This document shows positions 1 through 64,000 of a DNA stretch of 64,000 nt, piece by piece. This stretch comes from Acidobacteriaceae bacterium (lineage in GTDB: Bacteria > Acidobacteriota > Terriglobia > Terriglobales > Acidobacteriaceae), in the NCBI GenBank assembly GCA_003132445.1, contig PKXU01000105.1, positions 263-64,262 on the forward strand. The letters run 5' to 3'. The notes below the pieces were generated by a model. It was not told where the DNA came from, did no database searches, and worked only from the letters and a program-made list of their open reading frames with translations. The position numbers were made by a program, and so were the translations under genes. The first letter of the stretch is position 1. The number at the start of each line of letters is the position of its first letter.

Positions 1-3000
1 CGCGTGGCGCGCGAAGTCGGTACCGACGGCAAACTTGGCGGTCAGGCGCAGGTGCCCGGTGTCGCCGGAACCTGGAAGGATCTTACGGACAACGTCAACG
101 TCATGGCCGTCAACCTGACTGAGCAGGTGCGCGGCATTGTGAAAGTCGTGACCGCTGTCGCTAACGGAGACCTCACGCAAAAGCTCACGGTAAACGCCAA
201 GGGCGAAGTCGCGGCTCTGGCGGAAACCATCAACAACATGACCGGCACACTGGCAACGTTCGCCGATCAGGTCACGACTGTCGCCCGCGAAGTAGGTGTG
301 GAAGGCCGTCTGGGTGGCCAGGCCAATGTGCCGGGCGCCGCCGGAACGTGGAAGGACCTTACCGGCAACGTTAATCTTCTGGCCGATAACTTGACCAACC
401 AGGTACGCGCGATCGCGGAAGTCGCAACCGCCGTCACCAAGGGCGATTTGACGCGGTCGATTCAGGTGGAAGCCAGCGGCGAAGTGGCGGAGCTGAAAGA
501 CAATCTCAACACGATGATTGACAATCTTCGCCTCACGACCGATCGCAACACCGAACAAGACTGGCTCAAGACCAACCTGGCGCGGTTTACCGGAATGTTG
601 CAGGGTCAGCGCGATCTGACTACCGTCGGCCGCATGTTGCTTTCTGAACTTGCACCGCTGGTGAACGCGCAGCAAGGGGTTATTTACCAGATGGAGACCG
701 AGGAATCGGCGAGCATGACCCTGCTCTCAGCATTTGCCGACGATGGCGAGAATGGACAACTGCGCCGGGTAAGGCTCGGCGAAGGACTCGTGGGACAGGT
801 GGCGGCGGAAAAGCGCCGCATGTTGATTTCAGACTTGCCGGAAAAAACCATTTCAATCCGATCCGGGTTGTTTGAATCGGTTCCACGGAATGTCATCGTC
901 CTGCCAGTGCTCTTCGAAGACCGGGTCAAGGCGGTAATCGAACTGGCGTCGTTGAACGCATTCACCGCCTCGCATCTGGCGTTCCTCGAACAGCTCACTG
1001 CCAGCATCGGCATCGTGCTGAATAGCATTGAAGCGACGATGCAGACCGAAGGCCTGCTGAAACAGTCGCAGCAGCTCGCGGCTGAATTGCAGACTCAGCA
1101 GAAAGAGCTGCAACAGACCAACGAGCAGTTAGCACAAAAAGCGCAACAGCTTGCCGAGCAGAACGTCGAAGTGGAACGCAAGAATCAGGAAATCGAGCAA
1201 GCTCGCCGCGCACTGGAAGAGAAGGCAAAAGAACTCGCTCTCACTTCCAAGTACAAATCAGAATTCCTCGCTAACATGTCTCACGAGCTGCGGACCCCGC
1301 TGAACAGCATTCTCGTTCTGGGTCAGCAACTCAGCGAGAACCCCGATCACAACTTGACTCCGAAGCAGGTGGAGTTCGCGCGTACTATTCATGGCGCGGG
1401 CACCGACTTGCTGAACCTGATCAGCGACATCCTCGATCTCTCCAAGATCGAATCGGGCACTGTATCGGTCGAGGCGGAGGAAATCTTCTTCGCAAACCTG
1501 CTCGAGATGGTCGCAAGACCCTTCCGGCACGAAGCGGAGAACCGGAAACTTGCTTTCGAAGTGCAGGCCGATCCGTACCTCAGCCGCAGTTTGGTGACGG
1601 ACTCAAAGCGTTTGCAACAAGTGCTGAAGAACCTGTTGTCAAACGCGTTCAAGTTCACCGAGCACGGTTCCGTACGGCTCTCGGTGTCGGTCGCTGCAAA
1701 AGGATGGAGCGAAGATCATCCCATTCTCAGCGGTGCGGCGTCGGTCGTCGCTTTCGAAGTCACCGATTCTGGTATCGGAATCGCACTCGATAAACAGCGC
1801 ATCATCTTCGAGGCCTTTCAACAGGCAGATGCCAGCACCAGTCGCAAGTACGGAGGCACGGGCCTGGGCTTGGCAATCAGCCGCGAACTCGCCAGCCTGC
1901 TGGGCGGCGAAATTCAACTTCGCAGCACACCCGGCCAAGGCAGCACCTTCACGCTCTATCTGCCTCTGACGTATGTTGGACCGACTGCGTCGAGGTTGAC
2001 GGCGGGGCCGGATGGCAGAGTTTTTTCGCCGGTCACTCCTCTGCAACTTTCCAACATCGTTGTCTCCGAGCGTCCGGTCGAGCAAATTGCCGACGACCGC
2101 AACAATTTGCAGCCGGACGATCCTGTGCTGCTGATTGTGGAGGACGATCCTCACTATGCTCGCGTGCTTTGCGATTTGTCGCGGGATAAAGGGTTCAAGG
2201 TGCTGGTGGCCCTGCGCGGTTCGGAAGCACTGGCACTGGCTCGAGAGTTCCATCCCACGGCCGTTTCCCTGGACGTATTCCTGCCCGATATGCTGGGCTG
2301 GACCGTGCTCAATCATTTGAAACAGGACCCAGCTACGCGGCACATTCCGGTGCAAATGCTGACCCTGGATGAGGACCGGCATCATGGCCTGGCTCGAGGC
2401 GCATTTGCGTTCGTCACCAAGCCGACGAGTCCGGAAGAGCTGGAGTCGGCTCTCTCACGCATCAAAGATTATTCGTCTCCGCGCCGTAAGCGATTGTTGA
2501 TCGTAGAAGATAATCCGGCGGAACAACTGAGTATCGGCGAGCTGCTTGGCTATGACGATATTGACGTCACCGTCGTAGATACGGGTGCGAAAGCCCTCGA
2601 AACGGTGAGCAAGGAATCCTTCGACTGCGTAGTGCTCGACTTGCGATTGCCGGACATGACTGGCTTCGACGTTCTGGAACGCATGCGCGATCTTCCCCAG
2701 GTGAGCGACCTGCCGGTCGTCGTCTTCACTGGCAAAGAGCTGTCTCCTGAAGAAGACGCGCGCCTGCACACCCTGGCTCGCAGTGTGGTGGTGAAGGGGG
2801 TGGAATCACCCGAGCGATTGCTCGATGAGACTGCGCTCTTCCTGCACCGTGTGGTCGCCGATCTGCCGCAAGAAAAACAAAAAATGCTGGATCGGCTGCA
2901 CCGCTCCGACGAGGCGCTCGTGGGCAAGAAGGTGCTTGTCGTTGATGACGACATGCGCAACATCTTTGCCCTCAGCAGCGTTCTTGAGCGCCGCGGAATG

Positions 3001-3291
3001 GCTGTATTGACTGCCGGAACCGGCCGCGAGGCCATCTCGATGTTAGAATCCACCTCCGATGTAGCCATCGTTTTGATGGACATCATGATGCCTGAGATGG
3101 ATGGATATGCAACCATGCAGGTAATACGGCAGAATCCATTGTTCCGCCGGCTGCCGATCATTGCGCTGACCGCGAAAGCCATGAAGGGCGACCGCGAAAA
3201 GTGCCTGGAGGCGGGCGCTTCGGAATATTTGGCCAAACCGGTCAATACCGAGCAATTGCTCTCGGCGCTGCGTATGTGGCTGCACAGGTAA
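1..3291 (+). CDS. Poly-HAMP/GAF hybrid histidine kinase with three receiver domains (5' partial)
   Basis: Multi-step phosphorelay sensor kinase. The reading frame is open to base 1, so the true start lies upstream and the GTG at 4 is only internal. Domains, numbered from base 4: two tandem HAMP-type units of 92 residues (about 1-180), GAF (about 205-345), coiled coil (about 350-415), HisKA with motif SHELRTPLN and phospho-acceptor His427, and HATPase_c (about 520-660) with N box NLLSNAFKF and G boxes DSGIGIA and GTGLGLA. Three receiver domains follow (about 705-815, 828-945 and 975-1090) with phospho-acceptor motifs [18 protein letters not shown] and LMDIMMPEM. No membrane segment is visible in the part present. 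The next gene is another receiver/kinase protein 57 bp downstream, so the two probably act in one relay. The signal sensed is unknown. Confidence 0.93.
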
Positions 3292-3348
3292 TATTGTTTC
3301 GCGGGATCAGGATGGCCGGCACGAAGACTAGGGTCCGTTGAGAGAGTG

Positions 3349-4953
3349 ATGAGCGTTCACGAAGAAGTAAACATTCTCATGGTCGATGACCAGCCGGGCA
3401 AGCTGCTCAGCTACGAGGCCATTCTTTCGGACCTGGGAGAGAATCTGGTCAAAGCATCCTCCGCCAAGGAGGCTCTGGAGAAGCTTCTTAAAACGGATGT
3501 CGCCGTCGTGTTGATGGATGTAAGCATGCCGGAGATCGACGGCTTTGAACTCGCCGAGATTATCCGCCAGCATCCGCGCTTTCAGAAAACCGCAATCATC
3601 TTCGTCTCCGCTGTGCATCTCACCGACCTTGACCGCCTGAAGGGATATCAGCACGGCGCGGTGGATTATCTCTCAGTTCCCATTGTTCCCGAGGTATTGC
3701 GCGCGAAGGTACGAGTCTTCGCCGAACTTCATCGCAAAAAGCTGCAACTGGAGCGGCTCAACAATGAACTCGAAGCGCGGGTTGCGGATCGTACTGCGGA
3801 ACTAGAGCAGAAGGCGCAGGCGCTGGAAAAGGTCAACAGCGACCTCGGCCAAAAGAATCAGGAGCTCGACGCCATCGTTCACACCGCGCCCGATATTATT
3901 TTCAGCCGGCAGGCGGACGGCACGAGAGACTACATCAGCAGCCGGTTTTACGAATATACCGGCGCTGCCGCCGGCACTGCTATCGGGTTCGGCTGGCTGG
4001 AATATTTGCATCCGGAGGACAAAGAGAGAAGCTTGGCGGAGTGGATGGAATGTGTCGAATCTGGTAAGTCCTACGAATCCGAATATCGCATCCTGGGCGC
4101 GGACCAGCAGTACCGCTGGTTTCGTGCGCGCGCCGTCCCGCTGCGAGCTCCAGACGGAAGCATTTTGAAATGGTACGGAACTTGTTCCGACATTCATGAC
4201 AGCAAAATGTTGGAACAATCGATTCGCGATAGCGCGGCCGAATTGGAAAGAATGGTCGATCTAAGGACGACGGAATTAAGACGCCTCTCCAGCCGCCTGA
4301 TGACCATGCAGGATGAGGAGCGGCGCCGCATCGCCCGCGAAATTCATGATGGACTCGGCCAAGAACTCGCTGCCGCTAAGATGATTCTCGACGGAATTCT
4401 CGGCAAGGATTCGTCGCCCTCGATCCGGCAAGCGTCCGGCGATGCCAGCCAGTTAGTGGATCGCGCCATTCAGCAGGTGCGGACGATCTCCCATCTTCTT
4501 CATCCTCCGTTGCTGGACGAGGTTGGCCTGGTCTCCGCGCTGCGCTGGTACTTGGAAGGTCTTTCGGAGCGGAGCGGAATTGACATCAGGCTCGAGATTG
4601 ATCCGTCCGATCTCAGTCGCCTCAAGCCAGAACTGGAAACCGCGATCTTCCGCATCATTCAAGAGGCGCTTACCAATATGTTCCGGCATTCGGGTGCGCG
4701 GAATGGATCGATCAGGCTGGCGGAAAATGACGGGCACATTACAGTGACGGTGCGCGACGACGGTAAGGGCATTGAAGAGCAGGTCATTAATCTAAGGCCG
4801 GAGAGCGTTGGAGTGGGGATCGGCGGAATGAAGCAACGGGTCAAAGAACTCGGGGGAAGTTTACGGCTGGCCAACGCCAATCCAGGTACGATCGTCGAGG
4901 TTGTCATCCCGTCGCGACGGCACGGGAAACTGAGAGTACCGGTTACAGCTTAA
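3349..4953 (+). CDS. Receiver-PAS-HisKA_3 sensor histidine kinase
   Basis: Cytoplasmic kinase of 534 residues. It has an N-terminal receiver domain (Asp57 in LMDVSMPEIDG), a coiled coil (about 120-175), a PAS/PAC domain (about 180-285), and a HisKA_3 dimerisation domain with RRRIAREIHDGLGQ, where His333 is the likely phospho-acceptor. The C-terminal HATPase_c (about 430-525) carries N box FRIIQEALTN and G box DDGKGI. HisKA_3 kinases normally phosphorylate NarL-type regulators. The receiver domain suggests that the upstream three-receiver hybrid kinase could feed into it. I chose ATG 3349 over the GTG one codon earlier; no strong ribosome-binding site is seen. No transmembrane segment is visible. 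Confidence 0.92.
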   Translation: MSVHEEVNILMVDDQPGKLLSYEAILSDLGENLVKASSAKEALEKLLKTDVAVVLMDVSMPEIDGFELAEIIRQHPRFQKTAIIFVSAVHLTDLDRLKGYQHGAVDYLSVPIVPEVLRAKVRVFAELHRKKLQLERLNNELEARVADRTAELEQKAQALEKVNSDLGQKNQELDAIVHTAPDIIFSRQADGTRDYISSRFYEYTGAAAGTAIGFGWLEYLHPEDKERSLAEWMECVESGKSYESEYRILGADQQYRWFRARAVPLRAPDGSILKWYGTCSDIHDSKMLEQSIRDSAAELERMVDLRTTELRRLSSRLMTMQDEERRRIAREIHDGLGQELAAAKMILDGILGKDSSPSIRQASGDASQLVDRAIQQVRTISHLLHPPLLDEVGLVSALRWYLEGLSERSGIDIRLEIDPSDLSRLKPELETAIFRIIQEALTNMFRHSGARNGSIRLAENDGHITVTVRDDGKGIEEQVINLRPESVGVGIGGMKQRVKELGGSLRLANANPGTIVEVVIPSRRHGKLRVPVTA

Positions 4954-4979
4954 GCTTCGCCGCGAATGCGCGATTTCAC

Positions 4980-5462
4980 TCAAGCGACCTTGCGAGCGTC
5001 GAGCTGGCGATCAATTTTCTGATCGTCTTTTTTCTGCTTCCGATCATCACCTGTTAGCGTGTCTACCTTTTGCTCCTCCGCCTTGATTTCGACTTGTTCA
5101 TGTTTTATGTCAAGGCGCAGACGGTTGTAGATGCTCATGTACTGGTTGGCAATCCAGACCAGGGCAAAGAACGCGAAGAGATATCCACGCCAATCCACAT
5201 AAAGGAGCTTGAAGCGCGCAATGATTAGCACTCCTGCCGCGACATAATGACTAAAGCAATATTCGCAAGTGAATAAGTAAAAGAATTTTCGCCGCAGTAG
5301 CGAGCGTGCCTCGGCGCATTCTTTTTGGCAATACTGCCGCGGCTCGCGGAAAACTTCCTCATGCGTCACCGTCCAGGCGATGCACGCCACCGGAATTCCC
5401 AACAGCAGAAGCCACGCGAATTGAAATCCTAATCCCATGATGCCGTGGTTGGATGCTTCCAT
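4980..5462 (-). CDS. Small Cys-rich integral membrane protein, unknown function
   Basis: 160-residue protein that I do not recognise. It shows an N-terminal hydrophobic segment (about 12-30), a soluble stretch with HEEVFREPRQYCQKEC, a CEYCFSHY motif just before a second hydrophobic segment, and a third near 95-110. The tail is charged and Lys/Glu/Asp-rich, probably helical. The paired CxxxC and CxxC cysteines next to membrane segments suggest metal binding or a redox role, but that is inference. It is convergent with the upstream kinase gene (26 bp apart) and shares its strand with the broken channel gene upstream of it. Confidence 0.7.
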   Translation of the reverse strand: MEASNHGIMGLGFQFAWLLLLGIPVACIAWTVTHEEVFREPRQYCQKECAEARSLLRRKFFYLFTCEYCFSHYVAAGVLIIARFKLLYVDWRGYLFAFFALVWIANQYMSIYNRLRLDIKHEQVEIKAEEQKVDTLTGDDRKQKKDDQKIDRQLDARKVA

Positions 5463-5508
5463 ACATGGAAGCGTTGATTGCTACTCTTGATTGCCGCCGT
5501 TTGGGTGG

Positions 5509-6296
5509 CTACGTGGCGCGGACCTGCCCATAGTTGAGCAGACTCACGATAATGACGCCTCCACAGATGTTGCCCAGCGTTGTGGGCCCGAGCCATAAAA
5601 GATAGGAGCTCACCGAGACCGAACCATACTGAACGGCAGAAAGAATTTCACAACTGCTGGCGATACAATGATCGAAGCGGCCCACGCCAACCAGAAATGT
5701 CAGCAGATAGATAATGGCCAGTTGTCCGATGGTCCAGTGGCTGGCTGTGACGGTCCATGCCACCAGCGCGATCAGCCAGCCGCCGATCACTCCGCTCCAA
5801 AAGAAATGGCTGAGATTACCGGAGGCGGAGTCGACTCCGAGTTTGACGAGTTGAGCCACAATATCCGCGTGCAAAGCATTTGTCTTGACGACAAGCACGG
5901 CAAACAACAACGCTCCGAGCACGTTGGATACAAATACAACCGCCCAGAGCCGAAGCGTCCTCAATAAATGACGGCGTTCATCTAACACCAGCACCACGGG
6001 ATAAAGTGTGTTTTCGGTGAAGAGTTGCGCCCGGCCAATGATTACCGCAACAAAGCCGATTGGATACGCCAGATAAGCAAGAATGGCGTCCCCACCTTCC
6101 CGGCCGAGCAAAGCGCGAGCGGAAGCGACTCCCAAGCCGACAGTCCCATCGTCAGGCCGCCCGCAATACCGGAAAACGCCAGCTTGTTGACTGAGCGACG
6201 CAGTTCTCCGCGCGCATTTTCGACCGCAGCTCGAAAAATTTCATCTGCCGTAAAGCGCTTCGTGTCGGGAGTGGTTTCATCGTGATGAGTAGTCAT
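5509..6296 (-). pseudogene. Formate/nitrite transporter (FNT) family channel, single-base frameshift
   Basis: Two same-strand frames together make one FNT-family channel of about 262 residues. The first begins at ATG 6296, preceded by an AAGGA ribosome-binding site, and reads through DEIFRAAVENARGELRRSV to GGLTMGLSA. The second takes over near 6135 with LGVASARALLG and continues through YPIGFVAVIIGRAQLFTENTL to the stop at 5509. Adding one base at about 6133-6138 restores a continuous protein with the usual helices and the family motif GRAQLFTENT. FNT proteins are pentameric inner-membrane channels for formate, nitrite or similar small anions; this one most resembles the YfdC branch. It may be a true pseudogene or a sequencing deletion. 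Confidence 0.75.
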
Positions 6297-6791
6297 GAGG
6301 TCCTTGTCGTCAGATCTTTCGTGATGGACCGCGGTTGGCGAACCGCCGCTTTGGAGGACGAACTCCCGCAAAGGGTTGGCGCGCGACCCCGGAACTGTAC
6401 GCCATCGAATCTTCGGCGGTACACACTTTCCCCGATTTCGTTCTCGAATCGCCGCAAGTATTCTGCCGCTGTGATCGTCGGCAGCCATGTCCTCAGAGGC
6501 GAGGAGTGACTGCACACGGCGGCCCTCGTCGGGCCTTTGCAGTTTGACCGACTTGGAAGCCGTCCTTGGCTGCCGCATCTCTTACCTGATCTTCCCTACG
6601 GTTTCTTCTTTTTCCCGGAAATCTCAAAAAGTCTACGGGTTCCAGTCGATTGTTCGTGGCTATCAGCGAACCGAATATCGTCTGTAACGGATCGCATTGG
6701 CGAAAGGCGGCGCTTAGATAACGCGTGTTCTAGGCAATTCGCATAGCAGCTGGTTGCGTTAATTCATCAGAGCCGAAAGGTAGGCAGAAAA
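6297..6791. other. Intergenic region between divergent genes
   Basis: 495 bp between the divergent channel gene and sensor kinase gene. It must hold both promoters. I see no convincing gene, RNA or strong hairpin. The short open frames here show no recognisable protein and no good ribosome-binding site. Confidence 0.5.
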
Positions 6792-8175
6792 ATGGTGAAG
6801 AATCCGGACTCGGGGCGACCGCGATTCTCCTTCTCCGCCAATACTATCCGCATCGCTTCTTTGACTCTGGTGGTGATAACAATTATTGCCTTGGGGGCAG
6901 TGGCATATTTTACCGAGCGCGGAATCGTTGTTAGCCGCGATTGGGTAATCCATACCTATCGGGTGCGCTCCCAGCTTAGCGACTTGCAGCTGGAGATTAT
7001 GCGCGCTCGTGCGAATGAAACAGCCGAACTCTTAACGCCGGACCGAGACCGGCACCCAGGTTCAACCCGGCAAGATGATTTGGCGCGGCAAACCGTTTCC
7101 GCCCTGCGCCAGCTGACGAAAGACAATCCCCTGCAGCAGAACCGGCTTACCCAGGTGGAATCTTTATTAGATGAGGGCATTTTTTTGGAGAGCCAGAACT
7201 CGACAGGCACTCGCACCTACATATCGCCGCCTGAGCATATGCGACAACAACAGATCGACGAACGCGAACGACAATTCGATGCCCTGGTGAACGATATGCA
7301 GGCTGAAGAAGAGGATCTGCTGCAGCAAAGGCTGAAAGATTGGGACTATTTGTTCAAGCGAAATATTTTTATGCTCGGCTTGGCCTTTGCCATTGTAGCG
7401 ATCATGCTGGCCTACAACTTTCGATTTTTTGATCAGCGAGGTCGCGCGTACGAAAGATACGGAGAAGCGAGTACGGGCCAATGCAGATTCCTACCGATTG
7501 ATGAGTGCCAGAATTCTGGAATCGCAAGACTCGGAACGGCGGCGTATTGCGCGCGAGCTCCACGATAGCGTCGGTCAGTTTCTCGCTGGACTAAAAATTA
7601 ATCTCTGCCAGTTGGAAACCGGAAAAGAACCGGATGCACCGAAATTGATTGGAGAGACCCTCAAGCTGACGGATTATGCAATCCAAGAGGTTCGAACCAT
7701 TTCCCATCTGCTGCATCCTCCACTGCTGGAGGAGTTGGGATTCTTGCCAGCCGCGCGCTGGTATGTAGACGAATACGGAAAACGAAGTCAGGTCAAAGTA
7801 TCACTCATTATCGAGGAACCAATTGAACGCTTGCCCAGAGATGTCGAGATCGCCTTATTCCGAGTTCTTCAGGAGAGCTTGACGAATGTATATCGTCACG
7901 CAGCCGCTGGTGCCGTTGATATTCGAATCAAATGCCAGAATGGATCCGTTCATTTGACCGTTGCGGACAATGGAAAAGGAATTCCGCAAGATGTTCTCGC
8001 CAGGTTTCGCGGCGGAGTGGCTCTAGGCATTGGCCTGGCTGGCATGCGAGAACGCTTGGCGGAATTCGACGGGCAAATGAATGTCGAATCGTCGAACGTA
8101 GGGTCGGTAGTGGAGGCGGTAATTCCTACCAGCACATCCAATAGGAAGAAGAAAGCTACGGACGCGCGAGTTTAG
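6792..8175 (+). pseudogene. CHASE3-like/HisKA_3 sensor histidine kinase, frameshifted at a T6 run
   Basis: The N-terminal frame (from ATG 6792) encodes a membrane anchor (about 18-40), a helical extracytoplasmic region of about 150 residues resembling CHASE3-type sensors, and a second membrane segment ending in YNFRFF near 7428. The following frame (about 7425-8175) begins LISEVARTK and contains the HisKA_3 motif RRRIARELHDSVGQ and a HATPase_c domain (FRVLQESLTN, DNGKGIP). Removing one T from the TTTTTT run at about 7424-7429 fuses them into a kinase of about 460 residues. As sequenced, the sensor half ends at 7568 and the catalytic half would need its own start. The cause may be sequencing error, decay, or slippage on the T run. 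The catalytic half is similar to that of the kinase at 3349. Confidence 0.75.
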
Positions 8176-8255
8176 CCAGCGAAACGTAGCATGAACATAG
8201 TCCTGACCTTTTCTTCACAGGCTCAACGGCGTAACGACAGGGGACGAGACCAAGA

Positions 8256-8304
8256 AATAAAAACAACAAAACAAAAGGCGCAGGGTCCCGACAACCCTGC
8301 GCCT
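8256..8304 (-). terminator. Intrinsic terminator for the DUF1328 gene
   Basis: A perfect 11-bp stem (8276-8286 with 8294-8304, 7-nt loop) is followed on the minus strand by a T-rich tract (TTTTGTTTTGTTGTTTTT). It sits just downstream of the minus-strand gene ending at 8329. Confidence 0.85.
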
Positions 8305-8328
8305 GAAGTAACTTATTTGCCGGCGCCG

Positions 8329-8502
8329 CTAGCTTACCGACCTTCCGCGTCCCAAATGGGCCACAATAGAAACCAGAAACAGTATCAGGAAAATCACAAA
8401 AAGTATCTTGGCTATGCCGGCGGCTGCCACGGCGACTCCCGTGAAGCCGAGAACACCAGCGACCAGCGCCACCACCAGGAATACCAATGCCCAATAAAGC
8501 AT
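8329..8502 (-). CDS. DUF1328 family small membrane protein (YtjA-like)
   Basis: 57-residue, almost wholly hydrophobic protein beginning [16 protein letters not shown] and ending in LGRGRSVS. The length, two membrane segments and sequence pattern match the DUF1328/YtjA family of stress-associated mini membrane proteins, whose function is unknown. A longer open frame begins at 8676, but ATG 8502 has a strong GGAGG ribosome-binding site 8 nt upstream and gives the family's normal length. An intrinsic terminator lies immediately downstream. Confidence 0.88.
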
Positions 8503-8939
8503 TCTCTTGTCCTCCAGGTTGAAGTTGACCTGGCAAATTATCGCGAACGGAATACTAGGTTCGACATCCCACTGAAGCTGTAGGCGCGATACACAATTAC
8601 CGTACGTACGACTATCGTTTTTTTCGTTTTTCTTCCTGGAAGGAGCAGGTGCCGATCCGTCCCAGAGGATCGGCACCCGCTTGGGGGGCGTTGTGTCGAG
8701 TAGAGATTGCAGACTAGTTTTTTGCGCGGGCGGTCACAATACAGTCAATCGTGTAGGGCCGTTTCGGAAAAACCTCACCTCCTATGTAGGCGTATTTGGA
8801 TAATGGGTTCCTCAGGAAAGATATCGGGGTCTGTACTGGCTACGCCGGATAGAACTCCCTTGTCTCAGGCCTTAGTTTTGTCCACGGGCAACAATTAAGT
8901 GGGTGCTCCCAGCGAGCACAGAAGAGGAAGAATACGAAA
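8503..8939. other. Intergenic region with a hairpin
   Basis: 437 bp between divergent genes. It contains a perfect 11-bp stem at 8648-8658 / 8667-8677 (8-nt loop) without a T tail on either strand, so it is not a standard terminator. No gene is supported here. Confidence 0.5.
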
Positions 8940-9680
8940 ATGAGACGAATTTCTTCAGTTCTGCCGGGATGTCTCCTGGTGCTGGGCATGAGTTGCACGC
9001 TGGCTGGCGTGAGTTGGGCCGCCGACAGTGATCATTCGGACATCGACAAACGTATCGATGCTTCCGCTAGAGTCCTGAACGAAATTATGGCTGTCCCCGA
9101 CAAAGGGATTCCAGACAAGATTATGCGAGATGCCAAGTGCGTTGTGGTGATTCCTTCCATGGTAAAGATCGCCGTGGGGTTCGGAGGAAGTCACGGTAAG
9201 GGCGTTGCCACCTGTCACACAGCATCAGGTTGGACCGCACCCGCACCGATCACAATCACGGGCGGAAGCTGGGGCCTGCAGTTGGGAGGCCAGGCGATTG
9301 ATCTGGTGATGCTGGTGATGAATGACGACGGCCTGCAGCATTTGCTTGCCAGCAAATTCAAACTAGGCGCGGATGCCTCTGCGGCAGCTGGCCCGGTTGG
9401 ACGCGACGCCGGCGCCGACACGGGAATCAAAATGAAGTCCGAAGTGCTGACTTACTCTCGAGCCCGCGGTCTTTTCGCTGGGATCGATCTGAACGGTGCA
9501 GTAATTTCTCAGGACAAAGATGAGACTCGTCTGCTGTACGGCAAGTTTGTTCCATTCGAAGATCTTCTGAATGGGAAGGTTCGACCCACAGCTTCGGCGC
9601 AACCTTTCTTGTCTGCTGTGCGGAAGTACTCGCACGAAGTCAGAGAGTCCAGCAGGAACGAAGGGCTTGAAACGCATTAA
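8940..9680 (+). CDS. SYLF (Ysc84-like) domain exported lipid-binding protein
   Basis: 246-residue protein. It has a signal peptide (MRRISSVLPGCLLVLGM to about residue 27, cleavage near SWAA). The SYLF/Ysc84 domain covers most of the rest: AKCVVVIPSMVKIAVGFGG, GGSWGLQLGGQAIDLVMLVMN, the segment around SAAAGPVGRDAGADT, and YSRARGLFAGIDLNGAV. In eukaryotes SYLF domains bind phosphoinositides. Bacterial members are exported and of unclear role, perhaps membrane-lipid interaction. The start ATG has AGAGGAAG nine bases upstream. The DUF3309 gene follows 42 bp later and may be co-transcribed. Confidence 0.92.
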   Translation: MRRISSVLPGCLLVLGMSCTLAGVSWAADSDHSDIDKRIDASARVLNEIMAVPDKGIPDKIMRDAKCVVVIPSMVKIAVGFGGSHGKGVATCHTASGWTAPAPITITGGSWGLQLGGQAIDLVMLVMNDDGLQHLLASKFKLGADASAAAGPVGRDAGADTGIKMKSEVLTYSRARGLFAGIDLNGAVISQDKDETRLLYGKFVPFEDLLNGKVRPTASAQPFLSAVRKYSHEVRESSRNEGLETH

Positions 9681-9722
9681 AGATTTACTGCCCGTTGGGC
9701 AGATTCGACGTGAGGAGGCTTT

Positions 9723-9875
9723 ATGTACACGATTCTTCTTGTGCTCTTGATTTTGCTGTTGCTCGGAGCGTTGCCAACCTGGCCATACAGCCGCTCTTGG
9801 GGGTACTACCCCAGTGGTGGGTTGGGTCTGGTCGTCGTGGTTGTTCTCGTGTTGTTACTTGCTGGACGGCTCTGA
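9723..9875 (+). CDS. DUF3309 family mini membrane protein
   Basis: 50-residue protein too short for most gene calls. It consists of two hydrophobic segments separated by a conserved loop containing LPTWPYSRSWGYYPSGG, which is the hallmark of the DUF3309 family. Function is unknown; family members are often near stress or envelope genes. ATG 9723 is preceded by a strong GAGGAGG ribosome-binding site 8 bases upstream. It follows the SYLF gene closely, and an intrinsic terminator lies just downstream. Confidence 0.85.
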   Translation: MYTILLVLLILLLLGALPTWPYSRSWGYYPSGGLGLVVVVVLVLLLAGRL

Positions 9876-9925
9876 GTAGAAAGCGCCGGTTTTCGCCAGT
9901 CACAGATTATTCGTGGCTTGCCCAA

Positions 9926-9961
9926 ATGGTGGGACAAGTTTTATCCCACCATATTGTTTTT
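9926..9961 (+). terminator. Intrinsic terminator after SYLF/DUF3309 genes
   Basis: A 9-bp perfect stem (9926-9934 with 9944-9952) is followed by ATTGTTTTT. It ends the probable SYLF-DUF3309 transcript. Confidence 0.8.
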
Positions 9962-10139
9962 CAGATTCGTGAACTAGAAAAGGGAAGTTGAGTGCTGCTG
10001 AAAACCATCAGTATGACGTTTCGAAAACAAAAGTCGCCTCTTTCGTTAATGCTGGAGCATCTCCGCCATACAAACCTGGCATTGCTTACCCGCATCTACT
10101 TGCAAGACCAACAGGGTTTTACGTTTGCGAGGAGCGCCC

Positions 10140-11102
10140 ATGTCGAGCCATTCTAATTCTGCCTTTAATGGTGAGTCCGCTTTGGAAATGATGCCACAAC
10201 CTCTGGCCAGAACTCGTTTTGAACCCAGTCCGCGGGCGGTACGTCCAATTCCGAGGAGTCGCAGTTCGCATGCGCCCGACGAAATTTGGGGACAATACAA
10301 TAATTACCGGGCCAATGGCGTGGTGGTTTCCGCCATTGTGCATATCGTGTTAATTGCTGCACTCGTGAGTGGCACATTCTTTGGCCATCAGATTGTGCAA
10401 GCAGTCAAGCCGAGGGAAACCGTCACGCTGATCGCGCCCGACACCTACATCATGCAGACCGCGAAAACAGTAGTAAGCGGCGGCGGTGGTGGCGGCGATC
10501 ACGATAAACTTCCGGCTCCGAAGGGACGACTGCCCAAGCTGGCAGTGCAGCAGATTACTCCGCCGGCGATCGTCATGCGAAATGCGAGGCCAAAACTGGC
10601 TGTGGAACCAACGGTAGTGGTTCCTCCGCAGGTTCACATGGCGGAAAACAAAATGCTGAATCTGGGCACTTCCGCGGCGACCGTCATGCCGGCGGCTCCG
10701 CCCTCTAACGGCACTGGTTCTGGCGGCGGCATTGGCGCGGGCTCCGGTGGTGGCGTAGGCGTAGGCCACGGACCCGGTGTGGGCGCGGGAAGCGGAGGCG
10801 GCATTGGCGGCGGCGTGTACAAGGTAGGCGGCGGCATTTCCGCTCCGCAAGCCATTACCGCTCCTGATCCCGACTACACCGAAGAGGCCCGCAAAGCCAA
10901 GCGACAAGGAACTTGCGTGTTGGGTCTCATCGTCGACGCAGCAGGTCGCCCGCGCGATATAAAGGTCATTCGAGGGCTGGGGCTGGGCCTCGACGAAAAA
11001 GCGCTGGACGCTGTGCGCCAGTGGCGTTTTCAGCCTGCGCTGAAGGATGGCAAACCTGTGGATGTGCAAATAAGCGTGGAAGTGGAATTCCGCCTTTACT
11101 GA
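10140..11102 (+). CDS. TonB-like energy transducer with glycine-rich linker
   Basis: 320-residue TonB family protein. It has a cytoplasmic N terminus of about 58 residues, one membrane helix (about 60-82), a low-complexity periplasmic linker dominated by Gly/Ser/Val runs (about 190-230) instead of the usual Pro/Lys-rich one, and a C-terminal TonB domain (about 235-320) with PDYTEEARKAKRQGTCVL, DIKVIRGLGLGLDEKALDAV and WRFQPALKDGKPV. TonB couples proton-motive force to outer-membrane receptors. No ExbB/ExbD is nearby. I chose ATG 10140 because GAGGAG lies 4-9 bases upstream; an in-frame TTG at 10125 lies before that site. Confidence 0.9.
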   Translation: MSSHSNSAFNGESALEMMPQPLARTRFEPSPRAVRPIPRSRSSHAPDEIWGQYNNYRANGVVVSAIVHIVLIAALVSGTFFGHQIVQAVKPRETVTLIAPDTYIMQTAKTVVSGGGGGGDHDKLPAPKGRLPKLAVQQITPPAIVMRNARPKLAVEPTVVVPPQVHMAENKMLNLGTSAATVMPAAPPSNGTGSGGGIGAGSGGGVGVGHGPGVGAGSGGGIGGGVYKVGGGISAPQAITAPDPDYTEEARKAKRQGTCVLGLIVDAAGRPRDIKVIRGLGLGLDEKALDAVRQWRFQPALKDGKPVDVQISVEVEFRLY

Positions 11103-11178
11103 GGGCTACTCCGCAGGGGCTTGTTTGGACGGCAGCTGCTAGTACTGTGCGTTAAACGACTAACTTTCGCGTTAAATT

Positions 11179-11206
11179 AAGATCCGCGCTCTGCGCGGAT
11201 CTTTTT
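11179..11206 (+). terminator. Intrinsic terminator after the TonB-like gene
   Basis: An 11-bp stem (11179-11189 with 11193-11203, 3-nt loop) overlaps a T run (TTTTTATTT). It lies 77 bp after the TonB-like stop codon. The rest of the 302-bp gap to the sigma-factor gene holds no supported gene and probably carries that gene's promoter. Confidence 0.85.
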
Positions 11207-11404
11207 ATTTATTAACGGCGTTTTCTTGCGAGTACTTTCCTGCCGGTACTGCCTACCCGATATTACCCGAGCCTTACAGCGTCTCCTGCATTCGTTTACA
11301 GATGTGACCCGATAGAAGGTTGTCCGCCTTTTTTTTAATCTGACCATGCTCACGGAGATTACGACGAGCGAAATTCTGGTACCTGAAAGAAAAGGAGACC
11401 GAAC

Positions 11405-12079
11405 GTGGCAACTTGTGTGATTTCTGCGACAGAGGCGAACGTCATCCCCGCGACCAGTATCAAAGGTCGTGACGATTCTCAGACCAACCTGGTTAAGCGC
11501 GCACAGGCGGGCGATGAGCAAGCCTTTGCAACCCTGTTTCAGCAGCACAAGAATCGCGTTTATTCGGTGTGCTTGCTCATGACGAAGGACGTGGCTGAGG
11601 CCGAAGATCTGACCCAGGAAGCTTTTTTGCAGGTGTTTCGCACGGTTAGTTCATTTCGCGGAGACGCCGCTTTCTCCACCTGGCTCTATCGCGTGGCCGT
11701 GAACACCGTGCTCATGAAGCTTCGCCGGCGCAAGTCGCCGCCCACAGTTTCTCTTGACGAGCCGGTCAATCCCGAATCGCCTTCTCTACATCGTGATTTT
11801 GGCAAGAGCGATCCTGAACTTTCAGGCGTCGTTGATCGCATCGCGCTGCGGCGCGCCCTTCAGGAACTCCCGGAAGGCTGCAGAACAATTTTCGCCTTGC
11901 ACGAGGTGGAGGGATATCAACATCACGAAATCGCGCAGTTGCTGGATTGCTCGATTGGTAATTCCAAGTCGCAGTTGCACAAGGCCAAGCTGAAGATGCG
12001 GGCGCTTTTGTTCCCGAAGACTAAAATTCGGCGCCGCTCGGCAAAGATGCTGAGCCTGGCAAGGTTGTCGGCGAAATAG
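11405..12079 (+). CDS. ECF-type RNA polymerase sigma factor (RpoE-like)
   Basis: 224-residue sigma-70 family factor. Region 2 includes DEQAFATLFQQHKNRVYSV and the segment around AEDLTQEAFLQVFR and FRGDAAFSTWLYRVAVN. Region 4 has LQELPEGCRTIFALHEVEGY, HEIAQLLDCSIGNSKSQLHK. The start is GTG 11405 with AAGGAGA eight bases upstream. No anti-sigma factor with a zinc-finger domain is adjacent. The next gene encodes a STAS protein 81 bp downstream on the same strand, so partner switching is possible but unproven. The C-terminal tail is basic. Confidence 0.93.
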   Translation: MATCVISATEANVIPATSIKGRDDSQTNLVKRAQAGDEQAFATLFQQHKNRVYSVCLLMTKDVAEAEDLTQEAFLQVFRTVSSFRGDAAFSTWLYRVAVNTVLMKLRRRKSPPTVSLDEPVNPESPSLHRDFGKSDPELSGVVDRIALRRALQELPEGCRTIFALHEVEGYQHHEIAQLLDCSIGNSKSQLHKAKLKMRALLFPKTKIRRRSAKMLSLARLSAK

Positions 12080-12160
12080 CCCTCACAGTCGAATCGTAAT
12101 CAGAGGCAATGAAAGTAGGAGCAACAAAACAAGAGTGCAGGAATAAAACGGAGGTATGAA

Positions 12161-12580
12161 ATGTCATTCCACCGACCTGTAGTCATTATGGAGATGCCTG
12201 AGCGACTTGTGGCGCGGGAAGCTGAGTCCTTCATGCAAGAGTTCGCACCTTTGCTGGAGTGCGAGCAACCGCGCATCGTCTTCGATTTTTCCGGTGTGCG
12301 GAATGTAGATCGCGCTGGCGCCGGGATGGTTCTGCATTGCCTCCGAGAGGCAATGCAGCGCGATGGAGAGTTGAAGTTGGCTGGCTTGTCGCCGGAGGCG
12401 GAAGTGGCTTTGGAGTTCATGCGAAAGCCTGGCGTTTTGCAGACATTTCTCAGCTCCGATGAAGCCGTACGGAGCTTCCGCTCGCCCTGGGTTTCAGAAA
12501 ATGCTTCAGAAAATGCCTCGGGAAACGTCAAGATCGGGCCGAGCCGATTTGCTCCCGCGAGCTTAAGAAAAGCTGGTTGA
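12161..12580 (+). CDS. STAS-domain protein lacking the usual phosphorylatable serine
   Basis: 139-residue protein with a STAS fold at about 5-105: VVIMEMPERLVAREAE, then PRIVFDFSGVRNVDRAGAG, then the helix-strand tail ending near EAVRSF. Anti-anti-sigma factors normally carry D-S-S-G at the phosphorylation loop; here it reads VDRAGAG, so the regulatory serine is absent. It may be a constitutively active or structural STAS protein. The start is supported by GGAGG seven bases upstream. The C-terminal tail contains a short SENASENASGN repeat. It follows the ECF sigma gene. Confidence 0.82.
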   Translation: MSFHRPVVIMEMPERLVAREAESFMQEFAPLLECEQPRIVFDFSGVRNVDRAGAGMVLHCLREAMQRDGELKLAGLSPEAEVALEFMRKPGVLQTFLSSDEAVRSFRSPWVSENASENASGNVKIGPSRFAPASLRKAG

Positions 12581-12680
12581 AGCAAACTTAGGTTCGTCCT
12601 CAATACTTTTTGAATTCCCAGAACCTGCGCGCCGCTCTCTCAATCCCGCTTCAAAGTATTCTGAAAATTCGCGGCCGCCG

Positions 12681-13781
12681 TCAGTGAGTGTCGCCGTTTC
12701 CCAGATTTCCCGAGTAATACCCGGTTCGCGTTGTAACCCGCAAGGGAGTGCTTCCCTCAGTAGCCTGAACCTGAATGGTGTGGTAAACGCCGGAGGCGTG
12801 GGAATTCGAAGAACGATAACCGATTACATACTGGCTTCGAATATCTTGCGCAATCGAACTTGCGATCAATCCAACTTCGTCCATACTGGAAGGAAAGAAG
12901 GCTGTGCCTCCGGTCTGTTCGGATAGAGCGCGTAGCGAACGACGATTACTTTCCGCTTTCCGATCATTCTGTTCCAAGGCGATCGTATACAGGACGGGCG
13001 CATTCTTCGATTGCAATTTGCGCAGAACTTCCTGGAATGTGGCTTGGCTCGCGTTGTCCTGGCCGTCGGTTACAACCAAAAGAACTTTCTTTTGCGACTG
13101 CGAAGTTTGGTCCAGGTGGTTGACCGCGCCAATAATCGCGTCGTAAAGAGCGGTGCTGCCCTTTGTTTCCACGCGCTGCAAAGCTGCCCGGAGTTTAGCC
13201 ACATCCTGCGTATAGTCCTGGTCGAGGAACGCATCCTCGCCGAAATTTACGACGAATACCCGGTCATCCTGCTGGCTTGCATCCACCAACCGCAGTGCGG
13301 CCTCATTCACTTTGGCTCGCTTCGGCAACATCGACCCCGAGTTGTCGATCAGTATTCCCAGCGCGACCGGCACACTCTCCTTACGGAAGGAAGTCACAGC
13401 TTGAAGTTTGCCGTCTTCGTACACTTTAAAACTGTCCCGGCCTAAACCGGTAATGAGGTGATTCTGGTTATCCACCACGGTGGCATGCAAAACGACTTCT
13501 TCCACCTTTTTCCTAAACACAAAACCGTTGGAGTCATCGTCCGGCGGTTGGGCGGTTAGGGGTGGCTCAACTTGGGCCGGTGAGGAAGGGTGCGTGTTGT
13601 TGGACGGCGTCGAGCTTGGGGTTTGAGAGGGCGCTGCGGCAGCCGGAAGACTGGCCCCTGACGACGAACTCTGATTCCGGGCAAAACTAACGCTGGCGAG
13701 CGTGAGCAGCCACAATAAACATCCACAAACAGCGGTCAGTCTTCTCCCGCAACGGCTATCTTGATCAATGGTGAGTGGCAC
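12681..13781 (-). CDS. Secreted VWFA-related protein (acidobacterial type)
   Basis: About 366 residues. It has a signal peptide (hydrophobic core LTAVCGCLLWLLTLASVSF), a Ser/Pro/Thr-rich low-complexity linker, a short beta-rich segment (VVLHATVVDNQNHLITGL), then a von Willebrand factor A domain with the MIDAS motif DNSGSM and VTDGQDN, ending in YRSSN and TGYYSGN. This arrangement matches the VWFA-related domain proteins expanded in Acidobacteriota, likely metal-dependent adhesion or surface proteins. I prefer GTG 13781 because GGGGGA lies about ten bases upstream; a TTG six codons earlier (13799) is also possible. It is convergent with the STAS gene. Confidence 0.88.
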   Translation of the reverse strand: MPLTIDQDSRCGRRLTAVCGCLLWLLTLASVSFARNQSSSSGASLPAAAAPSQTPSSTPSNNTHPSSPAQVEPPLTAQPPDDDSNGFVFRKKVEEVVLHATVVDNQNHLITGLGRDSFKVYEDGKLQAVTSFRKESVPVALGILIDNSGSMLPKRAKVNEAALRLVDASQQDDRVFVVNFGEDAFLDQDYTQDVAKLRAALQRVETKGSTALYDAIIGAVNHLDQTSQSQKKVLLVVTDGQDNASQATFQEVLRKLQSKNAPVLYTIALEQNDRKAESNRRSLRALSEQTGGTAFFPSSMDEVGLIASSIAQDIRSQYVIGYRSSNSHASGVYHTIQVQATEGSTPLRVTTRTGYYSGNLGNGDTH

Positions 13782-13928
13782 GGCTTTAGATTCCCCCAAG
13801 GACTAGATGTATTTCCAGGGTAGAGGGTTGGTTAGGATCGAATCCTGGGTCCGAGCTGCGCTTCGCTCGTGTCGGCCCATGAACTATGCCCGTATTTTGC
13901 TTGGCATACAAGCCGTCCCCCTCTGAGC

Positions 13929-13959
13929 AAAAAAAACGCGGCCTCGGGGAGAGGCCGCG
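13929..13959 (-). terminator. Intrinsic terminator for the secreted two-repeat protein gene
   Basis: A 9-bp GC-rich stem (13937-13945 with 13951-13959, 5-nt loop) is followed on the minus strand by eight T residues (13929-13936). It lies 24 bp downstream of the gene ending at 13983. Confidence 0.9.
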
Positions 13960-13982
13960 CGAGCGAAGCAGATGATTCCGGC

Positions 13983-15287
13983 TCACTGATAGGTAAAATT
14001 CAGCTTGTCGAGCCAGACCGAGTAGGGCGTTTGGGCATAATTCCCATCCTGCTGGTAGTTGATGGTTACGCCATACCAGCTGGTGGAGGTGGGACTCTCG
14101 GTGTAATTGAGATTGGCCGTGTTCCCATTGAGGGTGATCGATTTGAAGAGGAGTTGATTGCTCGAGGTGCGCTCCACTTGAATGGTGAGATGGTTCCAGG
14201 CATTTGACACTGGATTGCAAGCCACCCCAGTCGGATGCCAGTGGCCGGCCACATCGTCCCAAATGTCCCATTCGTGGCCTCCAGCAATGCGGCATTCATG
14301 TCCCCAAATGAAGGACTGGCCGCCAACGAACTGGTTGATGTCGAACTCCAGCGCCTGCGATACGCTCAAATTCGTTCCGTAAAAATAAACGTCGTAGGTA
14401 AAGTTGTGCAGGGTAGGAACAAGGGTTTTGTTGGTATCTGGCAGACCCTGTGTGGAGTAGTCCCCAATCAGGTGGTTGTTCCAGAAGCCGTCTGAATAGG
14501 CCTCGTCGCCGCCAACGTCGGTGCGGGTGGAAGCTCCGCTGATCGAGGGGGATGAAATATTCTGCTCCATCGACCAAGTCACCTTCGGCTCGCAACTGGT
14601 ACACATCGCGTACACCGGCGGTAGCATCCCAGCACCGTCCCAGTCTTTGTTCAAATGAAGATTGCTGAAAACCTTTCCGGAAGACGAGCCGCCGCTGCTG
14701 CCGCCAACCGTAATCGTGATTGGAGTAGTTGCACTTCCGCCGCAGTTATCCCACTCCTGTACCACTGTGTTGTAGGTGCCAGGGCTGAACGTCAGCGACG
14801 CGTTGAGCTGTGAGCCCTTGCTGGTGTAAATCAGCTGACCCGGCTTTGCATAGACTCCCATAGCGGAGACGCCACTGGAGCATGAGGTGCTGGAGGAAGC
14901 GGTGTACTGCACCGTCGTACTGACCGTGGTGTTCGCCTTGGGAGCCGTTACTGTGACTTGTCCCCCCGCAGCGCCGGAAACGTGAATGGTCACCGGTGTG
15001 GAACTGCTGCCGCCGCAGTTGTCCCATTCCTGGACCACGGCCTGATAGGTTCCGGGATTAAAAAATAACTCGGTGTCGAGCTTGCTTCCAGAAGTGCTGT
15101 ACACCAGATCGCCGGGCGCGGAATAAACTCCTACCGCTGAAACTCCGGCCGAGCAACTGCTCGAAGCGGTGGCGACAAATTGAACCGTTGTTGCTACGTT
15201 GCTTCCGTTTGCGGGTGCAGAAACCGAGACGCCAGCCAAGGCAAGAGGTCCCGAACTCAGTCCTAACAGGATGGCTAACCACTTCAT
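13983..15287 (-). CDS. Secreted protein with two Ig-like repeats and a concanavalin-like C-terminal domain
   Basis: 434 residues. A signal peptide (WLAILLGLSSGPLALAGV) is followed by two tandem repeats of about 90 residues that share SCSAGVSAVGVYSAPG / SCSSGVSAMGVYAKPG and VVQEWDNCGGS. These are bacterial Ig-like folds with two conserved cysteines each. After a Gly/Ser linker comes a C-terminal domain of about 230 residues rich in aromatic residues and beta strands, resembling a concanavalin-like carbohydrate-binding domain. A role in binding surface or environmental polysaccharide is inferred. ATG 15287 has GGAG eight bases upstream and is preferred over TTG 15299. A strong terminator lies downstream. 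Confidence 0.82.
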   Translation of the reverse strand: MKWLAILLGLSSGPLALAGVSVSAPANGSNVATTVQFVATASSSCSAGVSAVGVYSAPGDLVYSTSGSKLDTELFFNPGTYQAVVQEWDNCGGSSSTPVTIHVSGAAGGQVTVTAPKANTTVSTTVQYTASSSTSCSSGVSAMGVYAKPGQLIYTSKGSQLNASLTFSPGTYNTVVQEWDNCGGSATTPITITVGGSSGGSSSGKVFSNLHLNKDWDGAGMLPPVYAMCTSCEPKVTWSMEQNISSPSISGASTRTDVGGDEAYSDGFWNNHLIGDYSTQGLPDTNKTLVPTLHNFTYDVYFYGTNLSVSQALEFDINQFVGGQSFIWGHECRIAGGHEWDIWDDVAGHWHPTGVACNPVSNAWNHLTIQVERTSSNQLLFKSITLNGNTANLNYTESPTSTSWYGVTINYQQDGNYAQTPYSVWLDKLNFTYQ

Positions 15288-15728
15288 TAAATGCTCCAAT
15301 TGTAGGTAGGCTGCTACATTTCCTACGGGGTTTTGGGGTAAGTTCTACCGGATTCTACCTAGATCGAAAATTTCGCTCAAGGCTTTTGGCAAGAAAACTG
15401 GCCCAAAATTAAATGAGAGGTACTAAGCCCATTTAGAAAGGAATTCGCTTTTTACCGATCTTGTCCTACCTAAAGACTCCTCCTCTCCTAAAGTCTTTCA
15501 CCGATATATCAAACTGCGATGCTGCCATAGGCTCTTTCTTGGACATCTTTTGAAGCGTGCGCTTTTTATCTCTGGTGTATGTGATTGACATCTGAGGCGC
15601 ATTGGAGTTTCGGCGCAGTTTTTTTGGTGCTGGTGGGTTTTAGAAGAGATTTGGTGCTGGTGGGTTTTAGAAGAGAGAAGAGATGATCGCAGCTCTCCAA
15701 GGAAAGATCTCGGAAAGGAATTAAGAAC
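15288..15728. other. Intergenic regulatory region with CTACC motifs
   Basis: 441 bp between divergent genes. The motif CTACC(T/G) or its complement AGGTAG occurs at about 15304-15309, 15345, 15355 and 15466, a possible regulator-binding cluster. A perfect 2 x 27 bp tandem repeat lies at 15623-15676. No gene is supported. Confidence 0.4.
15623..15676. repeat. Perfect 2 x 27 bp tandem repeat
   Basis: Units 15623-15649 and 15650-15676 are identical, each starting TTTGGTGCTGGTGGG and ending AGAAGAGA. The repeat lies 53 bp before the start of the hexapeptide-repeat protein, in its probable leader or promoter. Confidence 0.9.
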
Positions 15729-16724
15729 GTGGAATTGGGCGCATTTGTAGTGGTTCCGGGCGGGGAAGACTTCACCGCGATCCATGAGGTTCAGCCGGAC
15801 GTCGTAGCAGCTTCGCAGCATTCGCGAGCCATGTATTCGTCGCGAAAGCCAATCGTCGGCAACGACGTTCTTCAGTCATGGATGCAGCGTATCCGCAAAC
15901 TCGGAGTGCAGAGCCTGTGGTTGACCTCAGGAAGTGTCACCCGTTCCGCCCTGGGTGCATTTGCGCGCCAGGGCATCGAGCGCCTTCTCGTTATTAAACT
16001 TAGTTCTTACGCGGAAATGGATCTGACCGATCTATTTCGCTTTCATTGTGAGCGTCGGCATCCGGTAACCGAGGCGCACGATAGTCACGGAGAACTTGGA
16101 GTTTCTCTGTTAGACAATCTCGCTCTTCGCGCAGACGGCGAGAATTCTTCGGCGACTACCAAGTTTGAACAGGTTCCTTATCAGTTTAATGGATATGCGA
16201 AACGCATTTCCTCAGCGACGGAACGGCAAGAGCTCGTGGGAGATGCACTGACCGGTGCTTGCGCAATGCAGCCTTTCGGGAAACAGATTGGCGACCAGGT
16301 GTGGATTGGCGAAGATGTGAATCTGGACAGTTCCGCCAGAATTATCGGTCCCACGTACATCGGAGCTCGCACGACTGTACGAGCGGGGGTGACTATCGGC
16401 CCATTTGCCTCGGTTGAGCGCGATTGCATCGTCGATTGCGGAACCACGGTGGAGCGTTCGACAGTTTTGCCGCATACGTATCTGGCTCCAGGACTACTCA
16501 TTCGGCAGGGTTTGGTCGACGGTTCGCGCTTCGAGCATCTGGGCTTTGGTACAGTCGCGGATCTTCAGCCAGCAGGCTTAGGGAGCAGAATTCTGTCGCG
16601 CAAGTCGCGCGTCCAACCGTCGAAGACGCCGACCACCAGTCCGTTGCCAGCAGATAGCAATCTGGTGTGGGAGTTTGCCGGATCGTCGAGCGGGTCGCAG
16701 GCCTGGCTTCAGGTGCAGCTGTGA
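15729..16724 (+). CDS. Nucleotidyltransferase-like protein with left-handed beta-helix (hexapeptide) domain
   Basis: 331 residues. The C-terminal half carries hexapeptide repeats (about 185-265: IGDQVWIGEDVNLDSSARI, IGPTYIGARTTVRAGVTIGP, DCIVDCGTTVERSTVLP) typical of the beta-helix in GlmU and mannose-1-phosphate guanylyltransferase relatives. The N-terminal half resembles the rear part of such nucleotidyltransferases but lacks a visible GxGTR nucleotide-binding loop, so catalytic activity is doubtful. GTG 15729 has AAGGA about nine bases upstream. The gene overlaps the next STAS gene by 4 bp (GTGA) and heads a tight run of sugar-related genes, pointing to a role in polysaccharide synthesis or its regulation. 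Confidence 0.72.
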   Translation: MELGAFVVVPGGEDFTAIHEVQPDVVAASQHSRAMYSSRKPIVGNDVLQSWMQRIRKLGVQSLWLTSGSVTRSALGAFARQGIERLLVIKLSSYAEMDLTDLFRFHCERRHPVTEAHDSHGELGVSLLDNLALRADGENSSATTKFEQVPYQFNGYAKRISSATERQELVGDALTGACAMQPFGKQIGDQVWIGEDVNLDSSARIIGPTYIGARTTVRAGVTIGPFASVERDCIVDCGTTVERSTVLPHTYLAPGLLIRQGLVDGSRFEHLGFGTVADLQPAGLGSRILSRKSRVQPSKTPTTSPLPADSNLVWEFAGSSSGSQAWLQVQL

Positions 16725-17104
16725 AGGCCTCGGAGTGTACTGTTCTGCCGTTTCCTTGCATGTCGAGTTCGGCGCAACGTCGCGCCCTGCGCAAGGAATT
16801 GCTGAACGCTTCGCGGACCTCGGCCTCGCCAGTGGTTGTGGACATGTCCGGCTGCAACACATTGAACCACGATGACGTCGACTGCCTGTTAGAGTGCATC
16901 GCGGAGGTGGCCGGTCGAGATACGCTGGTTCTTCTGGTCGCGGGCTCTCCTGCCAATCGAGTACTCCTTGAGGTCACCCGGATCGGCTCGCTGGTGCCGG
17001 TTTTCAATTCAATGCAGGAAGCGCTCGCAGATCCGCAGGTAGGCGACTCGATTACACTCAAAGTTCCGCAAACAATTCCGTCTCCACAGGTTGGGAGTGC
17101 GTAA
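16721..17104 (+). CDS. STAS-domain protein
   Basis: 127 residues. It has the STAS-like pattern SPVVVDMSGCNTLNHDDVDC, a helix, then DTLVLLVAGSPANRVLLEV and a C-terminal helix VFNSMQEALAD. As in the gene at 12161, the canonical D-S-S-G loop is replaced (here LNHDDVD). GTG 16721 overlaps the previous stop by 4 bp and is preferred over a GTG 18 codons upstream. The next gene begins on the last base of this one (TAATG), so the three genes are translationally coupled. Confidence 0.7.
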   Translation: MKASECTVLPFPCMSSSAQRRALRKELLNASRTSASPVVVDMSGCNTLNHDDVDCLLECIAEVAGRDTLVLLVAGSPANRVLLEVTRIGSLVPVFNSMQEALADPQVGDSITLKVPQTIPSPQVGSA

Positions 17105-17529
17105 TGAATCTGGCCGCTCACAGATCCTCGCGCTGCTTCTTCGTTGCCGTATTGGCAAGCTCGTTTGTAGTTTCCAGCGAGATGCCGCTTCTGGCCGATA
17201 CCCCTCAGCAGACCAGTTCCACCACCCAACGGCAGGACGATGCGCTGCCGGATGCGCCGCAGTCGCAATCTCCCCCCACGACGCCAAACCAACAGCCCGC
17301 ACAAGCTCCTTCGGGAGCTGCTGGAGCCAAGGCTGCCAATGTGAAAGGAGCTCCGGTTGCTCAGCCCGCAGGAGCGGCTGTAGCACCCGCCCGTGAGCGC
17401 GGCCATCGCTCGCTTTTCATCAAGCTGGGTTTACTCGCCGGCGCTGGAATCGCAGTGGGAACCGTGGTCGCCCTTTCGGAAAAAAGTCAAGTACGACCAC
17501 CCGGCGCGACATCAGCTAGTCATCCATGA
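17104..17529 (+). CDS. Small exported/membrane protein with Pro/Ala-rich linker, unknown
   Basis: 141 residues. An N-terminal signal-like segment (about 9-30) is followed by a long low-complexity Gln/Pro/Ala/Ser stretch (about 33-98) and a single C-terminal membrane helix (IKLGLLAGAGIAVGTVVAL) with a short tail. No family is recognised. The layout, a disordered linker anchored by one helix, fits an envelope accessory protein. It overlaps the STAS gene by one base and is followed 18 bp later by the kinase-like gene. Confidence 0.65.
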   Translation: MNLAAHRSSRCFFVAVLASSFVVSSEMPLLADTPQQTSSTTQRQDDALPDAPQSQSPPTTPNQQPAQAPSGAAGAKAANVKGAPVAQPAGAAVAPARERGHRSLFIKLGLLAGAGIAVGTVVALSEKSQVRPPGATSASHP

Positions 17530-17547
17530 TTTAGGAGCTTTTCACCA

Positions 17548-18351
17548 ATGGCCGCGAACCAAGCCTCTACCCGGGGCACTACTACTCGTCTCTTCTTGAT
17601 TACGTTCTCAGGAATCGACGGAGCCGGAAAGACTACACAAATCGAAAACCTCTCCTCGTTCTTGCAGAACCAGGGCTTTCGCGTCGCACGCCTCAGCTTC
17701 TGGGACGATGTCGCGGTCGGATCAAGAATGCGTGCCGGCGTTGGGCAACGGACCGTTGACTCGGATCGCGGCCCAAATACCTCGTTCGTTCCGAAGAACA
17801 ATAAACACATTCGCAAGTGGTATCTGAGCGCCGCCCGGGCGGGATTCTATTTGCTCGACGTTGTCCGATTGCGCCGCTTGCTGATCAGTAAGAAGATGCG
17901 AAACGCTGACGTCGTGATTTTTGATCGCTATGTATACGATCAGGTCGCAAATATCTATTCCCAATCCGTGGCGGCCCGCATCTACGGCAAACTTCTGCTA
18001 AGCGAGACTCCGGCTCCCGACCTGTCTTTTGTCATCGATGCGTCGCCCGCCGCCGCTTACGCCAGGAAACCGGAATATCCGCTGGATTTTGTGTATCGCA
18101 ACCGTCAGAGTTTTCTCAATCTGCGGGAACTCGTTCCCCAGCTGATCATTGTTCCTGAAGGCAAGCCCGAGGACGTCAGCAGCGAAATTCTGCGTCATGT
18201 GAACCGGTCGCGGCTTTTCAACTCAACCCCAACGCACGCAACCTCTTCAGCAACCCTAACTAGGGAAAAGACTGACTCCTTGATGGCCAGCGCCCTAGAG
18301 CGGCCACAGAGTTCCTGTAGCGTACGAAATAACCCAACAGCGAGCCGGTGA
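17548..18351 (+). CDS. Thymidylate-kinase-like P-loop kinase in a polysaccharide gene cluster
   Basis: 267 residues. The Walker A motif GIDGAGKTT is near residue 23, a DRY-type motif VIFDRYVYDQ follows at about 131, and the sequence fits the dTMP kinase family. It is longer than the standard enzyme (about 210) and has a divergent LID region plus a Ser/Thr-rich tail of about 40 residues. Kinases of this type in glycan clusters are not usually the housekeeping Tmk, so a role phosphorylating a sugar or lipid intermediate is possible (inference). ATG 17548 has AGGAGC nine bases upstream. Confidence 0.8.
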   Translation: MAANQASTRGTTTRLFLITFSGIDGAGKTTQIENLSSFLQNQGFRVARLSFWDDVAVGSRMRAGVGQRTVDSDRGPNTSFVPKNNKHIRKWYLSAARAGFYLLDVVRLRRLLISKKMRNADVVIFDRYVYDQVANIYSQSVAARIYGKLLLSETPAPDLSFVIDASPAAAYARKPEYPLDFVYRNRQSFLNLRELVPQLIIVPEGKPEDVSSEILRHVNRSRLFNSTPTHATSSATLTREKTDSLMASALERPQSSCSVRNNPTASR

Positions 18352-18393
18352 CTGTCATCCAAGGCTTGCGCGTTTTACTGAAAGAGGCCCTGC

Positions 18394-19131
18394 ATGATCC
18401 CAGGAACTTCCGACAACACCTTTGCCCTCGTTGTACCGACCCTGAATGAAGCGGGAAATATCGACAAACTACTCAGTGCGCTCACCGATGCGCTGAGCGA
18501 TACCCTTTACGAGTACGAAATTATTGTTGTGGACGACGGCAGCACCGATGGGACGGTGGACAAGGTCCGCTCCTGGTCCATGCGGGATTCGCGCATTCGC
18601 GTGCTCTCACGCGCCGGCGAACGGGGTTTAGCAGGGGCGGTGTTGTATGGCTGGAGTCAATCTCGAGCGAACCTGCTCGGCGTGATTGACGCCGACTTGC
18701 AACACCCCCCCGAGTTGTTGCCGGAATTGTTGAAAGCCGCGGAACGGGCCGATATCGCCATTGCCAGCCGCTACGCTCGGGGTAACGGAATCAAAGGGTG
18801 GAATCCGTTGCGGGTAGCTGTCTCCAAGCTGAGCACTCTCGCCGCCGCTCCCCTCATTTCGAAAAGGAACTTGCGGGTTACCGATCCTATGTCCGGCTTT
18901 TTCGTGACCCACCGCCGCTGCATCGAAGGGCTTACTTTCCAGACGACCGGTTTCAAGCTGCTGCTTGAAGTCCTGGTCCGCGGTCGCATCCACACTGCGG
19001 AGGAAGTTGCTTACAACTTCGGGCTTCGCCACGCAGGGGAGAGCAAGGCCAGCGCTACCGTTGCATTTCATTATCTGCATCTGCTCGGCCGGCTGTCGCG
19101 GGATATGGTTCTACGTTCGAGCGAGCAATAA
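18394..19131 (+). CDS. Glycosyltransferase family 2 (polyprenyl-phosphate sugar transferase-like)
   Basis: 245-residue GT-A enzyme without membrane segments. It has LVVPTLNEAGNI at the N terminus, VVDDGSTDGT, and the DxD-containing IDADLQHPPE. The MSGFFVTHR motif is typical of dolichyl/undecaprenyl-phosphate mannosyl- or glucosyltransferases. Such enzymes charge a lipid carrier with a sugar used by GT-C enzymes, and a GT-C-like protein is encoded at 29322. AGAGG lies six bases before the ATG. The next gene starts on its last base (TAATG). Confidence 0.92.
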   Translation: MIPGTSDNTFALVVPTLNEAGNIDKLLSALTDALSDTLYEYEIIVVDDGSTDGTVDKVRSWSMRDSRIRVLSRAGERGLAGAVLYGWSQSRANLLGVIDADLQHPPELLPELLKAAERADIAIASRYARGNGIKGWNPLRVAVSKLSTLAAAPLISKRNLRVTDPMSGFFVTHRRCIEGLTFQTTGFKLLLEVLVRGRIHTAEEVAYNFGLRHAGESKASATVAFHYLHLLGRLSRDMVLRSSEQ

Positions 19132-20405
19132 TGAAGATCGCGCTGATCACTTCATTTCCGCCGAGCCGCCACGCCCTCAACGAATACGGATTTCATGTGG
19201 CGGACCAGCTTCGCCAGGAGCAGTGTGTCGACCTCACGGTGTTGGCCGACTATCTTCCTGCTCCAGCGGAGGAGCTTCCCGGCTTTAAGGTTGATCGCTG
19301 CTGGGGCTTCCGACGGAACGGCAACATCGCCAGTCTGCTGCGCGCCATTCGCAGGGTGAAGCCTGACGTGGCCTGGTTCAATATCGGGTTTGCCAGCTTC
19401 GGAGATCGTCCCTTTTCAGCTCTGATGGGCCTGGTGACGCCGGCTGCAGCCCGACTGAATGGAGTGCACTCGCACGTTACCCTGCATCAGCTATTCGAGA
19501 CCGTCAATCTGGAGGATGCGGCAGTTGGTTCGCACCGGATGTATCGAGTCGGCGGCTGGCTGGCGACGCATTTGCTGTTGAGCGCCAACTCGCTGTCCGT
19601 GTTGATGCCGGCCTATCGTCGAACCTTGGATGAAAAATACGGACGCGGTCAGGTCAGCGTGCGCTCGCATGGAATTTTTGCCGGAGAGCCAGACCCTCCC
19701 GACTTTACCCGCCGTGGCAATCCGACCCACCGCATTCTCGCCTTTGGCAAGTGGGGCACCTACAAACGTCTGGAGTTGCTCATCGAAGCCTTCGAACGTT
19801 TGGCGAAGAAGTTCCCCAGTGTGGAATTAGTGATCGGCGGCGGCGACCATCCAAAAACTCCAGGCTATGTGCAATCGATGGCCGAGCGCTACGCCTGTGA
19901 TCGCATTCGCTTTCTCGGTTACGTACCCGAGGGCGACATTCCCGACCTCTTTCGCGAGGCAAGCTTGACCGTGATGCCCTATACCTCGTCGGCTGGCTCG
20001 AGCGGCGTGGCGCATCTCGCCGCACAATACGGCGTGCCGGTGATCGCGTCTGGAATCCAGGACTTTCGCGATCTCGCCGAACATGAGGGAATCGCCATTC
20101 GCTTCTTCACACCAGGAAGCGTCGACAGCCTGGTCGAGGAAATGTTCGTCGCCTTGAATTCACCGGAAGAGCTGAAGAAAATGGCCTGGCAGAGCTACTC
20201 CGCGGGAGTAGCCATGAGCATGCCGCAGGTTGTGCGGGAATACATTCGATCGTTCCGGCAGCAAGAGCGTGTCAAGACCTTGCAACTGGCTGCGGGCTTG
20301 CGTCGCTCCGGTCAATTCCATCGGCCGGACGAACTCGCCCGAACCGTGGGCGAAAGAATTCAAAAATGGCAGGATGAAGACGAACTCGCGGCACCCTCAG
20401 CCTAA
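19131..20405 (+). CDS. Glycosyltransferase family 4 (GT-B fold)
   Basis: 424 residues. The N-terminal domain begins KIALITSFPPSRHALNEYG. The C-terminal GT-B domain has ILAFGKWGTYKRLELLIEAF, the GGG-containing LVIGGGDHP, DRIRFLGYVPEGDIPDLFREASL, and MPYTSSAGSSGVAHLAAQYG, the loop that binds the sugar nucleotide. It transfers a sugar from an activated donor, but donor and acceptor are unknown. It is translationally coupled to the GT2 gene. The C-terminal extension is charged and helical. Confidence 0.92.
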   Translation: MKIALITSFPPSRHALNEYGFHVADQLRQEQCVDLTVLADYLPAPAEELPGFKVDRCWGFRRNGNIASLLRAIRRVKPDVAWFNIGFASFGDRPFSALMGLVTPAAARLNGVHSHVTLHQLFETVNLEDAAVGSHRMYRVGGWLATHLLLSANSLSVLMPAYRRTLDEKYGRGQVSVRSHGIFAGEPDPPDFTRRGNPTHRILAFGKWGTYKRLELLIEAFERLAKKFPSVELVIGGGDHPKTPGYVQSMAERYACDRIRFLGYVPEGDIPDLFREASLTVMPYTSSAGSSGVAHLAAQYGVPVIASGIQDFRDLAEHEGIAIRFFTPGSVDSLVEEMFVALNSPEELKKMAWQSYSAGVAMSMPQVVREYIRSFRQQERVKTLQLAAGLRRSGQFHRPDELARTVGERIQKWQDEDELAAPSA

Positions 20406-20510
20406 CGCTTGCACAGCCTAATTCTAGCGAGGTTCAGCCCATAAACTGTAGCTGCGCTTCTGCGCTTATCTCTTAATCAATCTCTTGTTTAATCTGGAGC
20501 AAGCTGACAG

Positions 20511-21767
20511 TTAGCTCTGCGGGGACTGTGGCTGCGTGGGATTTTGATCAGAACCCGGCGGCGGTAACGCCGGCAGAGATGGAGTCTGCACCCCGACCGG
20601 TGGTACGGGAGTGTTTTCCTGTGTACTGCTCGGAGTGACGGCATCGCGACGCTTCAGTTCGATGGGCTTCTGCTCGCGGCGCTTCATGTCTTGAACCGCC
20701 TTGAGCGTCGCCTCCACGTCTACCTGATTCTGGTCGGCCAGCTTGTCCATTTTCTGGCCTTCGGCATCGCGCCGCGTGGAATAACTGACTTTGGCTTTTG
20801 CGTCTCGACCGGCACGCGCCGCTTGATAGTACATTTCCGCGCTCTCCCGATCTCCCGCTAGCTCCGCGATATATCCCAGGTTGTTCAAGGTGAAGGCGTT
20901 TTGAGCATCCTGCTGATACGCCTGCATGAAAAACGCCTTGGCGGCCGACGCATTGTTGTCGTTCAGGGCCGCAACCCCGCGCAGGTTCAAACGAGCGGTA
21001 CTTGCTTCCACTCCTTCGCCTTTGGCGATCTGTTCGCTCATGGCGACTGAATTTTCCGCGGCAACTTCGCTGATCGGGCGGCCCCGCCACTTCGGCCGTG
21101 GAGTCACTACCACCCGCCTCGTCGAATGCAGGCTGGCCGCCGCCGAATAACTTCTCAAAGCTCCTTCAACATCGCCGATGTTCTCCAGCGCATAGCCCAG
21201 GTTGTTCAGCAGAAACGGATCGTTCGGATGGCTCGGTAAGGCTGATTGCAGCAGGTTCTTAGCCTCAAACACATGTCCGTCGCGCATCAACACAATGGCC
21301 TGTTCGTTGATTTTGCTGACCTGGCGATCGGAATCCTGCACCCGTCGGAAAGCGTCATCGAGCGGCTTGCCTTTGAGCGTGGCTTCGTTGGATTTATCGA
21401 TGATCGCGTCAGTATGTTGCTTCGCGGCCAAGGCGTAATAGCGCAGGGCGCGATCGGCGTCACCCTCCAATTCGGCAACGTATCCTAGATTATTGAGTGT
21501 GAAGGGATCTTCGGGGTCCAGCAGGTAAGCCTTATAAAAAAGTCGCTTGGCCTTTTTCTCATGTCCGTGCTTAAGTTCGGCAACACCCTCGCGATTCAGT
21601 TTCTGGCTCGGGGTAGACATGCTGCGCTGCGGAATGGGAATCTGTAGATCGCTGGCTAGGCACAGGCAAGTTCCGGCGAGCAGTTGCATCGCCAGCATGC
21701 CCGGAATAAACAGTCCTCTTACTTTCAATCGATGACCCCCGCCGGCTCTATGATGCTTGAAAGGCAT
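20511..21767 (-). CDS. Exported tetratricopeptide-repeat protein
   Basis: About 418 residues. A signal peptide (hydrophobic core FIPGMLAMQLLAGTCLCLA) is followed by at least three TPR blocks, each with the recurring pattern ALxDPEDPFTLNNLGYVAEL / HPNDPFLLNNLGYALENIG / DAQNAFTLNNLGYIAELAG. The tail is rich in Pro/Gln/Ser. TPR repeats scaffold protein complexes, and here probably periplasmic ones linked to the polysaccharide genes. A longer frame starts at ATG 21830, but that leaves only 10 bp to the divergent gene. ATG 21767 leaves space for promoters and gives a normal signal peptide. No ribosome-binding site decides the start. Confidence 0.85.
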   Translation of the reverse strand: MPFKHHRAGGGHRLKVRGLFIPGMLAMQLLAGTCLCLASDLQIPIPQRSMSTPSQKLNREGVAELKHGHEKKAKRLFYKAYLLDPEDPFTLNNLGYVAELEGDADRALRYYALAAKQHTDAIIDKSNEATLKGKPLDDAFRRVQDSDRQVSKINEQAIVLMRDGHVFEAKNLLQSALPSHPNDPFLLNNLGYALENIGDVEGALRSYSAAASLHSTRRVVVTPRPKWRGRPISEVAAENSVAMSEQIAKGEGVEASTARLNLRGVAALNDNNASAAKAFFMQAYQQDAQNAFTLNNLGYIAELAGDRESAEMYYQAARAGRDAKAKVSYSTRRDAEGQKMDKLADQNQVDVEATLKAVQDMKRREQKPIELKRRDAVTPSSTQENTPVPPVGVQTPSLPALPPPGSDQNPTQPQSPQS

Positions 21768-21840
21768 GGTCGGTTGGACTACAGTAAATTCCCGATACGG
21801 TTGGCTTTTCCGCAATTCCGCATTTCGCATCTAAGACCCG

Positions 21841-22836
21841 ATGACCCGATATCTCTGGCCCTTGATTCTAATCGTAGCCTGTGCGCATGCCCAAGTGGCT
21901 GCACCCGCTTCGCCAGCGCCTGCTTCACCCGCTCCGGTTTCATCGGCGCCCGCACGCTCTGACAGTAGCCAGCTGCCGGACGTTCAGCCGCAAACCATTC
22001 AGCCGCAAACGACTCAGCCGCAAACCGCGCCGCCACAGACCGCACAGCCGAGCAACCAGCCAGAGACCATCCAGCCCCAGGCTCCTGCTAATCCCGCCGA
22101 CCTTCCTCCTTTAACTCGGCCTGGCACAAAAGTGAGCCTGGTGCGCGGTGTGTTGAAACGGATGGACCCGATCCATGACGAGTTGTTGATTAAGGTATTC
22201 GGAGACGGCGACGTCCGGATTAATTTCGATCCGAGAACCCAACTGGTCTCGTCCGCTGACGCAAGCGGCAACAAAGCGCAATTGATCGGCATCCCTACCG
22301 GATCGGTGCTGTCCGTCGATACCGTGATCGACCGCGGAAAACTATTTGCAGTCACAGTGCGAACCGTCGCATCCGTTGCCGCGGAACTGAACGGCCAGAT
22401 CGTGCGTTATGACGCCACCAGGTCGAGGCTCACTCTACGCGATCCCATGAGCCCTCAAAGTCTTGCCTTGCGGGTCACTCCGAGTACAGTCATCGTGAAC
22501 CACGGGCAGCCAGCCTCGCCGCAGACGTTATCGGCTGGCATGCTGGTGCAGGTATGGTTCTCGCCCGCGCAAAAAGCTGCAACCAAAATTGAGATTCTCG
22601 CCGAACGTGGGAATTCTTTTACCTTTCAGGGCCGGGTCGTCTCGGTTGACCTGCGCACACGTTCCCTCGCTATCTCAAACGATACCGACCAAAACGTTCA
22701 CGAGATCGCCATTGGCGCGCTCGATAATTCGAGTCTTGGTCTCTTGCGGGAGGGCGCCGACGTCACCATTCAAGCCGAGTTCGATGGCGATCGTTATAAC
22801 GCGCGCAGCGTTGCCCTGGTGCCCAAAAATCAGTAG
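21841..22836 (+). CDS. Exported protein with Pro/Gln repeats and beta-rich (DUF5666-like) domains
   Basis: 331 residues. It has a signal peptide (MTRYLWPLILIVACAHA) and a low-complexity region (about 20-90) with short repeats QPQTIQPQTTQPQTAPPQTA. Two or three beta-rich modules of about 70 residues follow, beginning KVSLVRGVLKRMDPIHDELL, LNGQIVRYDATRSRLTLRD and FTFQGRVVSVDLRTRSLAIS. The repeated pattern 'G-x-V-x3-D-x4-L-x-L' resembles DUF5666-type OB-like modules. Function is unknown. It is divergent from the TPR gene. Confidence 0.7.
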   Translation: MTRYLWPLILIVACAHAQVAAPASPAPASPAPVSSAPARSDSSQLPDVQPQTIQPQTTQPQTAPPQTAQPSNQPETIQPQAPANPADLPPLTRPGTKVSLVRGVLKRMDPIHDELLIKVFGDGDVRINFDPRTQLVSSADASGNKAQLIGIPTGSVLSVDTVIDRGKLFAVTVRTVASVAAELNGQIVRYDATRSRLTLRDPMSPQSLALRVTPSTVIVNHGQPASPQTLSAGMLVQVWFSPAQKAATKIEILAERGNSFTFQGRVVSVDLRTRSLAISNDTDQNVHEIAIGALDNSSLGLLREGADVTIQAEFDGDRYNARSVALVPKNQ

Positions 22837-22918
22837 CCCAAGACTCCGTAGCCACGGAATCCATAGCCCAGAAATCCGTAGCCACCTCCAGCGCCCAGCC
22901 CCGGCGTAAAGCCCGCTT

Positions 22919-24931
22919 TTAGGGTGCTTCCATCTCCGTGCGTCTTTCCCGCAACGTGCGCGCCGCCAGGAAATCACGGAACATGTAGCGAATGGTGTGC
23001 CGACCGTAGCGCGTCAGGCTTCGCAGATCGGTCTTGTGCCAACAACATAAGTTCATTTTCGGGGACAACCCACAATAGAAACGGAAGCGGCGGTGCGCCG
23101 ATTCCGGCATGGTCAGCATAGCCGCGGCCATACGATGGTTGCCCTCAATAATCGTCAGCGGGCGCTGCCCTTCCATGCCAATCAGCAATACCGCATCGGG
23201 TACATGGCTGGCACGCAAGTCGGTGCCGATGGCCACCAGTTTTTTCAGAAACCGGCTTGGCTTCCCTCGTTCCAGTCCCGCCTGGATGCGGCCAATCATT
23301 TCCGTCAGGTAAAATCCGCCTCCTGCAAAGCGCCTCCAGTCATTTCGTGGAAATGATCGCAGGCGTCCCAGGTCGTTGGGAGTCATTTCAATCTCCCACC
23401 ACTCCATACCAGGAGGCAGTTCGCGCCACAATCGCCCCCTGCGGCGGAACAGCAGAGCTCGCCGCACGAAGTTTTCCTTGGGATCGTTGAGATCGGGATG
23501 CTCCACCAGATTCGTGAAGTCCCGACGATAAATATCAAACTCTGGATGATAAAACTCACTCCGTAAGAATTCCGCGATGATCTCTTCTTCCGGGACCGGC
23601 CTCAAGCGCTTCAAAGGGTGCAGAGCCGGTGGCGCGCTCTCAGCTTCCTTTTCTTCTTCTTCATCGCGCAAGATGGGAAGGGTGACTGCGAAAAGCAATC
23701 CTCCCATGACGAACACTTGCACCAGAATCACCTGCGACAAAGAAGAGTGAAAACGCCAGATCGCTCCAGTCAGCAAGACGCTCGCGCCCAACTGCACCCA
23801 GGCGGCGGTGCCGATCCGCCGCGAGATTTCGTACATCATGATCACTACCGCGATGGAGTAAATGCCGGTCATGAGAGCATATTGAGTCAGTAGGCCGGAA
23901 AATGCCGACGGCGATTCCAGCAGGAAGCGCGCGCCCAGCACACCGGTCCATACAGCCTCCGGCACCAGCGCTACCGCCGCGATAAAAACGGAAGTCACGA
24001 AGCTCACTAACAGCAGCGCGGTGTAAAGCAAATGCCGTCCTACCCGCCGATTTGTAAGACTCGTCGTCGCCGCTGAAACGGGGAACATGCTGCTCACCAC
24101 CGACCACGACAGCATGAATACCACGCGCCCCACCAGCGCCAAGGCGGCATAAATTCCGGCCTCCGGTGGCGCGAAAAAATGCTTCACCAATAAGATGTCA
24201 AGGTTGCTGAGAATTACCTGTCCAATGAAATAAAGCAGAGCCTGTACGCCCTCGCCAAACGGCGCGACCTTGACTAATCCAGGCTTGGCCCGATATTCAG
24301 GTCCCGGACTTCCGACCAGATAGGCTGCGACAATCGAAAGCATCACCGCCGTCATCACCCCGGTCACGCCCATGCCGAAGTGCAGCAGCAACAGCGCCCC
24401 GCCGAGTTTAACCGCCACTTCTACGACGACATTGATCGCCAGTCCGCGAAAGTCATAACAGCCTTGCATCTTTCCGCGACGTACACCGAGCGGTATATAG
24501 ACTCCGGTCGCGATTGCCAATAACCACAGATCATGCAACGCCGGCAGATTGAAATAGGACTTGAGGTAGGTTCCGCCTGCGGCGATGAGCACTGCGACTA
24601 CCAGGCCCGCCTGCCAGGCTCGACGCAACATCCTCGCGTAGATTTGCGCCCGCATCGGCGTTTCCGAGCTGCGAGCGATAAATTTTGAGGTCACGATCTG
24701 GAACGACAGGGTGATGGCCGACAGCAACATGAGCAACGTATACAAAGCGGAAGCGTTGCCGAAACCCGCAGCGCCTAACCTGCGCGCGATCCAGATGTTG
24801 TAGAGCAGATTGGTTGCGGCGACGAGTCCGGTGCTGCAGAGCAAAATGGCGCTGCCGCGCACGAGCCGCTCGCGCAGGCCTGCGAGATGGCCGGGCATTG
24901 TCGATGCATCCGTGGCGCTGGGTGTTGTCAT
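22919..24931 (-). CDS. Polysaccharide flippase (MATE/Wzx-like) fused to an EGNHR ParB/Srx-like domain, copy 1
   Basis: 670 residues. The first roughly 420 form a polytopic flippase with about 12 membrane helices (e.g. GSAILLCSTGLVAATNLLYN, LSNLDILLVKHFFAPPEAG). The last 200 form a soluble domain with EFLRSEFYHPEFDIYRRDF, RRGRLWRELPPGMEWWEIEM, then VLLIG and PLTIIEGNHRMAAAML (Glu596-Arg600) and CGLSPKMNLCCW. The (E/D)GxHR signature resembles the nucleotide-binding motif of ParB/sulfiredoxin-fold domains. A paralogue with the same fusion lies at 36139. ATG 24931 is preferred over 25018 because it avoids overlap with the upstream TPR gene. The flippase probably moves a lipid-linked glycan; the role of the C-terminal domain is unknown. 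Confidence 0.85.
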   Translation of the reverse strand: MTTPSATDASTMPGHLAGLRERLVRGSAILLCSTGLVAATNLLYNIWIARRLGAAGFGNASALYTLLMLLSAITLSFQIVTSKFIARSSETPMRAQIYARMLRRAWQAGLVVAVLIAAGGTYLKSYFNLPALHDLWLLAIATGVYIPLGVRRGKMQGCYDFRGLAINVVVEVAVKLGGALLLLHFGMGVTGVMTAVMLSIVAAYLVGSPGPEYRAKPGLVKVAPFGEGVQALLYFIGQVILSNLDILLVKHFFAPPEAGIYAALALVGRVVFMLSWSVVSSMFPVSAATTSLTNRRVGRHLLYTALLLVSFVTSVFIAAVALVPEAVWTGVLGARFLLESPSAFSGLLTQYALMTGIYSIAVVIMMYEISRRIGTAAWVQLGASVLLTGAIWRFHSSLSQVILVQVFVMGGLLFAVTLPILRDEEEEKEAESAPPALHPLKRLRPVPEEEIIAEFLRSEFYHPEFDIYRRDFTNLVEHPDLNDPKENFVRRALLFRRRGRLWRELPPGMEWWEIEMTPNDLGRLRSFPRNDWRRFAGGGFYLTEMIGRIQAGLERGKPSRFLKKLVAIGTDLRASHVPDAVLLIGMEGQRPLTIIEGNHRMAAAMLTMPESAHRRFRFYCGLSPKMNLCCWHKTDLRSLTRYGRHTIRYMFRDFLAARTLRERRTEMEAP

Positions 24932-24971
24932 GAGGGATTTGCCGTCGTTGGAAGCGGCGTAGATGAAGGCA

Positions 24972-27900
24972 TTAGAACGTGACTTGCGCCGCCGGAACCA
25001 CTTGAGTGGTATCCCCATGGCCGGTAAATTCGTAGAAAGTTTGCTGTGCCAGACCGAAAGAGAATCTTATTGGATAGGCGAAGAATCCCGTCTCGCCTAT
25101 CTTCGTGCTGTTCGGTTCGCGTGTGTAAGACGCCATGATGTTCGAGGTCACGCTATCGTAAGCGTGAAAATTACGTCCGGAGGACCATGCGCTGGAGGCA
25201 GAGAGCAGCCAGTGCTCCTTGATCCTCGCGTCGATGCTGAAGCGCGGACGAAGAGTTTGGGCCAGCGCGTAGTTATTGCCTTCGACCCGCCAGGATCGCA
25301 GAAACTCCGCCAGCGCCGTCACCTGGATGCGTGAACCGAAACTGTGCTGCAGCCCGCCATAAGAAATTGTCTGGTAATACTCGTACACTGATGGTCCGAA
25401 GAGCAAGTCTCGTCCGCTGTACCCGGTCAGCAATGCATTCTTGCTCCAGAGCCGGCCCACACGAAAATCAATGGCAGCGGAAAGATCCCGCGAATGCAGG
25501 GTTTCATCCGTGAACGGACCCGCTTCCCGAATCAGATTGCCGGAAAACGAAAGCCAGTTCTCGATCGAAGTGCTGGCCACATAAAGAAACTGGCGAAACA
25601 GATTTTGATTCATGAACCGCGGAGAAAGTGTATCGCGACGGATGGTGTACTGAAGTCCGGGCATGAAGTTGAGCTTCACGCTGCCCAATTGCACCATGGG
25701 CGACACCGAAACGTTGAAGATCGTGTCGAAGGTATCGCGATTCTGGATCAGAAGTTGGCTCGGAAAGGAAAGAGTTCCCTGCGCGTTACGCTCGGCGATA
25801 AAACCTTCAATCGGAGGAAATGAATCTGGCCGGAATTGAAAGCGCGAATCGGCAAAGGTCTCAACCGTTCGCCGCGGCGGTGGCAGCAAGGCCGGGTTGT
25901 TTTGCACGCCCAGCAGGCGCGCGTCCTCCTGATAGATGTTTTCATCTTCGAAAACTGCATTCACCCGCACGTCAGAGCCGATGCCCACACGATCAGTAAC
26001 AGGCCGCCCTGCTTCCTGCTGCAGCTCCATCTCTGTGGTGCGAGTCGCAGGATCCTGCGGATCGATCTGGCTGGCCAGCACAAAGTTGGCGAGCGCGCGG
26101 TCGTTCCGGCCAAGTTGGCGGTAAACATTAGCCTGCGCGATTAGATATTCATAGTTCGTTTTGCGTTCCGGATCGTCGTTCAAGCTGGCCAGTTGCAATT
26201 GCGCGCTGCGCGTATCTCCCAACGCCAGCGATGCATTGGCCATCCCCACCGCCACAGCCGCCTCATCCGCCCCCAATGCCTGCGCGCGTCCGTACATGCG
26301 CTGCGCCAGCGGATATTCGTGGATCCCCATCAAAATGTCCGCCGCGTTCAGGTAATCATCCGCGGAGGTTACATCCGTGGGCGCAACTCGCGCCTCGGCA
26401 AAGCCGAGCGCGATTTGTTGTTGTGCATCGCCGTTGCGTCCCTCCTCGGCGAACAAGCGGCCCAGAGCCAGCCGCACCTGAAGACGATTTTCATCGGAAC
26501 TTTCCAGCGCCCGCTCGTACCGGCTCATCGCGTCATTGCGGCGGCCAAGCATGCGCAGCGCATCGGCGGTTACCAGCAGCACTTCGTAATCTTTCGCTCC
26601 CAGCCGCTCCGCGGTTTCAATCGCCTGCATCGCCTCTGCTGGCTGGCGCAGTTTGGCATACGATCTCGCCAGCTGCGCGGAAATCATTGGATCGTTAGGA
26701 GCCACGGCAAGTCCGCTCCGCAAAGTGTCGGCCGATTTTTCAAATTTATGCTGCTGGTACTGCACATCGGCCAAGGCAATGTAAGTAAGTGCAGTGTTGG
26801 GATTCAGCTTCAGCGCTAGTTTGTATTCATTCTCCGCACGAGTCAGCATGGCCCTCTGGCGATAAGCCTCTGCTTTAACTAAATGCAGGCTCTCCGATTC
26901 GGGCAACAGTCGGCTGGCCGTTTCCGCTTCTTTCAGCGCTGCCGTGGAACGGCGCAACTGCAGCAAGGCGTAGGCCAGTCCGAGGCGGGCTTCGCCATAA
27001 TCCGGATTCAGTGCCAATGCCTTGCGAAAATCCGCTTCCGCCTTCGTCGCCAGACGCAGATCGTTATAAACATAGCCCCGATTCATGTATCCCACGGCCA
27101 TCTGGGGATCAATTTCCAGAGCGCGCGTGAAGTCCTTGACCGCCGCTTCATTTTCGCCGCGATCGGCGTGCACATATCCCGCAATCAGATATAAGTCCTT
27201 GTCATTCTTAAGAACCGGCTGAAACTGTTCGACGATTTTCATCGCCTCGTCGAGACGCTTCAGAAACAAAAGGTCGTACGCAAGATAGTCCACCGCTTCG
27301 CGATCGCTCGTCAGTTTCTGAATGACCTTATAGCCCAACTCCGCGGACTCTCCGTAGTTGCCCGCCATGGTCAGGTAGCGCTCATGCTCGCGCATCACCT
27401 GCGGGTTCTGTCGCTCGTCTTCTGACGCCCGCTCCAACCAATCCTTGGCCCGCGGCAACTGATGGCCTTCGAGGGCCGAATTCATCGCGCCGGAAACGAT
27501 CAAGGGATTGCTGGGCGCTCTTTGGAAGGCCTGCTGGTAGCTCTGTTCGGCGTCGTCGAAATGGCGGGTCGCGCTGTACAAATCACCCAGAGCCAGATAG
27601 GGAACGTAGTCCTCCGGATGCTTCTTCTCTAATTCCAGAAAATATTTTCGCGCCGCCTCGTTGTCGCCCATTTCGCGTGCTACAAATCCCAGCGCGCCCA
27701 AAGCGACCGCGCTCGAGGGATCGATGGCCACGGCCTGCTCGTAAGTCTTTCGGGCTTCCTCATTTCGGTCGGTCTTCCAAAGCAGATTCGCATAGTTCAG
27801 GAGCAGAACTACGTTACGAGGCTCGATCTGCAGAGCATCCTTCAAATCCTTTTCCGCGGCAGTGACATTACCTTGCCCCACTTCCGTGGCCGCTCGCAGT

Positions 27901-29162
27901 CGCAAAAATTCGGGCCGCGTCGGTCCGGTCACGTCGATGGCGGAGATTTCCTTTACCGCGTTGTCGGTCACGCGCTCTGCGTTCGCATCGTCTCCGGTAT
28001 CGCGATAGATTTGCGCAAGATCCACACGCAAGGAAATGGGATAAAGAATTCCCTCCGGCACACCTTCGGGTAGGTGCTGCAACGCCGCCTCATATTCGTG
28101 AATCGCGCTGTCATACTGGCGTTCAGAGGCGTCGAGTCTTCCTCGCAAGGCGAACAGCCGGTAGTGCTCGGGATTTATGGTTTTGGCCTGGTTCAGAAAG
28201 GCGGCAGCTTTATCGAAGTCGCCCGCATTGAGCATGGCCTGCGCGGCGTTGAGTTGAATTTCAATTTCGCGGGGCGCCCGGCTTGCCGCCAGCGCATAAG
28301 TCTTCGCAGCCTCCTGCGCGTTGCCGGTCAGTGAGTACGAATATCCCAGCTCCGCGAGAGTGCCCGGATCTTTCGCATGCAGATTTTCCAGAAGATGGAC
28401 CGCGTCGTCGTAGTGCCCCGTGTCGCGGTAATACGACGCGACCGCTCGCACCACCTCGGGATTGGTTGGAGCCGAGCGCAGGGCTTTGTCCAGCATTCGG
28501 TGAGCAGCCTCGCCATCTCCCGTGCGTTCATAGGCGCGAGCCAGAAGAAGTTCAGTGCGCGGCGAGTTTTTCACTGCTTCTGAGCGTTGCAGATAGTCGA
28601 TCGCACCTTTCGGATCGCTGGTCAGCAAAAGTTCGCCGGCGAGTTGAAGATCCAGATCGCTCCTGGGATTCGCGGCCAGCACCTGCTGCAGCGTTTCTTG
28701 CGCCTCTGCGCTTTTTCCCATCCGGGCATAGGTCTGCGCTAGGCCTGAGAGTCCTTCAATGGAAGATGGCCTTAAAGCGAGACCGCGATGATAGGCATCG
28801 ACGGACAAGGAATACTGTCCGCTCAACCGCGCGGCATATGCCAGCGTAAACCAAAGATCGGGATTCTGCGGCGCGGCCTTCACCGCACGCTGCGCGTGCA
28901 GGGCGGCATCGCCAGCATCCCCGTGTTGGAGCGCGGTTTGCGCGGCTCGCGCCTCGCGCGCCACCTCGATGCTCGCGCCCCAGCCCATCCCCGTCCCAGT
29001 GTTGTTCGTGGAATTGTTGGTTTGCGGCGCGGCACGCTTCTTCGCGGGCGCCTGGTTCGTCGGAGAGGTTTGGCCGTTTACATCAAAGGTTTGCGCGGCG
29101 CCCGCAGTCGCCACCAGCAAGACTGCGAGCCGCACTGATCCCCTGAACGCTGATTGCACCAT
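24972..29162 (-). CDS. Giant TPR-beta-barrel protein, candidate outer-membrane polysaccharide exporter
   Basis: About 1396 residues. A signal peptide (SVRLAVLLVATAGAAQ) is followed by about 25 TPR units spanning roughly residues 55-1050, with typical patterns such as PQNPDLWFTLAYAARLSGQY, NPDYGEARLGLAYALLQLRR and NPNTALTYIALADVQYQQHK. The C-terminal 320 residues alternate strands and turns with many aromatic residues and end in VTF, as expected of an outer-membrane beta-barrel. The TPR-plus-barrel plan is known from BcsC- and PelB-type exopolysaccharide exporters. The fused flippase gene lies 40 bp downstream, and glycosyltransferases flank both. ATG 29162 is preferred (GGGGAGGGG just upstream) over an upstream start at 29279. 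Confidence 0.85.
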   Translation of the reverse strand: MVQSAFRGSVRLAVLLVATAGAAQTFDVNGQTSPTNQAPAKKRAAPQTNNSTNNTGTGMGWGASIEVAREARAAQTALQHGDAGDAALHAQRAVKAAPQNPDLWFTLAYAARLSGQYSLSVDAYHRGLALRPSSIEGLSGLAQTYARMGKSAEAQETLQQVLAANPRSDLDLQLAGELLLTSDPKGAIDYLQRSEAVKNSPRTELLLARAYERTGDGEAAHRMLDKALRSAPTNPEVVRAVASYYRDTGHYDDAVHLLENLHAKDPGTLAELGYSYSLTGNAQEAAKTYALAASRAPREIEIQLNAAQAMLNAGDFDKAAAFLNQAKTINPEHYRLFALRGRLDASERQYDSAIHEYEAALQHLPEGVPEGILYPISLRVDLAQIYRDTGDDANAERVTDNAVKEISAIDVTGPTRPEFLRLRAATEVGQGNVTAAEKDLKDALQIEPRNVVLLLNYANLLWKTDRNEEARKTYEQAVAIDPSSAVALGALGFVAREMGDNEAARKYFLELEKKHPEDYVPYLALGDLYSATRHFDDAEQSYQQAFQRAPSNPLIVSGAMNSALEGHQLPRAKDWLERASEDERQNPQVMREHERYLTMAGNYGESAELGYKVIQKLTSDREAVDYLAYDLLFLKRLDEAMKIVEQFQPVLKNDKDLYLIAGYVHADRGENEAAVKDFTRALEIDPQMAVGYMNRGYVYNDLRLATKAEADFRKALALNPDYGEARLGLAYALLQLRRSTAALKEAETASRLLPESESLHLVKAEAYRQRAMLTRAENEYKLALKLNPNTALTYIALADVQYQQHKFEKSADTLRSGLAVAPNDPMISAQLARSYAKLRQPAEAMQAIETAERLGAKDYEVLLVTADALRMLGRRNDAMSRYERALESSDENRLQVRLALGRLFAEEGRNGDAQQQIALGFAEARVAPTDVTSADDYLNAADILMGIHEYPLAQRMYGRAQALGADEAAVAVGMANASLALGDTRSAQLQLASLNDDPERKTNYEYLIAQANVYRQLGRNDRALANFVLASQIDPQDPATRTTEMELQQEAGRPVTDRVGIGSDVRVNAVFEDENIYQEDARLLGVQNNPALLPPPRRTVETFADSRFQFRPDSFPPIEGFIAERNAQGTLSFPSQLLIQNRDTFDTIFNVSVSPMVQLGSVKLNFMPGLQYTIRRDTLSPRFMNQNLFRQFLYVASTSIENWLSFSGNLIREAGPFTDETLHSRDLSAAIDFRVGRLWSKNALLTGYSGRDLLFGPSVYEYYQTISYGGLQHSFGSRIQVTALAEFLRSWRVEGNNYALAQTLRPRFSIDARIKEHWLLSASSAWSSGRNFHAYDSVTSNIMASYTREPNSTKIGETGFFAYPIRFSFGLAQQTFYEFTGHGDTTQVVPAAQVTF

Positions 29163-29321
29163 TCCCCTCCCCATCTTCTGAAGCTTACACCCCGGCTGGT
29201 GACGCAAGGGCACGCGCCCTTTCGTCGCTCGCTCAGATGCAGGAAACTCTTGCCGTGGTTGCGCCCCTTTGCACGTCAAGGCCCATCCTCTAAAATACTA
29301 ACCAACCTTTGCCCCGCTTAA

Positions 29322-31169
29322 GTGAATCAAAAGTTGCGATTCGAACGGCCGGATTCCGGGGACAGGCTGCGATTCGAAGACCCCAACTCAATGAGAGACG
29401 CACAGGAAAGATTAGCGCTCCCGACTGCAACCAGCATTTGGCAACGTCCCATTCCAGTGGCCGCCATCATCCTGCTGGCGCTCGCAATTCACGGCCCGTT
29501 GCTGGTGATGGAGTTGCCCGCAACCACTTCGTACGACGCCAACCTGCACATTTTTTTTGCGTCGCATTATGCCCATCACTGGTTCAATCCCTGGAATGAA
29601 AAGTGGTTTGGCGGCTTCTCGCAAACTACCTATCCGCCTCTGACTCACCAGTGGATCGCGCTTCTTTCGAACGTCGTCGGCCTCACCGAGGCCTTCATGC
29701 TGGTGCAGTTAGCCGCAGTGGTCCTGCTCGCTGTGGCGGCTTACCGGTTCGCGCAGCTTTGGGTCGATGACCGTGCAGCCAGCTATGCTGGAGTTCTGGC
29801 GGTATTCGCCGGCAGCATCGCGTTTCTTGTGTACTCGGCGGGGCAGTTGCCTACCACGATGTCGGCGGCTTTGTTTTTCCTGAGTCTGCCTTATTTGTAC
29901 TGGTGGTGCCGAACGGCCAGTTGGCGGTCTCTCCTGAAAGGTATTGCGTTGTCGCTCGCGGCTGCTTCGGCCCATCACGTCACTCTTATCTTCGGTTCCG
30001 TCTTGTTTGCTCTTCCGGTCTTGGGGCTGGCATGGTACGACGCACGCAAAAGCGATCAATCCGGAGTCTCCGTCATCGGACGCGCTGTTGTCTTCGCCGC
30101 CATTGCAGGGGTCGGCGTTGGAGTCGTGCTCTTGCCGTACTGGATCGCGATCATTCGCCATCCCATCGAGCAGTTGCCCATCCCTCACGCAAGCCGTTCG
30201 AATCTTTTAATGAGCTGGCTCTACGGGATGAATTATTTCATCGTCCCCTATGGGGCTTTGCTTCTGGCATTGCCCTTCGTGGTGATCAAGGGAGCGTCGA
30301 ATCCTCGTCTGCGAATACTTTTGCTGGCATTCTGGGTTACGTTTCTGCTTGCCCTCGGCGGCACCACGCCCGTCCCACGCTGGATTTTTGGCCGAGCCTT
30401 CGAAATTCTCACCTATGAGCGCTTCACCTTGTGGGCGACCGTACTGGCGCTCCCGATCGTCGGACTTTTAGTCGAGCGAGCCATCGACCGGTCCCCGCGC
30501 TGGGGTGCGATTGGGTTTAGCACAGCCGCCGTTGCCAGCCTGGCTCTCGCTCTGGGTTGGTTAACGTGGAGTCCCTTTCGCACAACCAGTTCGCTCAATG
30601 TCGATTCGGTCATCTCATTCCTGAATCGGGACGGCCACGATCAATATCGCTATCTCACCTTGGGCTTCGGTAACGCTCTCTCCAAGGTCGGAACCTACGC
30701 CAACGCGAACAGCATTGACGGCGAATACAATTCCGCACGCCTGCTTCCAGAAATGACTCGCTACGGGGCCGCGCAGTTGACCAGCGCCAAGTACTTCGGA
30801 ACAGCCGGCATGGATTCATTGCGGGCAATGCTCCAGCACGCCAACCACTATGGCCTGAAATTTATTTTTGTGCACGATCCGTTCTACGAGCCGCTTCTGG
30901 TCTTTGGCGGATGGCGCCAGGTAGAGAGCTATGAGTCCGGTGAGATCACCGTGTGGTCGAAGGACGACGCGGTTCCCGCGCACGCCATTCCATCCGACAC
31001 CATTCCCGCGCCGTGGGAGGGGTTGATGTGGGGGATCCTGCCCATTGGCAGCAGTATTCTGGCGATTCTGTTTGTGCTGTTCCTGGTCGAGCCACCTTCC
31101 ATCCTGGAAGGAATTGCGATTCCCGCGGAAACTCCGGAAAGCGTTTATGTGAACGAGGTGCACTTATGA
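29322..31169 (+). CDS. GT-C-like polytopic membrane glycosyltransferase (PTPS-related family)
   Basis: 615 residues with about 11-12 membrane helices. The first loop holds the signature NPWNEKWFGGFSQTTYPPLTH after SYDANLHIFF. This pattern of an acidic residue near the first helix with W-x-G-x-x-YPP is characteristic of the PTPS-related (PF10131) GT-C fold membrane proteins. GT-C enzymes use polyprenyl-phosphate sugars on the outer face of the membrane, which fits the GT2 enzyme at 18394. A soluble region (about 425-570) follows the helices, then a last membrane segment. GTG 29322 is the chosen start, without a clear ribosome-binding site. The stop overlaps the next ATG by 4 bp. Confidence 0.82.
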   Translation: MNQKLRFERPDSGDRLRFEDPNSMRDAQERLALPTATSIWQRPIPVAAIILLALAIHGPLLVMELPATTSYDANLHIFFASHYAHHWFNPWNEKWFGGFSQTTYPPLTHQWIALLSNVVGLTEAFMLVQLAAVVLLAVAAYRFAQLWVDDRAASYAGVLAVFAGSIAFLVYSAGQLPTTMSAALFFLSLPYLYWWCRTASWRSLLKGIALSLAAASAHHVTLIFGSVLFALPVLGLAWYDARKSDQSGVSVIGRAVVFAAIAGVGVGVVLLPYWIAIIRHPIEQLPIPHASRSNLLMSWLYGMNYFIVPYGALLLALPFVVIKGASNPRLRILLLAFWVTFLLALGGTTPVPRWIFGRAFEILTYERFTLWATVLALPIVGLLVERAIDRSPRWGAIGFSTAAVASLALALGWLTWSPFRTTSSLNVDSVISFLNRDGHDQYRYLTLGFGNALSKVGTYANANSIDGEYNSARLLPEMTRYGAAQLTSAKYFGTAGMDSLRAMLQHANHYGLKFIFVHDPFYEPLLVFGGWRQVESYESGEITVWSKDDAVPAHAIPSDTIPAPWEGLMWGILPIGSSILAILFVLFLVEPPSILEGIAIPAETPESVYVNEVHL

Positions 31170-32272
31170 AGTGGGGACTCGCTCTTTTCCTCACCATTGC
31201 GACGCTCGTTCTGGTTGCAATCGCCTGGTTTCAATCGGGAGGAATGAAGCAGCATGCGATGTTCTCCGCGACCACCCCGGAAGCGGCGGTGCAGGCGCTG
31301 ATGAGCGACATCCAGTCTCACAACTACCAGCGGGCTTTTGCTTCGCTGGATCCCGCTAGCGACACGGATCTGCCCTCATTCATTCGCGACGTCGCGGGAA
31401 GCGACGGTAGCTTGCGAACCTATGCCTCATTGCAGAGTGCCGACGTTTCGCCTCTTCACGCCAATCAGGATGAAGCCGTGGTCCGCGTGCGCATGAATTG
31501 GTCGAGCGCGGTAGGTTCGCTCGACGATGTCCGCGATTTGCGCGTGCGCCGTGAGGGCTCCGTGTGGCGTGTGGTGTGGCCGAAGCCTGCATTCCCTGCC
31601 GTGCCTCCACAAGTCGTGTCGGTAAATTACTTGCGCTGGGAAGTGATTGGCCGCAACACATCACAAGCTTGGGGCTCGCAGGACGTCGACTCGCCTAAGG
31701 TGCGCATAACCTCGATGAACGCAATCTCGCGCCCGGGCCGCGTCGTGATTCTGGGTGAAGTGGAGAATGAAGACACCATTCCCGCGTACTTGAATGTGAA
31801 CGCGACGCTGCTCAAGGCGGATGGCTCTCCCATCGAAGAAGAAGGCAGCTTCGATATGATTTCTCACGTGCTGCTTCCCAAACAGGTCTCGCCCTACCGC
31901 ATCGACTTTCCCGGCATTCGCATGGAGGACGTAAAGAGTGTGCGCATGGATGCGCGCGCCTTGCTTGTCCCCGCCAGCGCCGATCCGGTGATCGCCATCA
32001 CGGACCAGGCCGTAAGCAAAGATGGATTGAATCGAAATGTGCTGAAGGGTGATTTGATCAATCAAAGCGGTCGCCCGGTCAATATCGCCCAGGTCCTGGC
32101 CGCTTATTATGACGATTCCGGAAAAGTAATCTGGGTTTCAGACGGTTACGTCGATCAGGCGCTGATGCCGCAGGTGCCTGTGCCCTTCGCGGTCGACATC
32201 CCCAACGATATCGCGCAGCGGCTGAAAAATTATCGCGTCATCGTCAATCACTATTCGCGGACGAGTAGCTAG
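31166..32272 (+). CDS. Membrane-anchored exported protein, unknown
   Basis: 368 residues. It has one N-terminal membrane anchor (LALFLTIATLVLVAIAWF), an NTF2-like first part (PEAAVQALMSDIQSHNYQRA to about residue 125) and a second beta-rich part (about 150-365) with VVILGEVENEDTIPAYLNVN and ALLVPASADPV. Function is unknown. ATG 31166 overlaps the GT-C stop (ATGA) and has GAGGTG upstream. The coupling suggests a partner of the GT-C enzyme, perhaps a periplasmic accessory protein. Confidence 0.7.
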   Translation: MKWGLALFLTIATLVLVAIAWFQSGGMKQHAMFSATTPEAAVQALMSDIQSHNYQRAFASLDPASDTDLPSFIRDVAGSDGSLRTYASLQSADVSPLHANQDEAVVRVRMNWSSAVGSLDDVRDLRVRREGSVWRVVWPKPAFPAVPPQVVSVNYLRWEVIGRNTSQAWGSQDVDSPKVRITSMNAISRPGRVVILGEVENEDTIPAYLNVNATLLKADGSPIEEEGSFDMISHVLLPKQVSPYRIDFPGIRMEDVKSVRMDARALLVPASADPVIAITDQAVSKDGLNRNVLKGDLINQSGRPVNIAQVLAAYYDDSGKVIWVSDGYVDQALMPQVPVPFAVDIPNDIAQRLKNYRVIVNHYSRTSS

Positions 32273-32273
32273 C

Positions 32274-33197
32274 ATGATGCGCGTGACAACGATGTTCCTT
32301 ATCATGACGCGCACTCGCAGCGGCTCTTTCTACGGACGCGCGCGACTCCTCGCAGTGGCCGCTCTTTGTTTCTGTTTCTTGCCCATCTTCGCCAGTGCAG
32401 CCGATCTGCACCCGCCCGCCACCGTGGAAGCCGGTCAGGCCTTCTCGATTCCTGTGCAAGGCTCGGGGGAAGCGACTTTTTATCTTGTCGGGCCGGACCA
32501 TATCGTAAAGCGGACGGTCAAGCTCGGCGGCGATCTGGAAATACAGTCGGGCGAGGTGAGCTCCGCGGGGCGCTATCAGGCGATTCTCTGCGACTCCTCG
32601 TGTACTTTCGCCTCGTTTCAAGTCAACGCCGCGCAACCCGCGCATCTGAGCTTCTTTCTCCATCCCTCGCGCGTTCCTGTTTCCACGCCCAACTCGATTG
32701 ACGCTACCGCGTTTGTATTCGACCGTTATTTCAATCTGGTCCTGACGCCCGCGGTAGTCGATTTTCGGATCACCCCGGCCAGCGGGGCCGGCTTTTCGCA
32801 GCGAGTTCCCACTCATCACGGGGTGGCCTGGATGCGCACGAGTTCCACTGCACATGAGGGACGCGTGCAAGTGACTGCGGTCGTCGGCAGTGTTGAAGAA
32901 GCACGCGTGGTGCAGCAGGTTGCAGCCGAGGCTTGCCGCTTGAACGTGAGAGCAGTGCCGAGCGGAAAAATGATTGCTCTCGAAACCGACCCCGTGCGCG
33001 ATTGCAGTGGTAATGCTCTTCCCGACGGAACTGTGGTTTCCTTCACCACGATTGACAGCGCGGGCAAGAGCACAGTCGATACGCCTATCAAGAAAGGTAT
33101 CGCTCGCACCGAAATCAGCGTCCATGGTCGGGCCCACGTCAGCGTCGCCTGCGGCGTGATCGAGGGCAACGAAATCGCTGTGAATGGAAGATTGTGA
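32274..33197 (+). CDS. Exported Ig-like beta-rich protein, unknown
   Basis: 307 residues. A signal peptide (about 20-45, ending PIFASAA) is followed by beta-rich modules resembling bacterial Ig-like folds: LHPPATVEAGQAFSIPVQGS, FVFDRYFNLVLTPAVVDFRI and DCSGNALPDGTVVSFTTIDS, the last of Big_1/invasin type. There are four cysteines in two local pairs. It begins one base after the previous stop. The next gene overlaps its stop by 4 bp (GTGA), so it belongs to a translationally coupled run of accessory genes. Confidence 0.68.
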   Translation: MMRVTTMFLIMTRTRSGSFYGRARLLAVAALCFCFLPIFASAADLHPPATVEAGQAFSIPVQGSGEATFYLVGPDHIVKRTVKLGGDLEIQSGEVSSAGRYQAILCDSSCTFASFQVNAAQPAHLSFFLHPSRVPVSTPNSIDATAFVFDRYFNLVLTPAVVDFRITPASGAGFSQRVPTHHGVAWMRTSSTAHEGRVQVTAVVGSVEEARVVQQVAAEACRLNVRAVPSGKMIALETDPVRDCSGNALPDGTVVSFTTIDSAGKSTVDTPIKKGIARTEISVHGRAHVSVACGVIEGNEIAVNGRL

Positions 33198-33778
33198 ACA
33201 CGGACCGTAACGCCGATTGTGAACAAAAGATTATGAAGGGCATCGCCGACATAACCGTTGCACTCAAGAAGAATTCACGCCCATTCGTCTCGGTGTTCGG
33301 ATTCGTCTTTGCGGTCTGCGCCCTTTCCGTCGCCCAGGCGCCGCCGCAGGTTCATCTTGATGCGGAAGGACTCGCTCCGCGTCCTATCGAAGAACTCACC
33401 GGCACGACCATTGCGCGCCATTACGCGCTGGCATGGCGCGATTTGGCCGGCGCACTCGACTCCAACAACGCCCGGGGTCTGGGCGAGGAGTTCGTCGGCT
33501 TCGCCAAAGATCGCCTCGCGAAGAGAATCGCGCAGCAAAGTCAGTCAGGCCTGCATGTTCGCATTGTGGATCATGGCCACCAACTGAAGGCGCTTTTTTA
33601 TTCCACCGATGGAGCGTCCATGCAGCTTGTGGACCACGCCCAGCTGGAAATCCAAACTTACGATGGAAGCAAATTGATCGATACACAAAATACGCCCCAC
33701 GAATACATGATTCTCATGACCCCCGGCGCTGATCGCTGGTATGTTCGCGATCTCGAAGAGGTCTCGGCCAAGCCCTGA
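33194..33778 (+). CDS. Exported small protein (NTF2-like fold suspected), unknown
   Basis: 194 residues. An N-terminal hydrophobic segment (SVFGFVFAVCALSVAQA) ends in a probable cleavage site. The mature part, LTGTTIARHYALAWRDLAGA through RIVDHGHQLKALFY to PGADRWYVRDLEEV, has the helix then curved-sheet pattern of NTF2-like domains. GTG 33194 overlaps the upstream stop by 4 bp. It has no recognised family. The coupling suggests it works with the anchored protein at 31166, whose first domain looks similar in type. Confidence 0.65.
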   Translation: MNTDRNADCEQKIMKGIADITVALKKNSRPFVSVFGFVFAVCALSVAQAPPQVHLDAEGLAPRPIEELTGTTIARHYALAWRDLAGALDSNNARGLGEEFVGFAKDRLAKRIAQQSQSGLHVRIVDHGHQLKALFYSTDGASMQLVDHAQLEIQTYDGSKLIDTQNTPHEYMILMTPGADRWYVRDLEEVSAKP

Positions 33779-33849
33779 GAGCGGTTTGACCGCCTTCGAG
33801 CCAACTATAGCGGCGTTCGTCTCATCGTATCCAAGGCAGGCAATTAGTG

Positions 33850-34851
33850 ATGAAACCTTACCAGTATGCGTTTTTGGCGTGTGTCCTGATGGTGAGCCTT
33901 ATTCCGCAGGGCTGTACCCACGCCAAAGCTAAGAACCTCGCGCTCAAGGACGTTCCGACCCTGTCGGGCAGTCCAAAGGTTCTGGCCGACTATCAACCCT
34001 GGTTCGGCGACCCGGACCACATTGACGTCGGCTATAACAGTCAGGATCCGAATGTCCTGCGCAAGCAAATTGAAAGCGCCCGTAACATGGGCATCTACGC
34101 CTTCGCCGTCGATTGGTACGGGCCCCGCCGTCCCTTTCTCGATCGCAGCACGGCTCTGCTCCAGCGCATCGCCAGCGAGCAACACTTTCATATCGCACTG
34201 ATGTATGACGAAACCCAGGATGACAATGGCCACGCCACCGAAGACGCCATGGAGGCGATGGATTTGGCTTACAAGAAGTACATCGGCCCCGGCGCCCAGG
34301 GCCGCGATGCCTATCTGCTCTACAACGGACGGCCGGTTCTTTTTGTGTTTCCCAAGGCTGGGCACACCGATTGGGAGCAGGTTCGCCAGCAGGTGAATCA
34401 GTGGGAATCGCCGCCAATCCTGATTTATCAGGACGATCCGCCGCCGCAGTACGCGAAAGACTTCGACGGCGAGTATGCCTGGGTTTTTCCCGGGCATGGT
34501 GGGTGGAAACCGGATGGTCAGGCGTGGGGCGAAGATTACTTAAACAATTTTTACGCGAAGATGCGCAAACGTTCCGACAAGATTACAGTCGGCGGCGTGT
34601 GGCCGGGATTCAATGACGCGAAGGCTTCGTGGAGCCTGAACCGGCATATTGATGCACGCTGCGGCCAGACCTTCGAAGATACGCTCCGCTTGTTCGAGGA
34701 GAACGATGAATCTTCGCACCCGATTCCATTCGTTCTGATTGCGACGTGGAACGACTACGAGGAAGGAACCGCGATTGAGCGCGGCCTCCCCCGCTGTGGT
34801 GATCAGAAAGCCGATCAGAAAGCGGATCTCGTGCCCGGGAGTCGACCATGA
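33850..34851 (+). CDS. GH99/GH71-like glycoside hydrolase lipoprotein
   Basis: 333 residues. It has a lipoprotein signal (LIPQGC, Cys22). The mature protein has features of the GH99-like (endo-mannanase/endo-mannosidase) family: VLADYQPWF, NMGIYAFAVDWYGP near the first strand, IALMYDETQDD and PFVLIATWNDYEEGTAIE near the C terminus. These acidic and aromatic positions are typical of the family's active-site region. Proteins of this group occur beside glycosyltransferases in surface-glycan clusters and may trim or release the polymer. ATG 33850 is preferred over GTG 33847. The stop overlaps the next ATG by 4 bp. Confidence 0.8.
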   Translation: MKPYQYAFLACVLMVSLIPQGCTHAKAKNLALKDVPTLSGSPKVLADYQPWFGDPDHIDVGYNSQDPNVLRKQIESARNMGIYAFAVDWYGPRRPFLDRSTALLQRIASEQHFHIALMYDETQDDNGHATEDAMEAMDLAYKKYIGPGAQGRDAYLLYNGRPVLFVFPKAGHTDWEQVRQQVNQWESPPILIYQDDPPPQYAKDFDGEYAWVFPGHGGWKPDGQAWGEDYLNNFYAKMRKRSDKITVGGVWPGFNDAKASWSLNRHIDARCGQTFEDTLRLFEENDESSHPIPFVLIATWNDYEEGTAIERGLPRCGDQKADQKADLVPGSRP

Positions 34852-36011
34852 AAAAAGGCGTTGGAAGCGCAGCCGAAATGTTTGAGATGCTGGCGATTTT
34901 ACATCTGCCTGCGATTTCGGGCTCCGGCCATCCAGCCGAAGATGGTCCAGCCGAACATGGTCCAGCCGAACATGGTCCAGCCCAACCTGGTCCGCAGATA
35001 GCGGGCGTGCTCGCTCGATTGCAAAACATGTCTGACCAGGAGTGGTCGGAGTTCCTGCATTTTGCCGAACTGCAACGCGTGTATCTTCGCACTCTCCAGC
35101 TTTTGGAAAAATACACGGGCGGCGACGTCGTCGCGCCGCGATTCAAAGATTTGCTGCAGTTAGCTCAGGTAGAGCAGCAGAGCGTGCAAGCCTCCCTCGC
35201 CACTTTGGACAAGATCGTTCGCGCTCTGGCGACGACGGGCCACACGCCGCTCGTCATCAAGTCCCTCGATCACTGGCCCGACATTGGCAGCGATCTTGAT
35301 CTTTTTATTTCCGCCAGCGAACGCGATACCGTGCACGCCATGCAGAGCGAACTGCAAGCCGAGACCCAGCCGCAGAGCTGGGGAGACCGCCTGGCGCACA
35401 AATGGAACTTCCGGATTCCCGGGCTTTCCCGATTGGTGGAGATTCATGTGGGCTGCCTCGGACAAACCGGCGAACAGGACGAACTTCCCCGCCAGCTGGA
35501 AAAAACCAGCGTGCTGCGCGAGGTGGGGCCTTTTCGCTTTCGCGTGCCGGCCCCAGAGGAACAGGTCACTCTGGCCACGTTGCAGAGAATGTATCGCCAT
35601 TTCTACATCCGTTTTACCGACCTGCTAAATCTTACGGGACTGGTGCGGTCGGGCCGGCTCGATTTCACACGGCTCCAGGCGTCCACGCAGCAATGGTCCA
35701 TTTGGCCGGGAGTGGCGACGCTGCTGAAGATCACATCCGACTACAACCAGCGAGTCGGTGTTGGCCCACTCCCCCTGCCAGACTTTGTCGTGCGCTCGGC
35801 TCGATTCGGCGCCGACGCAACTTATGTAGGGAAACAATTCCTGCGCGTGCCCATGCTGCCGCAAGGCTCTCAGCTATTTCTTCAGCAACTCGTGGGAACT
35901 GGAGTGACTCGTCGTTTTCGCTCTGCGGCTCGCCTCTCTCTCTTGCCGGTGCTGGCAGTAGCCGCATTTGTCAATCTGCGGATTACCGGAGACGACAAAG
36001 GGATTTGGTAA
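34848..36011 (+). CDS. NTP_transf_5-like uncharacterised nucleotidyltransferase
   Basis: 387 residues. The core has the nucleotidyltransferase motif IGSDLDLFI near residue 146, preceded by LVIKSLDHWPD and followed by FRIPGLSRLVEIHVGCLG, which supplies a possible third acidic residue. It then has a helical C-terminal half. This matches the PF14907-type uncharacterised nucleotidyltransferases found in exopolysaccharide clusters; substrates are unknown. An unusual insert at about 28-47 is coded by four 15-bp repeats (PAEDG/PAEHG/PAEHG/PAQPG). It overlaps the GH99-like gene by 4 bp, and the second fused flippase follows. Confidence 0.78.
   Translation: MKKGVGSAAEMFEMLAILHLPAISGSGHPAEDGPAEHGPAEHGPAQPGPQIAGVLARLQNMSDQEWSEFLHFAELQRVYLRTLQLLEKYTGGDVVAPRFKDLLQLAQVEQQSVQASLATLDKIVRALATTGHTPLVIKSLDHWPDIGSDLDLFISASERDTVHAMQSELQAETQPQSWGDRLAHKWNFRIPGLSRLVEIHVGCLGQTGEQDELPRQLEKTSVLREVGPFRFRVPAPEEQVTLATLQRMYRHFYIRFTDLLNLTGLVRSGRLDFTRLQASTQQWSIWPGVATLLKITSDYNQRVGVGPLPLPDFVVRSARFGADATYVGKQFLRVPMLPQGSQLFLQQLVGTGVTRRFRSAARLSLLPVLAVAAFVNLRITGDDKGIW
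34931..34990. repeat. 4 x 15 bp in-frame tandem repeat inside the nucleotidyltransferase gene
   Basis: Units start at 34931, 34946, 34961 and 34976 (consensus TCCAGCCGAACATGG). They encode a PAEHG-like pentapeptide repeat. The last unit has diverged. Confidence 0.9.
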
Positions 36012-36138
36012 TTCACTTAGGAATCCCCGGTTCTCCCTGTTTCATACACAAGCCTGACGCCGCTCCGTACATGAAAAACCGCATTGCTGCGACCGTACAG
36101 AGGGCCTGCATAATACCAAGAGGCCGAAGGAGAGGAAC

Positions 36139-38166
36139 GTGGTAGTCGCGCGCATCGTCGAGAGTATCCCGGGGGAGAAATTTGTGTGCGCTTCTTCCGC
36201 AGCACTCCGAGCGCGCCTCGTGAGCGGCAGCATGATCATGCTGGTCAGCTCCGGCCTCGTAGGCGGCTTAAATCTTCTCTACAATCTTACGATCGTTCAT
36301 AAGTTAGGTGCGGGTGCGTTCGGCCAGGCCAGCGCAGTCTACACCGTACTGATGTTGCTCTCAGCCGTTCACCTGGCTTTTCAACTGTTATGTTCCAAGT
36401 TTGTCGCCAGGAACGATTCGCTTCCCGAAAAATTTGCTATCTACCGTCACCTTCATCGACGGGCATGGATCTATGGCGTCGGTGTCGGTATCGCGTTGTT
36501 CTGCGCCCGCTCTCTCGTCACCCAGTATTTGAATTTACCCACGCGCAATTACATCATTATGCTGGCAGTGGCCGCCGTCTTCTTTATCCCGCTTGGTCCG
36601 CGGCGGGGTTTCATGCAGGGGCTGTATGACTTTCGCCATCTGGCTTCTAACTTCGTTCTGGAAGCCGTCATCAAGGTCGCGGCGGCTGTCTTATTCATGG
36701 CGTGGGGATGGGGCGTAAGCGGAGTTATTGCGGCAATTGTCGCCTCGGTTGTGCTCGCCTATGCCTTCGGAATGCCGCACCGCGATTTGCAGGCTGATCC
36801 CCTTGCCCATATTCCGCCAGCCACCGCAATTGGAGAGGGTCTGCAAGCCTCCATGTTTTTTGTTGGACAGGTCATCATCAATAATCTGGATATCATCCTC
36901 GTTAAACATTTTTTTCCTGCCACGGAGGCGGGTGTCTACGCTGCGGTCGCGTTGGTGGGGCGAGTCGTTTACATGCTTTCATGGTCCGTGGTCAGCAGTA
37001 TGTTTCCGTTTTCAGCGGGCGTGCGCTCTGAGGAACGCGAGGGCCGCGCAGTGCTGGGAACCGCATTCCTCCTGGTCATTTTAGTTTCGGGCGTGTTCAC
37101 ACTGGCGGTGTGGGGCGCGCCGGCGCACGTCTGGCATCTTCTTCTGGGCAGTGGATTCCCCTTGAACCAGGGAGGATCGTACCGAGCTCTGTTAGTTCTA
37201 TACGCGGCCACTACGGGCATCTATTCGCTCGGCGTAGTTCTGATGAGCTACGAAATTTCGCGCAAAATCGGGAATGTCAGCTGGGTGCAACTCGGCTTCA
37301 GTGGAGCCATCATCGCCGGCATCTACCTCTTTCACGGTACCTTGCATGACGTCATCATGGTCCAGACCGTCTTGATGATGGCTCTTCTGGTCTGGGTCGC
37401 GATACCGTTCCTGCGGGCCGAGATTTACAAGCGGCCCGGAAATCTGGCCGCACCGCAAATGCAGGCCCGCTTGAGGAAGGCGCGTCGAGTTACTGAGGAT
37501 GAGGCCATCTCAGAATTTTTGAAAAGCGAATTTTATCAACAGGAATTCGACCCCTATCGCGAGCCCTTCTCTAAAATCGTAACGCATCCTGATCTGCAGA
37601 ATGAATCCGACAATCGGCTGCGCCGGGCGCTGTTATACCTTCGCCGCGGCCGGCTCTGGCGAGAGATTCCAAAGGACACCGAGTGGTGGGAGATTGAACT
37701 GAAAACCAGCGACTTGCAACGCATCCGAGTCTTTCCCCGAAATCAGTGGCGCAAACACTCCGATCGCAGTTATTACCTGCTGGATACCGCGGAGCGTATC
37801 CGCACCAGGATTTCCCATTCGCCCAGCGTCTTTGCCGCCAAACTTCGTTCACTTAGCAGCGAACTGGCGGAGTCGCCTTCCGCCGATTTCAAGCATCGGA
37901 GTACGGTATTGCTGATCGGTCTGGATGAAGCCAGCCCGTTGACCATTATCGAAGGGAACCACCGCATGACCGCGGCAGCCTTGGTGTCGCCGCAGGAAGC
38001 ACATCGGCAATTCCGTTTCTTATGCGGATTTTCTCCGCGCATGAGGAGTTGCTGCTGGTACCAGACCGACTTTTCGACGCTTCTCCGTTATGCCAAGAAC
38101 TCCGTGACCTGGCTATTTGATAACTGCCAGGTGGTCATCGATCAGGCGTTACACAACCGAGCATAA
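36139..38166 (+). CDS. Polysaccharide flippase fused to an EGNHR ParB/Srx-like domain, copy 2
   Basis: 675 residues, paralogous over its whole length to the minus-strand gene at 22919. The N-terminal flippase has about 12 helices (LVSSGLVGGLNLLYNLTIVH, INNLDIILVKHFFPATEAG). The C-terminal domain repeats the conserved blocks EFLKSEFYQQEFDPYREPF, RRGRLWREIPKDTEWWEIEL, PLTIIEGNHRMTAAALV (Glu605-Arg609) and CGFSPRMRSCCW. GTG 36139 has GGAGAGGAA directly upstream. Conservation of the soluble domain between the two copies, with the same signature residues, argues that it has a function. A nucleotide-dependent or sensor role is conceivable from the ParB-like motif, but unproven. Confidence 0.86.
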   Translation: MVVARIVESIPGEKFVCASSAALRARLVSGSMIMLVSSGLVGGLNLLYNLTIVHKLGAGAFGQASAVYTVLMLLSAVHLAFQLLCSKFVARNDSLPEKFAIYRHLHRRAWIYGVGVGIALFCARSLVTQYLNLPTRNYIIMLAVAAVFFIPLGPRRGFMQGLYDFRHLASNFVLEAVIKVAAAVLFMAWGWGVSGVIAAIVASVVLAYAFGMPHRDLQADPLAHIPPATAIGEGLQASMFFVGQVIINNLDIILVKHFFPATEAGVYAAVALVGRVVYMLSWSVVSSMFPFSAGVRSEEREGRAVLGTAFLLVILVSGVFTLAVWGAPAHVWHLLLGSGFPLNQGGSYRALLVLYAATTGIYSLGVVLMSYEISRKIGNVSWVQLGFSGAIIAGIYLFHGTLHDVIMVQTVLMMALLVWVAIPFLRAEIYKRPGNLAAPQMQARLRKARRVTEDEAISEFLKSEFYQQEFDPYREPFSKIVTHPDLQNESDNRLRRALLYLRRGRLWREIPKDTEWWEIELKTSDLQRIRVFPRNQWRKHSDRSYYLLDTAERIRTRISHSPSVFAAKLRSLSSELAESPSADFKHRSTVLLIGLDEASPLTIIEGNHRMTAAALVSPQEAHRQFRFLCGFSPRMRSCCWYQTDFSTLLRYAKNSVTWLFDNCQVVIDQALHNRA

Positions 38167-38208
38167 TCTCAGGAAAATCCAGGGCCTTTCTCTATCCGCA
38201 GAGGAAAA

Positions 38209-38226
38209 CGGCAGTACACTGCCGTA
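38209..38226. promoter_or_regulatory. Perfect palindrome upstream of the phosphoesterase gene
   Basis: ACGGCAGT and ACTGCCGT flank a 2-bp centre. The site lies 63 bp before the phosphoesterase start and has no T tail. It could be an operator rather than a terminator. Confidence 0.35.
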
Positions 38227-38288
38227 AACACAACAACCCTCCTGTATCCGCCTTCATCCAAGCTTACATCTTGGAGAACATTTTGCCC

Positions 38289-39815
38289 ATGAAGTCTCGA
38301 TTTATCATAGGTTTAGCTCTTTTCGCCGGGATGAATGCCCTGCTTCTCACGAGCTGCGTCGGCCTACGATCCACGCCCAGCACTGGCCCCGCAAGTTTGC
38401 AAAGTATCAATCACATCATTATCTTCGCGCAGGAGAACCGCTCGCTCGATCATTATTTCGGTGCCATGCGCCAATATTGGGCGCAGAACGGCATCGCCGA
38501 TCAGTCATTTGACGGATTGCCGCAATTCAACCCTGCCAGCGGAATCGCTCCTTTGCAGGGACCCGTTCCATCCAATCCAGGCTGCGATCCTTCCCAACCC
38601 TATCCAGCCTCGGATTATTGTGTCGCAGACAGCAGCAACCTCATCAGTTCTTTCCATTTCACCTCCATGTGTCAGGAAGAGCAGAGCCCTTTCTGGGACG
38701 AGGCCCATGTCGATTGGGACTACAACGATCCCACCGGGCAGAGCGCAGCCGCGCTCAACGGATTCGTGGTGACCGCTGCCGACGACGCCCGCCAGCAGTC
38801 ACCCACTTTAATGGACACGAATGGCGTTCGCGCCATGGGATATTTCGACGGAAGCGATTTGAACTACTACTACTTCATGGCCTCCAATTTCGCCACGTCG
38901 GATCGGTGGTTCTCTCCCACCATGGACCGCACCCAGATCAATCGCATGTACCTGTTAGCCGCCACGTCGGCAGGCCACGCGCTTCCGCTCGCACCGCCGG
39001 AAACTCCGCTTACCGCGACCACGATTTTCGAGGAACTGCAGAATGCAGGAATCACATGGAAGATATATGTCAATCCCGGCGGCACTACTTGCGGAAGCTC
39101 GCCCACTGCAGCCTGCCTACTAAACTATTCCTATATCAATGAGTTCGCCTACGGGCAAACCATCGTTAACAGCCCGGCTCTAGCGCAGAATCTGGTGCCC
39201 ATATCGCAATTTACGACCGACATACAAAATGGAACTCTGCCCCAGGTAGCGCTGATCGAGCCTGCATCCCTGGCCTTCCTGGATGAGCATCCCAATGATT
39301 ACGACATATCGTCCCCGGCCAATGTCCAAACCGGAGCGCAGTACGCCGCAGGCCTCATCAACAGCCTGATGACGAGCTCCAGTTGGAGCGACTCCGCAAT
39401 CCTCTTCACTTACGACGAAGCCGGAGGGTTCTACGATCACGTGTCGCCACAACCTATGCCCAGTCCTGACGGCATACAGCCAATGGATCTGGTGGCGGGC
39501 GATATCTGCGATGAACCGGGACAAATCGGAACTGGCACGTGCGATTTCACTCACACCGGATATCGCGTGCCCTTCATCTTGATCTCCCCCTTTTCTAAGA
39601 AGAACTACGTTTCCCATACAGTCTTCGATTACACCGCGATGCTGAAGTTGATTGAGACTCGATTCAACTTGCCGCCCCTGTCAAAACGCGACGCCGCCCA
39701 GGCCGACATGAGCACCGAGTTCTTCGATTTTGTAAATGTGCCGTGGGCTACGCCCCCGACTCCGCCTGCGCAGAACACTTCCGGGCAGTGCACGCTGACG
39801 CCTCCCACTCCGTGA
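38289..39815 (+). CDS. Phosphoesterase-family (phospholipase C / acid phosphatase-like) lipoprotein
   Basis: 508 residues. It has a lipoprotein-type signal with lipobox LLTSC, then the PF04185 phosphoesterase domain: INHIIIFAQENRSLDHYFGA (the ENRSxDxYFG metal/nucleophile-region motif), FATSDRWFSPTMDRTQINR, VALIEPASLAFLDEHPNDYD, ILFTYDEAGGFYDHV and FILISPFSKKNYV. Members hydrolyse phosphodiesters such as phosphatidylcholine, or phosphomonoesters. ATG 38289 is preferred (GGAGA about 12 bases upstream) over the TTG at 38271. It stands after the polysaccharide genes and may scavenge phosphate. Confidence 0.92.
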   Translation: MKSRFIIGLALFAGMNALLLTSCVGLRSTPSTGPASLQSINHIIIFAQENRSLDHYFGAMRQYWAQNGIADQSFDGLPQFNPASGIAPLQGPVPSNPGCDPSQPYPASDYCVADSSNLISSFHFTSMCQEEQSPFWDEAHVDWDYNDPTGQSAAALNGFVVTAADDARQQSPTLMDTNGVRAMGYFDGSDLNYYYFMASNFATSDRWFSPTMDRTQINRMYLLAATSAGHALPLAPPETPLTATTIFEELQNAGITWKIYVNPGGTTCGSSPTAACLLNYSYINEFAYGQTIVNSPALAQNLVPISQFTTDIQNGTLPQVALIEPASLAFLDEHPNDYDISSPANVQTGAQYAAGLINSLMTSSSWSDSAILFTYDEAGGFYDHVSPQPMPSPDGIQPMDLVAGDICDEPGQIGTGTCDFTHTGYRVPFILISPFSKKNYVSHTVFDYTAMLKLIETRFNLPPLSKRDAAQADMSTEFFDFVNVPWATPPTPPAQNTSGQCTLTPPTP

Positions 39816-39946
39816 CGCGTGCCAGGTTCGCATCCGCTGGTTTCCAGCGGAACTGGAACACTACGCTCGTAACGAGCAGAGACAACGTGGAGCGATAACG
39901 AGCAGCGCGGCAGATGAAACCCTAGTTCCTGTTAAAATTGGAAAGC

Positions 39947-42900
39947 ATGCTGCTTCCCTTCGTCCGCGAACTCTTCGCGGATGTGGAAATGCTTCCCGCC
40001 TTCGCGCGTGTTGCCTCCCACCTGCGGGAGGGCACGGGGCGCATTCGTGTCTCCGGACTCTCGCCCACGGCCAGAGCCCTGCTGCTCGTGCTCTTGCGGC
40101 GCAACGCCGACCGTCCGCTCATCGTCGTCGTAAACGACAATCGCGCGGTTGAAGATTTCGTTCCTGTTCTGCGCGGATTCTGCGAACTCACCAGCGCCTG
40201 TGATCCTGAGGGAATCGTCGCTCTTCCGGCGCGCGACGTGCTGCCATTCCAGAATCTTTCTCCCCACCCCGAGCTTCAGGAAGAGCGCGCGACCGCTCTG
40301 TGGAAAATCGCCACCGGAAAAGCCTCGATCGTAATCTCTCCGGTCGCGGCCACGGCCATTCTCCAGCGCTCCGCCGAATATTATTCCGACCTGGCCCGCA
40401 TTCTGCGACGCGGTGAATCCTTCGACGTCGATAATCTTCTCGCTCATCTCAACACCGTTGGCTACACCGCCGCCGATGTCGTCGAAATGCCGGGCGAGTA
40501 CGCTCTCCGCGGCGGCATTCTCGATGTTTACTCGCCCGAAGCTGAGCGCCCGGTGCGCATTGAGTTTTTCGGTGACGAAGTGGAATCGATTCGCCGCTTC
40601 GACCCCGCCTCGCAGCGCTCCTCGAATCCCATGGATGAAGCCCTGTTGCTGCCGCTCACCGAAACCCCGGTGAGCGATCATCTGCTGGGCGCAATCCATA
40701 CTCGGCTTTCCGGCAAACGAATCACTGGCTCGGGCAAGCCGGGCTCGGAAGAGATCGTCGAAGCTGCCGTGCGCTCCGGCGGCGTCACGGTTTTCCCCGG
40801 CTGGGAGTTTTATGCGCCGGTGGCAGGTGCCGATCGCACAGTCTTCGATCTGTTGCCGCACGCTGCCGTGTTGCTCGACGAACCTGACCTGCTGCGCGCC
40901 GAGTTCGATCGCTTCTGGACCCGGGTGGAAGAAGCGCACGAACGCAGCGGCGTCGGTAATCTGGTCCGCCCTTCGGATCTGTATATTTCGCCCGACGATT
41001 GGTGGAAGAAAGTCGCGTCCTTGACCGGAGCCGACGTCGAACATCTCGGCATCACGCGCAGCGAAGACGCGGATTCGTCTGTCACTTTCCTGACTCAACC
41101 TACGCCGCGCTTCCACGGCGCTGTTCCCACCATGCTCGAAGAAGTGCAGAAGCTCACCGGGCAAGGCAATCAGGTTTTATTCTCCGTCCCCAATACAGGC
41201 GAGGTCGAGCGTCTGGCCGACATTTTCACCGAGTACAACGTTTCCTTCCGCCTTGGCAGCCGCACCCGCGGCGGCGAAAGCTACGCCGACGAGACCAGCT
41301 ACTTCGCCGGCGAAGTCCATACCACCACGCTGGCCAAAGCTTACGTGCCCGACGGCGTAATGTTTCCCGACGCTCATCTCGCGATTTTTGGTTCTCGCGA
41401 TCTATTCGATGAATCGGACAGTGTCGCTGCGCCCCCGCAGCGGCAGAAGTCGAAAGTGTCGGCCTTCCTCTCCGATTTCCGCGACCTGCAGGTTGGAGAT
41501 TACGTTGTCCACGTCGAGCATGGCATCGGCCAGTATCAGGGCCTCAAAGAAATCAATCAGGGCGACGGCAACGCCGAATTCATGTTGCTCGAGTACGCCG
41601 AGGGCGCGCGCCTCTACGTGCCGCTGACTCGACTCGATCTGATTCAGAAATACCGGTCTTCTGAAGGGGCCAAGCCCGCCCTCAGCCACCTGGGTACGCA
41701 GGCGTGGACCAAAACGAAAGCCCGCGTGCGCAAGGCCATGAAAGACATGGCCGACGAACTTTTGAAACTCTACGCTGAACGAAAGACGGCCGAAGGCCAT
41801 TCCTTTCCCGCCGGCAACGAGTTCGTTCGCGAGTTCGAAGACGCATTCGAGTTCAACGAGACCGAAGATCAGGCGCAGGCTATCGCCGACGTCACACGCG
41901 ACATGGAATCAACCCAGCCCATGGACCGCCTGCTCTGCGGAGATGTTGGTTACGGCAAGACAGAAGTCGCCATGCGCGCCGCGTTCAAAGCCGTCGGCGA
42001 TAACAAGCAGGTCGCCGTGCTGGCGCCCACGACCGTGCTCGCCTTCCAGCACTATGAAACTTTCAAGCAGCGCTTCGGGCCGTTTCCCGTCACCATTGAA
42101 ATGATCAGCCGCTTCCGTAATCCCAAGCAGCAAAAAGAAATCCTGCAAAAAGCCGAAACCGGAAAGATCGACATCCTCATCGGCACGCATAGAATTCTTT
42201 CAAAGGATCTCAAGTTCTCCGATCTCGGACTGCTCATCGTCGACGAAGAGCAGCGCTTCGGCGTGCGCCACAAAGAACGCATCAAGCAGATGCGCAAGCA
42301 GGTCGACGTTCTCACCATGTCGGCCACGCCCATTCCTCGCACCTTGCACATGTCGTTGGTTGGCCTGCGCGATATGAGCGTGATCGAAACGCCACCCAAA
42401 GATCGCATGGCAATTCAAACCGTCGTCGCCAGTTGGGACGACAAATTAATCCAGTCGGCGATTGAACAAGAATTAGAACGCGGCGGGCAAATTTATTTTG
42501 TTCACAACCGTGTGGAGAGCATCTGGGAAATCGCCGCCAAGTTGCAGGAATTAATTCCCAAGGCGCGCATCATCGTCGGCCACGGACAGATGGGCGAGAC
42601 CGAACTCGAAAAAGTGATGCTGCAATTCATGCATCACGAAGCCGACATCCTCGTCGCCACCACGATCATTGAAAACGGCCTCGACATCCCGCTCTGCAAC
42701 ACCATCCTGATTAATCGCGCCGACCGGCTCGGCCTCTCCGAGCTCTACCAGTTACGCGGACGTGTGGGCCGCTCGAACCGTCGCGCCTATGCATATTTGC
42801 TGATCCCGAAAGAAGTCGAACTCACGCCCATCGCGAGACGTCGCCTGGCAGCGTTAAAAGAATTTTCCGATCTCGGTGCGGGATTCAAAATCGCCGCGCT

Positions 42901-43525
42901 CGATCTTGAACTCCGTGGCGCAGGAAATCTTCTCGGCGGCGAGCAGAGCGGACACATCGAGGCCATCGGCTTCGAACTCTACACGCAAATGCTCGAACGG
43001 GCCGTCCGCGAAATGAAAGGCGAAGCCGCGCCCGACGAAGCCGAAACCCAACTCAATCTCGGACTCAACATTCGCATCAACTCCGACTACATTCCGGAAG
43101 AAAACCAGCGCCTCCAAATGTACAAGCGAGTGGCCCGAGTGGAAACCGAATCGCAACTGAACGATGTTGGCTTGGAGTTAAAAGACCGTTACGGGCCGCC
43201 GCCTCCGCCGGTGCGCAACCTGCTCGACTACGCTTCGCTCAAATTGCTGTGCATGCGAGTCGGCGTCAACGCCATTGAGCGCAAGCGCGATTCCGTCACT
43301 TTTAAGTTCCGCCAGAATGCCGCCGTCGATCCCGAGCAGCTGGCCCGCTTCGTCTCCGCTCAACGCGGCGCCCAATTCACCCCGGACGGCATGCTGAAAT
43401 TCGTTTTGAAAGCCACGGCTGCGGAGGAAGTGCTGCGCGCTCTCCGCACAGTTCTGGAGCAACTGGCAAGTGAGGAAGCAGCATCTGAAGTCGGTTCGAC
43501 CGTGAACCACAACACGTCTCAGTAA
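39947..43525 (+). CDS. mfd: Transcription-repair coupling factor Mfd
   Basis: 1192 residues, the family's normal length. UvrB-like N-terminal domains (IRVSGLSPTARALLL, LSPHPELQEERATALWKI) are followed by the RNA polymerase-interacting domain (VGDYVVHVEHGIGQYQGL) and the superfamily-2 translocase motors: CGDVGYGKTEVAMRAAFKA (Walker A), IVDEEQRFGVRHKE (DEEQ box), TMSATPIPRTLHMSL and the RGRVGRSNRRAYAYL motif VI. The C-terminal regulatory domain is present. Mfd removes stalled RNA polymerase and recruits UvrA. ATG 39947 was chosen; a TTG three codons upstream is also open. Confidence 0.97.
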   Translation: MLLPFVRELFADVEMLPAFARVASHLREGTGRIRVSGLSPTARALLLVLLRRNADRPLIVVVNDNRAVEDFVPVLRGFCELTSACDPEGIVALPARDVLPFQNLSPHPELQEERATALWKIATGKASIVISPVAATAILQRSAEYYSDLARILRRGESFDVDNLLAHLNTVGYTAADVVEMPGEYALRGGILDVYSPEAERPVRIEFFGDEVESIRRFDPASQRSSNPMDEALLLPLTETPVSDHLLGAIHTRLSGKRITGSGKPGSEEIVEAAVRSGGVTVFPGWEFYAPVAGADRTVFDLLPHAAVLLDEPDLLRAEFDRFWTRVEEAHERSGVGNLVRPSDLYISPDDWWKKVASLTGADVEHLGITRSEDADSSVTFLTQPTPRFHGAVPTMLEEVQKLTGQGNQVLFSVPNTGEVERLADIFTEYNVSFRLGSRTRGGESYADETSYFAGEVHTTTLAKAYVPDGVMFPDAHLAIFGSRDLFDESDSVAAPPQRQKSKVSAFLSDFRDLQVGDYVVHVEHGIGQYQGLKEINQGDGNAEFMLLEYAEGARLYVPLTRLDLIQKYRSSEGAKPALSHLGTQAWTKTKARVRKAMKDMADELLKLYAERKTAEGHSFPAGNEFVREFEDAFEFNETEDQAQAIADVTRDMESTQPMDRLLCGDVGYGKTEVAMRAAFKAVGDNKQVAVLAPTTVLAFQHYETFKQRFGPFPVTIEMISRFRNPKQQKEILQKAETGKIDILIGTHRILSKDLKFSDLGLLIVDEEQRFGVRHKERIKQMRKQVDVLTMSATPIPRTLHMSLVGLRDMSVIETPPKDRMAIQTVVASWDDKLIQSAIEQELERGGQIYFVHNRVESIWEIAAKLQELIPKARIIVGHGQMGETELEKVMLQFMHHEADILVATTIIENGLDIPLCNTILINRADRLGLSELYQLRGRVGRSNRRAYAYLLIPKEVELTPIARRRLAALKEFSDLGAGFKIAALDLELRGAGNLLGGEQSGHIEAIGFELYTQMLERAVREMKGEAAPDEAETQLNLGLNIRINSDYIPEENQRLQMYKRVARVETESQLNDVGLELKDRYGPPPPPVRNLLDYASLKLLCMRVGVNAIERKRDSVTFKFRQNAAVDPEQLARFVSAQRGAQFTPDGMLKFVLKATAAEEVLRALRTVLEQLASEEAASEVGSTVNHNTSQ

Positions 43526-43647
43526 CCGATCAAAAGGTCTCACGTGACCATTTACAATGATCAGCATCAGTTAGCAAGCAGCGGCGTACGACCAATGATC
43601 TACGAGCGACGAGCTGCGAAAAACGAGCGACGAAAAACAACCGCACT

Positions 43648-44526
43648 ATGAAAATGAAAGTCCGCAAAGCCGTATTTCCCGCCGCCGGGCTGGGCACTCG
43701 CTTTTTGCCCGCCACCAAAGCTCAGCCCAAGGAAATGTTGCCGGTCGTCGACAAGCCAATCATTCAGTACGGTGTCGAAGAGGCCATGGCGTCGGGCTGC
43801 GATCAGATCGTGATCATCACCGGCCGCGGCAAGCAGTCGATCGAAGATCACTTCGACGTCAGCTATGAACTCGAAAAAATGTTAGAGGAGCGCGGCAAGA
43901 CCGACCTGCTGAAAATCGTGCGCAACATCTCTGACATGATGTATGTAGCGTACGTTCGGCAGAAAGAAGCGCTGGGTCTGGGCCACGCCGTCCTGATGGC
44001 GCGCGAACTCGTCGGCAACGAGCCTTTCGCCGTATTGCTCGCCGACGACGTGATCGACAATCCCGTCCCTTGTTTGAAGCAGATGGTCAACGTGTTTGAT
44101 GAGAAACAGTGCTCGGTGATCGCTGCGCAAGTAGTGGAAGGGAAGATGATCTCGTCCTACGGCGTTTTCGATGCGCAACCCGCGGAAGGTTTCAACGGCC
44201 GCCTCTTCGAGATTCGCAACATGGTGGAGAAGCCCAAACCTGAAGAAGCGCCGTCGAACCTCGCCATCATCGGCCGCTACATTCTCACTCCGGCAATTTT
44301 CGATTGCCTCGCCAAAACCAAAACCGGCGCCGGAGGCGAACTGCAACTCACCGACGGCATGCGCATGTTGCTCAAGCAGGAAAAAATGTATGCCTTTGTT
44401 TACGAAGGCCGCCGCTACGACACCGGCGACAAATTAGGATTCCTCAAAGCGACCGTAGAATTTGCCCTCAAGCGCAACGACCTGGGCGCTCCATTCCGCG
44501 AATACCTGAAAGGCCTGAAGCTCTAG
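43648..44526 (+). CDS. galU: UTP-glucose-1-phosphate uridylyltransferase
   Basis: 292 residues, typical length. The N-terminal nucleotide-binding signature is FPAAGLGTRFLPATKAQPKE. Further GalU motifs are VDKPIIQYGVEEA, EALGLGHAVLMA, VLLADDVID, GVFDAQP, VEKPKPEEAPSNLAIIGRYI and GGELQLTDGM. It makes UDP-glucose, a precursor for surface glycans, which fits the polysaccharide region just upstream. It is preceded by mfd (about 120 bp away), probably with its own promoter. Confidence 0.97.
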   Translation: MKMKVRKAVFPAAGLGTRFLPATKAQPKEMLPVVDKPIIQYGVEEAMASGCDQIVIITGRGKQSIEDHFDVSYELEKMLEERGKTDLLKIVRNISDMMYVAYVRQKEALGLGHAVLMARELVGNEPFAVLLADDVIDNPVPCLKQMVNVFDEKQCSVIAAQVVEGKMISSYGVFDAQPAEGFNGRLFEIRNMVEKPKPEEAPSNLAIIGRYILTPAIFDCLAKTKTGAGGELQLTDGMRMLLKQEKMYAFVYEGRRYDTGDKLGFLKATVEFALKRNDLGAPFREYLKGLKL

Positions 44527-44596
44527 GTTCCACTGTCCTTTTTGCATTCATGTGGAAACAGCCGCCTGGAGTCGTGTGGGGACAGCCTTCTGAAGC

Positions 44597-44624
44597 CATG
44601 TAGGGACAGCCGCCTTCGGCTGTC
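44597..44624. repeat. REP-like element (copy in the galU-purE gap)
   Basis: 28-bp element CATGTAGGGACAGCCGCCTT... whose tail forms a small GC hairpin (CAGCCG/CGGCTG). Two degenerate part-copies precede it (44550-44596). The same element occurs as an inverted pair inside dusB (53298-53325 and 53401-53428). Confidence 0.8.
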
Positions 44625-44671
44625 CAGCGACGCGAAGCGAGCCACATCGAGCAAACTCCAAAAGCAAGAAC

Positions 44672-45169
44672 TTATACCCCCTTCAGCTTCTTCGATTTCT
44701 CCTCCACACCCCGCGCCAGCTTCTCTTTGTGAGCTTGCAGTTTCTTCGCGATCGAGGCATCGCCCAACCCAATCATCTGGGCCGCAAGAATTCCCGCGTT
44801 GGTCGCTCCCGGTTTTCCAATCGCGACCGTGGCCACCGGAATTCCCGCCGGCATCTGCACCGTCGCCAGCAGCGAATCCATGCCTTGCAGCGAAGTTGAA
44901 GGAATCGGCACTCCAATTACCGGCAGAGTAGTATGAGCCGCGATCACGCCCGCCAGATGCGCCGCACCGCCAGCCCCGGCAATAATCACCCGAATGCCGC
45001 GCTCCGCAGCTTTGCGCGCGAAGTCCGCCGTGCGATCCGGCGAGCGATGCGCCGAGGTCACATCCATTTCGTACGCGATGCCAAACTCATCGAGCGCCTT
45101 GCCCGCCTCGCGCATAATCTCCAGATCGGAATCGCTGCCCATCACAATCGAAACCAATGGCTTAGTCAT
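44672..45169 (-). CDS. purE: N5-carboxyaminoimidazole ribonucleotide mutase
   Basis: 165 residues. Class I PurE with the conserved start [50 protein letters not shown] and [20 protein letters not shown]. It interconverts N5-CAIR and CAIR in purine synthesis. No purK is seen in the window. Its start overlaps the end of an unrelated membrane-protein gene by 8 bp, which in turn overlaps purD, giving a compact purD-membrane protein-purE operon. Confidence 0.97.
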
Positions 45170-45593
45170 TTTGCTCAGACTTCGCTCCTCTCCAACGTCG
45201 ATACAACAGAAAGTTGATCACCAATATGATTAAGGCAGATCCGCCAAACGCCACCAAGTACAGAACGGCTTCGGGTTCGAGCTCATGCCGGAGAAATGCG
45301 ACCAGACTGTCAGCAGATAGGAACAGAACATACGCGGCATAGAATCCGACGTTGCACCACGCCGCCGCCTTTTGCCTGGCGACCTCTAAAACGAAACCGA
45401 GTGTGATGACTGTTAGCGTTAAGAAGAGTAGCCAGCCATGGCGCCAGTCCCGGAGAATACGAAACCAAAGAGCCAGCCCATGTGGCGGGTCGAGTAGCGG
45501 CCATCTGGCCCACATCAGAACAGGAATTAATTGCAGCCGAATAAACCACGCCCCACTGACGATCAGCCAGGTGAGCCTAATCCAGCGCTTCAT
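45162..45593 (-). CDS. Small membrane protein between purD and purE, unknown
   Basis: 143 residues with four predicted membrane helices (about 7-27, 50-68, 78-97 and 106-130) and a basic C-terminal tail [12 protein letters not shown]. No family is recognised. It overlaps purD by 4 bp and purE by 8 bp, so it is translated as part of the purine operon. Nothing in the sequence suggests a purine role; transport is only a guess. Confidence 0.72.
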   Translation of the reverse strand: MKRWIRLTWLIVSGAWFIRLQLIPVLMWARWPLLDPPHGLALWFRILRDWRHGWLLFLTLTVITLGFVLEVARQKAAAWCNVGFYAAYVLFLSADSLVAFLRHELEPEAVLYLVAFGGSALIILVINFLLYRRWRGAKSEQND

Positions 45594-46861
45594 CGCTTCA
45601 GCGCCCGCGCCGCAATGTCTCTACGATAATGCGCCCCATCAAAATGAATCTTCGCGCACGCCTCATACGCCCGCGCTACAGCCGTCTCCAATGACGCCGC
45701 CCGCGCCGTTACTCCCAGCACGCGCCCGCCCGCCGTGAAATAAGCTCCATCGCGCCGCGTGGTCCCGGCATGAAACACTTTCACTCCATCCAAGGCGCCC
45801 GCTTCTTCCAGGCCGTCGATTCGCTTTCCCACTGCATACGTTCCCGGATAACCCCCCGAAGAAATCACCACGCACACCGATGCATCTGGCGACCATTTGA
45901 AATCCCCTTCGCTTAAGCGGCCTTCAATCGAAGCCTCGAACGCCTCGATCAAATCGCTTTCCAGCCGCATCAAGGTCGGCTGCGTCTCCGGATCGCCAAA
46001 ACGGCAGTTGAACTCCAGCACCATCGGCCCGCGCGCTGTCATCATAAGCCCGCAGTAGAGCACGCCTTTGAACTCCGCACCCTCGGCCTTCATACCCGCA
46101 ACCACGGGCTGCGCGATATGGTGCACCAGCCAGTCTCGCATCTGTTCGTCAACAATGTCTGCCGTCGAATACGCGCCCATCCCTCCCGTATTCGGCCCGG
46201 TATCGCCGTCGCCCACACGCTTGTGATCCTGCGCCGCCACCAGAGGCGCTACCCGTTCTCCGTCGCTGAATACCAGAAAGGAAAGTTCATCCCCCTCGAG
46301 GCATTCTTCCAGCACAACGCGCGCGCCCGCTTCGCCCAGCATTTTTCCGTTGAGCATCTCTTGCGCCACGGTAGCGGCTTCTTCCTTACTCTTGGCGATC
46401 ACCACGCCCTTGCCGGCGGCAAGTCCATCAGCCTTCACCACCACCGGCACACGAAAATGACTGAGTGCGGATCTTACCTGCTCGATTGAATCGCAAATTG
46501 CAAACGGAGCCGTCGGGATGTGATGCCGCTGTAGAAATTCCTTGGCAAAACTCTTGCTCGCTTCCAGTTGGGCCGCGGCCGCTGTTGGACCAAACGTCGC
46601 CCATCCGCGTCGCGCAAATTCATCCACCACGCCCAGAGTCAGCGGCAGCTCCGGACCCACTACGGTCAAATCGGGCTGTAGACGCGCCCCCAGGCTCACC
46701 ATCGAATCCAGACTCTTCAGATCCGCCGCCACACACTCCGCATCGTCCGCGATGCCGCCGTTCCCCGGGGCGCAGTACAGTTGCGAAACCCGCGGCGATT
46801 GGCGCAGCTTCCATACCAGTGCATGCTCGCGTCCACCGCTTCCTAATACCAGAACTTTCAT
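45590..46861 (-). CDS. purD: Phosphoribosylamine-glycine ligase
   Basis: 423 residues, ATP-grasp enzyme of purine synthesis. It has the start MKVLVLGSGGREHALVWKL, LTVVGPELPLTLGVVDEFAR, VVKADGLAAGKGVVIA (the ATP-grasp loop), VVLEECLEGDELSFLVF, GPNTGGMGAYS and FNCRFGDPETQP. It joins glycine to phosphoribosylamine. The upstream frame continues 16 codons to 46909, but ATG 46861 gives the canonical N terminus. It is the first gene of the operon with the membrane protein and purE. Confidence 0.97.
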   Translation of the reverse strand: MKVLVLGSGGREHALVWKLRQSPRVSQLYCAPGNGGIADDAECVAADLKSLDSMVSLGARLQPDLTVVGPELPLTLGVVDEFARRGWATFGPTAAAAQLEASKSFAKEFLQRHHIPTAPFAICDSIEQVRSALSHFRVPVVVKADGLAAGKGVVIAKSKEEAATVAQEMLNGKMLGEAGARVVLEECLEGDELSFLVFSDGERVAPLVAAQDHKRVGDGDTGPNTGGMGAYSTADIVDEQMRDWLVHHIAQPVVAGMKAEGAEFKGVLYCGLMMTARGPMVLEFNCRFGDPETQPTLMRLESDLIEAFEASIEGRLSEGDFKWSPDASVCVVISSGGYPGTYAVGKRIDGLEEAGALDGVKVFHAGTTRRDGAYFTAGGRVLGVTARAASLETAVARAYEACAKIHFDGAHYRRDIAARALKR

Positions 46862-47022
46862 AACCGAGAAAATTAAGGGTAGGGGTTCGAGTGGAATACT
46901 GTCAAACATCAGTTTCCATTAACATTCCTTTAACCGGTCCTGCGTACCCTCAGGGAGCTCAATTAGAGGCTTCAACCTCGACACGTTGTCAGTCTGTGCG
47001 GTTAACTACAGTTAATGTATTT

Positions 47023-47031
47023 TGCTATAAG
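47023..47031 (+). promoter_or_regulatory. Extended -10 promoter element of the porin gene
   Basis: TGCTATAAG matches an extended -10 box. It predicts a start of transcription only a few bases from the porin start codon, hence a very short or absent leader. The flanking AT-rich repeats GTTAACT, GTTAAT and GTTAGTTAAT may be regulator sites. Confidence 0.4.
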
Positions 47032-47050
47032 TTAGTTAATGGAGCGATGG

Positions 47051-48526
47051 GTGAATCTGGGCAAGGCAATCGGAAGGCTGAAATGGAGGGGCGCGCCGTT
47101 CGTCGCTTCGGCGGCCTTGTTCGTTGTGCTGGCCGTTGTTGTCGCCCCGCCCGTCTTCGCGCAACAGTCAGAGTCTCCATCCTCCCCGCAACCGCGGCAG
47201 CAAACCGACGCCGCGGTCGCAACCGATCCGCCGGATTCCACCGAAGATGCCAATCCGGAGTCCCTGCTTCCTCATTTCAAGAGCACTCGCTTCTGGCTCT
47301 GCGGCCAGGCGAATTTTATTTTTCAAACTCATCCCGATTTCCCCGCACTCTACAGCGGCCCACATAGTCTTAGTCCTCATTACGACAAGGCTACCTCGCG
47401 CGTCGTGACCCTCTACACCGGCGTGCGTCTCAACCACTCCACTGAACTGCTGGTCGACCTTGAAGAAGCCGGCGGCGCAGCTCTCAGCACCGGTCTCGGC
47501 TTGGCGGGCAACACGGACCTAGACATCGTCCGGAATCCCTTGTTAAGCAAGGCTCCTTATCTCGGTCGCGCCATTTTTCACATGGTCTTCGCGCTCAGTA
47601 AAGACAAAGTTGAGAATGAGCGCAGCTTCCTTTCGCTCTTCGAAGAACTGCCGCGCCGCCGCCTCGAGTTTCGCTTCGGCAAGTTCAGCATGCCCGATTT
47701 CTTCGATATAAACTCGGTCGGCTCCGATACTCATTTTCAGTTCTCCAATTGGACCGTCGACAACAATGGCGCATGGGATTACGCCGCCGACACGCGCGGC
47801 TACACCGTGGGAGCAGTCGCCGACTTCGAAGACCGCAACTGGGGGTTTCGCGTGGCCGAAGGCCTGATGCCCAAAGTCGCCAACGGCATCGATCTGGTCT
47901 GGAGACCCTGGCAGGCCCATGCGGAGAATTTTGAATATGAACTCCGCCGCGGTGTGATTCCCAAGAAAGCCGGTGTCGTTCGACTGCTCGCCTACAGCAA
48001 CAATGCGAATATGGGGATATATCGCGAACAAATCATTTTGGGCGCCGAGCACGACACCATTCCCGACATCACCAACCATCCCTGGCACATCACTCGAAAA
48101 TACGGCTTCGGCGTCAACCTCGAACAAAATCTCACGAACCACCTCACGGCCTTCGGGCGTTTTGGATGGGACAACGGTAAAACAGAATCATTTGCCTATA
48201 CCGAAGTGGACCAAACCTTCGCCGGCGGTCTGGGGACAAACGGCGCCTGGTGGCATCGCAAGCAGGATCGCGCCGGCGTCGCTCTAGTCACCAATGCGAT
48301 TAAAAAAGATCACCAGAATTATCTTGCGGCGGGGGGCTTAGGGTTTCTTCTCGGCGACGGCGCGCTGAACTACGGCCGGGAAAATATCGTTGAGTCCTAC
48401 TACACCGTGCACGCCTGGCGCGGCATCTACTTCGCGCCGGGCGTGCAGCACATCGTCGACCCCGGCTACAACCGCGACCGCGGACCCGTCATCGTGCCCT
48501 CATTCCGCGCCCACGTCGAGTTCTAG
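47051..48526 (+). CDS. OprB-family carbohydrate-selective porin
   Basis: About 491 residues. It has a signal peptide (FVASAALFVVLAVVVAPPVFA) and then an OprB-like beta-barrel: STRFWLCGQANFIFQTHPDF, LFEELPRRRLEFRFGKFSMP, FSNWTVDNNGAWDYAADTRG, YGFGVNLEQNLTNHLTAFGR and the C-terminal FRAHVEF with terminal Phe. These porins pass sugars through the outer membrane. GTG 47051 is preferred over ATG 47039 because GGAG lies six bases before it. An extended -10 box (TGCTATAAG, 47023-47031) just upstream would start the transcript near 47038. Confidence 0.88.
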   Translation: MNLGKAIGRLKWRGAPFVASAALFVVLAVVVAPPVFAQQSESPSSPQPRQQTDAAVATDPPDSTEDANPESLLPHFKSTRFWLCGQANFIFQTHPDFPALYSGPHSLSPHYDKATSRVVTLYTGVRLNHSTELLVDLEEAGGAALSTGLGLAGNTDLDIVRNPLLSKAPYLGRAIFHMVFALSKDKVENERSFLSLFEELPRRRLEFRFGKFSMPDFFDINSVGSDTHFQFSNWTVDNNGAWDYAADTRGYTVGAVADFEDRNWGFRVAEGLMPKVANGIDLVWRPWQAHAENFEYELRRGVIPKKAGVVRLLAYSNNANMGIYREQIILGAEHDTIPDITNHPWHITRKYGFGVNLEQNLTNHLTAFGRFGWDNGKTESFAYTEVDQTFAGGLGTNGAWWHRKQDRAGVALVTNAIKKDHQNYLAAGGLGFLLGDGALNYGRENIVESYYTVHAWRGIYFAPGVQHIVDPGYNRDRGPVIVPSFRAHVEF

Positions 48527-48554
48527 CAACTCCAGTCACAAACCGGTCAGCGCC

Positions 48555-49328
48555 CTATCGCAGCGCCAACTCACCATTGAACTCCTGAATAATTCCGTAG
48601 CATTCGCAAGCGGAGCTCTCTAGTTTCTTCCGGTTCAGAATTCTTACTGAGCCGCGCGTGTATTCGATGATCTGCTTTTTCTGCAAACCACCCGCCGCGA
48701 GACTCACGCTGGGACGATCGGTGCCCAGCATCATCGCTAAAAAGTCATGCGTGATGCGCAGCAATCCGGAACCAACGCGATCCTGCGCCAGCAGCAGCCA
48801 CCGGGATAGGCGTTGTTCAATGTCATGCAGCCGATTGCAGCCCGCCGTCTGGGCAACCTGCATTCCGTGCACCGCGGCGTACCGATGCAACTTGGCTTGC
48901 AGCGCCGGACTTGATTTCAACACCGTTTCCAGCGCGTCCACACTCACCACAAAGCCTTCTCCTGCGATTTGCATGACCGCGCGATGCGGACTCCGTCTTA
49001 GACCGGCCGCGACCGGGATGGGTGTGAAGCCTTCACTTCCCACGACTCCAACTTCCACGCTTTCTCCTCCGTGAGTAGTAAACACCAGCGAAACCATTCC
49101 GCGATTCAAGAAGTATGCGTTCTCCAGCTTGTGATTGGCCTCCTGAATCCTCAAACGCTGCGGCAACGAGGTAAATTCCAGGTGCGGTCGCAGCAAGTGA
49201 AATTCTTCGTCGGGAATCGAAAGAAGAATAGAATTTCGTATGGCTTTTCCAGATGGATTCGTTCGTTCTCCGGCATTCAACGGTTGCGGGGCCCTGTTGG
49301 CTACGGCAGGTCTTATTGCTTTGCGCAC
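48555..49328 (-). CDS. Crp/Fnr-family transcription regulator
   Basis: 257 residues. It has a cyclic-nucleotide-binding-like domain (about 35-150: SLPQRLRIQEANHKLENAYF, GESVEVGVVGSEGFTPI, GEGFVVSVDAL) and a helix-turn-helix of the Crp type (LRITHDFLAMMLGTDRPSVS, AAGGLQKKQIIEYTRGSVRI). The classic cAMP-binding RxS motif is not evident, so the ligand is unknown. GTG 49328 is the chosen start. The gene is convergent with the porin gene and divergent from the receiver protein. Confidence 0.9.
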   Translation of the reverse strand: MRKAIRPAVANRAPQPLNAGERTNPSGKAIRNSILLSIPDEEFHLLRPHLEFTSLPQRLRIQEANHKLENAYFLNRGMVSLVFTTHGGESVEVGVVGSEGFTPIPVAAGLRRSPHRAVMQIAGEGFVVSVDALETVLKSSPALQAKLHRYAAVHGMQVAQTAGCNRLHDIEQRLSRWLLLAQDRVGSGLLRITHDFLAMMLGTDRPSVSLAAGGLQKKQIIEYTRGSVRILNRKKLESSACECYGIIQEFNGELALR

Positions 49329-49550
49329 AGCGTCCTCCAGGTTTGTAATCTCTGGTTAACAAACCCTTAGATGCTGCGAGGTGTCGTGGCAGGACTCACT
49401 CAAAATCTGAAAGCTTCAGGTAACGCACGGTAGGATATACAAATTCCCCTGTATTTTTGGCAGGGTAGTTCATGGTAATTTCGTAGGGCATCAAACATTG
49501 CGGGAAATGCCACCCCTGCCGCGCCACACGTCTCTCGCTTGCCCCGTAGC

Positions 49551-50048
49551 ATGCGCCACCGAATCCTGATTGCCGACGATAGCCCGGCTGTTCGAAGCGC
49601 GCTACGCAGTCTTTTGGAGAACGCCGGTCCCTGGGACGTGATTGACGCCGAGAACGGTCGTGAAGCTTTTGCCAAAGCTCAGGAACTCAAGCCCGATCTC
49701 ATCATCCTCGATTTGGTGATGCCCGATATGGACGGCCTGACCGCCGCTCGACGAATTTCGCAGTCGCTGCCCCAGATCCCTATTCTCCTGCACACCATGC
49801 ACTGGTCCCCGCAAGTGAATGTGGAGGCACAAAAAGTCGGGGTCCGCCAAGTGGTGTCGAAGGCGGATAGCAGACTCCTGATTGCAACAGTCCAAAGCTT
49901 TCTCGGCCCTGCGACGTCGCCCGGCGCTTCTTCAACCTTTGTCACGCCTGTCGAGCCCGCTGCGGGGTGTGACACGCCTGCGGCAGCTACGGGTAAAAAA
50001 GATGATGATCGAGATGCCTGTCGCGGAAACGACAATCAAGCCCAATAA
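49551..50048 (+). CDS. Stand-alone response-regulator receiver protein
   Basis: 165 residues. A CheY-like receiver domain occupies about 1-120: ILIADDSPAVRSALRSLL, phospho-acceptor LIILDLVMPDMDGL, and VSKAD with the conserved lysine. No output domain follows, only a Pro/Ala/Thr-rich and charged tail (about 120-165). It could be a partner of the hybrid kinases at the left of the window, but nothing links them directly. ATG 49551 is preferred over TTG 49539. Confidence 0.88.
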   Translation: MRHRILIADDSPAVRSALRSLLENAGPWDVIDAENGREAFAKAQELKPDLIILDLVMPDMDGLTAARRISQSLPQIPILLHTMHWSPQVNVEAQKVGVRQVVSKADSRLLIATVQSFLGPATSPGASSTFVTPVEPAAGCDTPAAATGKKDDDRDACRGNDNQAQ

Positions 50049-50386
50049 CGTTGCATTCAATCCCGTCGCCGTCAGAACCTAAACCGAATCCTTCCAGTCC
50101 GCCACCATCGAGTTACGCTGCTAACCATCGCGATCCCGCGGCATCAACTCACGCGTTATACAATCCAGGTCCGCGCTCTTTTCCAGTGAAACGAGGGATC
50201 TCCCGTGCCCCTGATCCTTCGTGATCAAACTGAGCACTAGGCGCCCCCTGCACTGACGACAAGAACTGATTGGTTGTTGTACCATCGTCGTGTTCCCCAT
50301 TTTGAAGGAGAAACATTTTCAGCCGGCGAGGTCGGTTCGCACTCCGCTATGTTTTGCATTCCACTGACGTAAAGGAATACCGAACG
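50049..50386. other. Intergenic region with a dispersed-repeat fragment
   Basis: 338 bp. It contains a degenerate copy (about 50150-50235) of the repeat seen at 51890-52012 and 63575-63703, recognisable by CGAGGGATCTCCC and GATCAAACTGAG. No gene is supported. Confidence 0.5.
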
Positions 50387-50722
50387 ATGATGTCAGCATT
50401 TCGCTCTGCCCAGCCCTCTGCGATTACCGTGCAAGTGTTGCGGTCACGAATCGTCGTGGCCAAAGGTCCTGGAAGGCGACGGCCCTCGCATCGGCAGAAT
50501 CCATCCTCTTCCCGCGAAAGTTTTCGAGCCGGTGAAGTCGTCAGGCAAAGCGGCATTTACGAAGCAATTCACGAAGGCGCGCATCGCAGCCCGCACGACG
50601 TCGTCATGATCGAGTCGGATTTATTTCCGAAATGTGATACCTGCTCCGATCGAGTTCGTTTTCGACTGTTGCGTACCGCGCCCTACATCTTCACCGACGA
50701 GGATTTTGACAAGCCCAGGTAA
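50387..50722 (+). CDS. Small FPxCxxC-knuckle protein, paralogue 1 (YjzC-like?)
   Basis: 111 residues. After a basic N-terminal stretch it has the family core FRAGEVVRQSGIYEAIHEGA, HRSPHDVVMIESDLFPKC, CDTCSDRVRFRLLRTAPYIF. The core is shared with three minus-strand neighbours, and a single zinc-binding knuckle is suggested by CxxC plus conserved His. The pattern 'PGxxVxxSGIYxxxH...FPxC' recalls YjzC-like proteins, whose function is unknown. ATG 50387 has AAGGAA upstream and is preferred over TTG 50354. It is convergent with paralogue 2; the stops touch (50722/50723). Confidence 0.75.
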   Translation: MMSAFRSAQPSAITVQVLRSRIVVAKGPGRRRPSHRQNPSSSRESFRAGEVVRQSGIYEAIHEGAHRSPHDVVMIESDLFPKCDTCSDRVRFRLLRTAPYIFTDEDFDKPR

Positions 50723-50947
50723 TCAATCCCTCCTGCCCTGCTTTTTTGCCGAGCGCTCTCCGTCAGCCGGCAAAACCAGCTCGAAGCGCACTCGCCTTCC
50801 ACATTTTGTGCGGGTCGGAAATGTCTCTTCCGCCCGGAAACTTACCTCGTGCGGCAGCCGGTGATCCTGATGCACCACTCTATAGATCCCCGGCTTCTGA
50901 ACCGTCTCTCCCGGAGTGTGCTGTGTCTTGGCAGAATCGGAAGCCAT
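50723..50947 (-). CDS. Small knuckle protein, paralogue 2 (one Cys lost)
   Basis: 74 residues: TPGETVQKPGIYRVVHQDHR, LPHEVSFRAEETFPTRTKCG, RRVRFELVLPADGER. It has the family core, but the first knuckle Cys is replaced (FPTRTKCG instead of FPxCxxCG), so metal binding may be lost. ATG 50947 is preferred (GGTGGA just upstream). Its start lies inside the tail of paralogue 3, overlapping by 68 bp in another frame. Confidence 0.65.
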   Translation of the reverse strand: MASDSAKTQHTPGETVQKPGIYRVVHQDHRLPHEVSFRAEETFPTRTKCGRRVRFELVLPADGERSAKKQGRRD

Positions 50948-51260
50948 GGGTCCACCCGAGTTGCAGAGGGAAATTGTGATTTTGGTTGACCATTTCTGCC
51001 TGGAGGTTGTCAACCGTTATAGCTTCCTTGAAATCGGGGTCCTCCGAGATGTGAGGGACGGCCTGCAATAACTTGTACCGGACCTTGTCTCCGCAAGTCC
51101 GGCAAAACGGAAAAATACCTCTAAAGGTGAGAATTACTTTGGTTCTCGGTTCGTCGTAGTGGCAAATTTCATACAATCCGGATTCCAGGACCACGTCGCC
51201 CGGCATGTAGTGGCAATCGGACTGATCCCGTCCATTCGATCGCGCAGCAAAGTCTTCCAT
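50880..51260 (-). CDS. Small FPxCxxC-knuckle protein, paralogue 3
   Basis: 126 residues. The core is YMPGDVVLESGLYEICHYDE, TFRGIFPFCRTCGDKVRYKL and LQAVPHISEDPDF. An unrelated C-terminal extension (about 80-126) overlaps the start of paralogue 2 and may have arisen by loss of the original stop codon. ATG 51260 has GAGGTGG seven bases upstream. The sequence predicts a soluble single-knuckle protein with no signal peptide. Confidence 0.7.
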   Translation of the reverse strand: MEDFAARSNGRDQSDCHYMPGDVVLESGLYEICHYDEPRTKVILTFRGIFPFCRTCGDKVRYKLLQAVPHISEDPDFKEAITVDNLQAEMVNQNHNFPLQLGWTHGFRFCQDTAHSGRDGSEAGDL

Positions 51261-51556
51261 CGTTCCACCTCAGCACATCGGCTCACATCCGATCTCACCC
51301 AGGGGTTTGTGCACTTTGAGAAAAGAAGCCGCCGCAATTCTCCCAGCGGACTTAAGCCCCTCATCGCAACCGTGACTCAGATGCCTGCGGCCGGGTCGAA
51401 GTTGTTTTCGCCGGAGCGGGCTAAAGTACAAAATCGTCCCGGTTAACGGATATGCCGTAGTCTTCGCGTGACCGCGCCACGACAGATCCGGGTTCACCAC
51501 AAATCCAGGTTCACCACAAACCCAGGCGCACGACAGAAAATGTTATTGATTTTCCT
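51261..51556. repeat. Intergenic gap with a 17-bp tandem repeat
   Basis: Three 17-bp units lie at 51487-51503, 51504-51520 and 51521-51537; the first two differ by one base (TCCGGGTTCACCACAAA) and the third is degenerate. They sit between paralogues 3 and 4. No other feature is seen in the 296-bp gap. Confidence 0.6.
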
Positions 51557-51829
51557 TCAGCGGACGATGCCGAAGTTCAGCGGATTGATGGGGCCTTCAT
51601 CATCTAAATCCGGCAAGGCGTAGAGCTGTACCGGCATATCGCTGGCGCGATGGTCGGGGGCGGCATGAATCAATTCGAATTCGACCAGATCGCCGCATTT
51701 GGCGCAGCGCGGAAAGGTGTCTCCCTTTAAAAGTGTGACCTCGTGAGGCAGACGATGTTGCCGATGAAGGACTTTATAGATTCCGCTGTCGGGAATCTTC
51801 TGGCCGGTTCTGTAATTCGGCACGCCCAT
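51557..51829 (-). CDS. Small FPxCxxC-knuckle protein, paralogue 4
   Basis: 90 residues: YRTGQKIPDSGIYKVLHRQH, RLPHEVTLLKGDTFPRCAKC, GDLVEFELIHAAPDHRASD. This copy is closest to the family consensus and lacks extensions except an acidic tail. ATG 51829 is used; the ribosome-binding site is weak. It may bind zinc through its CxxC and His residues (inference). Confidence 0.75.
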   Translation of the reverse strand: MGVPNYRTGQKIPDSGIYKVLHRQHRLPHEVTLLKGDTFPRCAKCGDLVEFELIHAAPDHRASDMPVQLYALPDLDDEGPINPLNFGIVR

Positions 51830-52136
51830 AACCGTGCGCTATTTTAGCGCAAATCACCACTTCTCAGCTATTTCCATTGCGGTGACGGCTCAATTTTAAA
51901 TTCTCAACGATTACGATCGTCCGGGGCCATCCCGAAGTCCCGCGTTTTCTCCAGCGGGACGAGGGATCTCCCTTGCCTATACAGTCGCAATCAAACTGAG
52001 CCACCATCCCTTTACCGTCTCCAGCAGAAGCATGCCCACGGCGGCGATCCGGAGGGCATCGCCGAATCGTCAAAAGAGCGGCAGAACGCGTCCGCGAGAA
52101 CTTCGCCGCGAAACAGCATTGTGGCACACTACGTGG
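51830..52136. repeat. Intergenic region carrying a dispersed repeat of about 120 bp
   Basis: Bases about 51890-52012 closely match 63575-63703 (shared CCCGCGTTTTCTCCAGCGGG and ACGAGGGATCTCCCT). Weaker copies lie near 50150, 58800, 60530 and 62920. The core forms a hairpin (CCCGC...GCGGG). No gene is supported in the gap. Confidence 0.75.
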
Positions 52137-52976
52137 ATGCACCAGTTCACGCTCGGCGATTTCGAACTCAGTATTTTTTCTGACGGTACTTATCCGTTGG
52201 ATGGCGGAGCTTTCTTTGGCGTCGTTCCCAAAGTGATGTGGTCCCGCAAAGTCCAGTCCGATGAAAAAAACAATGTCACCGCCGGCCTTAACTCGCTGCT
52301 CATCCGCACCGGCAAACAAATCGTGCTGGTCGAAACCGGCATGGGCAATAAACTCTCCGATCGCATGATCAAGTTTTACGGACAGCCGGCGAAATTGCTC
52401 GACAATCTTGCGGCCGCGGGGGTGGCTCCGGAGGATGTCGACATCGTCATCAATTCGCATCTGCATTTCGATCACTGCGGCTGGAATACAATACGCGACA
52501 GGAACGGCAAAATTGTTCCAACATTTCCGCGAGCCAAATACTACGCCCCGCAGGGCGAGTGGCAATATGCGCGGCATCCCAGCGAACGGGACGCGATCAG
52601 CTTCATCTCAGAGAACTACGACCCGCTGGTTGAAAGCGGGCAGATGACGCTGCTCAAGGGCGGCGAAGAAATTGTTACCGGCATTTCCGTAGAGACTTTT
52701 CCCGGCCACACAGCACACATGCAGGCAGTAATCGTTCAGAGCAATAAGCAAATGGCGTGCTATATCTCTGACCTTATGCCTACAACGGCGCACGTCGATC
52801 TCACCTGGGGCATGTCCTTCGATTTGTATCCGCTGCAAACCATTGAGAGCAAAAAGCAATACTACGCAAGGGCGATTCCAGAAAAATGGCTAACAGTTTT
52901 CACCCACGACGCAAAGACTCCGTGGGCGTACGTGGAGCGGGATGATGCGGGAAAAATGGTGGCGCGGAGCGTGTAA
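52137..52976 (+). CDS. Metallo-beta-lactamase-fold hydrolase
   Basis: 279 residues, cytoplasmic. The MBL motif is INSHLHFDHCG (HxHxDH), with upstream LLIRTGKQIVLVETGMGNKL, later FPGHTAHM (third metal His), MACYISDLMPT (metal Asp) and FTHDAKTPWAYV. It resembles AHL-lactonase-type or related MBL hydrolases, but the substrate cannot be told. ATG 52137 is internal to a longer open frame that starts at 52032, whose first 35 codons look non-coding. It faces dusB, 9 bp between the stops. Confidence 0.88.
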   Translation: MHQFTLGDFELSIFSDGTYPLDGGAFFGVVPKVMWSRKVQSDEKNNVTAGLNSLLIRTGKQIVLVETGMGNKLSDRMIKFYGQPAKLLDNLAAAGVAPEDVDIVINSHLHFDHCGWNTIRDRNGKIVPTFPRAKYYAPQGEWQYARHPSERDAISFISENYDPLVESGQMTLLKGGEEIVTGISVETFPGHTAHMQAVIVQSNKQMACYISDLMPTTAHVDLTWGMSFDLYPLQTIESKKQYYARAIPEKWLTVFTHDAKTPWAYVERDDAGKMVARSV

Positions 52977-52984
52977 TAACTCAG

Positions 52985-54268
52985 TCAACCCTCGCGGACG
53001 AGAGCCTGCCCTGAGCTTGTCGAAGGGGCGCCCGCGCCACATAACCGCGACTCGAAGAAATCTTCCACGCGCGCCAGAATTTCCGGCGCGCTTTTTGATT
53101 CGTAGATTTCTTTGCGCAGCGCTGCTCCGCCAGGAACGCCGTGCGTGAACCATGACGCAAACTGCTTCATCTTGCCGACCGCATCCGGGAGTCCCTCTTC
53201 GATCAGCATCTGGAAATAAGTCCGGATCATCTGGTAGCGATCAGCTTCAGAGGGCTGGTCGTAGAGCTTTCCTGTCGCCTGAATTTCCGCCACAGCCCAT
53301 GTGGGGACAGCCGCCCTCGGCTGTCCGTCGGGCCGAAGGCCCGAACCTTGTACGTCTAATTGGCCGCTAGAGTCGAGATCAGTCGAGCTTCGCTCGACGG
53401 AACAGCCGAGGGCGGCTGTTCCCACATGAGCATCTCGGAAGCCCGCGCAGTACTGTTCGATCTGGCGAAAAATCCACGGATTCGACGGCGCTGTCCGGCC
53501 GATCATGACTGCATCGCAGCCGGTTTGCGTGACCATGGCACAAGCGTCTTCAGGGCTGCGAATGTCGCCATTGCCAATAACCGGAATCTTCACGGCATCT
53601 TTTACGGCAGCAATCCACTCCCAGCGGGCTTGGCCGCTGTATCCCATCTCGCGAGTGCGCGCGTGCAGCGCTACGGCTGCCAGCCCGCAATTCTCCGCCA
53701 TGCGAGCCAATTCCACGCACACGATCTCTTCGTCATTCCACCCCGCGCGAAATTTAACAGTGAAGGGAATTGTCACCGCCGCGCGGACCGCCTCGAAAAT
53801 TTTGCCGATAGCCGGAAGATCGCGCAGCAGGCCGGACCCTCCGTTGCACTTAACGACTTTTTTCGCGGGGCATCCCAAATTCAAATCCACCAGATCGAAG
53901 CCCAGCCCCTCGACCATGCGCGCCGCCTCGGCCATCACATTTGGATCGCTGCCGAAGAGCTGCGCGGAGATGGGATGCTCATCCTCGTAGAAGTGCAGAT
54001 ACCGCTTGGCCTTCTGGTCTTTCTTTCGAAGCACGCCATCCGCCGACGTGAATTCCGTCATGATCAGACCGCATCCGCCCAGGTTGCGAATAAACCGGCG
54101 GAAGACCGTGTCGGTCACGCCGGCCATGGGCGCAAGAACAGTGGCCGGGGAAATGGTAACGTTGCCTATGTTGAGCGTGGCGGGGACTGGCTCGGTGACT
54201 CGTTCCGAAAGTCCGCGCGCGAGGGCGCTCGCGCCACCTATTCCCGAGTTGTCCCAGAACTTCTTCAC
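52985..54268 (-). CDS. dusB: tRNA-dihydrouridine synthase, with repeat elements inside the frame
   Basis: About 427 residues. FMN-dependent enzyme reducing uridines in tRNA D-loops: VLAPMAGVTDTVFRRFIRNL, FGSDPNVMAEAARMVEGLGF, VDLNLGCPAKKVVKCNGGSG (catalytic Cys in GCP), LHARTREMGYSG, IPVIGNGDIRSPEDA and GCDAVMIGRTAPSNPWIF. A foreign-looking segment of about 45 residues (around 53290-53430) between the catalytic and helical domains is coded by an inverted pair of REP-like elements. The last residues (GAPSTSSGQALVREG) come from the 'FDKLRAGS' repeat. GTG 54268 is the likely start, since the longer frame overlaps rpmE. Confidence 0.92.
   Translation of the reverse strand: MKKFWDNSGIGGASALARGLSERVTEPVPATLNIGNVTISPATVLAPMAGVTDTVFRRFIRNLGGCGLIMTEFTSADGVLRKKDQKAKRYLHFYEDEHPISAQLFGSDPNVMAEAARMVEGLGFDLVDLNLGCPAKKVVKCNGGSGLLRDLPAIGKIFEAVRAAVTIPFTVKFRAGWNDEEIVCVELARMAENCGLAAVALHARTREMGYSGQARWEWIAAVKDAVKIPVIGNGDIRSPEDACAMVTQTGCDAVMIGRTAPSNPWIFRQIEQYCAGFRDAHVGTAALGCSVERSSTDLDSSGQLDVQGSGLRPDGQPRAAVPTWAVAEIQATGKLYDQPSEADRYQMIRTYFQMLIEEGLPDAVGKMKQFASWFTHGVPGGAALRKEIYESKSAPEILARVEDFFESRLCGAGAPSTSSGQALVREG
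53003..53027. repeat. 'FDKLRAGS'-type dispersed repeat at the dusB 3' end
   Basis: GCCTGCCCTGAGCTTGTCGA and following bases. The other strand reads FDKLRAGS. A second copy lies at 60582-60606. This element is widespread in unrelated bacterial genomes. Here it supplies the last codons of dusB. Confidence 0.85.
53298..53428. repeat. Inverted pair of REP-like elements inside dusB
   Basis: Left copy 53298-53325 and right copy 53401-53428 match over about 26 of 28 bases in opposite orientation and can fold into a long stem with a 75-base loop. The pair stays in frame within dusB. A third copy is at 44597. Confidence 0.88.
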
Positions 54269-54292
54269 GCCTCTTAATTCTACCTGTCGGCA

Positions 54293-54323
54293 CAAAAACA
54301 AGGCCCCCGCCTGAGCGAGGGCC
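54293..54323 (-). terminator. Intrinsic terminator after rpmE
   Basis: A 9-bp stem with one G-T pair (54302-54310 with 54315-54323) is followed on the minus strand by TTGTTTTTGTG. It lies 22 bp after the rpmE stop and before dusB, so dusB likely has its own promoter or depends on read-through. Confidence 0.8.
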
Positions 54324-54345
54324 GAATTCGATCCAACTAAAACGA

Positions 54346-54582
54346 TTATTTCTTGGCCGCCGTTGCGGGCGCGGGCGTTTCTTTTTTGGCGTACTTGCGG
54401 CGGAAGCGCTCGACGCGACCGGCGGTGTCCATCAACTTCTGCTTGCCGGTAAAGAAGGGATGGCAGTTCGAGCAAATTTCTACGCCAATATCGCCCTTGT
54501 GGCTGGACCGGGTCATAAATGCATTGCCGCAGGCGCAGTGCACGCGCACTTCGTTATATGCGGGATGAATAGCTGCTTTCAT
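54346..54582 (-). CDS. rpmE: 50S ribosomal protein L31
   Basis: 78 residues. L31 of the zinc-binding type: [20 protein letters not shown] with the CxC pair, [20 protein letters not shown] with Cxx[14 protein letters not shown] and a short Ala/Pro/Lys tail. It binds the 50S subunit at the central protuberance. The four zinc ligands are intact, so this is the C+ form. A terminator follows. Confidence 0.97.
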
Positions 54583-54668
54583 GGGCCTAAACCTCGATTC
54601 GAATCATTAGATTCTACCGGATAGGGCGGGGATTCAGCAACGGTAGAGCGCTCTCAGCCATCAGCTAT

Positions 54669-54728
54669 CAGCTCTCAGCTGGAACAACCAAGATGAGATT
54701 CTGGCCGAGGGCTGACGGCTGAGAGCTG
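54669..54728. repeat. 11-bp inverted repeat between rpmE and the DUF5916 gene
   Basis: CAGCTCTCAGC (54669-54679) pairs with GCTGAGAGCTG (54718-54728). Nearby partial copies (CAGCTATCAGC, GCTGACGGCTGAGAG) show it is a degenerate repeat region. It lies just past the DUF5916 stop but has no T tail. Confidence 0.7.
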
Positions 54729-54738
54729 AAAGCTTCTT

Positions 54739-57444
54739 TCAAAACCGATACAAATAGCTCACCTTCACGAAAAACTGGCGGCTGTCGTTGAGGTAGCCCC
54801 GCGGGGTCTGAAGAACGCCCACATTCTGCTCCACATTCAGGTTCTGCAGGTCGCTGTTGTAGCCGACATAGATCGCCGTCCCAGGATGCACCAGGTAGGT
54901 GATCAGAAAGTCGGCATTGAATTCCTTCTGCGTCGGCAGGTAAGTGTAGGGCGATCCCACGCCCGGCGTCCCCGCCAGCAGCCCGTTATATTGCAGAATC
55001 ACGCGCGCCGAAAGCTGGGGAGTGAACTGCCAGTTCCACTTGCTGCGAATAATGTGATCGTTGAAAATGCCGCGTCCAATGCCGGGAACCTGCGACTGCT
55101 CGAAAAGATAGGCGCTGGTCGTGGCGCGCAGGCGTTCGAACAAATAGCTGTTCTCGATCTTAAGCGGCATGATCGGGCGCAACGTCAGGCTGGCCGTGGC
55201 CGTGTCTTCGCTCGCCAGAAAAGGTTGGTTATAAGGCGTAGGTGGGACCGGCGGCACGTCGGGCGACGCCACAAAATTTACTCCATCGCCCCAGAAATAC
55301 GCGGCGGCAAGCGTGGCCTTCTTAAAATATCCGGTGCGAAAATTGGCGCCGCTGGTGTGCTGATGATAGTCCTGGTTGCCCGGATTCGGCGGCGAACAAA
55401 ACACACTGAAGCCCAGAAAACAGGAATCTCGCGGACGCAGGCGCTCGCGAAATTCCTGATACGGCGTCACGTAGATGAACGTCTGGCCTCGTCCCTGAAT
55501 CACGAAGTAAGGAGCATAGTTCGTATCCAGGCGCAGGCCGGTATGGTCAAAATCGTAACGCAGGTTCATCGATGGACCCCAGCTCAAAATCCAGCCTTTC
55601 TTCGGACGAAAGCGGTAACGCATCTCCTGCGTAGTCTCGCGAATATCCACGCGGTTGATAAACCCGGGAATGGTGACGAAGCCGGGAGTGATGTCGTTGT
55701 AAGTTCCGTCGTAAAAGAAGTGCAGTCCCTCGCGGTGCAAGGCCAGCTTTTCTGCCGGGCCGGCGTAATAATTCCCATGGCCCAGATTCCCCGAGCTGAA
55801 TGGGTCGAGGTTCGCTTCGCAGTTCAGATTCAGGTTGCTGGAAGCAGCCACGGCCTGGCCTTCGAGCGTCCAGTTCGAATTGAGTTTTAGCGTACTATCG
55901 ACGCCCCCGATGCGGTTGAATTCGCCGGTCGTCGGGCACTCCCAGTCTGTGTAAATAGCCCCGACGGTCGATTGCCGGAAAATATCGCGGCTCACTCGCG
56001 CAATCGTGAAGTAAGAGCGTATGCCTGAAAACTGGGTGTAGTCGGGAGCTGCCAGGCCGGGACTACGATCATCCGCCGTCATCAGACCGACCGAATAAGG
56101 TCCATCTTTTCCTGTTAGCCGGATTCCAGCCGAGGGGTCGGCGATGCTCCGACTAAACATCAAGTCCATCGGCGTGCGAAAGAAATCCTCGTTCTCCAGA
56201 AAGAACGGCCGCATTTCCGGAAAATAAACCGCATAGCGCTGGTTCACCGTGATCTGTGGTTCTTCGGATTCAATTTGGCTGAAGTCGGGGTTCGCCGTCA
56301 TGTCGACAACAAAGTGGTCATGGATGACGACCTTCGCATCCATGCCAATTTGGCCCTGCAAGTCCGCGTGTTGAAAATACGGGTTGTCGGGATCGCGGGT
56401 GTCGAGCGAGCGATAGCTGCGCCCTAAGCCATAAGGAATCAGTTCAATATTGCGACTGGGTGAAATCCCTTCCAGCCCATTCATCGTTGCGGCTTGGCCC
56501 AAACGGCCCTGAACTCTGCGGGAAATACGCGGCCAGAAGGCATCTTCATTGTTGCGATTGATGCCGCGATAAAGAATGACTCCCCACTCCTGTTTCTCGG
56601 TCGACGGAAAACGCAGGCTCTTGAACGGAATGGCAATCCAGACAACGTAACCGCGGCTGGTGACTTTCCCGCGGGTGCTCCACACTGTGTCAAATGAGGT
56701 GTCGAAGTTTCCATTGATCTCGCCGCGCGCCGCCTCCGTCCAGATGGCGTCCCACTGCACCCCCAGCGGCGTGGTTTGAAACGCATAGGCGCGCCGCCGG
56801 TCGTGAAAGGTGTCGAGCATAATCTCCACCTGATCATCATCCTGAATATCCTCGCGCGGCGACATCCGGGCGCGAACTTTCTGGGGGTCGTCGAAGCATA
56901 CGAAGACTGCATAAAGATTCTTCTGGTCGTAGCCCAGATAGGCTTCGGTGGGCTCGGAGACACTCTCGCCGTTGTGCGGAGTGCGCTGGACGAAGCCCGT
57001 AACCTTCAACATTTCCTGGGCAATGGCTCCCTCCGGCTTCATGCTCAAAAAGTCCTCTAAGCTGGGCGGACGCTGCAACCTCGGAATTGTGATTGACGGA
57101 GGCGGCACTGCCGGCTTGGGAGCAGGTTTCACTTCCGGATTCTTAATCGGCAATTCCGGTAATTGCGACGCCGGCGGAGGAATCTGTTGGGCAGGCTTGG
57201 GTTCTTGTCCGGGGTTAGGCGGTGTTACTGGTGGAGGCGGAGTTTGCGGCGTGGCCTGGGAATTCTGTGGGCTGGAGGTCGATGGCGATGAGCCTGAGTT
57301 CTGTGAAGCGTTCTGCGGACCTAAAACCGCCGATCGCAGCCTGGAAGAAGCAGCCGGCAGTTCTGTCGCAGACAGAACGAGCAGAGCAACGAGCAGTTTC
57401 GCGAGATGATGAGCCCTTCGCTGCAGAACTCGAGACCGACGCAA
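54739..57444 (-). CDS. DUF5916/CBM9-like outer-membrane protein
   Basis: 901 residues. It has a signal peptide (LAKLLVALLVLSATELPAA) and a Pro/Gln/Ser-rich linker (about 35-120). A CBM9-like beta-sandwich (about 125-300) follows, with AYLGYDQKNLYAVFVCFDDP, DDDQVEIMLDTFHDRRRAYA and VVWIAIPFKSLRFPS. The C-terminal DUF5916 beta-barrel has MDAKVVIHDHFVVDMTANPD, YFPEMRPFFLENEDFF and the last strand FFVKVSYLYRF ending in Phe. Such proteins occur widely in Bacteroidetes and Acidobacteriota; sugar-binding or outer-membrane transport roles are suspected. TTG 57444 has GGGGGA five bases upstream. Confidence 0.9.
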   Translation of the reverse strand: MRRSRVLQRRAHHLAKLLVALLVLSATELPAASSRLRSAVLGPQNASQNSGSSPSTSSPQNSQATPQTPPPPVTPPNPGQEPKPAQQIPPPASQLPELPIKNPEVKPAPKPAVPPPSITIPRLQRPPSLEDFLSMKPEGAIAQEMLKVTGFVQRTPHNGESVSEPTEAYLGYDQKNLYAVFVCFDDPQKVRARMSPREDIQDDDQVEIMLDTFHDRRRAYAFQTTPLGVQWDAIWTEAARGEINGNFDTSFDTVWSTRGKVTSRGYVVWIAIPFKSLRFPSTEKQEWGVILYRGINRNNEDAFWPRISRRVQGRLGQAATMNGLEGISPSRNIELIPYGLGRSYRSLDTRDPDNPYFQHADLQGQIGMDAKVVIHDHFVVDMTANPDFSQIESEEPQITVNQRYAVYFPEMRPFFLENEDFFRTPMDLMFSRSIADPSAGIRLTGKDGPYSVGLMTADDRSPGLAAPDYTQFSGIRSYFTIARVSRDIFRQSTVGAIYTDWECPTTGEFNRIGGVDSTLKLNSNWTLEGQAVAASSNLNLNCEANLDPFSSGNLGHGNYYAGPAEKLALHREGLHFFYDGTYNDITPGFVTIPGFINRVDIRETTQEMRYRFRPKKGWILSWGPSMNLRYDFDHTGLRLDTNYAPYFVIQGRGQTFIYVTPYQEFRERLRPRDSCFLGFSVFCSPPNPGNQDYHQHTSGANFRTGYFKKATLAAAYFWGDGVNFVASPDVPPVPPTPYNQPFLASEDTATASLTLRPIMPLKIENSYLFERLRATTSAYLFEQSQVPGIGRGIFNDHIIRSKWNWQFTPQLSARVILQYNGLLAGTPGVGSPYTYLPTQKEFNADFLITYLVHPGTAIYVGYNSDLQNLNVEQNVGVLQTPRGYLNDSRQFFVKVSYLYRF

Positions 57445-57626
57445 AAATCCCCCGCTCCACCTCGCCCCCTACGAGGGGAAGTGAGCAAGATACACCATCC
57501 GTCTCCCAACAAAACAGCAAAATGATGTTATTCAGGTTTACCGAACAGGCTACCTTCGAGAATATTGGACCATCTTTGCTTCAGAAGGCTTTAATCCCAC
57601 CCGACTGGAACTCCTTGCATTTCATT

Positions 57627-58679
57627 CTAGAACAGCGAACTCTGCCGGCGACTCGGCGTAATCTTGAAATACTCATAGGCCAGTTGCGTAGCAACGCGCC
57701 CGCGAGGAGTTCGGTTCAGAAATCCAATCTGCATCAGGAACGGTTCATAAATCTCTTCAATTGCGTCCGGCTCCTCCGCTAACACAGCTGCCAGCGTGTT
57801 CACGCCCACCGGTCCACCTTGATATTTTTCGATGATCGTCAAAAGCAGTCGTCGATCCACTTCATCAAATCCGTACTGATCCACTTCCAACATCTCCAGC
57901 GCCGCCTTTGCCGTAGGCTCGTCAATCTTTCCAGCGCCGCGCACTTGCGCGTAATCCCGCACCCGCCGTAAAAGGCGATTCGCGATTCGGGGCGTTCCGC
58001 GCGAACGGCTGGCAATTTCCCGGGCGCCTGCATCATCGATTTCAACGCCAAGGATTTCCGCCGACCGTTCCACAATCACCTGCAGATCTTCCGGAGTATA
58101 AAATTCCAGCCGCAGCACGATGCCGAAGCGCGCTCGCAACGGCGCAGAAATCAATCCCGCCCGCGTAGTCGCCCCAACGAATGTAAACGGCTTCACTTCC
58201 AGCGTGTGCGTCCGCGCCGACGGCCCTTGTCCAATAATGATGTCGAGCTTGTAATCCTCTAGCGCCGAGTAAAGCAGCTCTTCCAGCACGGGCTGCAGGC
58301 GGTGGATCTCATCGATGAACAGCACCTGCTTCTCCTGCATGTTGGTAATGATCGCCGTCAGATCCCCCTTGATCTGCAACAGCGGCGCAGCGGTCGGCTG
58401 AAAATGCACTCCCAGTTCGTTGGCAATGATGTTCGCCAGCGTCGTCTTGCCCAGTCCAGGAGGCCCGTAGAGAAGCACATGGTCCATGGCCTCGCCGCGC
58501 GAACGAGCGGCTTCAATGGCCACAGCCAGATTCTCTTTTACTTTCTTCTGCCCAATGAACTCGGCCAGCCGCTGCGGCCGCAGCTTCAGCTCAAACGAGG
58601 AATCGTCCTCAACCGGAGCGGCAGATACCAGGCGCTCCCGGTTCTTGTTCAGGTCAAGATTATTTTTCGCGGTGGCCAC
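57627..58679 (-). CDS. ruvB: Holliday junction branch-migration helicase subunit RuvB
   Basis: 350 residues. AAA+ motor with [19 protein letters not shown], Walker [17 protein letters not shown], Walker [37 protein letters not shown] (sensor/arginine-finger region) and the C-terminal winged helix [25 protein letters not shown]. It drives branch migration with RuvA, which is not in the window. GTG 58679 is the chosen start; the frame extends to 58736, but the extra residues are not typical of RuvB. Confidence 0.97.
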
Positions 58680-58828
58680 TGCTTCGGATGGTAGAACGAA
58701 ATGCTGGGCGGCGCAATTATTCCAGGCGGACCGCAAAGAACGCCGTCCGGAGGTAGTGGCTCAATTTGAATTTTCCAGCTAATCGTTTGGGGTCATCCTG
58801 AGTGCAGCCGTTTTTCAGGCGGAACGAA

Positions 58829-58861
58829 GGATCTCCCACCGGTCGTATCCATGGGAGATCC
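58829..58861. repeat. Hairpin within a dispersed repeat, upstream of vapB
   Basis: GGATCTCCC (58829-58837) pairs with GGGAGATCC (58853-58861). It is part of a degenerate copy of the dispersed repeat family (about 58790-58900). Confidence 0.65.
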
Positions 58862-58914
58862 CTCACGCGGCTGAAGTACGCCGCGTTTCGGGATGACGGC
58901 GGAGGAATATTTCC

Positions 58915-58941
58915 ATACTTTCATACGGAATGGTATAGTAT
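58915..58941 (+). promoter_or_regulatory. Probable promoter/operator of the VapBC-like operon
   Basis: Two ATAC half-sites (58915, 58923) face two GTAT half-sites (58933, 58938) around a possible -10 box TATAGT (58934-58939), about ten bases before the antitoxin start. VapB-type antitoxins autoregulate by binding such inverted repeats, and the leader would be very short. Confidence 0.45.
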
Positions 58942-58948
58942 CAGAGAT

Positions 58949-59203
58949 ATGGCGATTAGTATCAAGAACATAGAGGCTGAGCGACTGGCCCGCGAAATAG
59001 TTGCCAAGACCGGAGAGTCTTTAACCACGGCAATCCGTACCGCCTTGGAAGAACGTCTCGAACGGCTTAAGCAGCAGAAACGAAGTCACATCCTGAGCAG
59101 CCAATTGCAGGACATTCTGCGCCGCGTCGACCAGTTGCCAATTCTCGATTCCCGCAGCCCAGAAGAAATCCTGGGCTACGACGAGCACGGCCTTCCTCGG
59201 TAA
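58949..59203 (+). CDS. vapB: VapB-type antitoxin
   Basis: 84 residues. The N-terminal MAISIKNIEAERLAREIVAK, then TGESLTTAIRTALEERLERL, is the PSK-type VapB fold that binds DNA and dimerises. The C-terminal DQLPILDSRSPEEILGYDEH, ending in GLPR, is the toxin-wrapping region. It neutralises the PIN-domain toxin encoded downstream. ATG 58949 is internal to a longer open frame whose upstream part is repeat sequence. Its distance from the toxin (142 bp) is unusually large. Confidence 0.88.
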   Translation: MAISIKNIEAERLAREIVAKTGESLTTAIRTALEERLERLKQQKRSHILSSQLQDILRRVDQLPILDSRSPEEILGYDEHGLPR

Positions 59204-59345
59204 TCGAAAAATAATGGTCGAAAAATAATGATCGACAGATAACGGTCGACAAATAACGATCGAAAAATGCTGCTTAGAAATAATGACAGGAAAGTGGTAA
59301 TCGGAAGCCGGTAATCAGAAGATGAATCGAGAATTTAATTGAAAA
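59204..59345. repeat. 14-bp degenerate array filling the antitoxin-toxin gap
   Basis: Units of 14 bp begin at 59204, 59218, 59232, 59246 and 59260 (consensus TCGAAAAATAATGG, second half alternating GG/GA). Further decayed units continue to about 59345. The gap of 142 bp equals about ten units. Confidence 0.8.
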
Positions 59346-59738
59346 ATGGTCATTGATACGTCAGCTCTCGCAGCTGTCTTTTTCGGCGAACCGGAACGTC
59401 AAACGTTCCTGGACGCCATCACGTCGTCCACGAGCCGCCTCATCTCTGCTGCGAATCTGCTCGAAACTGGAATCGTCGTCGAAAGCCGGCAAGGCGAAGC
59501 CGCCGGTCGCGAGTTCGATCTCTTCGTGGTTCGCGCCAATCTCCAGATCGTGCCAGTCGACGCCGAACAAGCCGACCTCGCCCGCTCAGCCTGGCGAAAG
59601 TACGGCAAGGGTCGACACGCGGCGGCGCTGAACTTCGGCGATTGCTTCGCCTACGCGCTGGCCAAGTTCTCCGGTGAGCCCCTGCTGGCAAAGGGATCTG
59701 ATTTCAGCCTCACCGACATCCTCGTTCACAAACGATGA
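59346..59738 (+). CDS. vapC: VapC-type PIN-domain ribonuclease toxin
   Basis: 130 residues. The PIN domain is MVIDTSALAAVFFGEPERQ (first catalytic Asp4), LISAANLLETGIVVESR (Glu), then LNFGDCFAYALAKFSGEPLL (Asp) and GSDFSLTDI. It presumably cuts RNA (in known VapC, tRNA or rRNA) unless bound by the upstream antitoxin. It starts after the repeat array, with no clear ribosome-binding site. All acidic residues expected for activity are present. Confidence 0.92.
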   Translation: MVIDTSALAAVFFGEPERQTFLDAITSSTSRLISAANLLETGIVVESRQGEAAGREFDLFVVRANLQIVPVDAEQADLARSAWRKYGKGRHAAALNFGDCFAYALAKFSGEPLLAKGSDFSLTDILVHKR

Positions 59739-59759
59739 CCAGGAAGCCTCCCCGATTTT

Positions 59760-60497
59760 TTACTTGGGATACCAGTTCAGCAGCCGAACCTCAATGCCGG
59801 TGCCTTCCAAGTCCTTCTTGAAGACTGCCAGATCCGATCCGCGGTAGTGATACGGAATCACAATCTTTGGATGGAAAGCTTTCACCGCATCCGCAGCCTC
59901 TTCCGGTGGCATGGTGTAAGGCAGATTCATGCACACGAACGCAACGTCAATATTCTTGAGCGCACGCATCTCCGGAATGCCTTCCGTGTCGGCGGAGAAA
60001 TAAAAGCGCTTGCCGCCGTAAGTGAGAACGTAGCCGTTGTCGCGTCCCTTGGGATGAAAAAGTTGTCCAGCAGAAGGCCCGCGCTTCAGGTTGTAGGCCG
60101 GCACCGCTTCAATGGTCCAACCCTGCCATTCTTTCGTCTCGCCGTTCGCGATCGGCTTGGCGCTGGTGACAGTCTGAACCACCGCCGCCGGCGCCAGAAT
60201 CTCCGTGTTCGGTTTACTGATTTGCTTGATCGAATCGGGGTCCATGTGGTCCCCGTGAATATGAGTGATCAGAATCAGGTCGGCTTTCGGCAGGCCGTCA
60301 AACCTCGCCGGCTTGGCAGGATCCAAATAGATCGTCTTCCCGCCCGCCTCAATCAGCGTGCTCGCGTGATAAATAGGAGTGATCTTGACCGGCCCAGCGG
60401 AAGTGGGAAAAACCTGCGTCTGGTCCGCCGCATGCCCAAGCGCCGGCCACGCAAAGAGCAACGCGCCAAACAAGAAAACAATCAAGATCGCTTTCAT
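59760..60497 (-). CDS. Exported metallo-hydrolase (UlaG/MBL-like fold)
   Basis: 245 residues. It has a signal peptide (AILIVFLFGALLFAWPALGHAA) and an MBL fold with LILITHIHGDHMDPDSIKQI (HxHxDH), FYFSADTEGIPEM and IVIPYHYRGSDL. It resembles UlaG-like or YcbL-type hydrolases; the substrate is unknown. Unlike the MBL protein at 52137, this one is exported. It is convergent with the vapC gene, 21 bp away. Confidence 0.88.
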   Translation of the reverse strand: MKAILIVFLFGALLFAWPALGHAADQTQVFPTSAGPVKITPIYHASTLIEAGGKTIYLDPAKPARFDGLPKADLILITHIHGDHMDPDSIKQISKPNTEILAPAAVVQTVTSAKPIANGETKEWQGWTIEAVPAYNLKRGPSAGQLFHPKGRDNGYVLTYGGKRFYFSADTEGIPEMRALKNIDVAFVCMNLPYTMPPEEAADAVKAFHPKIVIPYHYRGSDLAVFKKDLEGTGIEVRLLNWYPK

Positions 60498-60654
60498 AAA
60501 TCAATCTCCAGGACCTGCATTTTTACTTTGTCATTCTGAGCGAAGCATGATCGTCTGAAAGACGGTCATGCGCAGTCGAAGAGCCTGCCCTGAGCTTGCC
60601 GAAGGGATCCCTACTGCGCATTAGCCCCCAAAGCGCCACAAGGCATTCGCCCCA
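60498..60654. repeat. Intergenic dispersed-repeat region
   Basis: It contains GATCGTCTGAAAGACGGTCATG (hairpin at about 60549-60570), a copy of the 'FDKLRAGS' repeat (60582-60606) and a degenerate CATTCTGAGCGAAGCATGAT motif common in repeats of this kind. No gene. Confidence 0.7.
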
Positions 60655-62757
60655 CTACTCTTCCTCTTCTTTTACCTCGCCGCGCTCCGCCTTCGCCTTC
60701 TCGATAATCTTTTCCTGCAACTGCCCCGGCACCACGTCGTAGTGATGCATTTCCATATTGAAGCTGCCGCGGCCCTGCGTCATTGACGTCAACTCCACGC
60801 CATAAGTGAGCATCTCGGCCATCGGCACTTCGGCCTTCACCACCGTGTTGCCACCTTTATTGTCCATGCCCTGGATCCGTCCGCGGCGGCTGTTCAAATC
60901 GCCCATAATCGAGCCGGCAAAATCGTCCGGCACCGTGATTTCAACCGCCATGATCGGCTCCAACAGCGTAGGTTTCGCCACCTCCATCGCTTTCTTGAAC
61001 GCGATCCTGCCCGCCATCTGGAACGACAGATCGTTCGAGTCGACATCGTGGTACGACCCGTCATAGAGCACCACGCGAAAATCCACAACCGGAAATCCCG
61101 CAAGATATCCGCGCGCCGCAGCATCGCGAATTCCTTTTTCCACCGGCGGAATATAGTTCTTCGGAATTGCGCCGCCGAAAATGTCATTCACAAATTCGAA
61201 TTCGCCCCCGCGCGCCAGCGGCTCCATCCTGATCTTGCAGTCGCCATATTGGCCGTGGCCTCCCGTCTGTTTCTTGTGGCGTCCCTGCACGTCGGCCTTC
61301 CCGCGAATCGTTTCCCGGTAAGGCACCTTGGGCGCCTTCAAAACCACTTCCGTGTGATAGCGCTTTTTCAACTTCGAAACGATCACTTCAATGTGCTGCT
61401 GTCCCGTGCCCGCGATAAGAAATTCTTTCGTCTGCGGATCGCGGAAAAAACGCAGCATGCCATCTTCTTCCATCAGTTTGTGAATGCCCGGCCCCAGCTT
61501 GTCTTCATCGGCGCGGCTCTTCGGTTCAATGGCAAACGTGATCGCCGGCTCCGGCAATTTCACTCGAGGATACTGAATCGGCGCCGACTTGTCGCCCAGA
61601 GTATCGCCCGTCAGCGTGTCTTTCAGTTTCGCCACCGCGCCAATGTCGCCCGCATGCAGCTCCGGCACTGGAATCGCCGTCTTTCCCTGCATGGTTTGAA
61701 TGTGCGCGAATTTCTCCTGGCCGCCACGGCCGAAGTTCTGCAAGGTCGCATCATTCTTCAGCACGCCAGAAAAAACTTTGAAGTACGAAATTCTTCCCGC
61801 AAACGCATCCGATACTGTGCGGAACACATATAGTGAAACCGGCTCCTCGTCCGACTCATGCCGCTTCGGCGCATCGCCATTTCCAGCAGCTTCGCCCTGC
61901 ACCCACTCGTGTTCCGCCGGAGCTGGCGTGTAGTCGACAATAAAATCCATGATCCGGTCAGCGCCAATATTGCCCAGGCCGGAGCTGAAGATGACCGGAA
62001 AAATTTTGTCTTCGCGGATCGCATTGTGCAGCGCCGGAATCAGATCCTCTTCGCCAAGCGTCCCCGCCTCGAAGAATTTTTCCATCAATTTATCGTCGCC
62101 CTCGGCGACCAGCTCCACCAGCATTTCGTGCGCTTCCTGCACTTGCGCCCGCATGTTGGCGGGGATCTCGGTCTCTTTGCCCTTGCCGTTTCCACCCAGT
62201 TCGTACGTGTAGGCTTTCATGCGCACCAGATCGACCACCCCGCTCAAACTTTTCTCGCTGCCAATGGGCAGCTCGATCGGGATCACGTCCCGCCCAAACG
62301 CATTGGTCAGCGATTCCAACACGCGCTCGGCATTGGCACGGTCACGATCCATCCGATTCACCACGATCAACCGCGGCGTCTTATATTCCTCGCAGTAATT
62401 CCACACGCGCCGGGTCACAACTTCCACGCCGGCCACGCCGTCAACCACCACAATCGCCGCGTCCACCACGGGCAGCGCCATCTTGGCCTCGTGCACGAAC
62501 ATGCTGAAGCCGGGCGTATCGAGAATATTAATTTTGCTCGTTCCCCACTCCACCACCGCGAGACCTGTCGAAATCGACATCTTGCGCGCGATCTCTTCTT
62601 CATCATGGTCGGTGGTAGCGGACCCATCGTCCACGCGCCCCAGTCGCGGGGTCGCGCCCGCCGTGTACAACATGGCCGAAACTAGCGAGGTTTTTCCTGC
62701 ATGCCCGTGCCCCACCATCGCTACATTCCTGATGTTCGTTCCCGAATAGACTTTCAA
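60655..62757 (-). CDS. Elongation factor G paralogue (FusA2-type)
   Basis: 700 residues. GTPase domain: MVGHGHAGKTSLVSAML (P-loop), DTPGFSMF (G3, modified from DTPGHVDF), VNRMDRDRANAE (NKxD-like G4). Domain II, then III-V follow with TGGHGQYGDCKIRMEP, FAGSIMGDLNSRRGRIQGM and MTQGRGSFNMEMHHYDVVPG. The altered G3 and G4 motifs and the GHAGKT P-loop match the EF-G-like subfamily distinct from the housekeeping EF-G. Its precise role in translation is unclear. No str operon genes are nearby. Confidence 0.93.
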   Translation of the reverse strand: MKVYSGTNIRNVAMVGHGHAGKTSLVSAMLYTAGATPRLGRVDDGSATTDHDEEEIARKMSISTGLAVVEWGTSKINILDTPGFSMFVHEAKMALPVVDAAIVVVDGVAGVEVVTRRVWNYCEEYKTPRLIVVNRMDRDRANAERVLESLTNAFGRDVIPIELPIGSEKSLSGVVDLVRMKAYTYELGGNGKGKETEIPANMRAQVQEAHEMLVELVAEGDDKLMEKFFEAGTLGEEDLIPALHNAIREDKIFPVIFSSGLGNIGADRIMDFIVDYTPAPAEHEWVQGEAAGNGDAPKRHESDEEPVSLYVFRTVSDAFAGRISYFKVFSGVLKNDATLQNFGRGGQEKFAHIQTMQGKTAIPVPELHAGDIGAVAKLKDTLTGDTLGDKSAPIQYPRVKLPEPAITFAIEPKSRADEDKLGPGIHKLMEEDGMLRFFRDPQTKEFLIAGTGQQHIEVIVSKLKKRYHTEVVLKAPKVPYRETIRGKADVQGRHKKQTGGHGQYGDCKIRMEPLARGGEFEFVNDIFGGAIPKNYIPPVEKGIRDAAARGYLAGFPVVDFRVVLYDGSYHDVDSNDLSFQMAGRIAFKKAMEVAKPTLLEPIMAVEITVPDDFAGSIMGDLNSRRGRIQGMDNKGGNTVVKAEVPMAEMLTYGVELTSMTQGRGSFNMEMHHYDVVPGQLQEKIIEKAKAERGEVKEEEE

Positions 62758-63131
62758 GTTAGGCTCCTTCGACAGGGAAGGAAAATGGCCGACAAGAATT
62801 GATATAAGGACAGAACAGGCCGACCCAGCATCCCTGCCAAAACTATGGATGCTACCACGCGGGAAGCGGCAGCCTCAATAAGGGGTCTTCGGCAATTTGC
62901 GCTTTAAAAGAGTTGGCGTCATCCCGAGCGGAGCCGTTCTTCAGGCGAAGCGAGGGATCTCACGGCTAAATGAAAGTTGCACGCGACATCCCTCTGCCGC
63001 CGAAATGCATGCGCTCGGGTTCCGGCGGCTCCGCCGGTGTGGCGCGGGCGCCCCGCCCGCGTTCCTAAGCGGCAGGAGCCCGACGCCTCAGAACGGCAAA
63101 GCACTCGCCAACGGGTGTATGATCTCCACGC
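62758..63131. other. Intergenic region with dispersed-repeat fragment
   Basis: 374 bp. A degenerate repeat copy (about 62918-62965: GTCATCCCGAGCGGAGCCGT, AAGCGAGGGATCTCAC) and a GC-rich stretch (63020-63070) are seen. No gene is supported. Confidence 0.5.
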
Positions 63132-63434
63132 ATGTTAGGCAATCGCACCAGCGAGCAGTGGGTCGCGCAATATTCTACGAGCCACCAGCACCCAGTCAAT
63201 CGCTTGTGTCACACCTTCGGCATTCCCACCATTCTTATCTCGGTCGCAGTATTCGTCGCGAGCTTCTTCCTTCACCGCCTGTGGCCCTACGCACTGGCGC
63301 TCTTCGCGATCGGATGGATTCTCCAATTCATCGGCCACGCCTTCGAAGGCAAGCCCCCCGAATTCTTCAGCGATTGGCGATTCCTCTTCGTCGGCGTCCG
63401 CTGGTGGTGGGCCAAAATCCTCGGCAAAGCCTGA
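63132..63434 (+). CDS. Mpo1/YGL010w-like (DUF962) membrane protein
   Basis: 100 residues with about two membrane helices (ILISVAVFVASFFLHRLWPY, ALALFAIGWILQFIGHAF). The conserved Y-x-x-x-H-x-x-P-x-N-R pattern at the start (YSTSHQHPVNRLCHTFGIPT) and FEGKPPEF are diagnostic of DUF962/Mpo1. The yeast member is an iron-dependent dioxygenase for 2-hydroxy fatty acids, with the conserved His residues as iron ligands. Bacterial members may do similar lipid oxidation. Confidence 0.88.
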   Translation: MLGNRTSEQWVAQYSTSHQHPVNRLCHTFGIPTILISVAVFVASFFLHRLWPYALALFAIGWILQFIGHAFEGKPPEFFSDWRFLFVGVRWWWAKILGKA

Positions 63435-63780
63435 GCAGACGAGAAATCAACTCAAGCCCGAATCAATCAAAAGCCCCCGAATCAATAAAGATGGGATGCC
63501 CCATGATGGGGTGCCTCATAATGGGGGTGCCCCATTTCTCGCTTCTTTTGCGAGAAGTGGGGACGTTCGCGCAACGGGCGACGGCTCAACCTGAAATCCT
63601 CAGCGATTATCATCATCCGGGCGTCATCCCGAGTCCCGCGTTTTCTCCAGCGGGACGAGGGATCTCCCTGTATACAATCCGCCGCCATCAAACTGATCCA
63701 CGCAACCATTGCGCCCATTCGCACTTCTGTTCTATGCTTACCCGATCCTCGAGCCGTTAGCTGAAATTGTTCAGAAAGAC
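63435..63780. repeat. Intergenic region with tandem hairpins and a dispersed repeat
   Basis: 63488-63560 holds a run of short ATGGGG/CCCCAT units plus a stem TTCTCGC/GCGAGAA. 63575-63703 is the best copy of the dispersed repeat seen also at 51890-52012. No gene is supported. Confidence 0.7.
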
Positions 63781-64000
63781 ATGCAACGCCTGATCGCCAG
63801 ATTTCTGCTGTTGTTCGCGCTGGTCGGAACATTTGTTCCGCTCGCATTAGCGGCGACCACTCCGTCACCGCACGCCTGCTGCACTCGCAAGGGAGCGCGC
63901 CAATGTCACGGCTCCGCCCCCGAATCTGACCAGCGCTCCGTTCACGACATCTCGTGCTGCAATCACAACTGCGGCCGTGGCGTAACTACCTCGCAGTCGG
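63781..64000 (+). CDS. Cys/His-rich exported protein (3' end outside the window)
   Basis: At least 73 residues, open to the end of the window. It has a signal peptide (FLLLFALVGTFVPLALA) and then a mature part with clustered Cys and His: PHACCTRKGARQCHG and HDISCCNHNCGRG. This suggests metal binding or disulfide-rich structure. ATG 63781 is the first in-frame start, with AGAAAGAC upstream. I do not recognise the family. Confidence 0.6.
   Translation, partial: MQRLIARFLLLFALVGTFVPLALAATTPSPHACCTRKGARQCHGSAPESDQRSVHDISCCNHNCGRGVTTSQS

Follow-up and report, generated by a model that had tools for sequence, protein, structure and literature searches.

The closest described proteins are those of the YjzC family (Pfam PF14168), which has the first two-thirds in common with the proteins reported here, in the pattern PGxxxPxSGxY ... 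LLxGDxFP. No function of YjzC was found in the literature searched, which left most subscription journals outside. A shorter likeness, to the CxxCG knuckle, exists with the C4 finger of DksA/TraR (PF01258, zf-dskA_traR). The window, a stretch of 64,000 nucleotides from an Acidobacteriaceae bacterium (contig PKXU01000105.1), carries four small open reading frames at 50387-51829, which an earlier note made from the DNA letters had described as related:

50387-50722, + strand: P1, 111 aa from ATG; alternative open TTG start at 50354
50723-50947, - strand: P2, 74 aa from ATG; alternative open TTG start at 51013
50880-51260, - strand: P3, 126 aa, family domain and a C-terminal tail running over the start of P2
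51557-51829, - strand: P4, 90 aa, the sole window member above the Pfam YjzC cut-off

The YjzC model (cut-off 25 bits) was matched by P4 with 26.5 bits and by P2 with 15.2 bits; P1 and P3 gave no match to it. Among the relatives collected from other genomes, 48 of 96 matched YjzC at E<=0.1, in line with the distant likeness that the earlier note had pointed out. The DksA/TraR finger was matched by P3 with 18.9 bits, below the cut-off of 24.9, and by 2 of the 96 relatives at E<=0.1; P1, P2 and P4 gave no match to PF01258.

Identification of the four genes

The relationship was checked with a profile of 92 relatives that did not include any window sequence. This profile found all four proteins with E-values from 5e-20 to 1e-27 (P4 1.2e-27, P1 6.6e-27, P2 1.2e-20, P3 5.4e-20); the next frame in the window scored 0.022 and the best reversed-frame control 0.012. 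All six pairs of window proteins were also matched by BLASTP, with 31-45% identity over 54-62 columns and E-values of 6e-9 to 5e-17. The possibility that the four might prove unrelated in profile comparisons was not borne out, as one profile free of window sequences found them all. Judged by these matches, the four open reading frames represent one family of a small domain of ~60 residues with the motif PGxxVxxSGIYxVxHxxHRxxHEVxxxxGxxFPxCxxCGxxVRFxL. In P1 the domain covers approximately residues 44-95, and the clade of P1 is marked by a PYIFxDxDF tail. A fifth copy was not found in a profile search of the source genome (5.12 Mb in 203 contigs, ~87% complete).

The arrangement of the genes agreed with the earlier description. 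P1 and P2 lie tail to tail with adjoining stop codons at 50720-50725, the tail of P3 overlaps P2 by 68 nt (50880-50947), and the knuckle of P2 reads FPTRTKC, with Arg in place of the first Cys. The overlapping P3-P2 pair recurs in three other genomes, with overlaps of 68 nt at L063 (G081), 68 nt at L181 (G766) and 122 nt at L164 (G773), and is therefore considered old; the P2 relatives at these three loci retain both Cys of the CxxC. P3 and P2 are probably translated together, and P2, having lost one ligand here, may be decaying or metal-free. A crude, purpose-written gene caller based on codon usage called P4 and missed P1-P3, which had low coding scores, and P1-P3 are taken as genes on the strength of their homology and because the P3-P2 pair is conserved. 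Promoter and terminator scans gave no excess over shuffled sequences.

Distribution of the family and origin of the cluster

In an order-wide profile search, matches were obtained in at least 29 of 249 genomes and 19 of 62 genera, all of them inside the taxonomic family of the window. A search of this taxonomic family gave matches in at least 58 of 398 genomes and 26 of 79 genera. Copy numbers per genome are lower bounds, as scoring was confined to the 15-25 best candidates of each genome; the highest were at least 14 in G738, at least 12 in G081 and G119, and at least 11 in G722 and G766. At the level of the phylum, at least 14 of 396 genomes matched. Two of these (G000 and G050) belong to the family of the window; among the 12 others, G348 gave a strong match (5.3e-18) and the remaining 11 gave values of 1e-6 to 5e-4. 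In the family of a Mesorhizobium relative, the only match among 101 genomes was the query genome itself. Matches in Verrucomicrobia and Bacteroidetes sit on contigs of metagenome-assembled genomes (MAGs) and could be binning errors. Named records with genes of the family were also obtained from two MAGs, one of Acidobacteriaceae and one of Terriglobia, with match places identical to those in G766 and G169. The family is rare outside the taxonomic family of the window.

Clusters of two or three copies were common among 130 loci surveyed, and the four copies of the window were the largest cluster found. Two copies were counted at 28 loci, one of which (L074) is a single frame-broken gene, three copies at 2 loci and four in the window, so that 30 loci carry at least two intact copies. 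Similar clusters therefore exist in the genome data; no description of them, or of the family itself, was found in the literature searched, subscription journals again lying mostly outside it. Within the own genus of the window, eight of the nine other matching genomes listed carry one copy and the ninth carries two, and a four-gene cluster is unusual for the genus.

A tree was calculated from 96 rows and 70 columns and contained many open forks. The underlying alignment A3 was built without L022, L033 and L074, which are partial or frame-broken, and L102, a near copy of L101, was not added. P1 fell into a clade of eight rows together with genes of other genera (support 95/87), P2 grouped with the second copy of L063 (100/95) and P3 with the first copy of L063 (100/94). 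The placement of P4 was open, yet outside the clades of P1, P2 and P3. The starred branches force at least four separate placements of the window genes, and a single placement occurred in 0% of 200 bootstrap trees. One recent local duplication is rejected on these placements: P1-P3 belong to three distinct clades, each with support and each shared with other genera, and P4 is in none of them. The local duplication and diversification proposed earlier is not supported. Since the nearest relatives are found in other genera and copies in the own genus are few, acquisition of the cluster from outside, or repeated loss, is suggested.

The cluster is enclosed by the first two of the following repeat copies:

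50179-50235, + strand: dispersed repeat, left copy, core ACGAGGGATCTCCC
51947-52001, + strand: dispersed repeat, right copy, core ACGAGGGATCTCCC, same orientation as the left copy
about 63655-63668: dispersed repeat, third copy in the window

The core was present in 10 exact copies in the genome, 3 of them in the window; the reversed pattern was present in none. Further features of the window were noted by eye:

22919-25018, - strand, and 36139-38166, + strand: long, related-looking open reading frames with a membrane N-terminal part; a LTIIEGNHRM motif is common to their C-terminal parts
58802-59203, + strand, and 59346-59738, + strand: resembles a VapB-VapC toxin-antitoxin pair

Conserved residues and predicted fold

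Conservation was assessed in 165 family matches using the numbering of P4. Candidate ligands were His22 (98%), Cys42 (97%), Cys45 (98%), His25 (87%) and His29 (76%), and all five occurred together in 120 of the 165 matches; Gly16 (98%), Tyr18 (95%) and Pro40 (98%) were similarly conserved. At the level of sequence, a co-conserved set of His and Cys suited to one site is thus present, and residue conservation together with strand order suggests that a small beta fold carries a metal site of His and Cys. A lone CxxC knuckle is ruled out as a description of the domain: the earlier term 'single-knuckle protein' is unsupported because the CxxC is accompanied by an invariant His in the strand SGIYxVxH and by two more His residues that are frequent.

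In an AlphaFold2 model of P4, calculated from 96 sequences, the mean pLDDT per block was 86 at residues 1-10, rose to 91-97 over residues 11-60 and was low (54-66) in the C-terminal 30 residues. Strands were predicted at residues 5-7, 16-22, 29-33 and 49-56, with His22 at the end of one strand. The model of P3 reached 91-97 for residues 11-70 and 80 for residues 71-80, and fell below 55 from about residue 81, so that its C-terminal tail is predicted to be disordered. A Foldseek search with the fold against the PDB gave no match at E<=0.001, and the best VIA-align result was human GITRL (Z 4.2, rmsd 2.6 over 53 residues). A sequence-profile search of the PDB gave RNA polymerase subunit P as the best match (E 0.51), in the knuckle region only. 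NCBIfam yielded no convincing match, and the best match in PHROGs was only 0.037.

Association with signalling proteins

Fusions to signalling domains were found for 9 of the 165 family domains, in eight genomes (G064, G119, G104, G146, G207, G110 and G761, and twice in G722); no such fusion was seen for the other 156 domains. Receiver and PilZ were the only partners looked for by profile. Six fusions were to PilZ (in six genomes), two to a receiver (in two genomes) and one to MEDS (in one genome), each partner above its Pfam cut-off:

L041 (one-contig genome G064): receiver-family fusion, receiver 1.8e-24
L191: family-receiver fusion, receiver 7e-10, phospho-Asp absent
L049, L057, L080, L087, L094, L195: family-PilZ fusions
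L190:353-1201, + strand: family-MEDS fusion, MEDS 1.9e-20

The L190 fusion also had a weak match to a KaiC-type ATPase (25.0 bits; cut-off 26.6). At L057, L087, L094, L080 and L195, another gene of the family lies tail to tail with the PilZ-fused one (strands +-, span ~750 bp). As the family is at times joined to known signalling domains, the window proteins are probably signalling accessories.

The nearest neighbours of family genes were scanned in 138 of 143 cases, the remainder being longer than 700 aa. Response_reg was the commonest neighbour family (8 of 138), and the next families were found three times each. Within 500 bp of a family gene, 13 receivers were counted in 128 kb, a density of 0.102 per kb; at 1-4 kb there were 19 in 608 kb, or 0.031 per kb, a difference of about threefold (p 0.002). 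When each cluster was represented by a single locus, the median p was 0.010 at 60% identity and 0.015 at 70%; at 50% identity, where 93 loci chain into one and 26 clusters remain, the enrichment was gone (median p 0.68). A second set of 54 loci alone gave 3 of 7 receivers within 1 kb (p 0.35). The enrichment of receivers as neighbours is modest.

A larger contrast was seen in the residues of these receivers. Of the 17 receivers within 500 bp, two fusions included, 12 had another residue in place of the phospho-Asp, against 2 of 26 farther away (Fisher p 3e-5). When L038, which is ambiguous, and both fusions were left out, the count within 500 bp was 10 of 14 (p 6e-5), and after hand-merging of orthologous loci the contrast had a p of 9e-4. 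With a pseudo-receiver profile, 6 of 90 matches in six genomes lay within 1 kb of a family gene where 0.32 were expected (p 1e-6), a count that is partly circular because all six genomes helped to build the profile. The window itself has one receiver near the cluster:

49539-50048, + strand: stand-alone receiver protein, Response_reg 1.2e-25, canonical phosphorylation residues

It lies on the same strand as P1, 339 bp upstream. No pseudo-receiver was found beside the window cluster, and none of the six profile matches of G000 is on the contig of the window; no receiver was found around the genes of the P1 clade in other genomes, up to a distance of 4 kb.

Discussion

The reading preferred here, to which a probability of roughly 0.45 is given, is that the family is a metal-stabilised accessory or docking domain of bacterial signalling. 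In the compact beta fold predicted for it, one metal ion (probably zinc) would most likely be bound by the CxxC knuckle, the His that ends the SGIYxVxH strand and one more His, either His25 or His29. The domain would most likely serve as an accessory or adaptor module in signal transduction, in docking or as an input. Whether it stands by itself or is fused to receiver, PilZ or MEDS, the domain would serve to dock signalling proteins to a partner, often together with a pseudo-receiver incapable of accepting a phosphoryl group.

Three other explanations were considered. A small metal or redox sensor, or a metal-buffering protein, would fit the high conservation of His22, Cys42 and Cys45, and the signalling fusions would then merely use the domain as input, a role compatible with the receiver, PilZ and MEDS partners. 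This appears unlikely: the most frequent neighbour family is Response_reg, the 25 families listed for the 138 neighbours include none for metal transport, one site of two Cys and His looks like structural zinc, and P2 has a Cys missing. It is improbable that the genes are cargo of a mobile or recombining element, brought together and spread by recombination between dispersed repeats and of little use to the host. The repeat copies in direct orientation on both sides of the cluster, the one or two copies in the other nine genomes listed for the genus, by which the cluster may be a gain, and the low coding scores of P1-P3 speak for such an origin; set against them are the four lineages and the P3-P2 overlap conserved across other genera, the lack of any match of P4 to phages and plasmids in tblastn, and the lists of open reading frames, inspected by eye, in which no transposase or integrase was seen next to the cluster.

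A zinc protein that binds nucleic acid or RNA polymerase and regulates transcription, in the manner of DksA/TraR, would account for the weak zf-dskA_traR match of P3 and the two relatives that share it, as well as for RNA polymerase subunit P as best profile match in the PDB. All of these matches are confined to the CxxC and lie below the cut-off, the predicted fold is beta and without the coiled coil of DksA, and the fusion partners are signalling rather than DNA-binding domains; such a function is considered quite improbable.

The metal-stabilised docking domain can be placed in a wider picture, which is proposed tentatively and with more doubt than belief. A metal-binding signalling domain related to yet distinct from YjzC would have multiplied and diverged within a single family of Acidobacteriota, where it would pair with phosphorylation-dead pseudo-receivers and with PilZ (cyclic-di-GMP) in phosphorylation-independent signalling, and clusters like that of the window would hold several such partners at once. 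If true, this would give the first functional handle on YjzC-type proteins. It would also add to bacterial signalling a small module with a bound metal, in a phylum where signalling has been little studied. The pairing with pseudo-receivers would show a use made of dead receivers, and the fusions yield testable predictions of partners.

Comparison with known systems

The likeness to the DksA/TraR C4 finger is limited to the short CxxCG knuckle; the match covers the knuckle only and stays below the cut-off, and the window family is without the second CxxC. Stand-alone receiver, pseudo-receiver, PilZ and MEDS domains are likewise modular and occur alone or joined to signalling domains. Their sequences are unrelated to the family, which has a His/Cys set and no known input or output.

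The relation to YjzC is closer. With the P4 core as a single-protein tblastn query, two Paenibacillus loci of the YjzC type (L101 and L102) were found, with 43% over residues 1-35. These proteins share the PG...G.Y...LLKGDxFP part with the family but are without His22, both Cys and the VRFxL strand. The ligand-free state of the Bacillota YjzC proteins was not found in the window, where, unlike in those proteins, His22 and the CxxC are present (a single Cys in P2). As the YjzC relatives are without the ligands, metal is apparently not required by the fold. By sequence comparison, the wider family is homologous to YjzC and the PF14168 model fails to capture it. The window proteins belong to an unstudied family, which is best seen as a metal-type branch of a YjzC superfamily.
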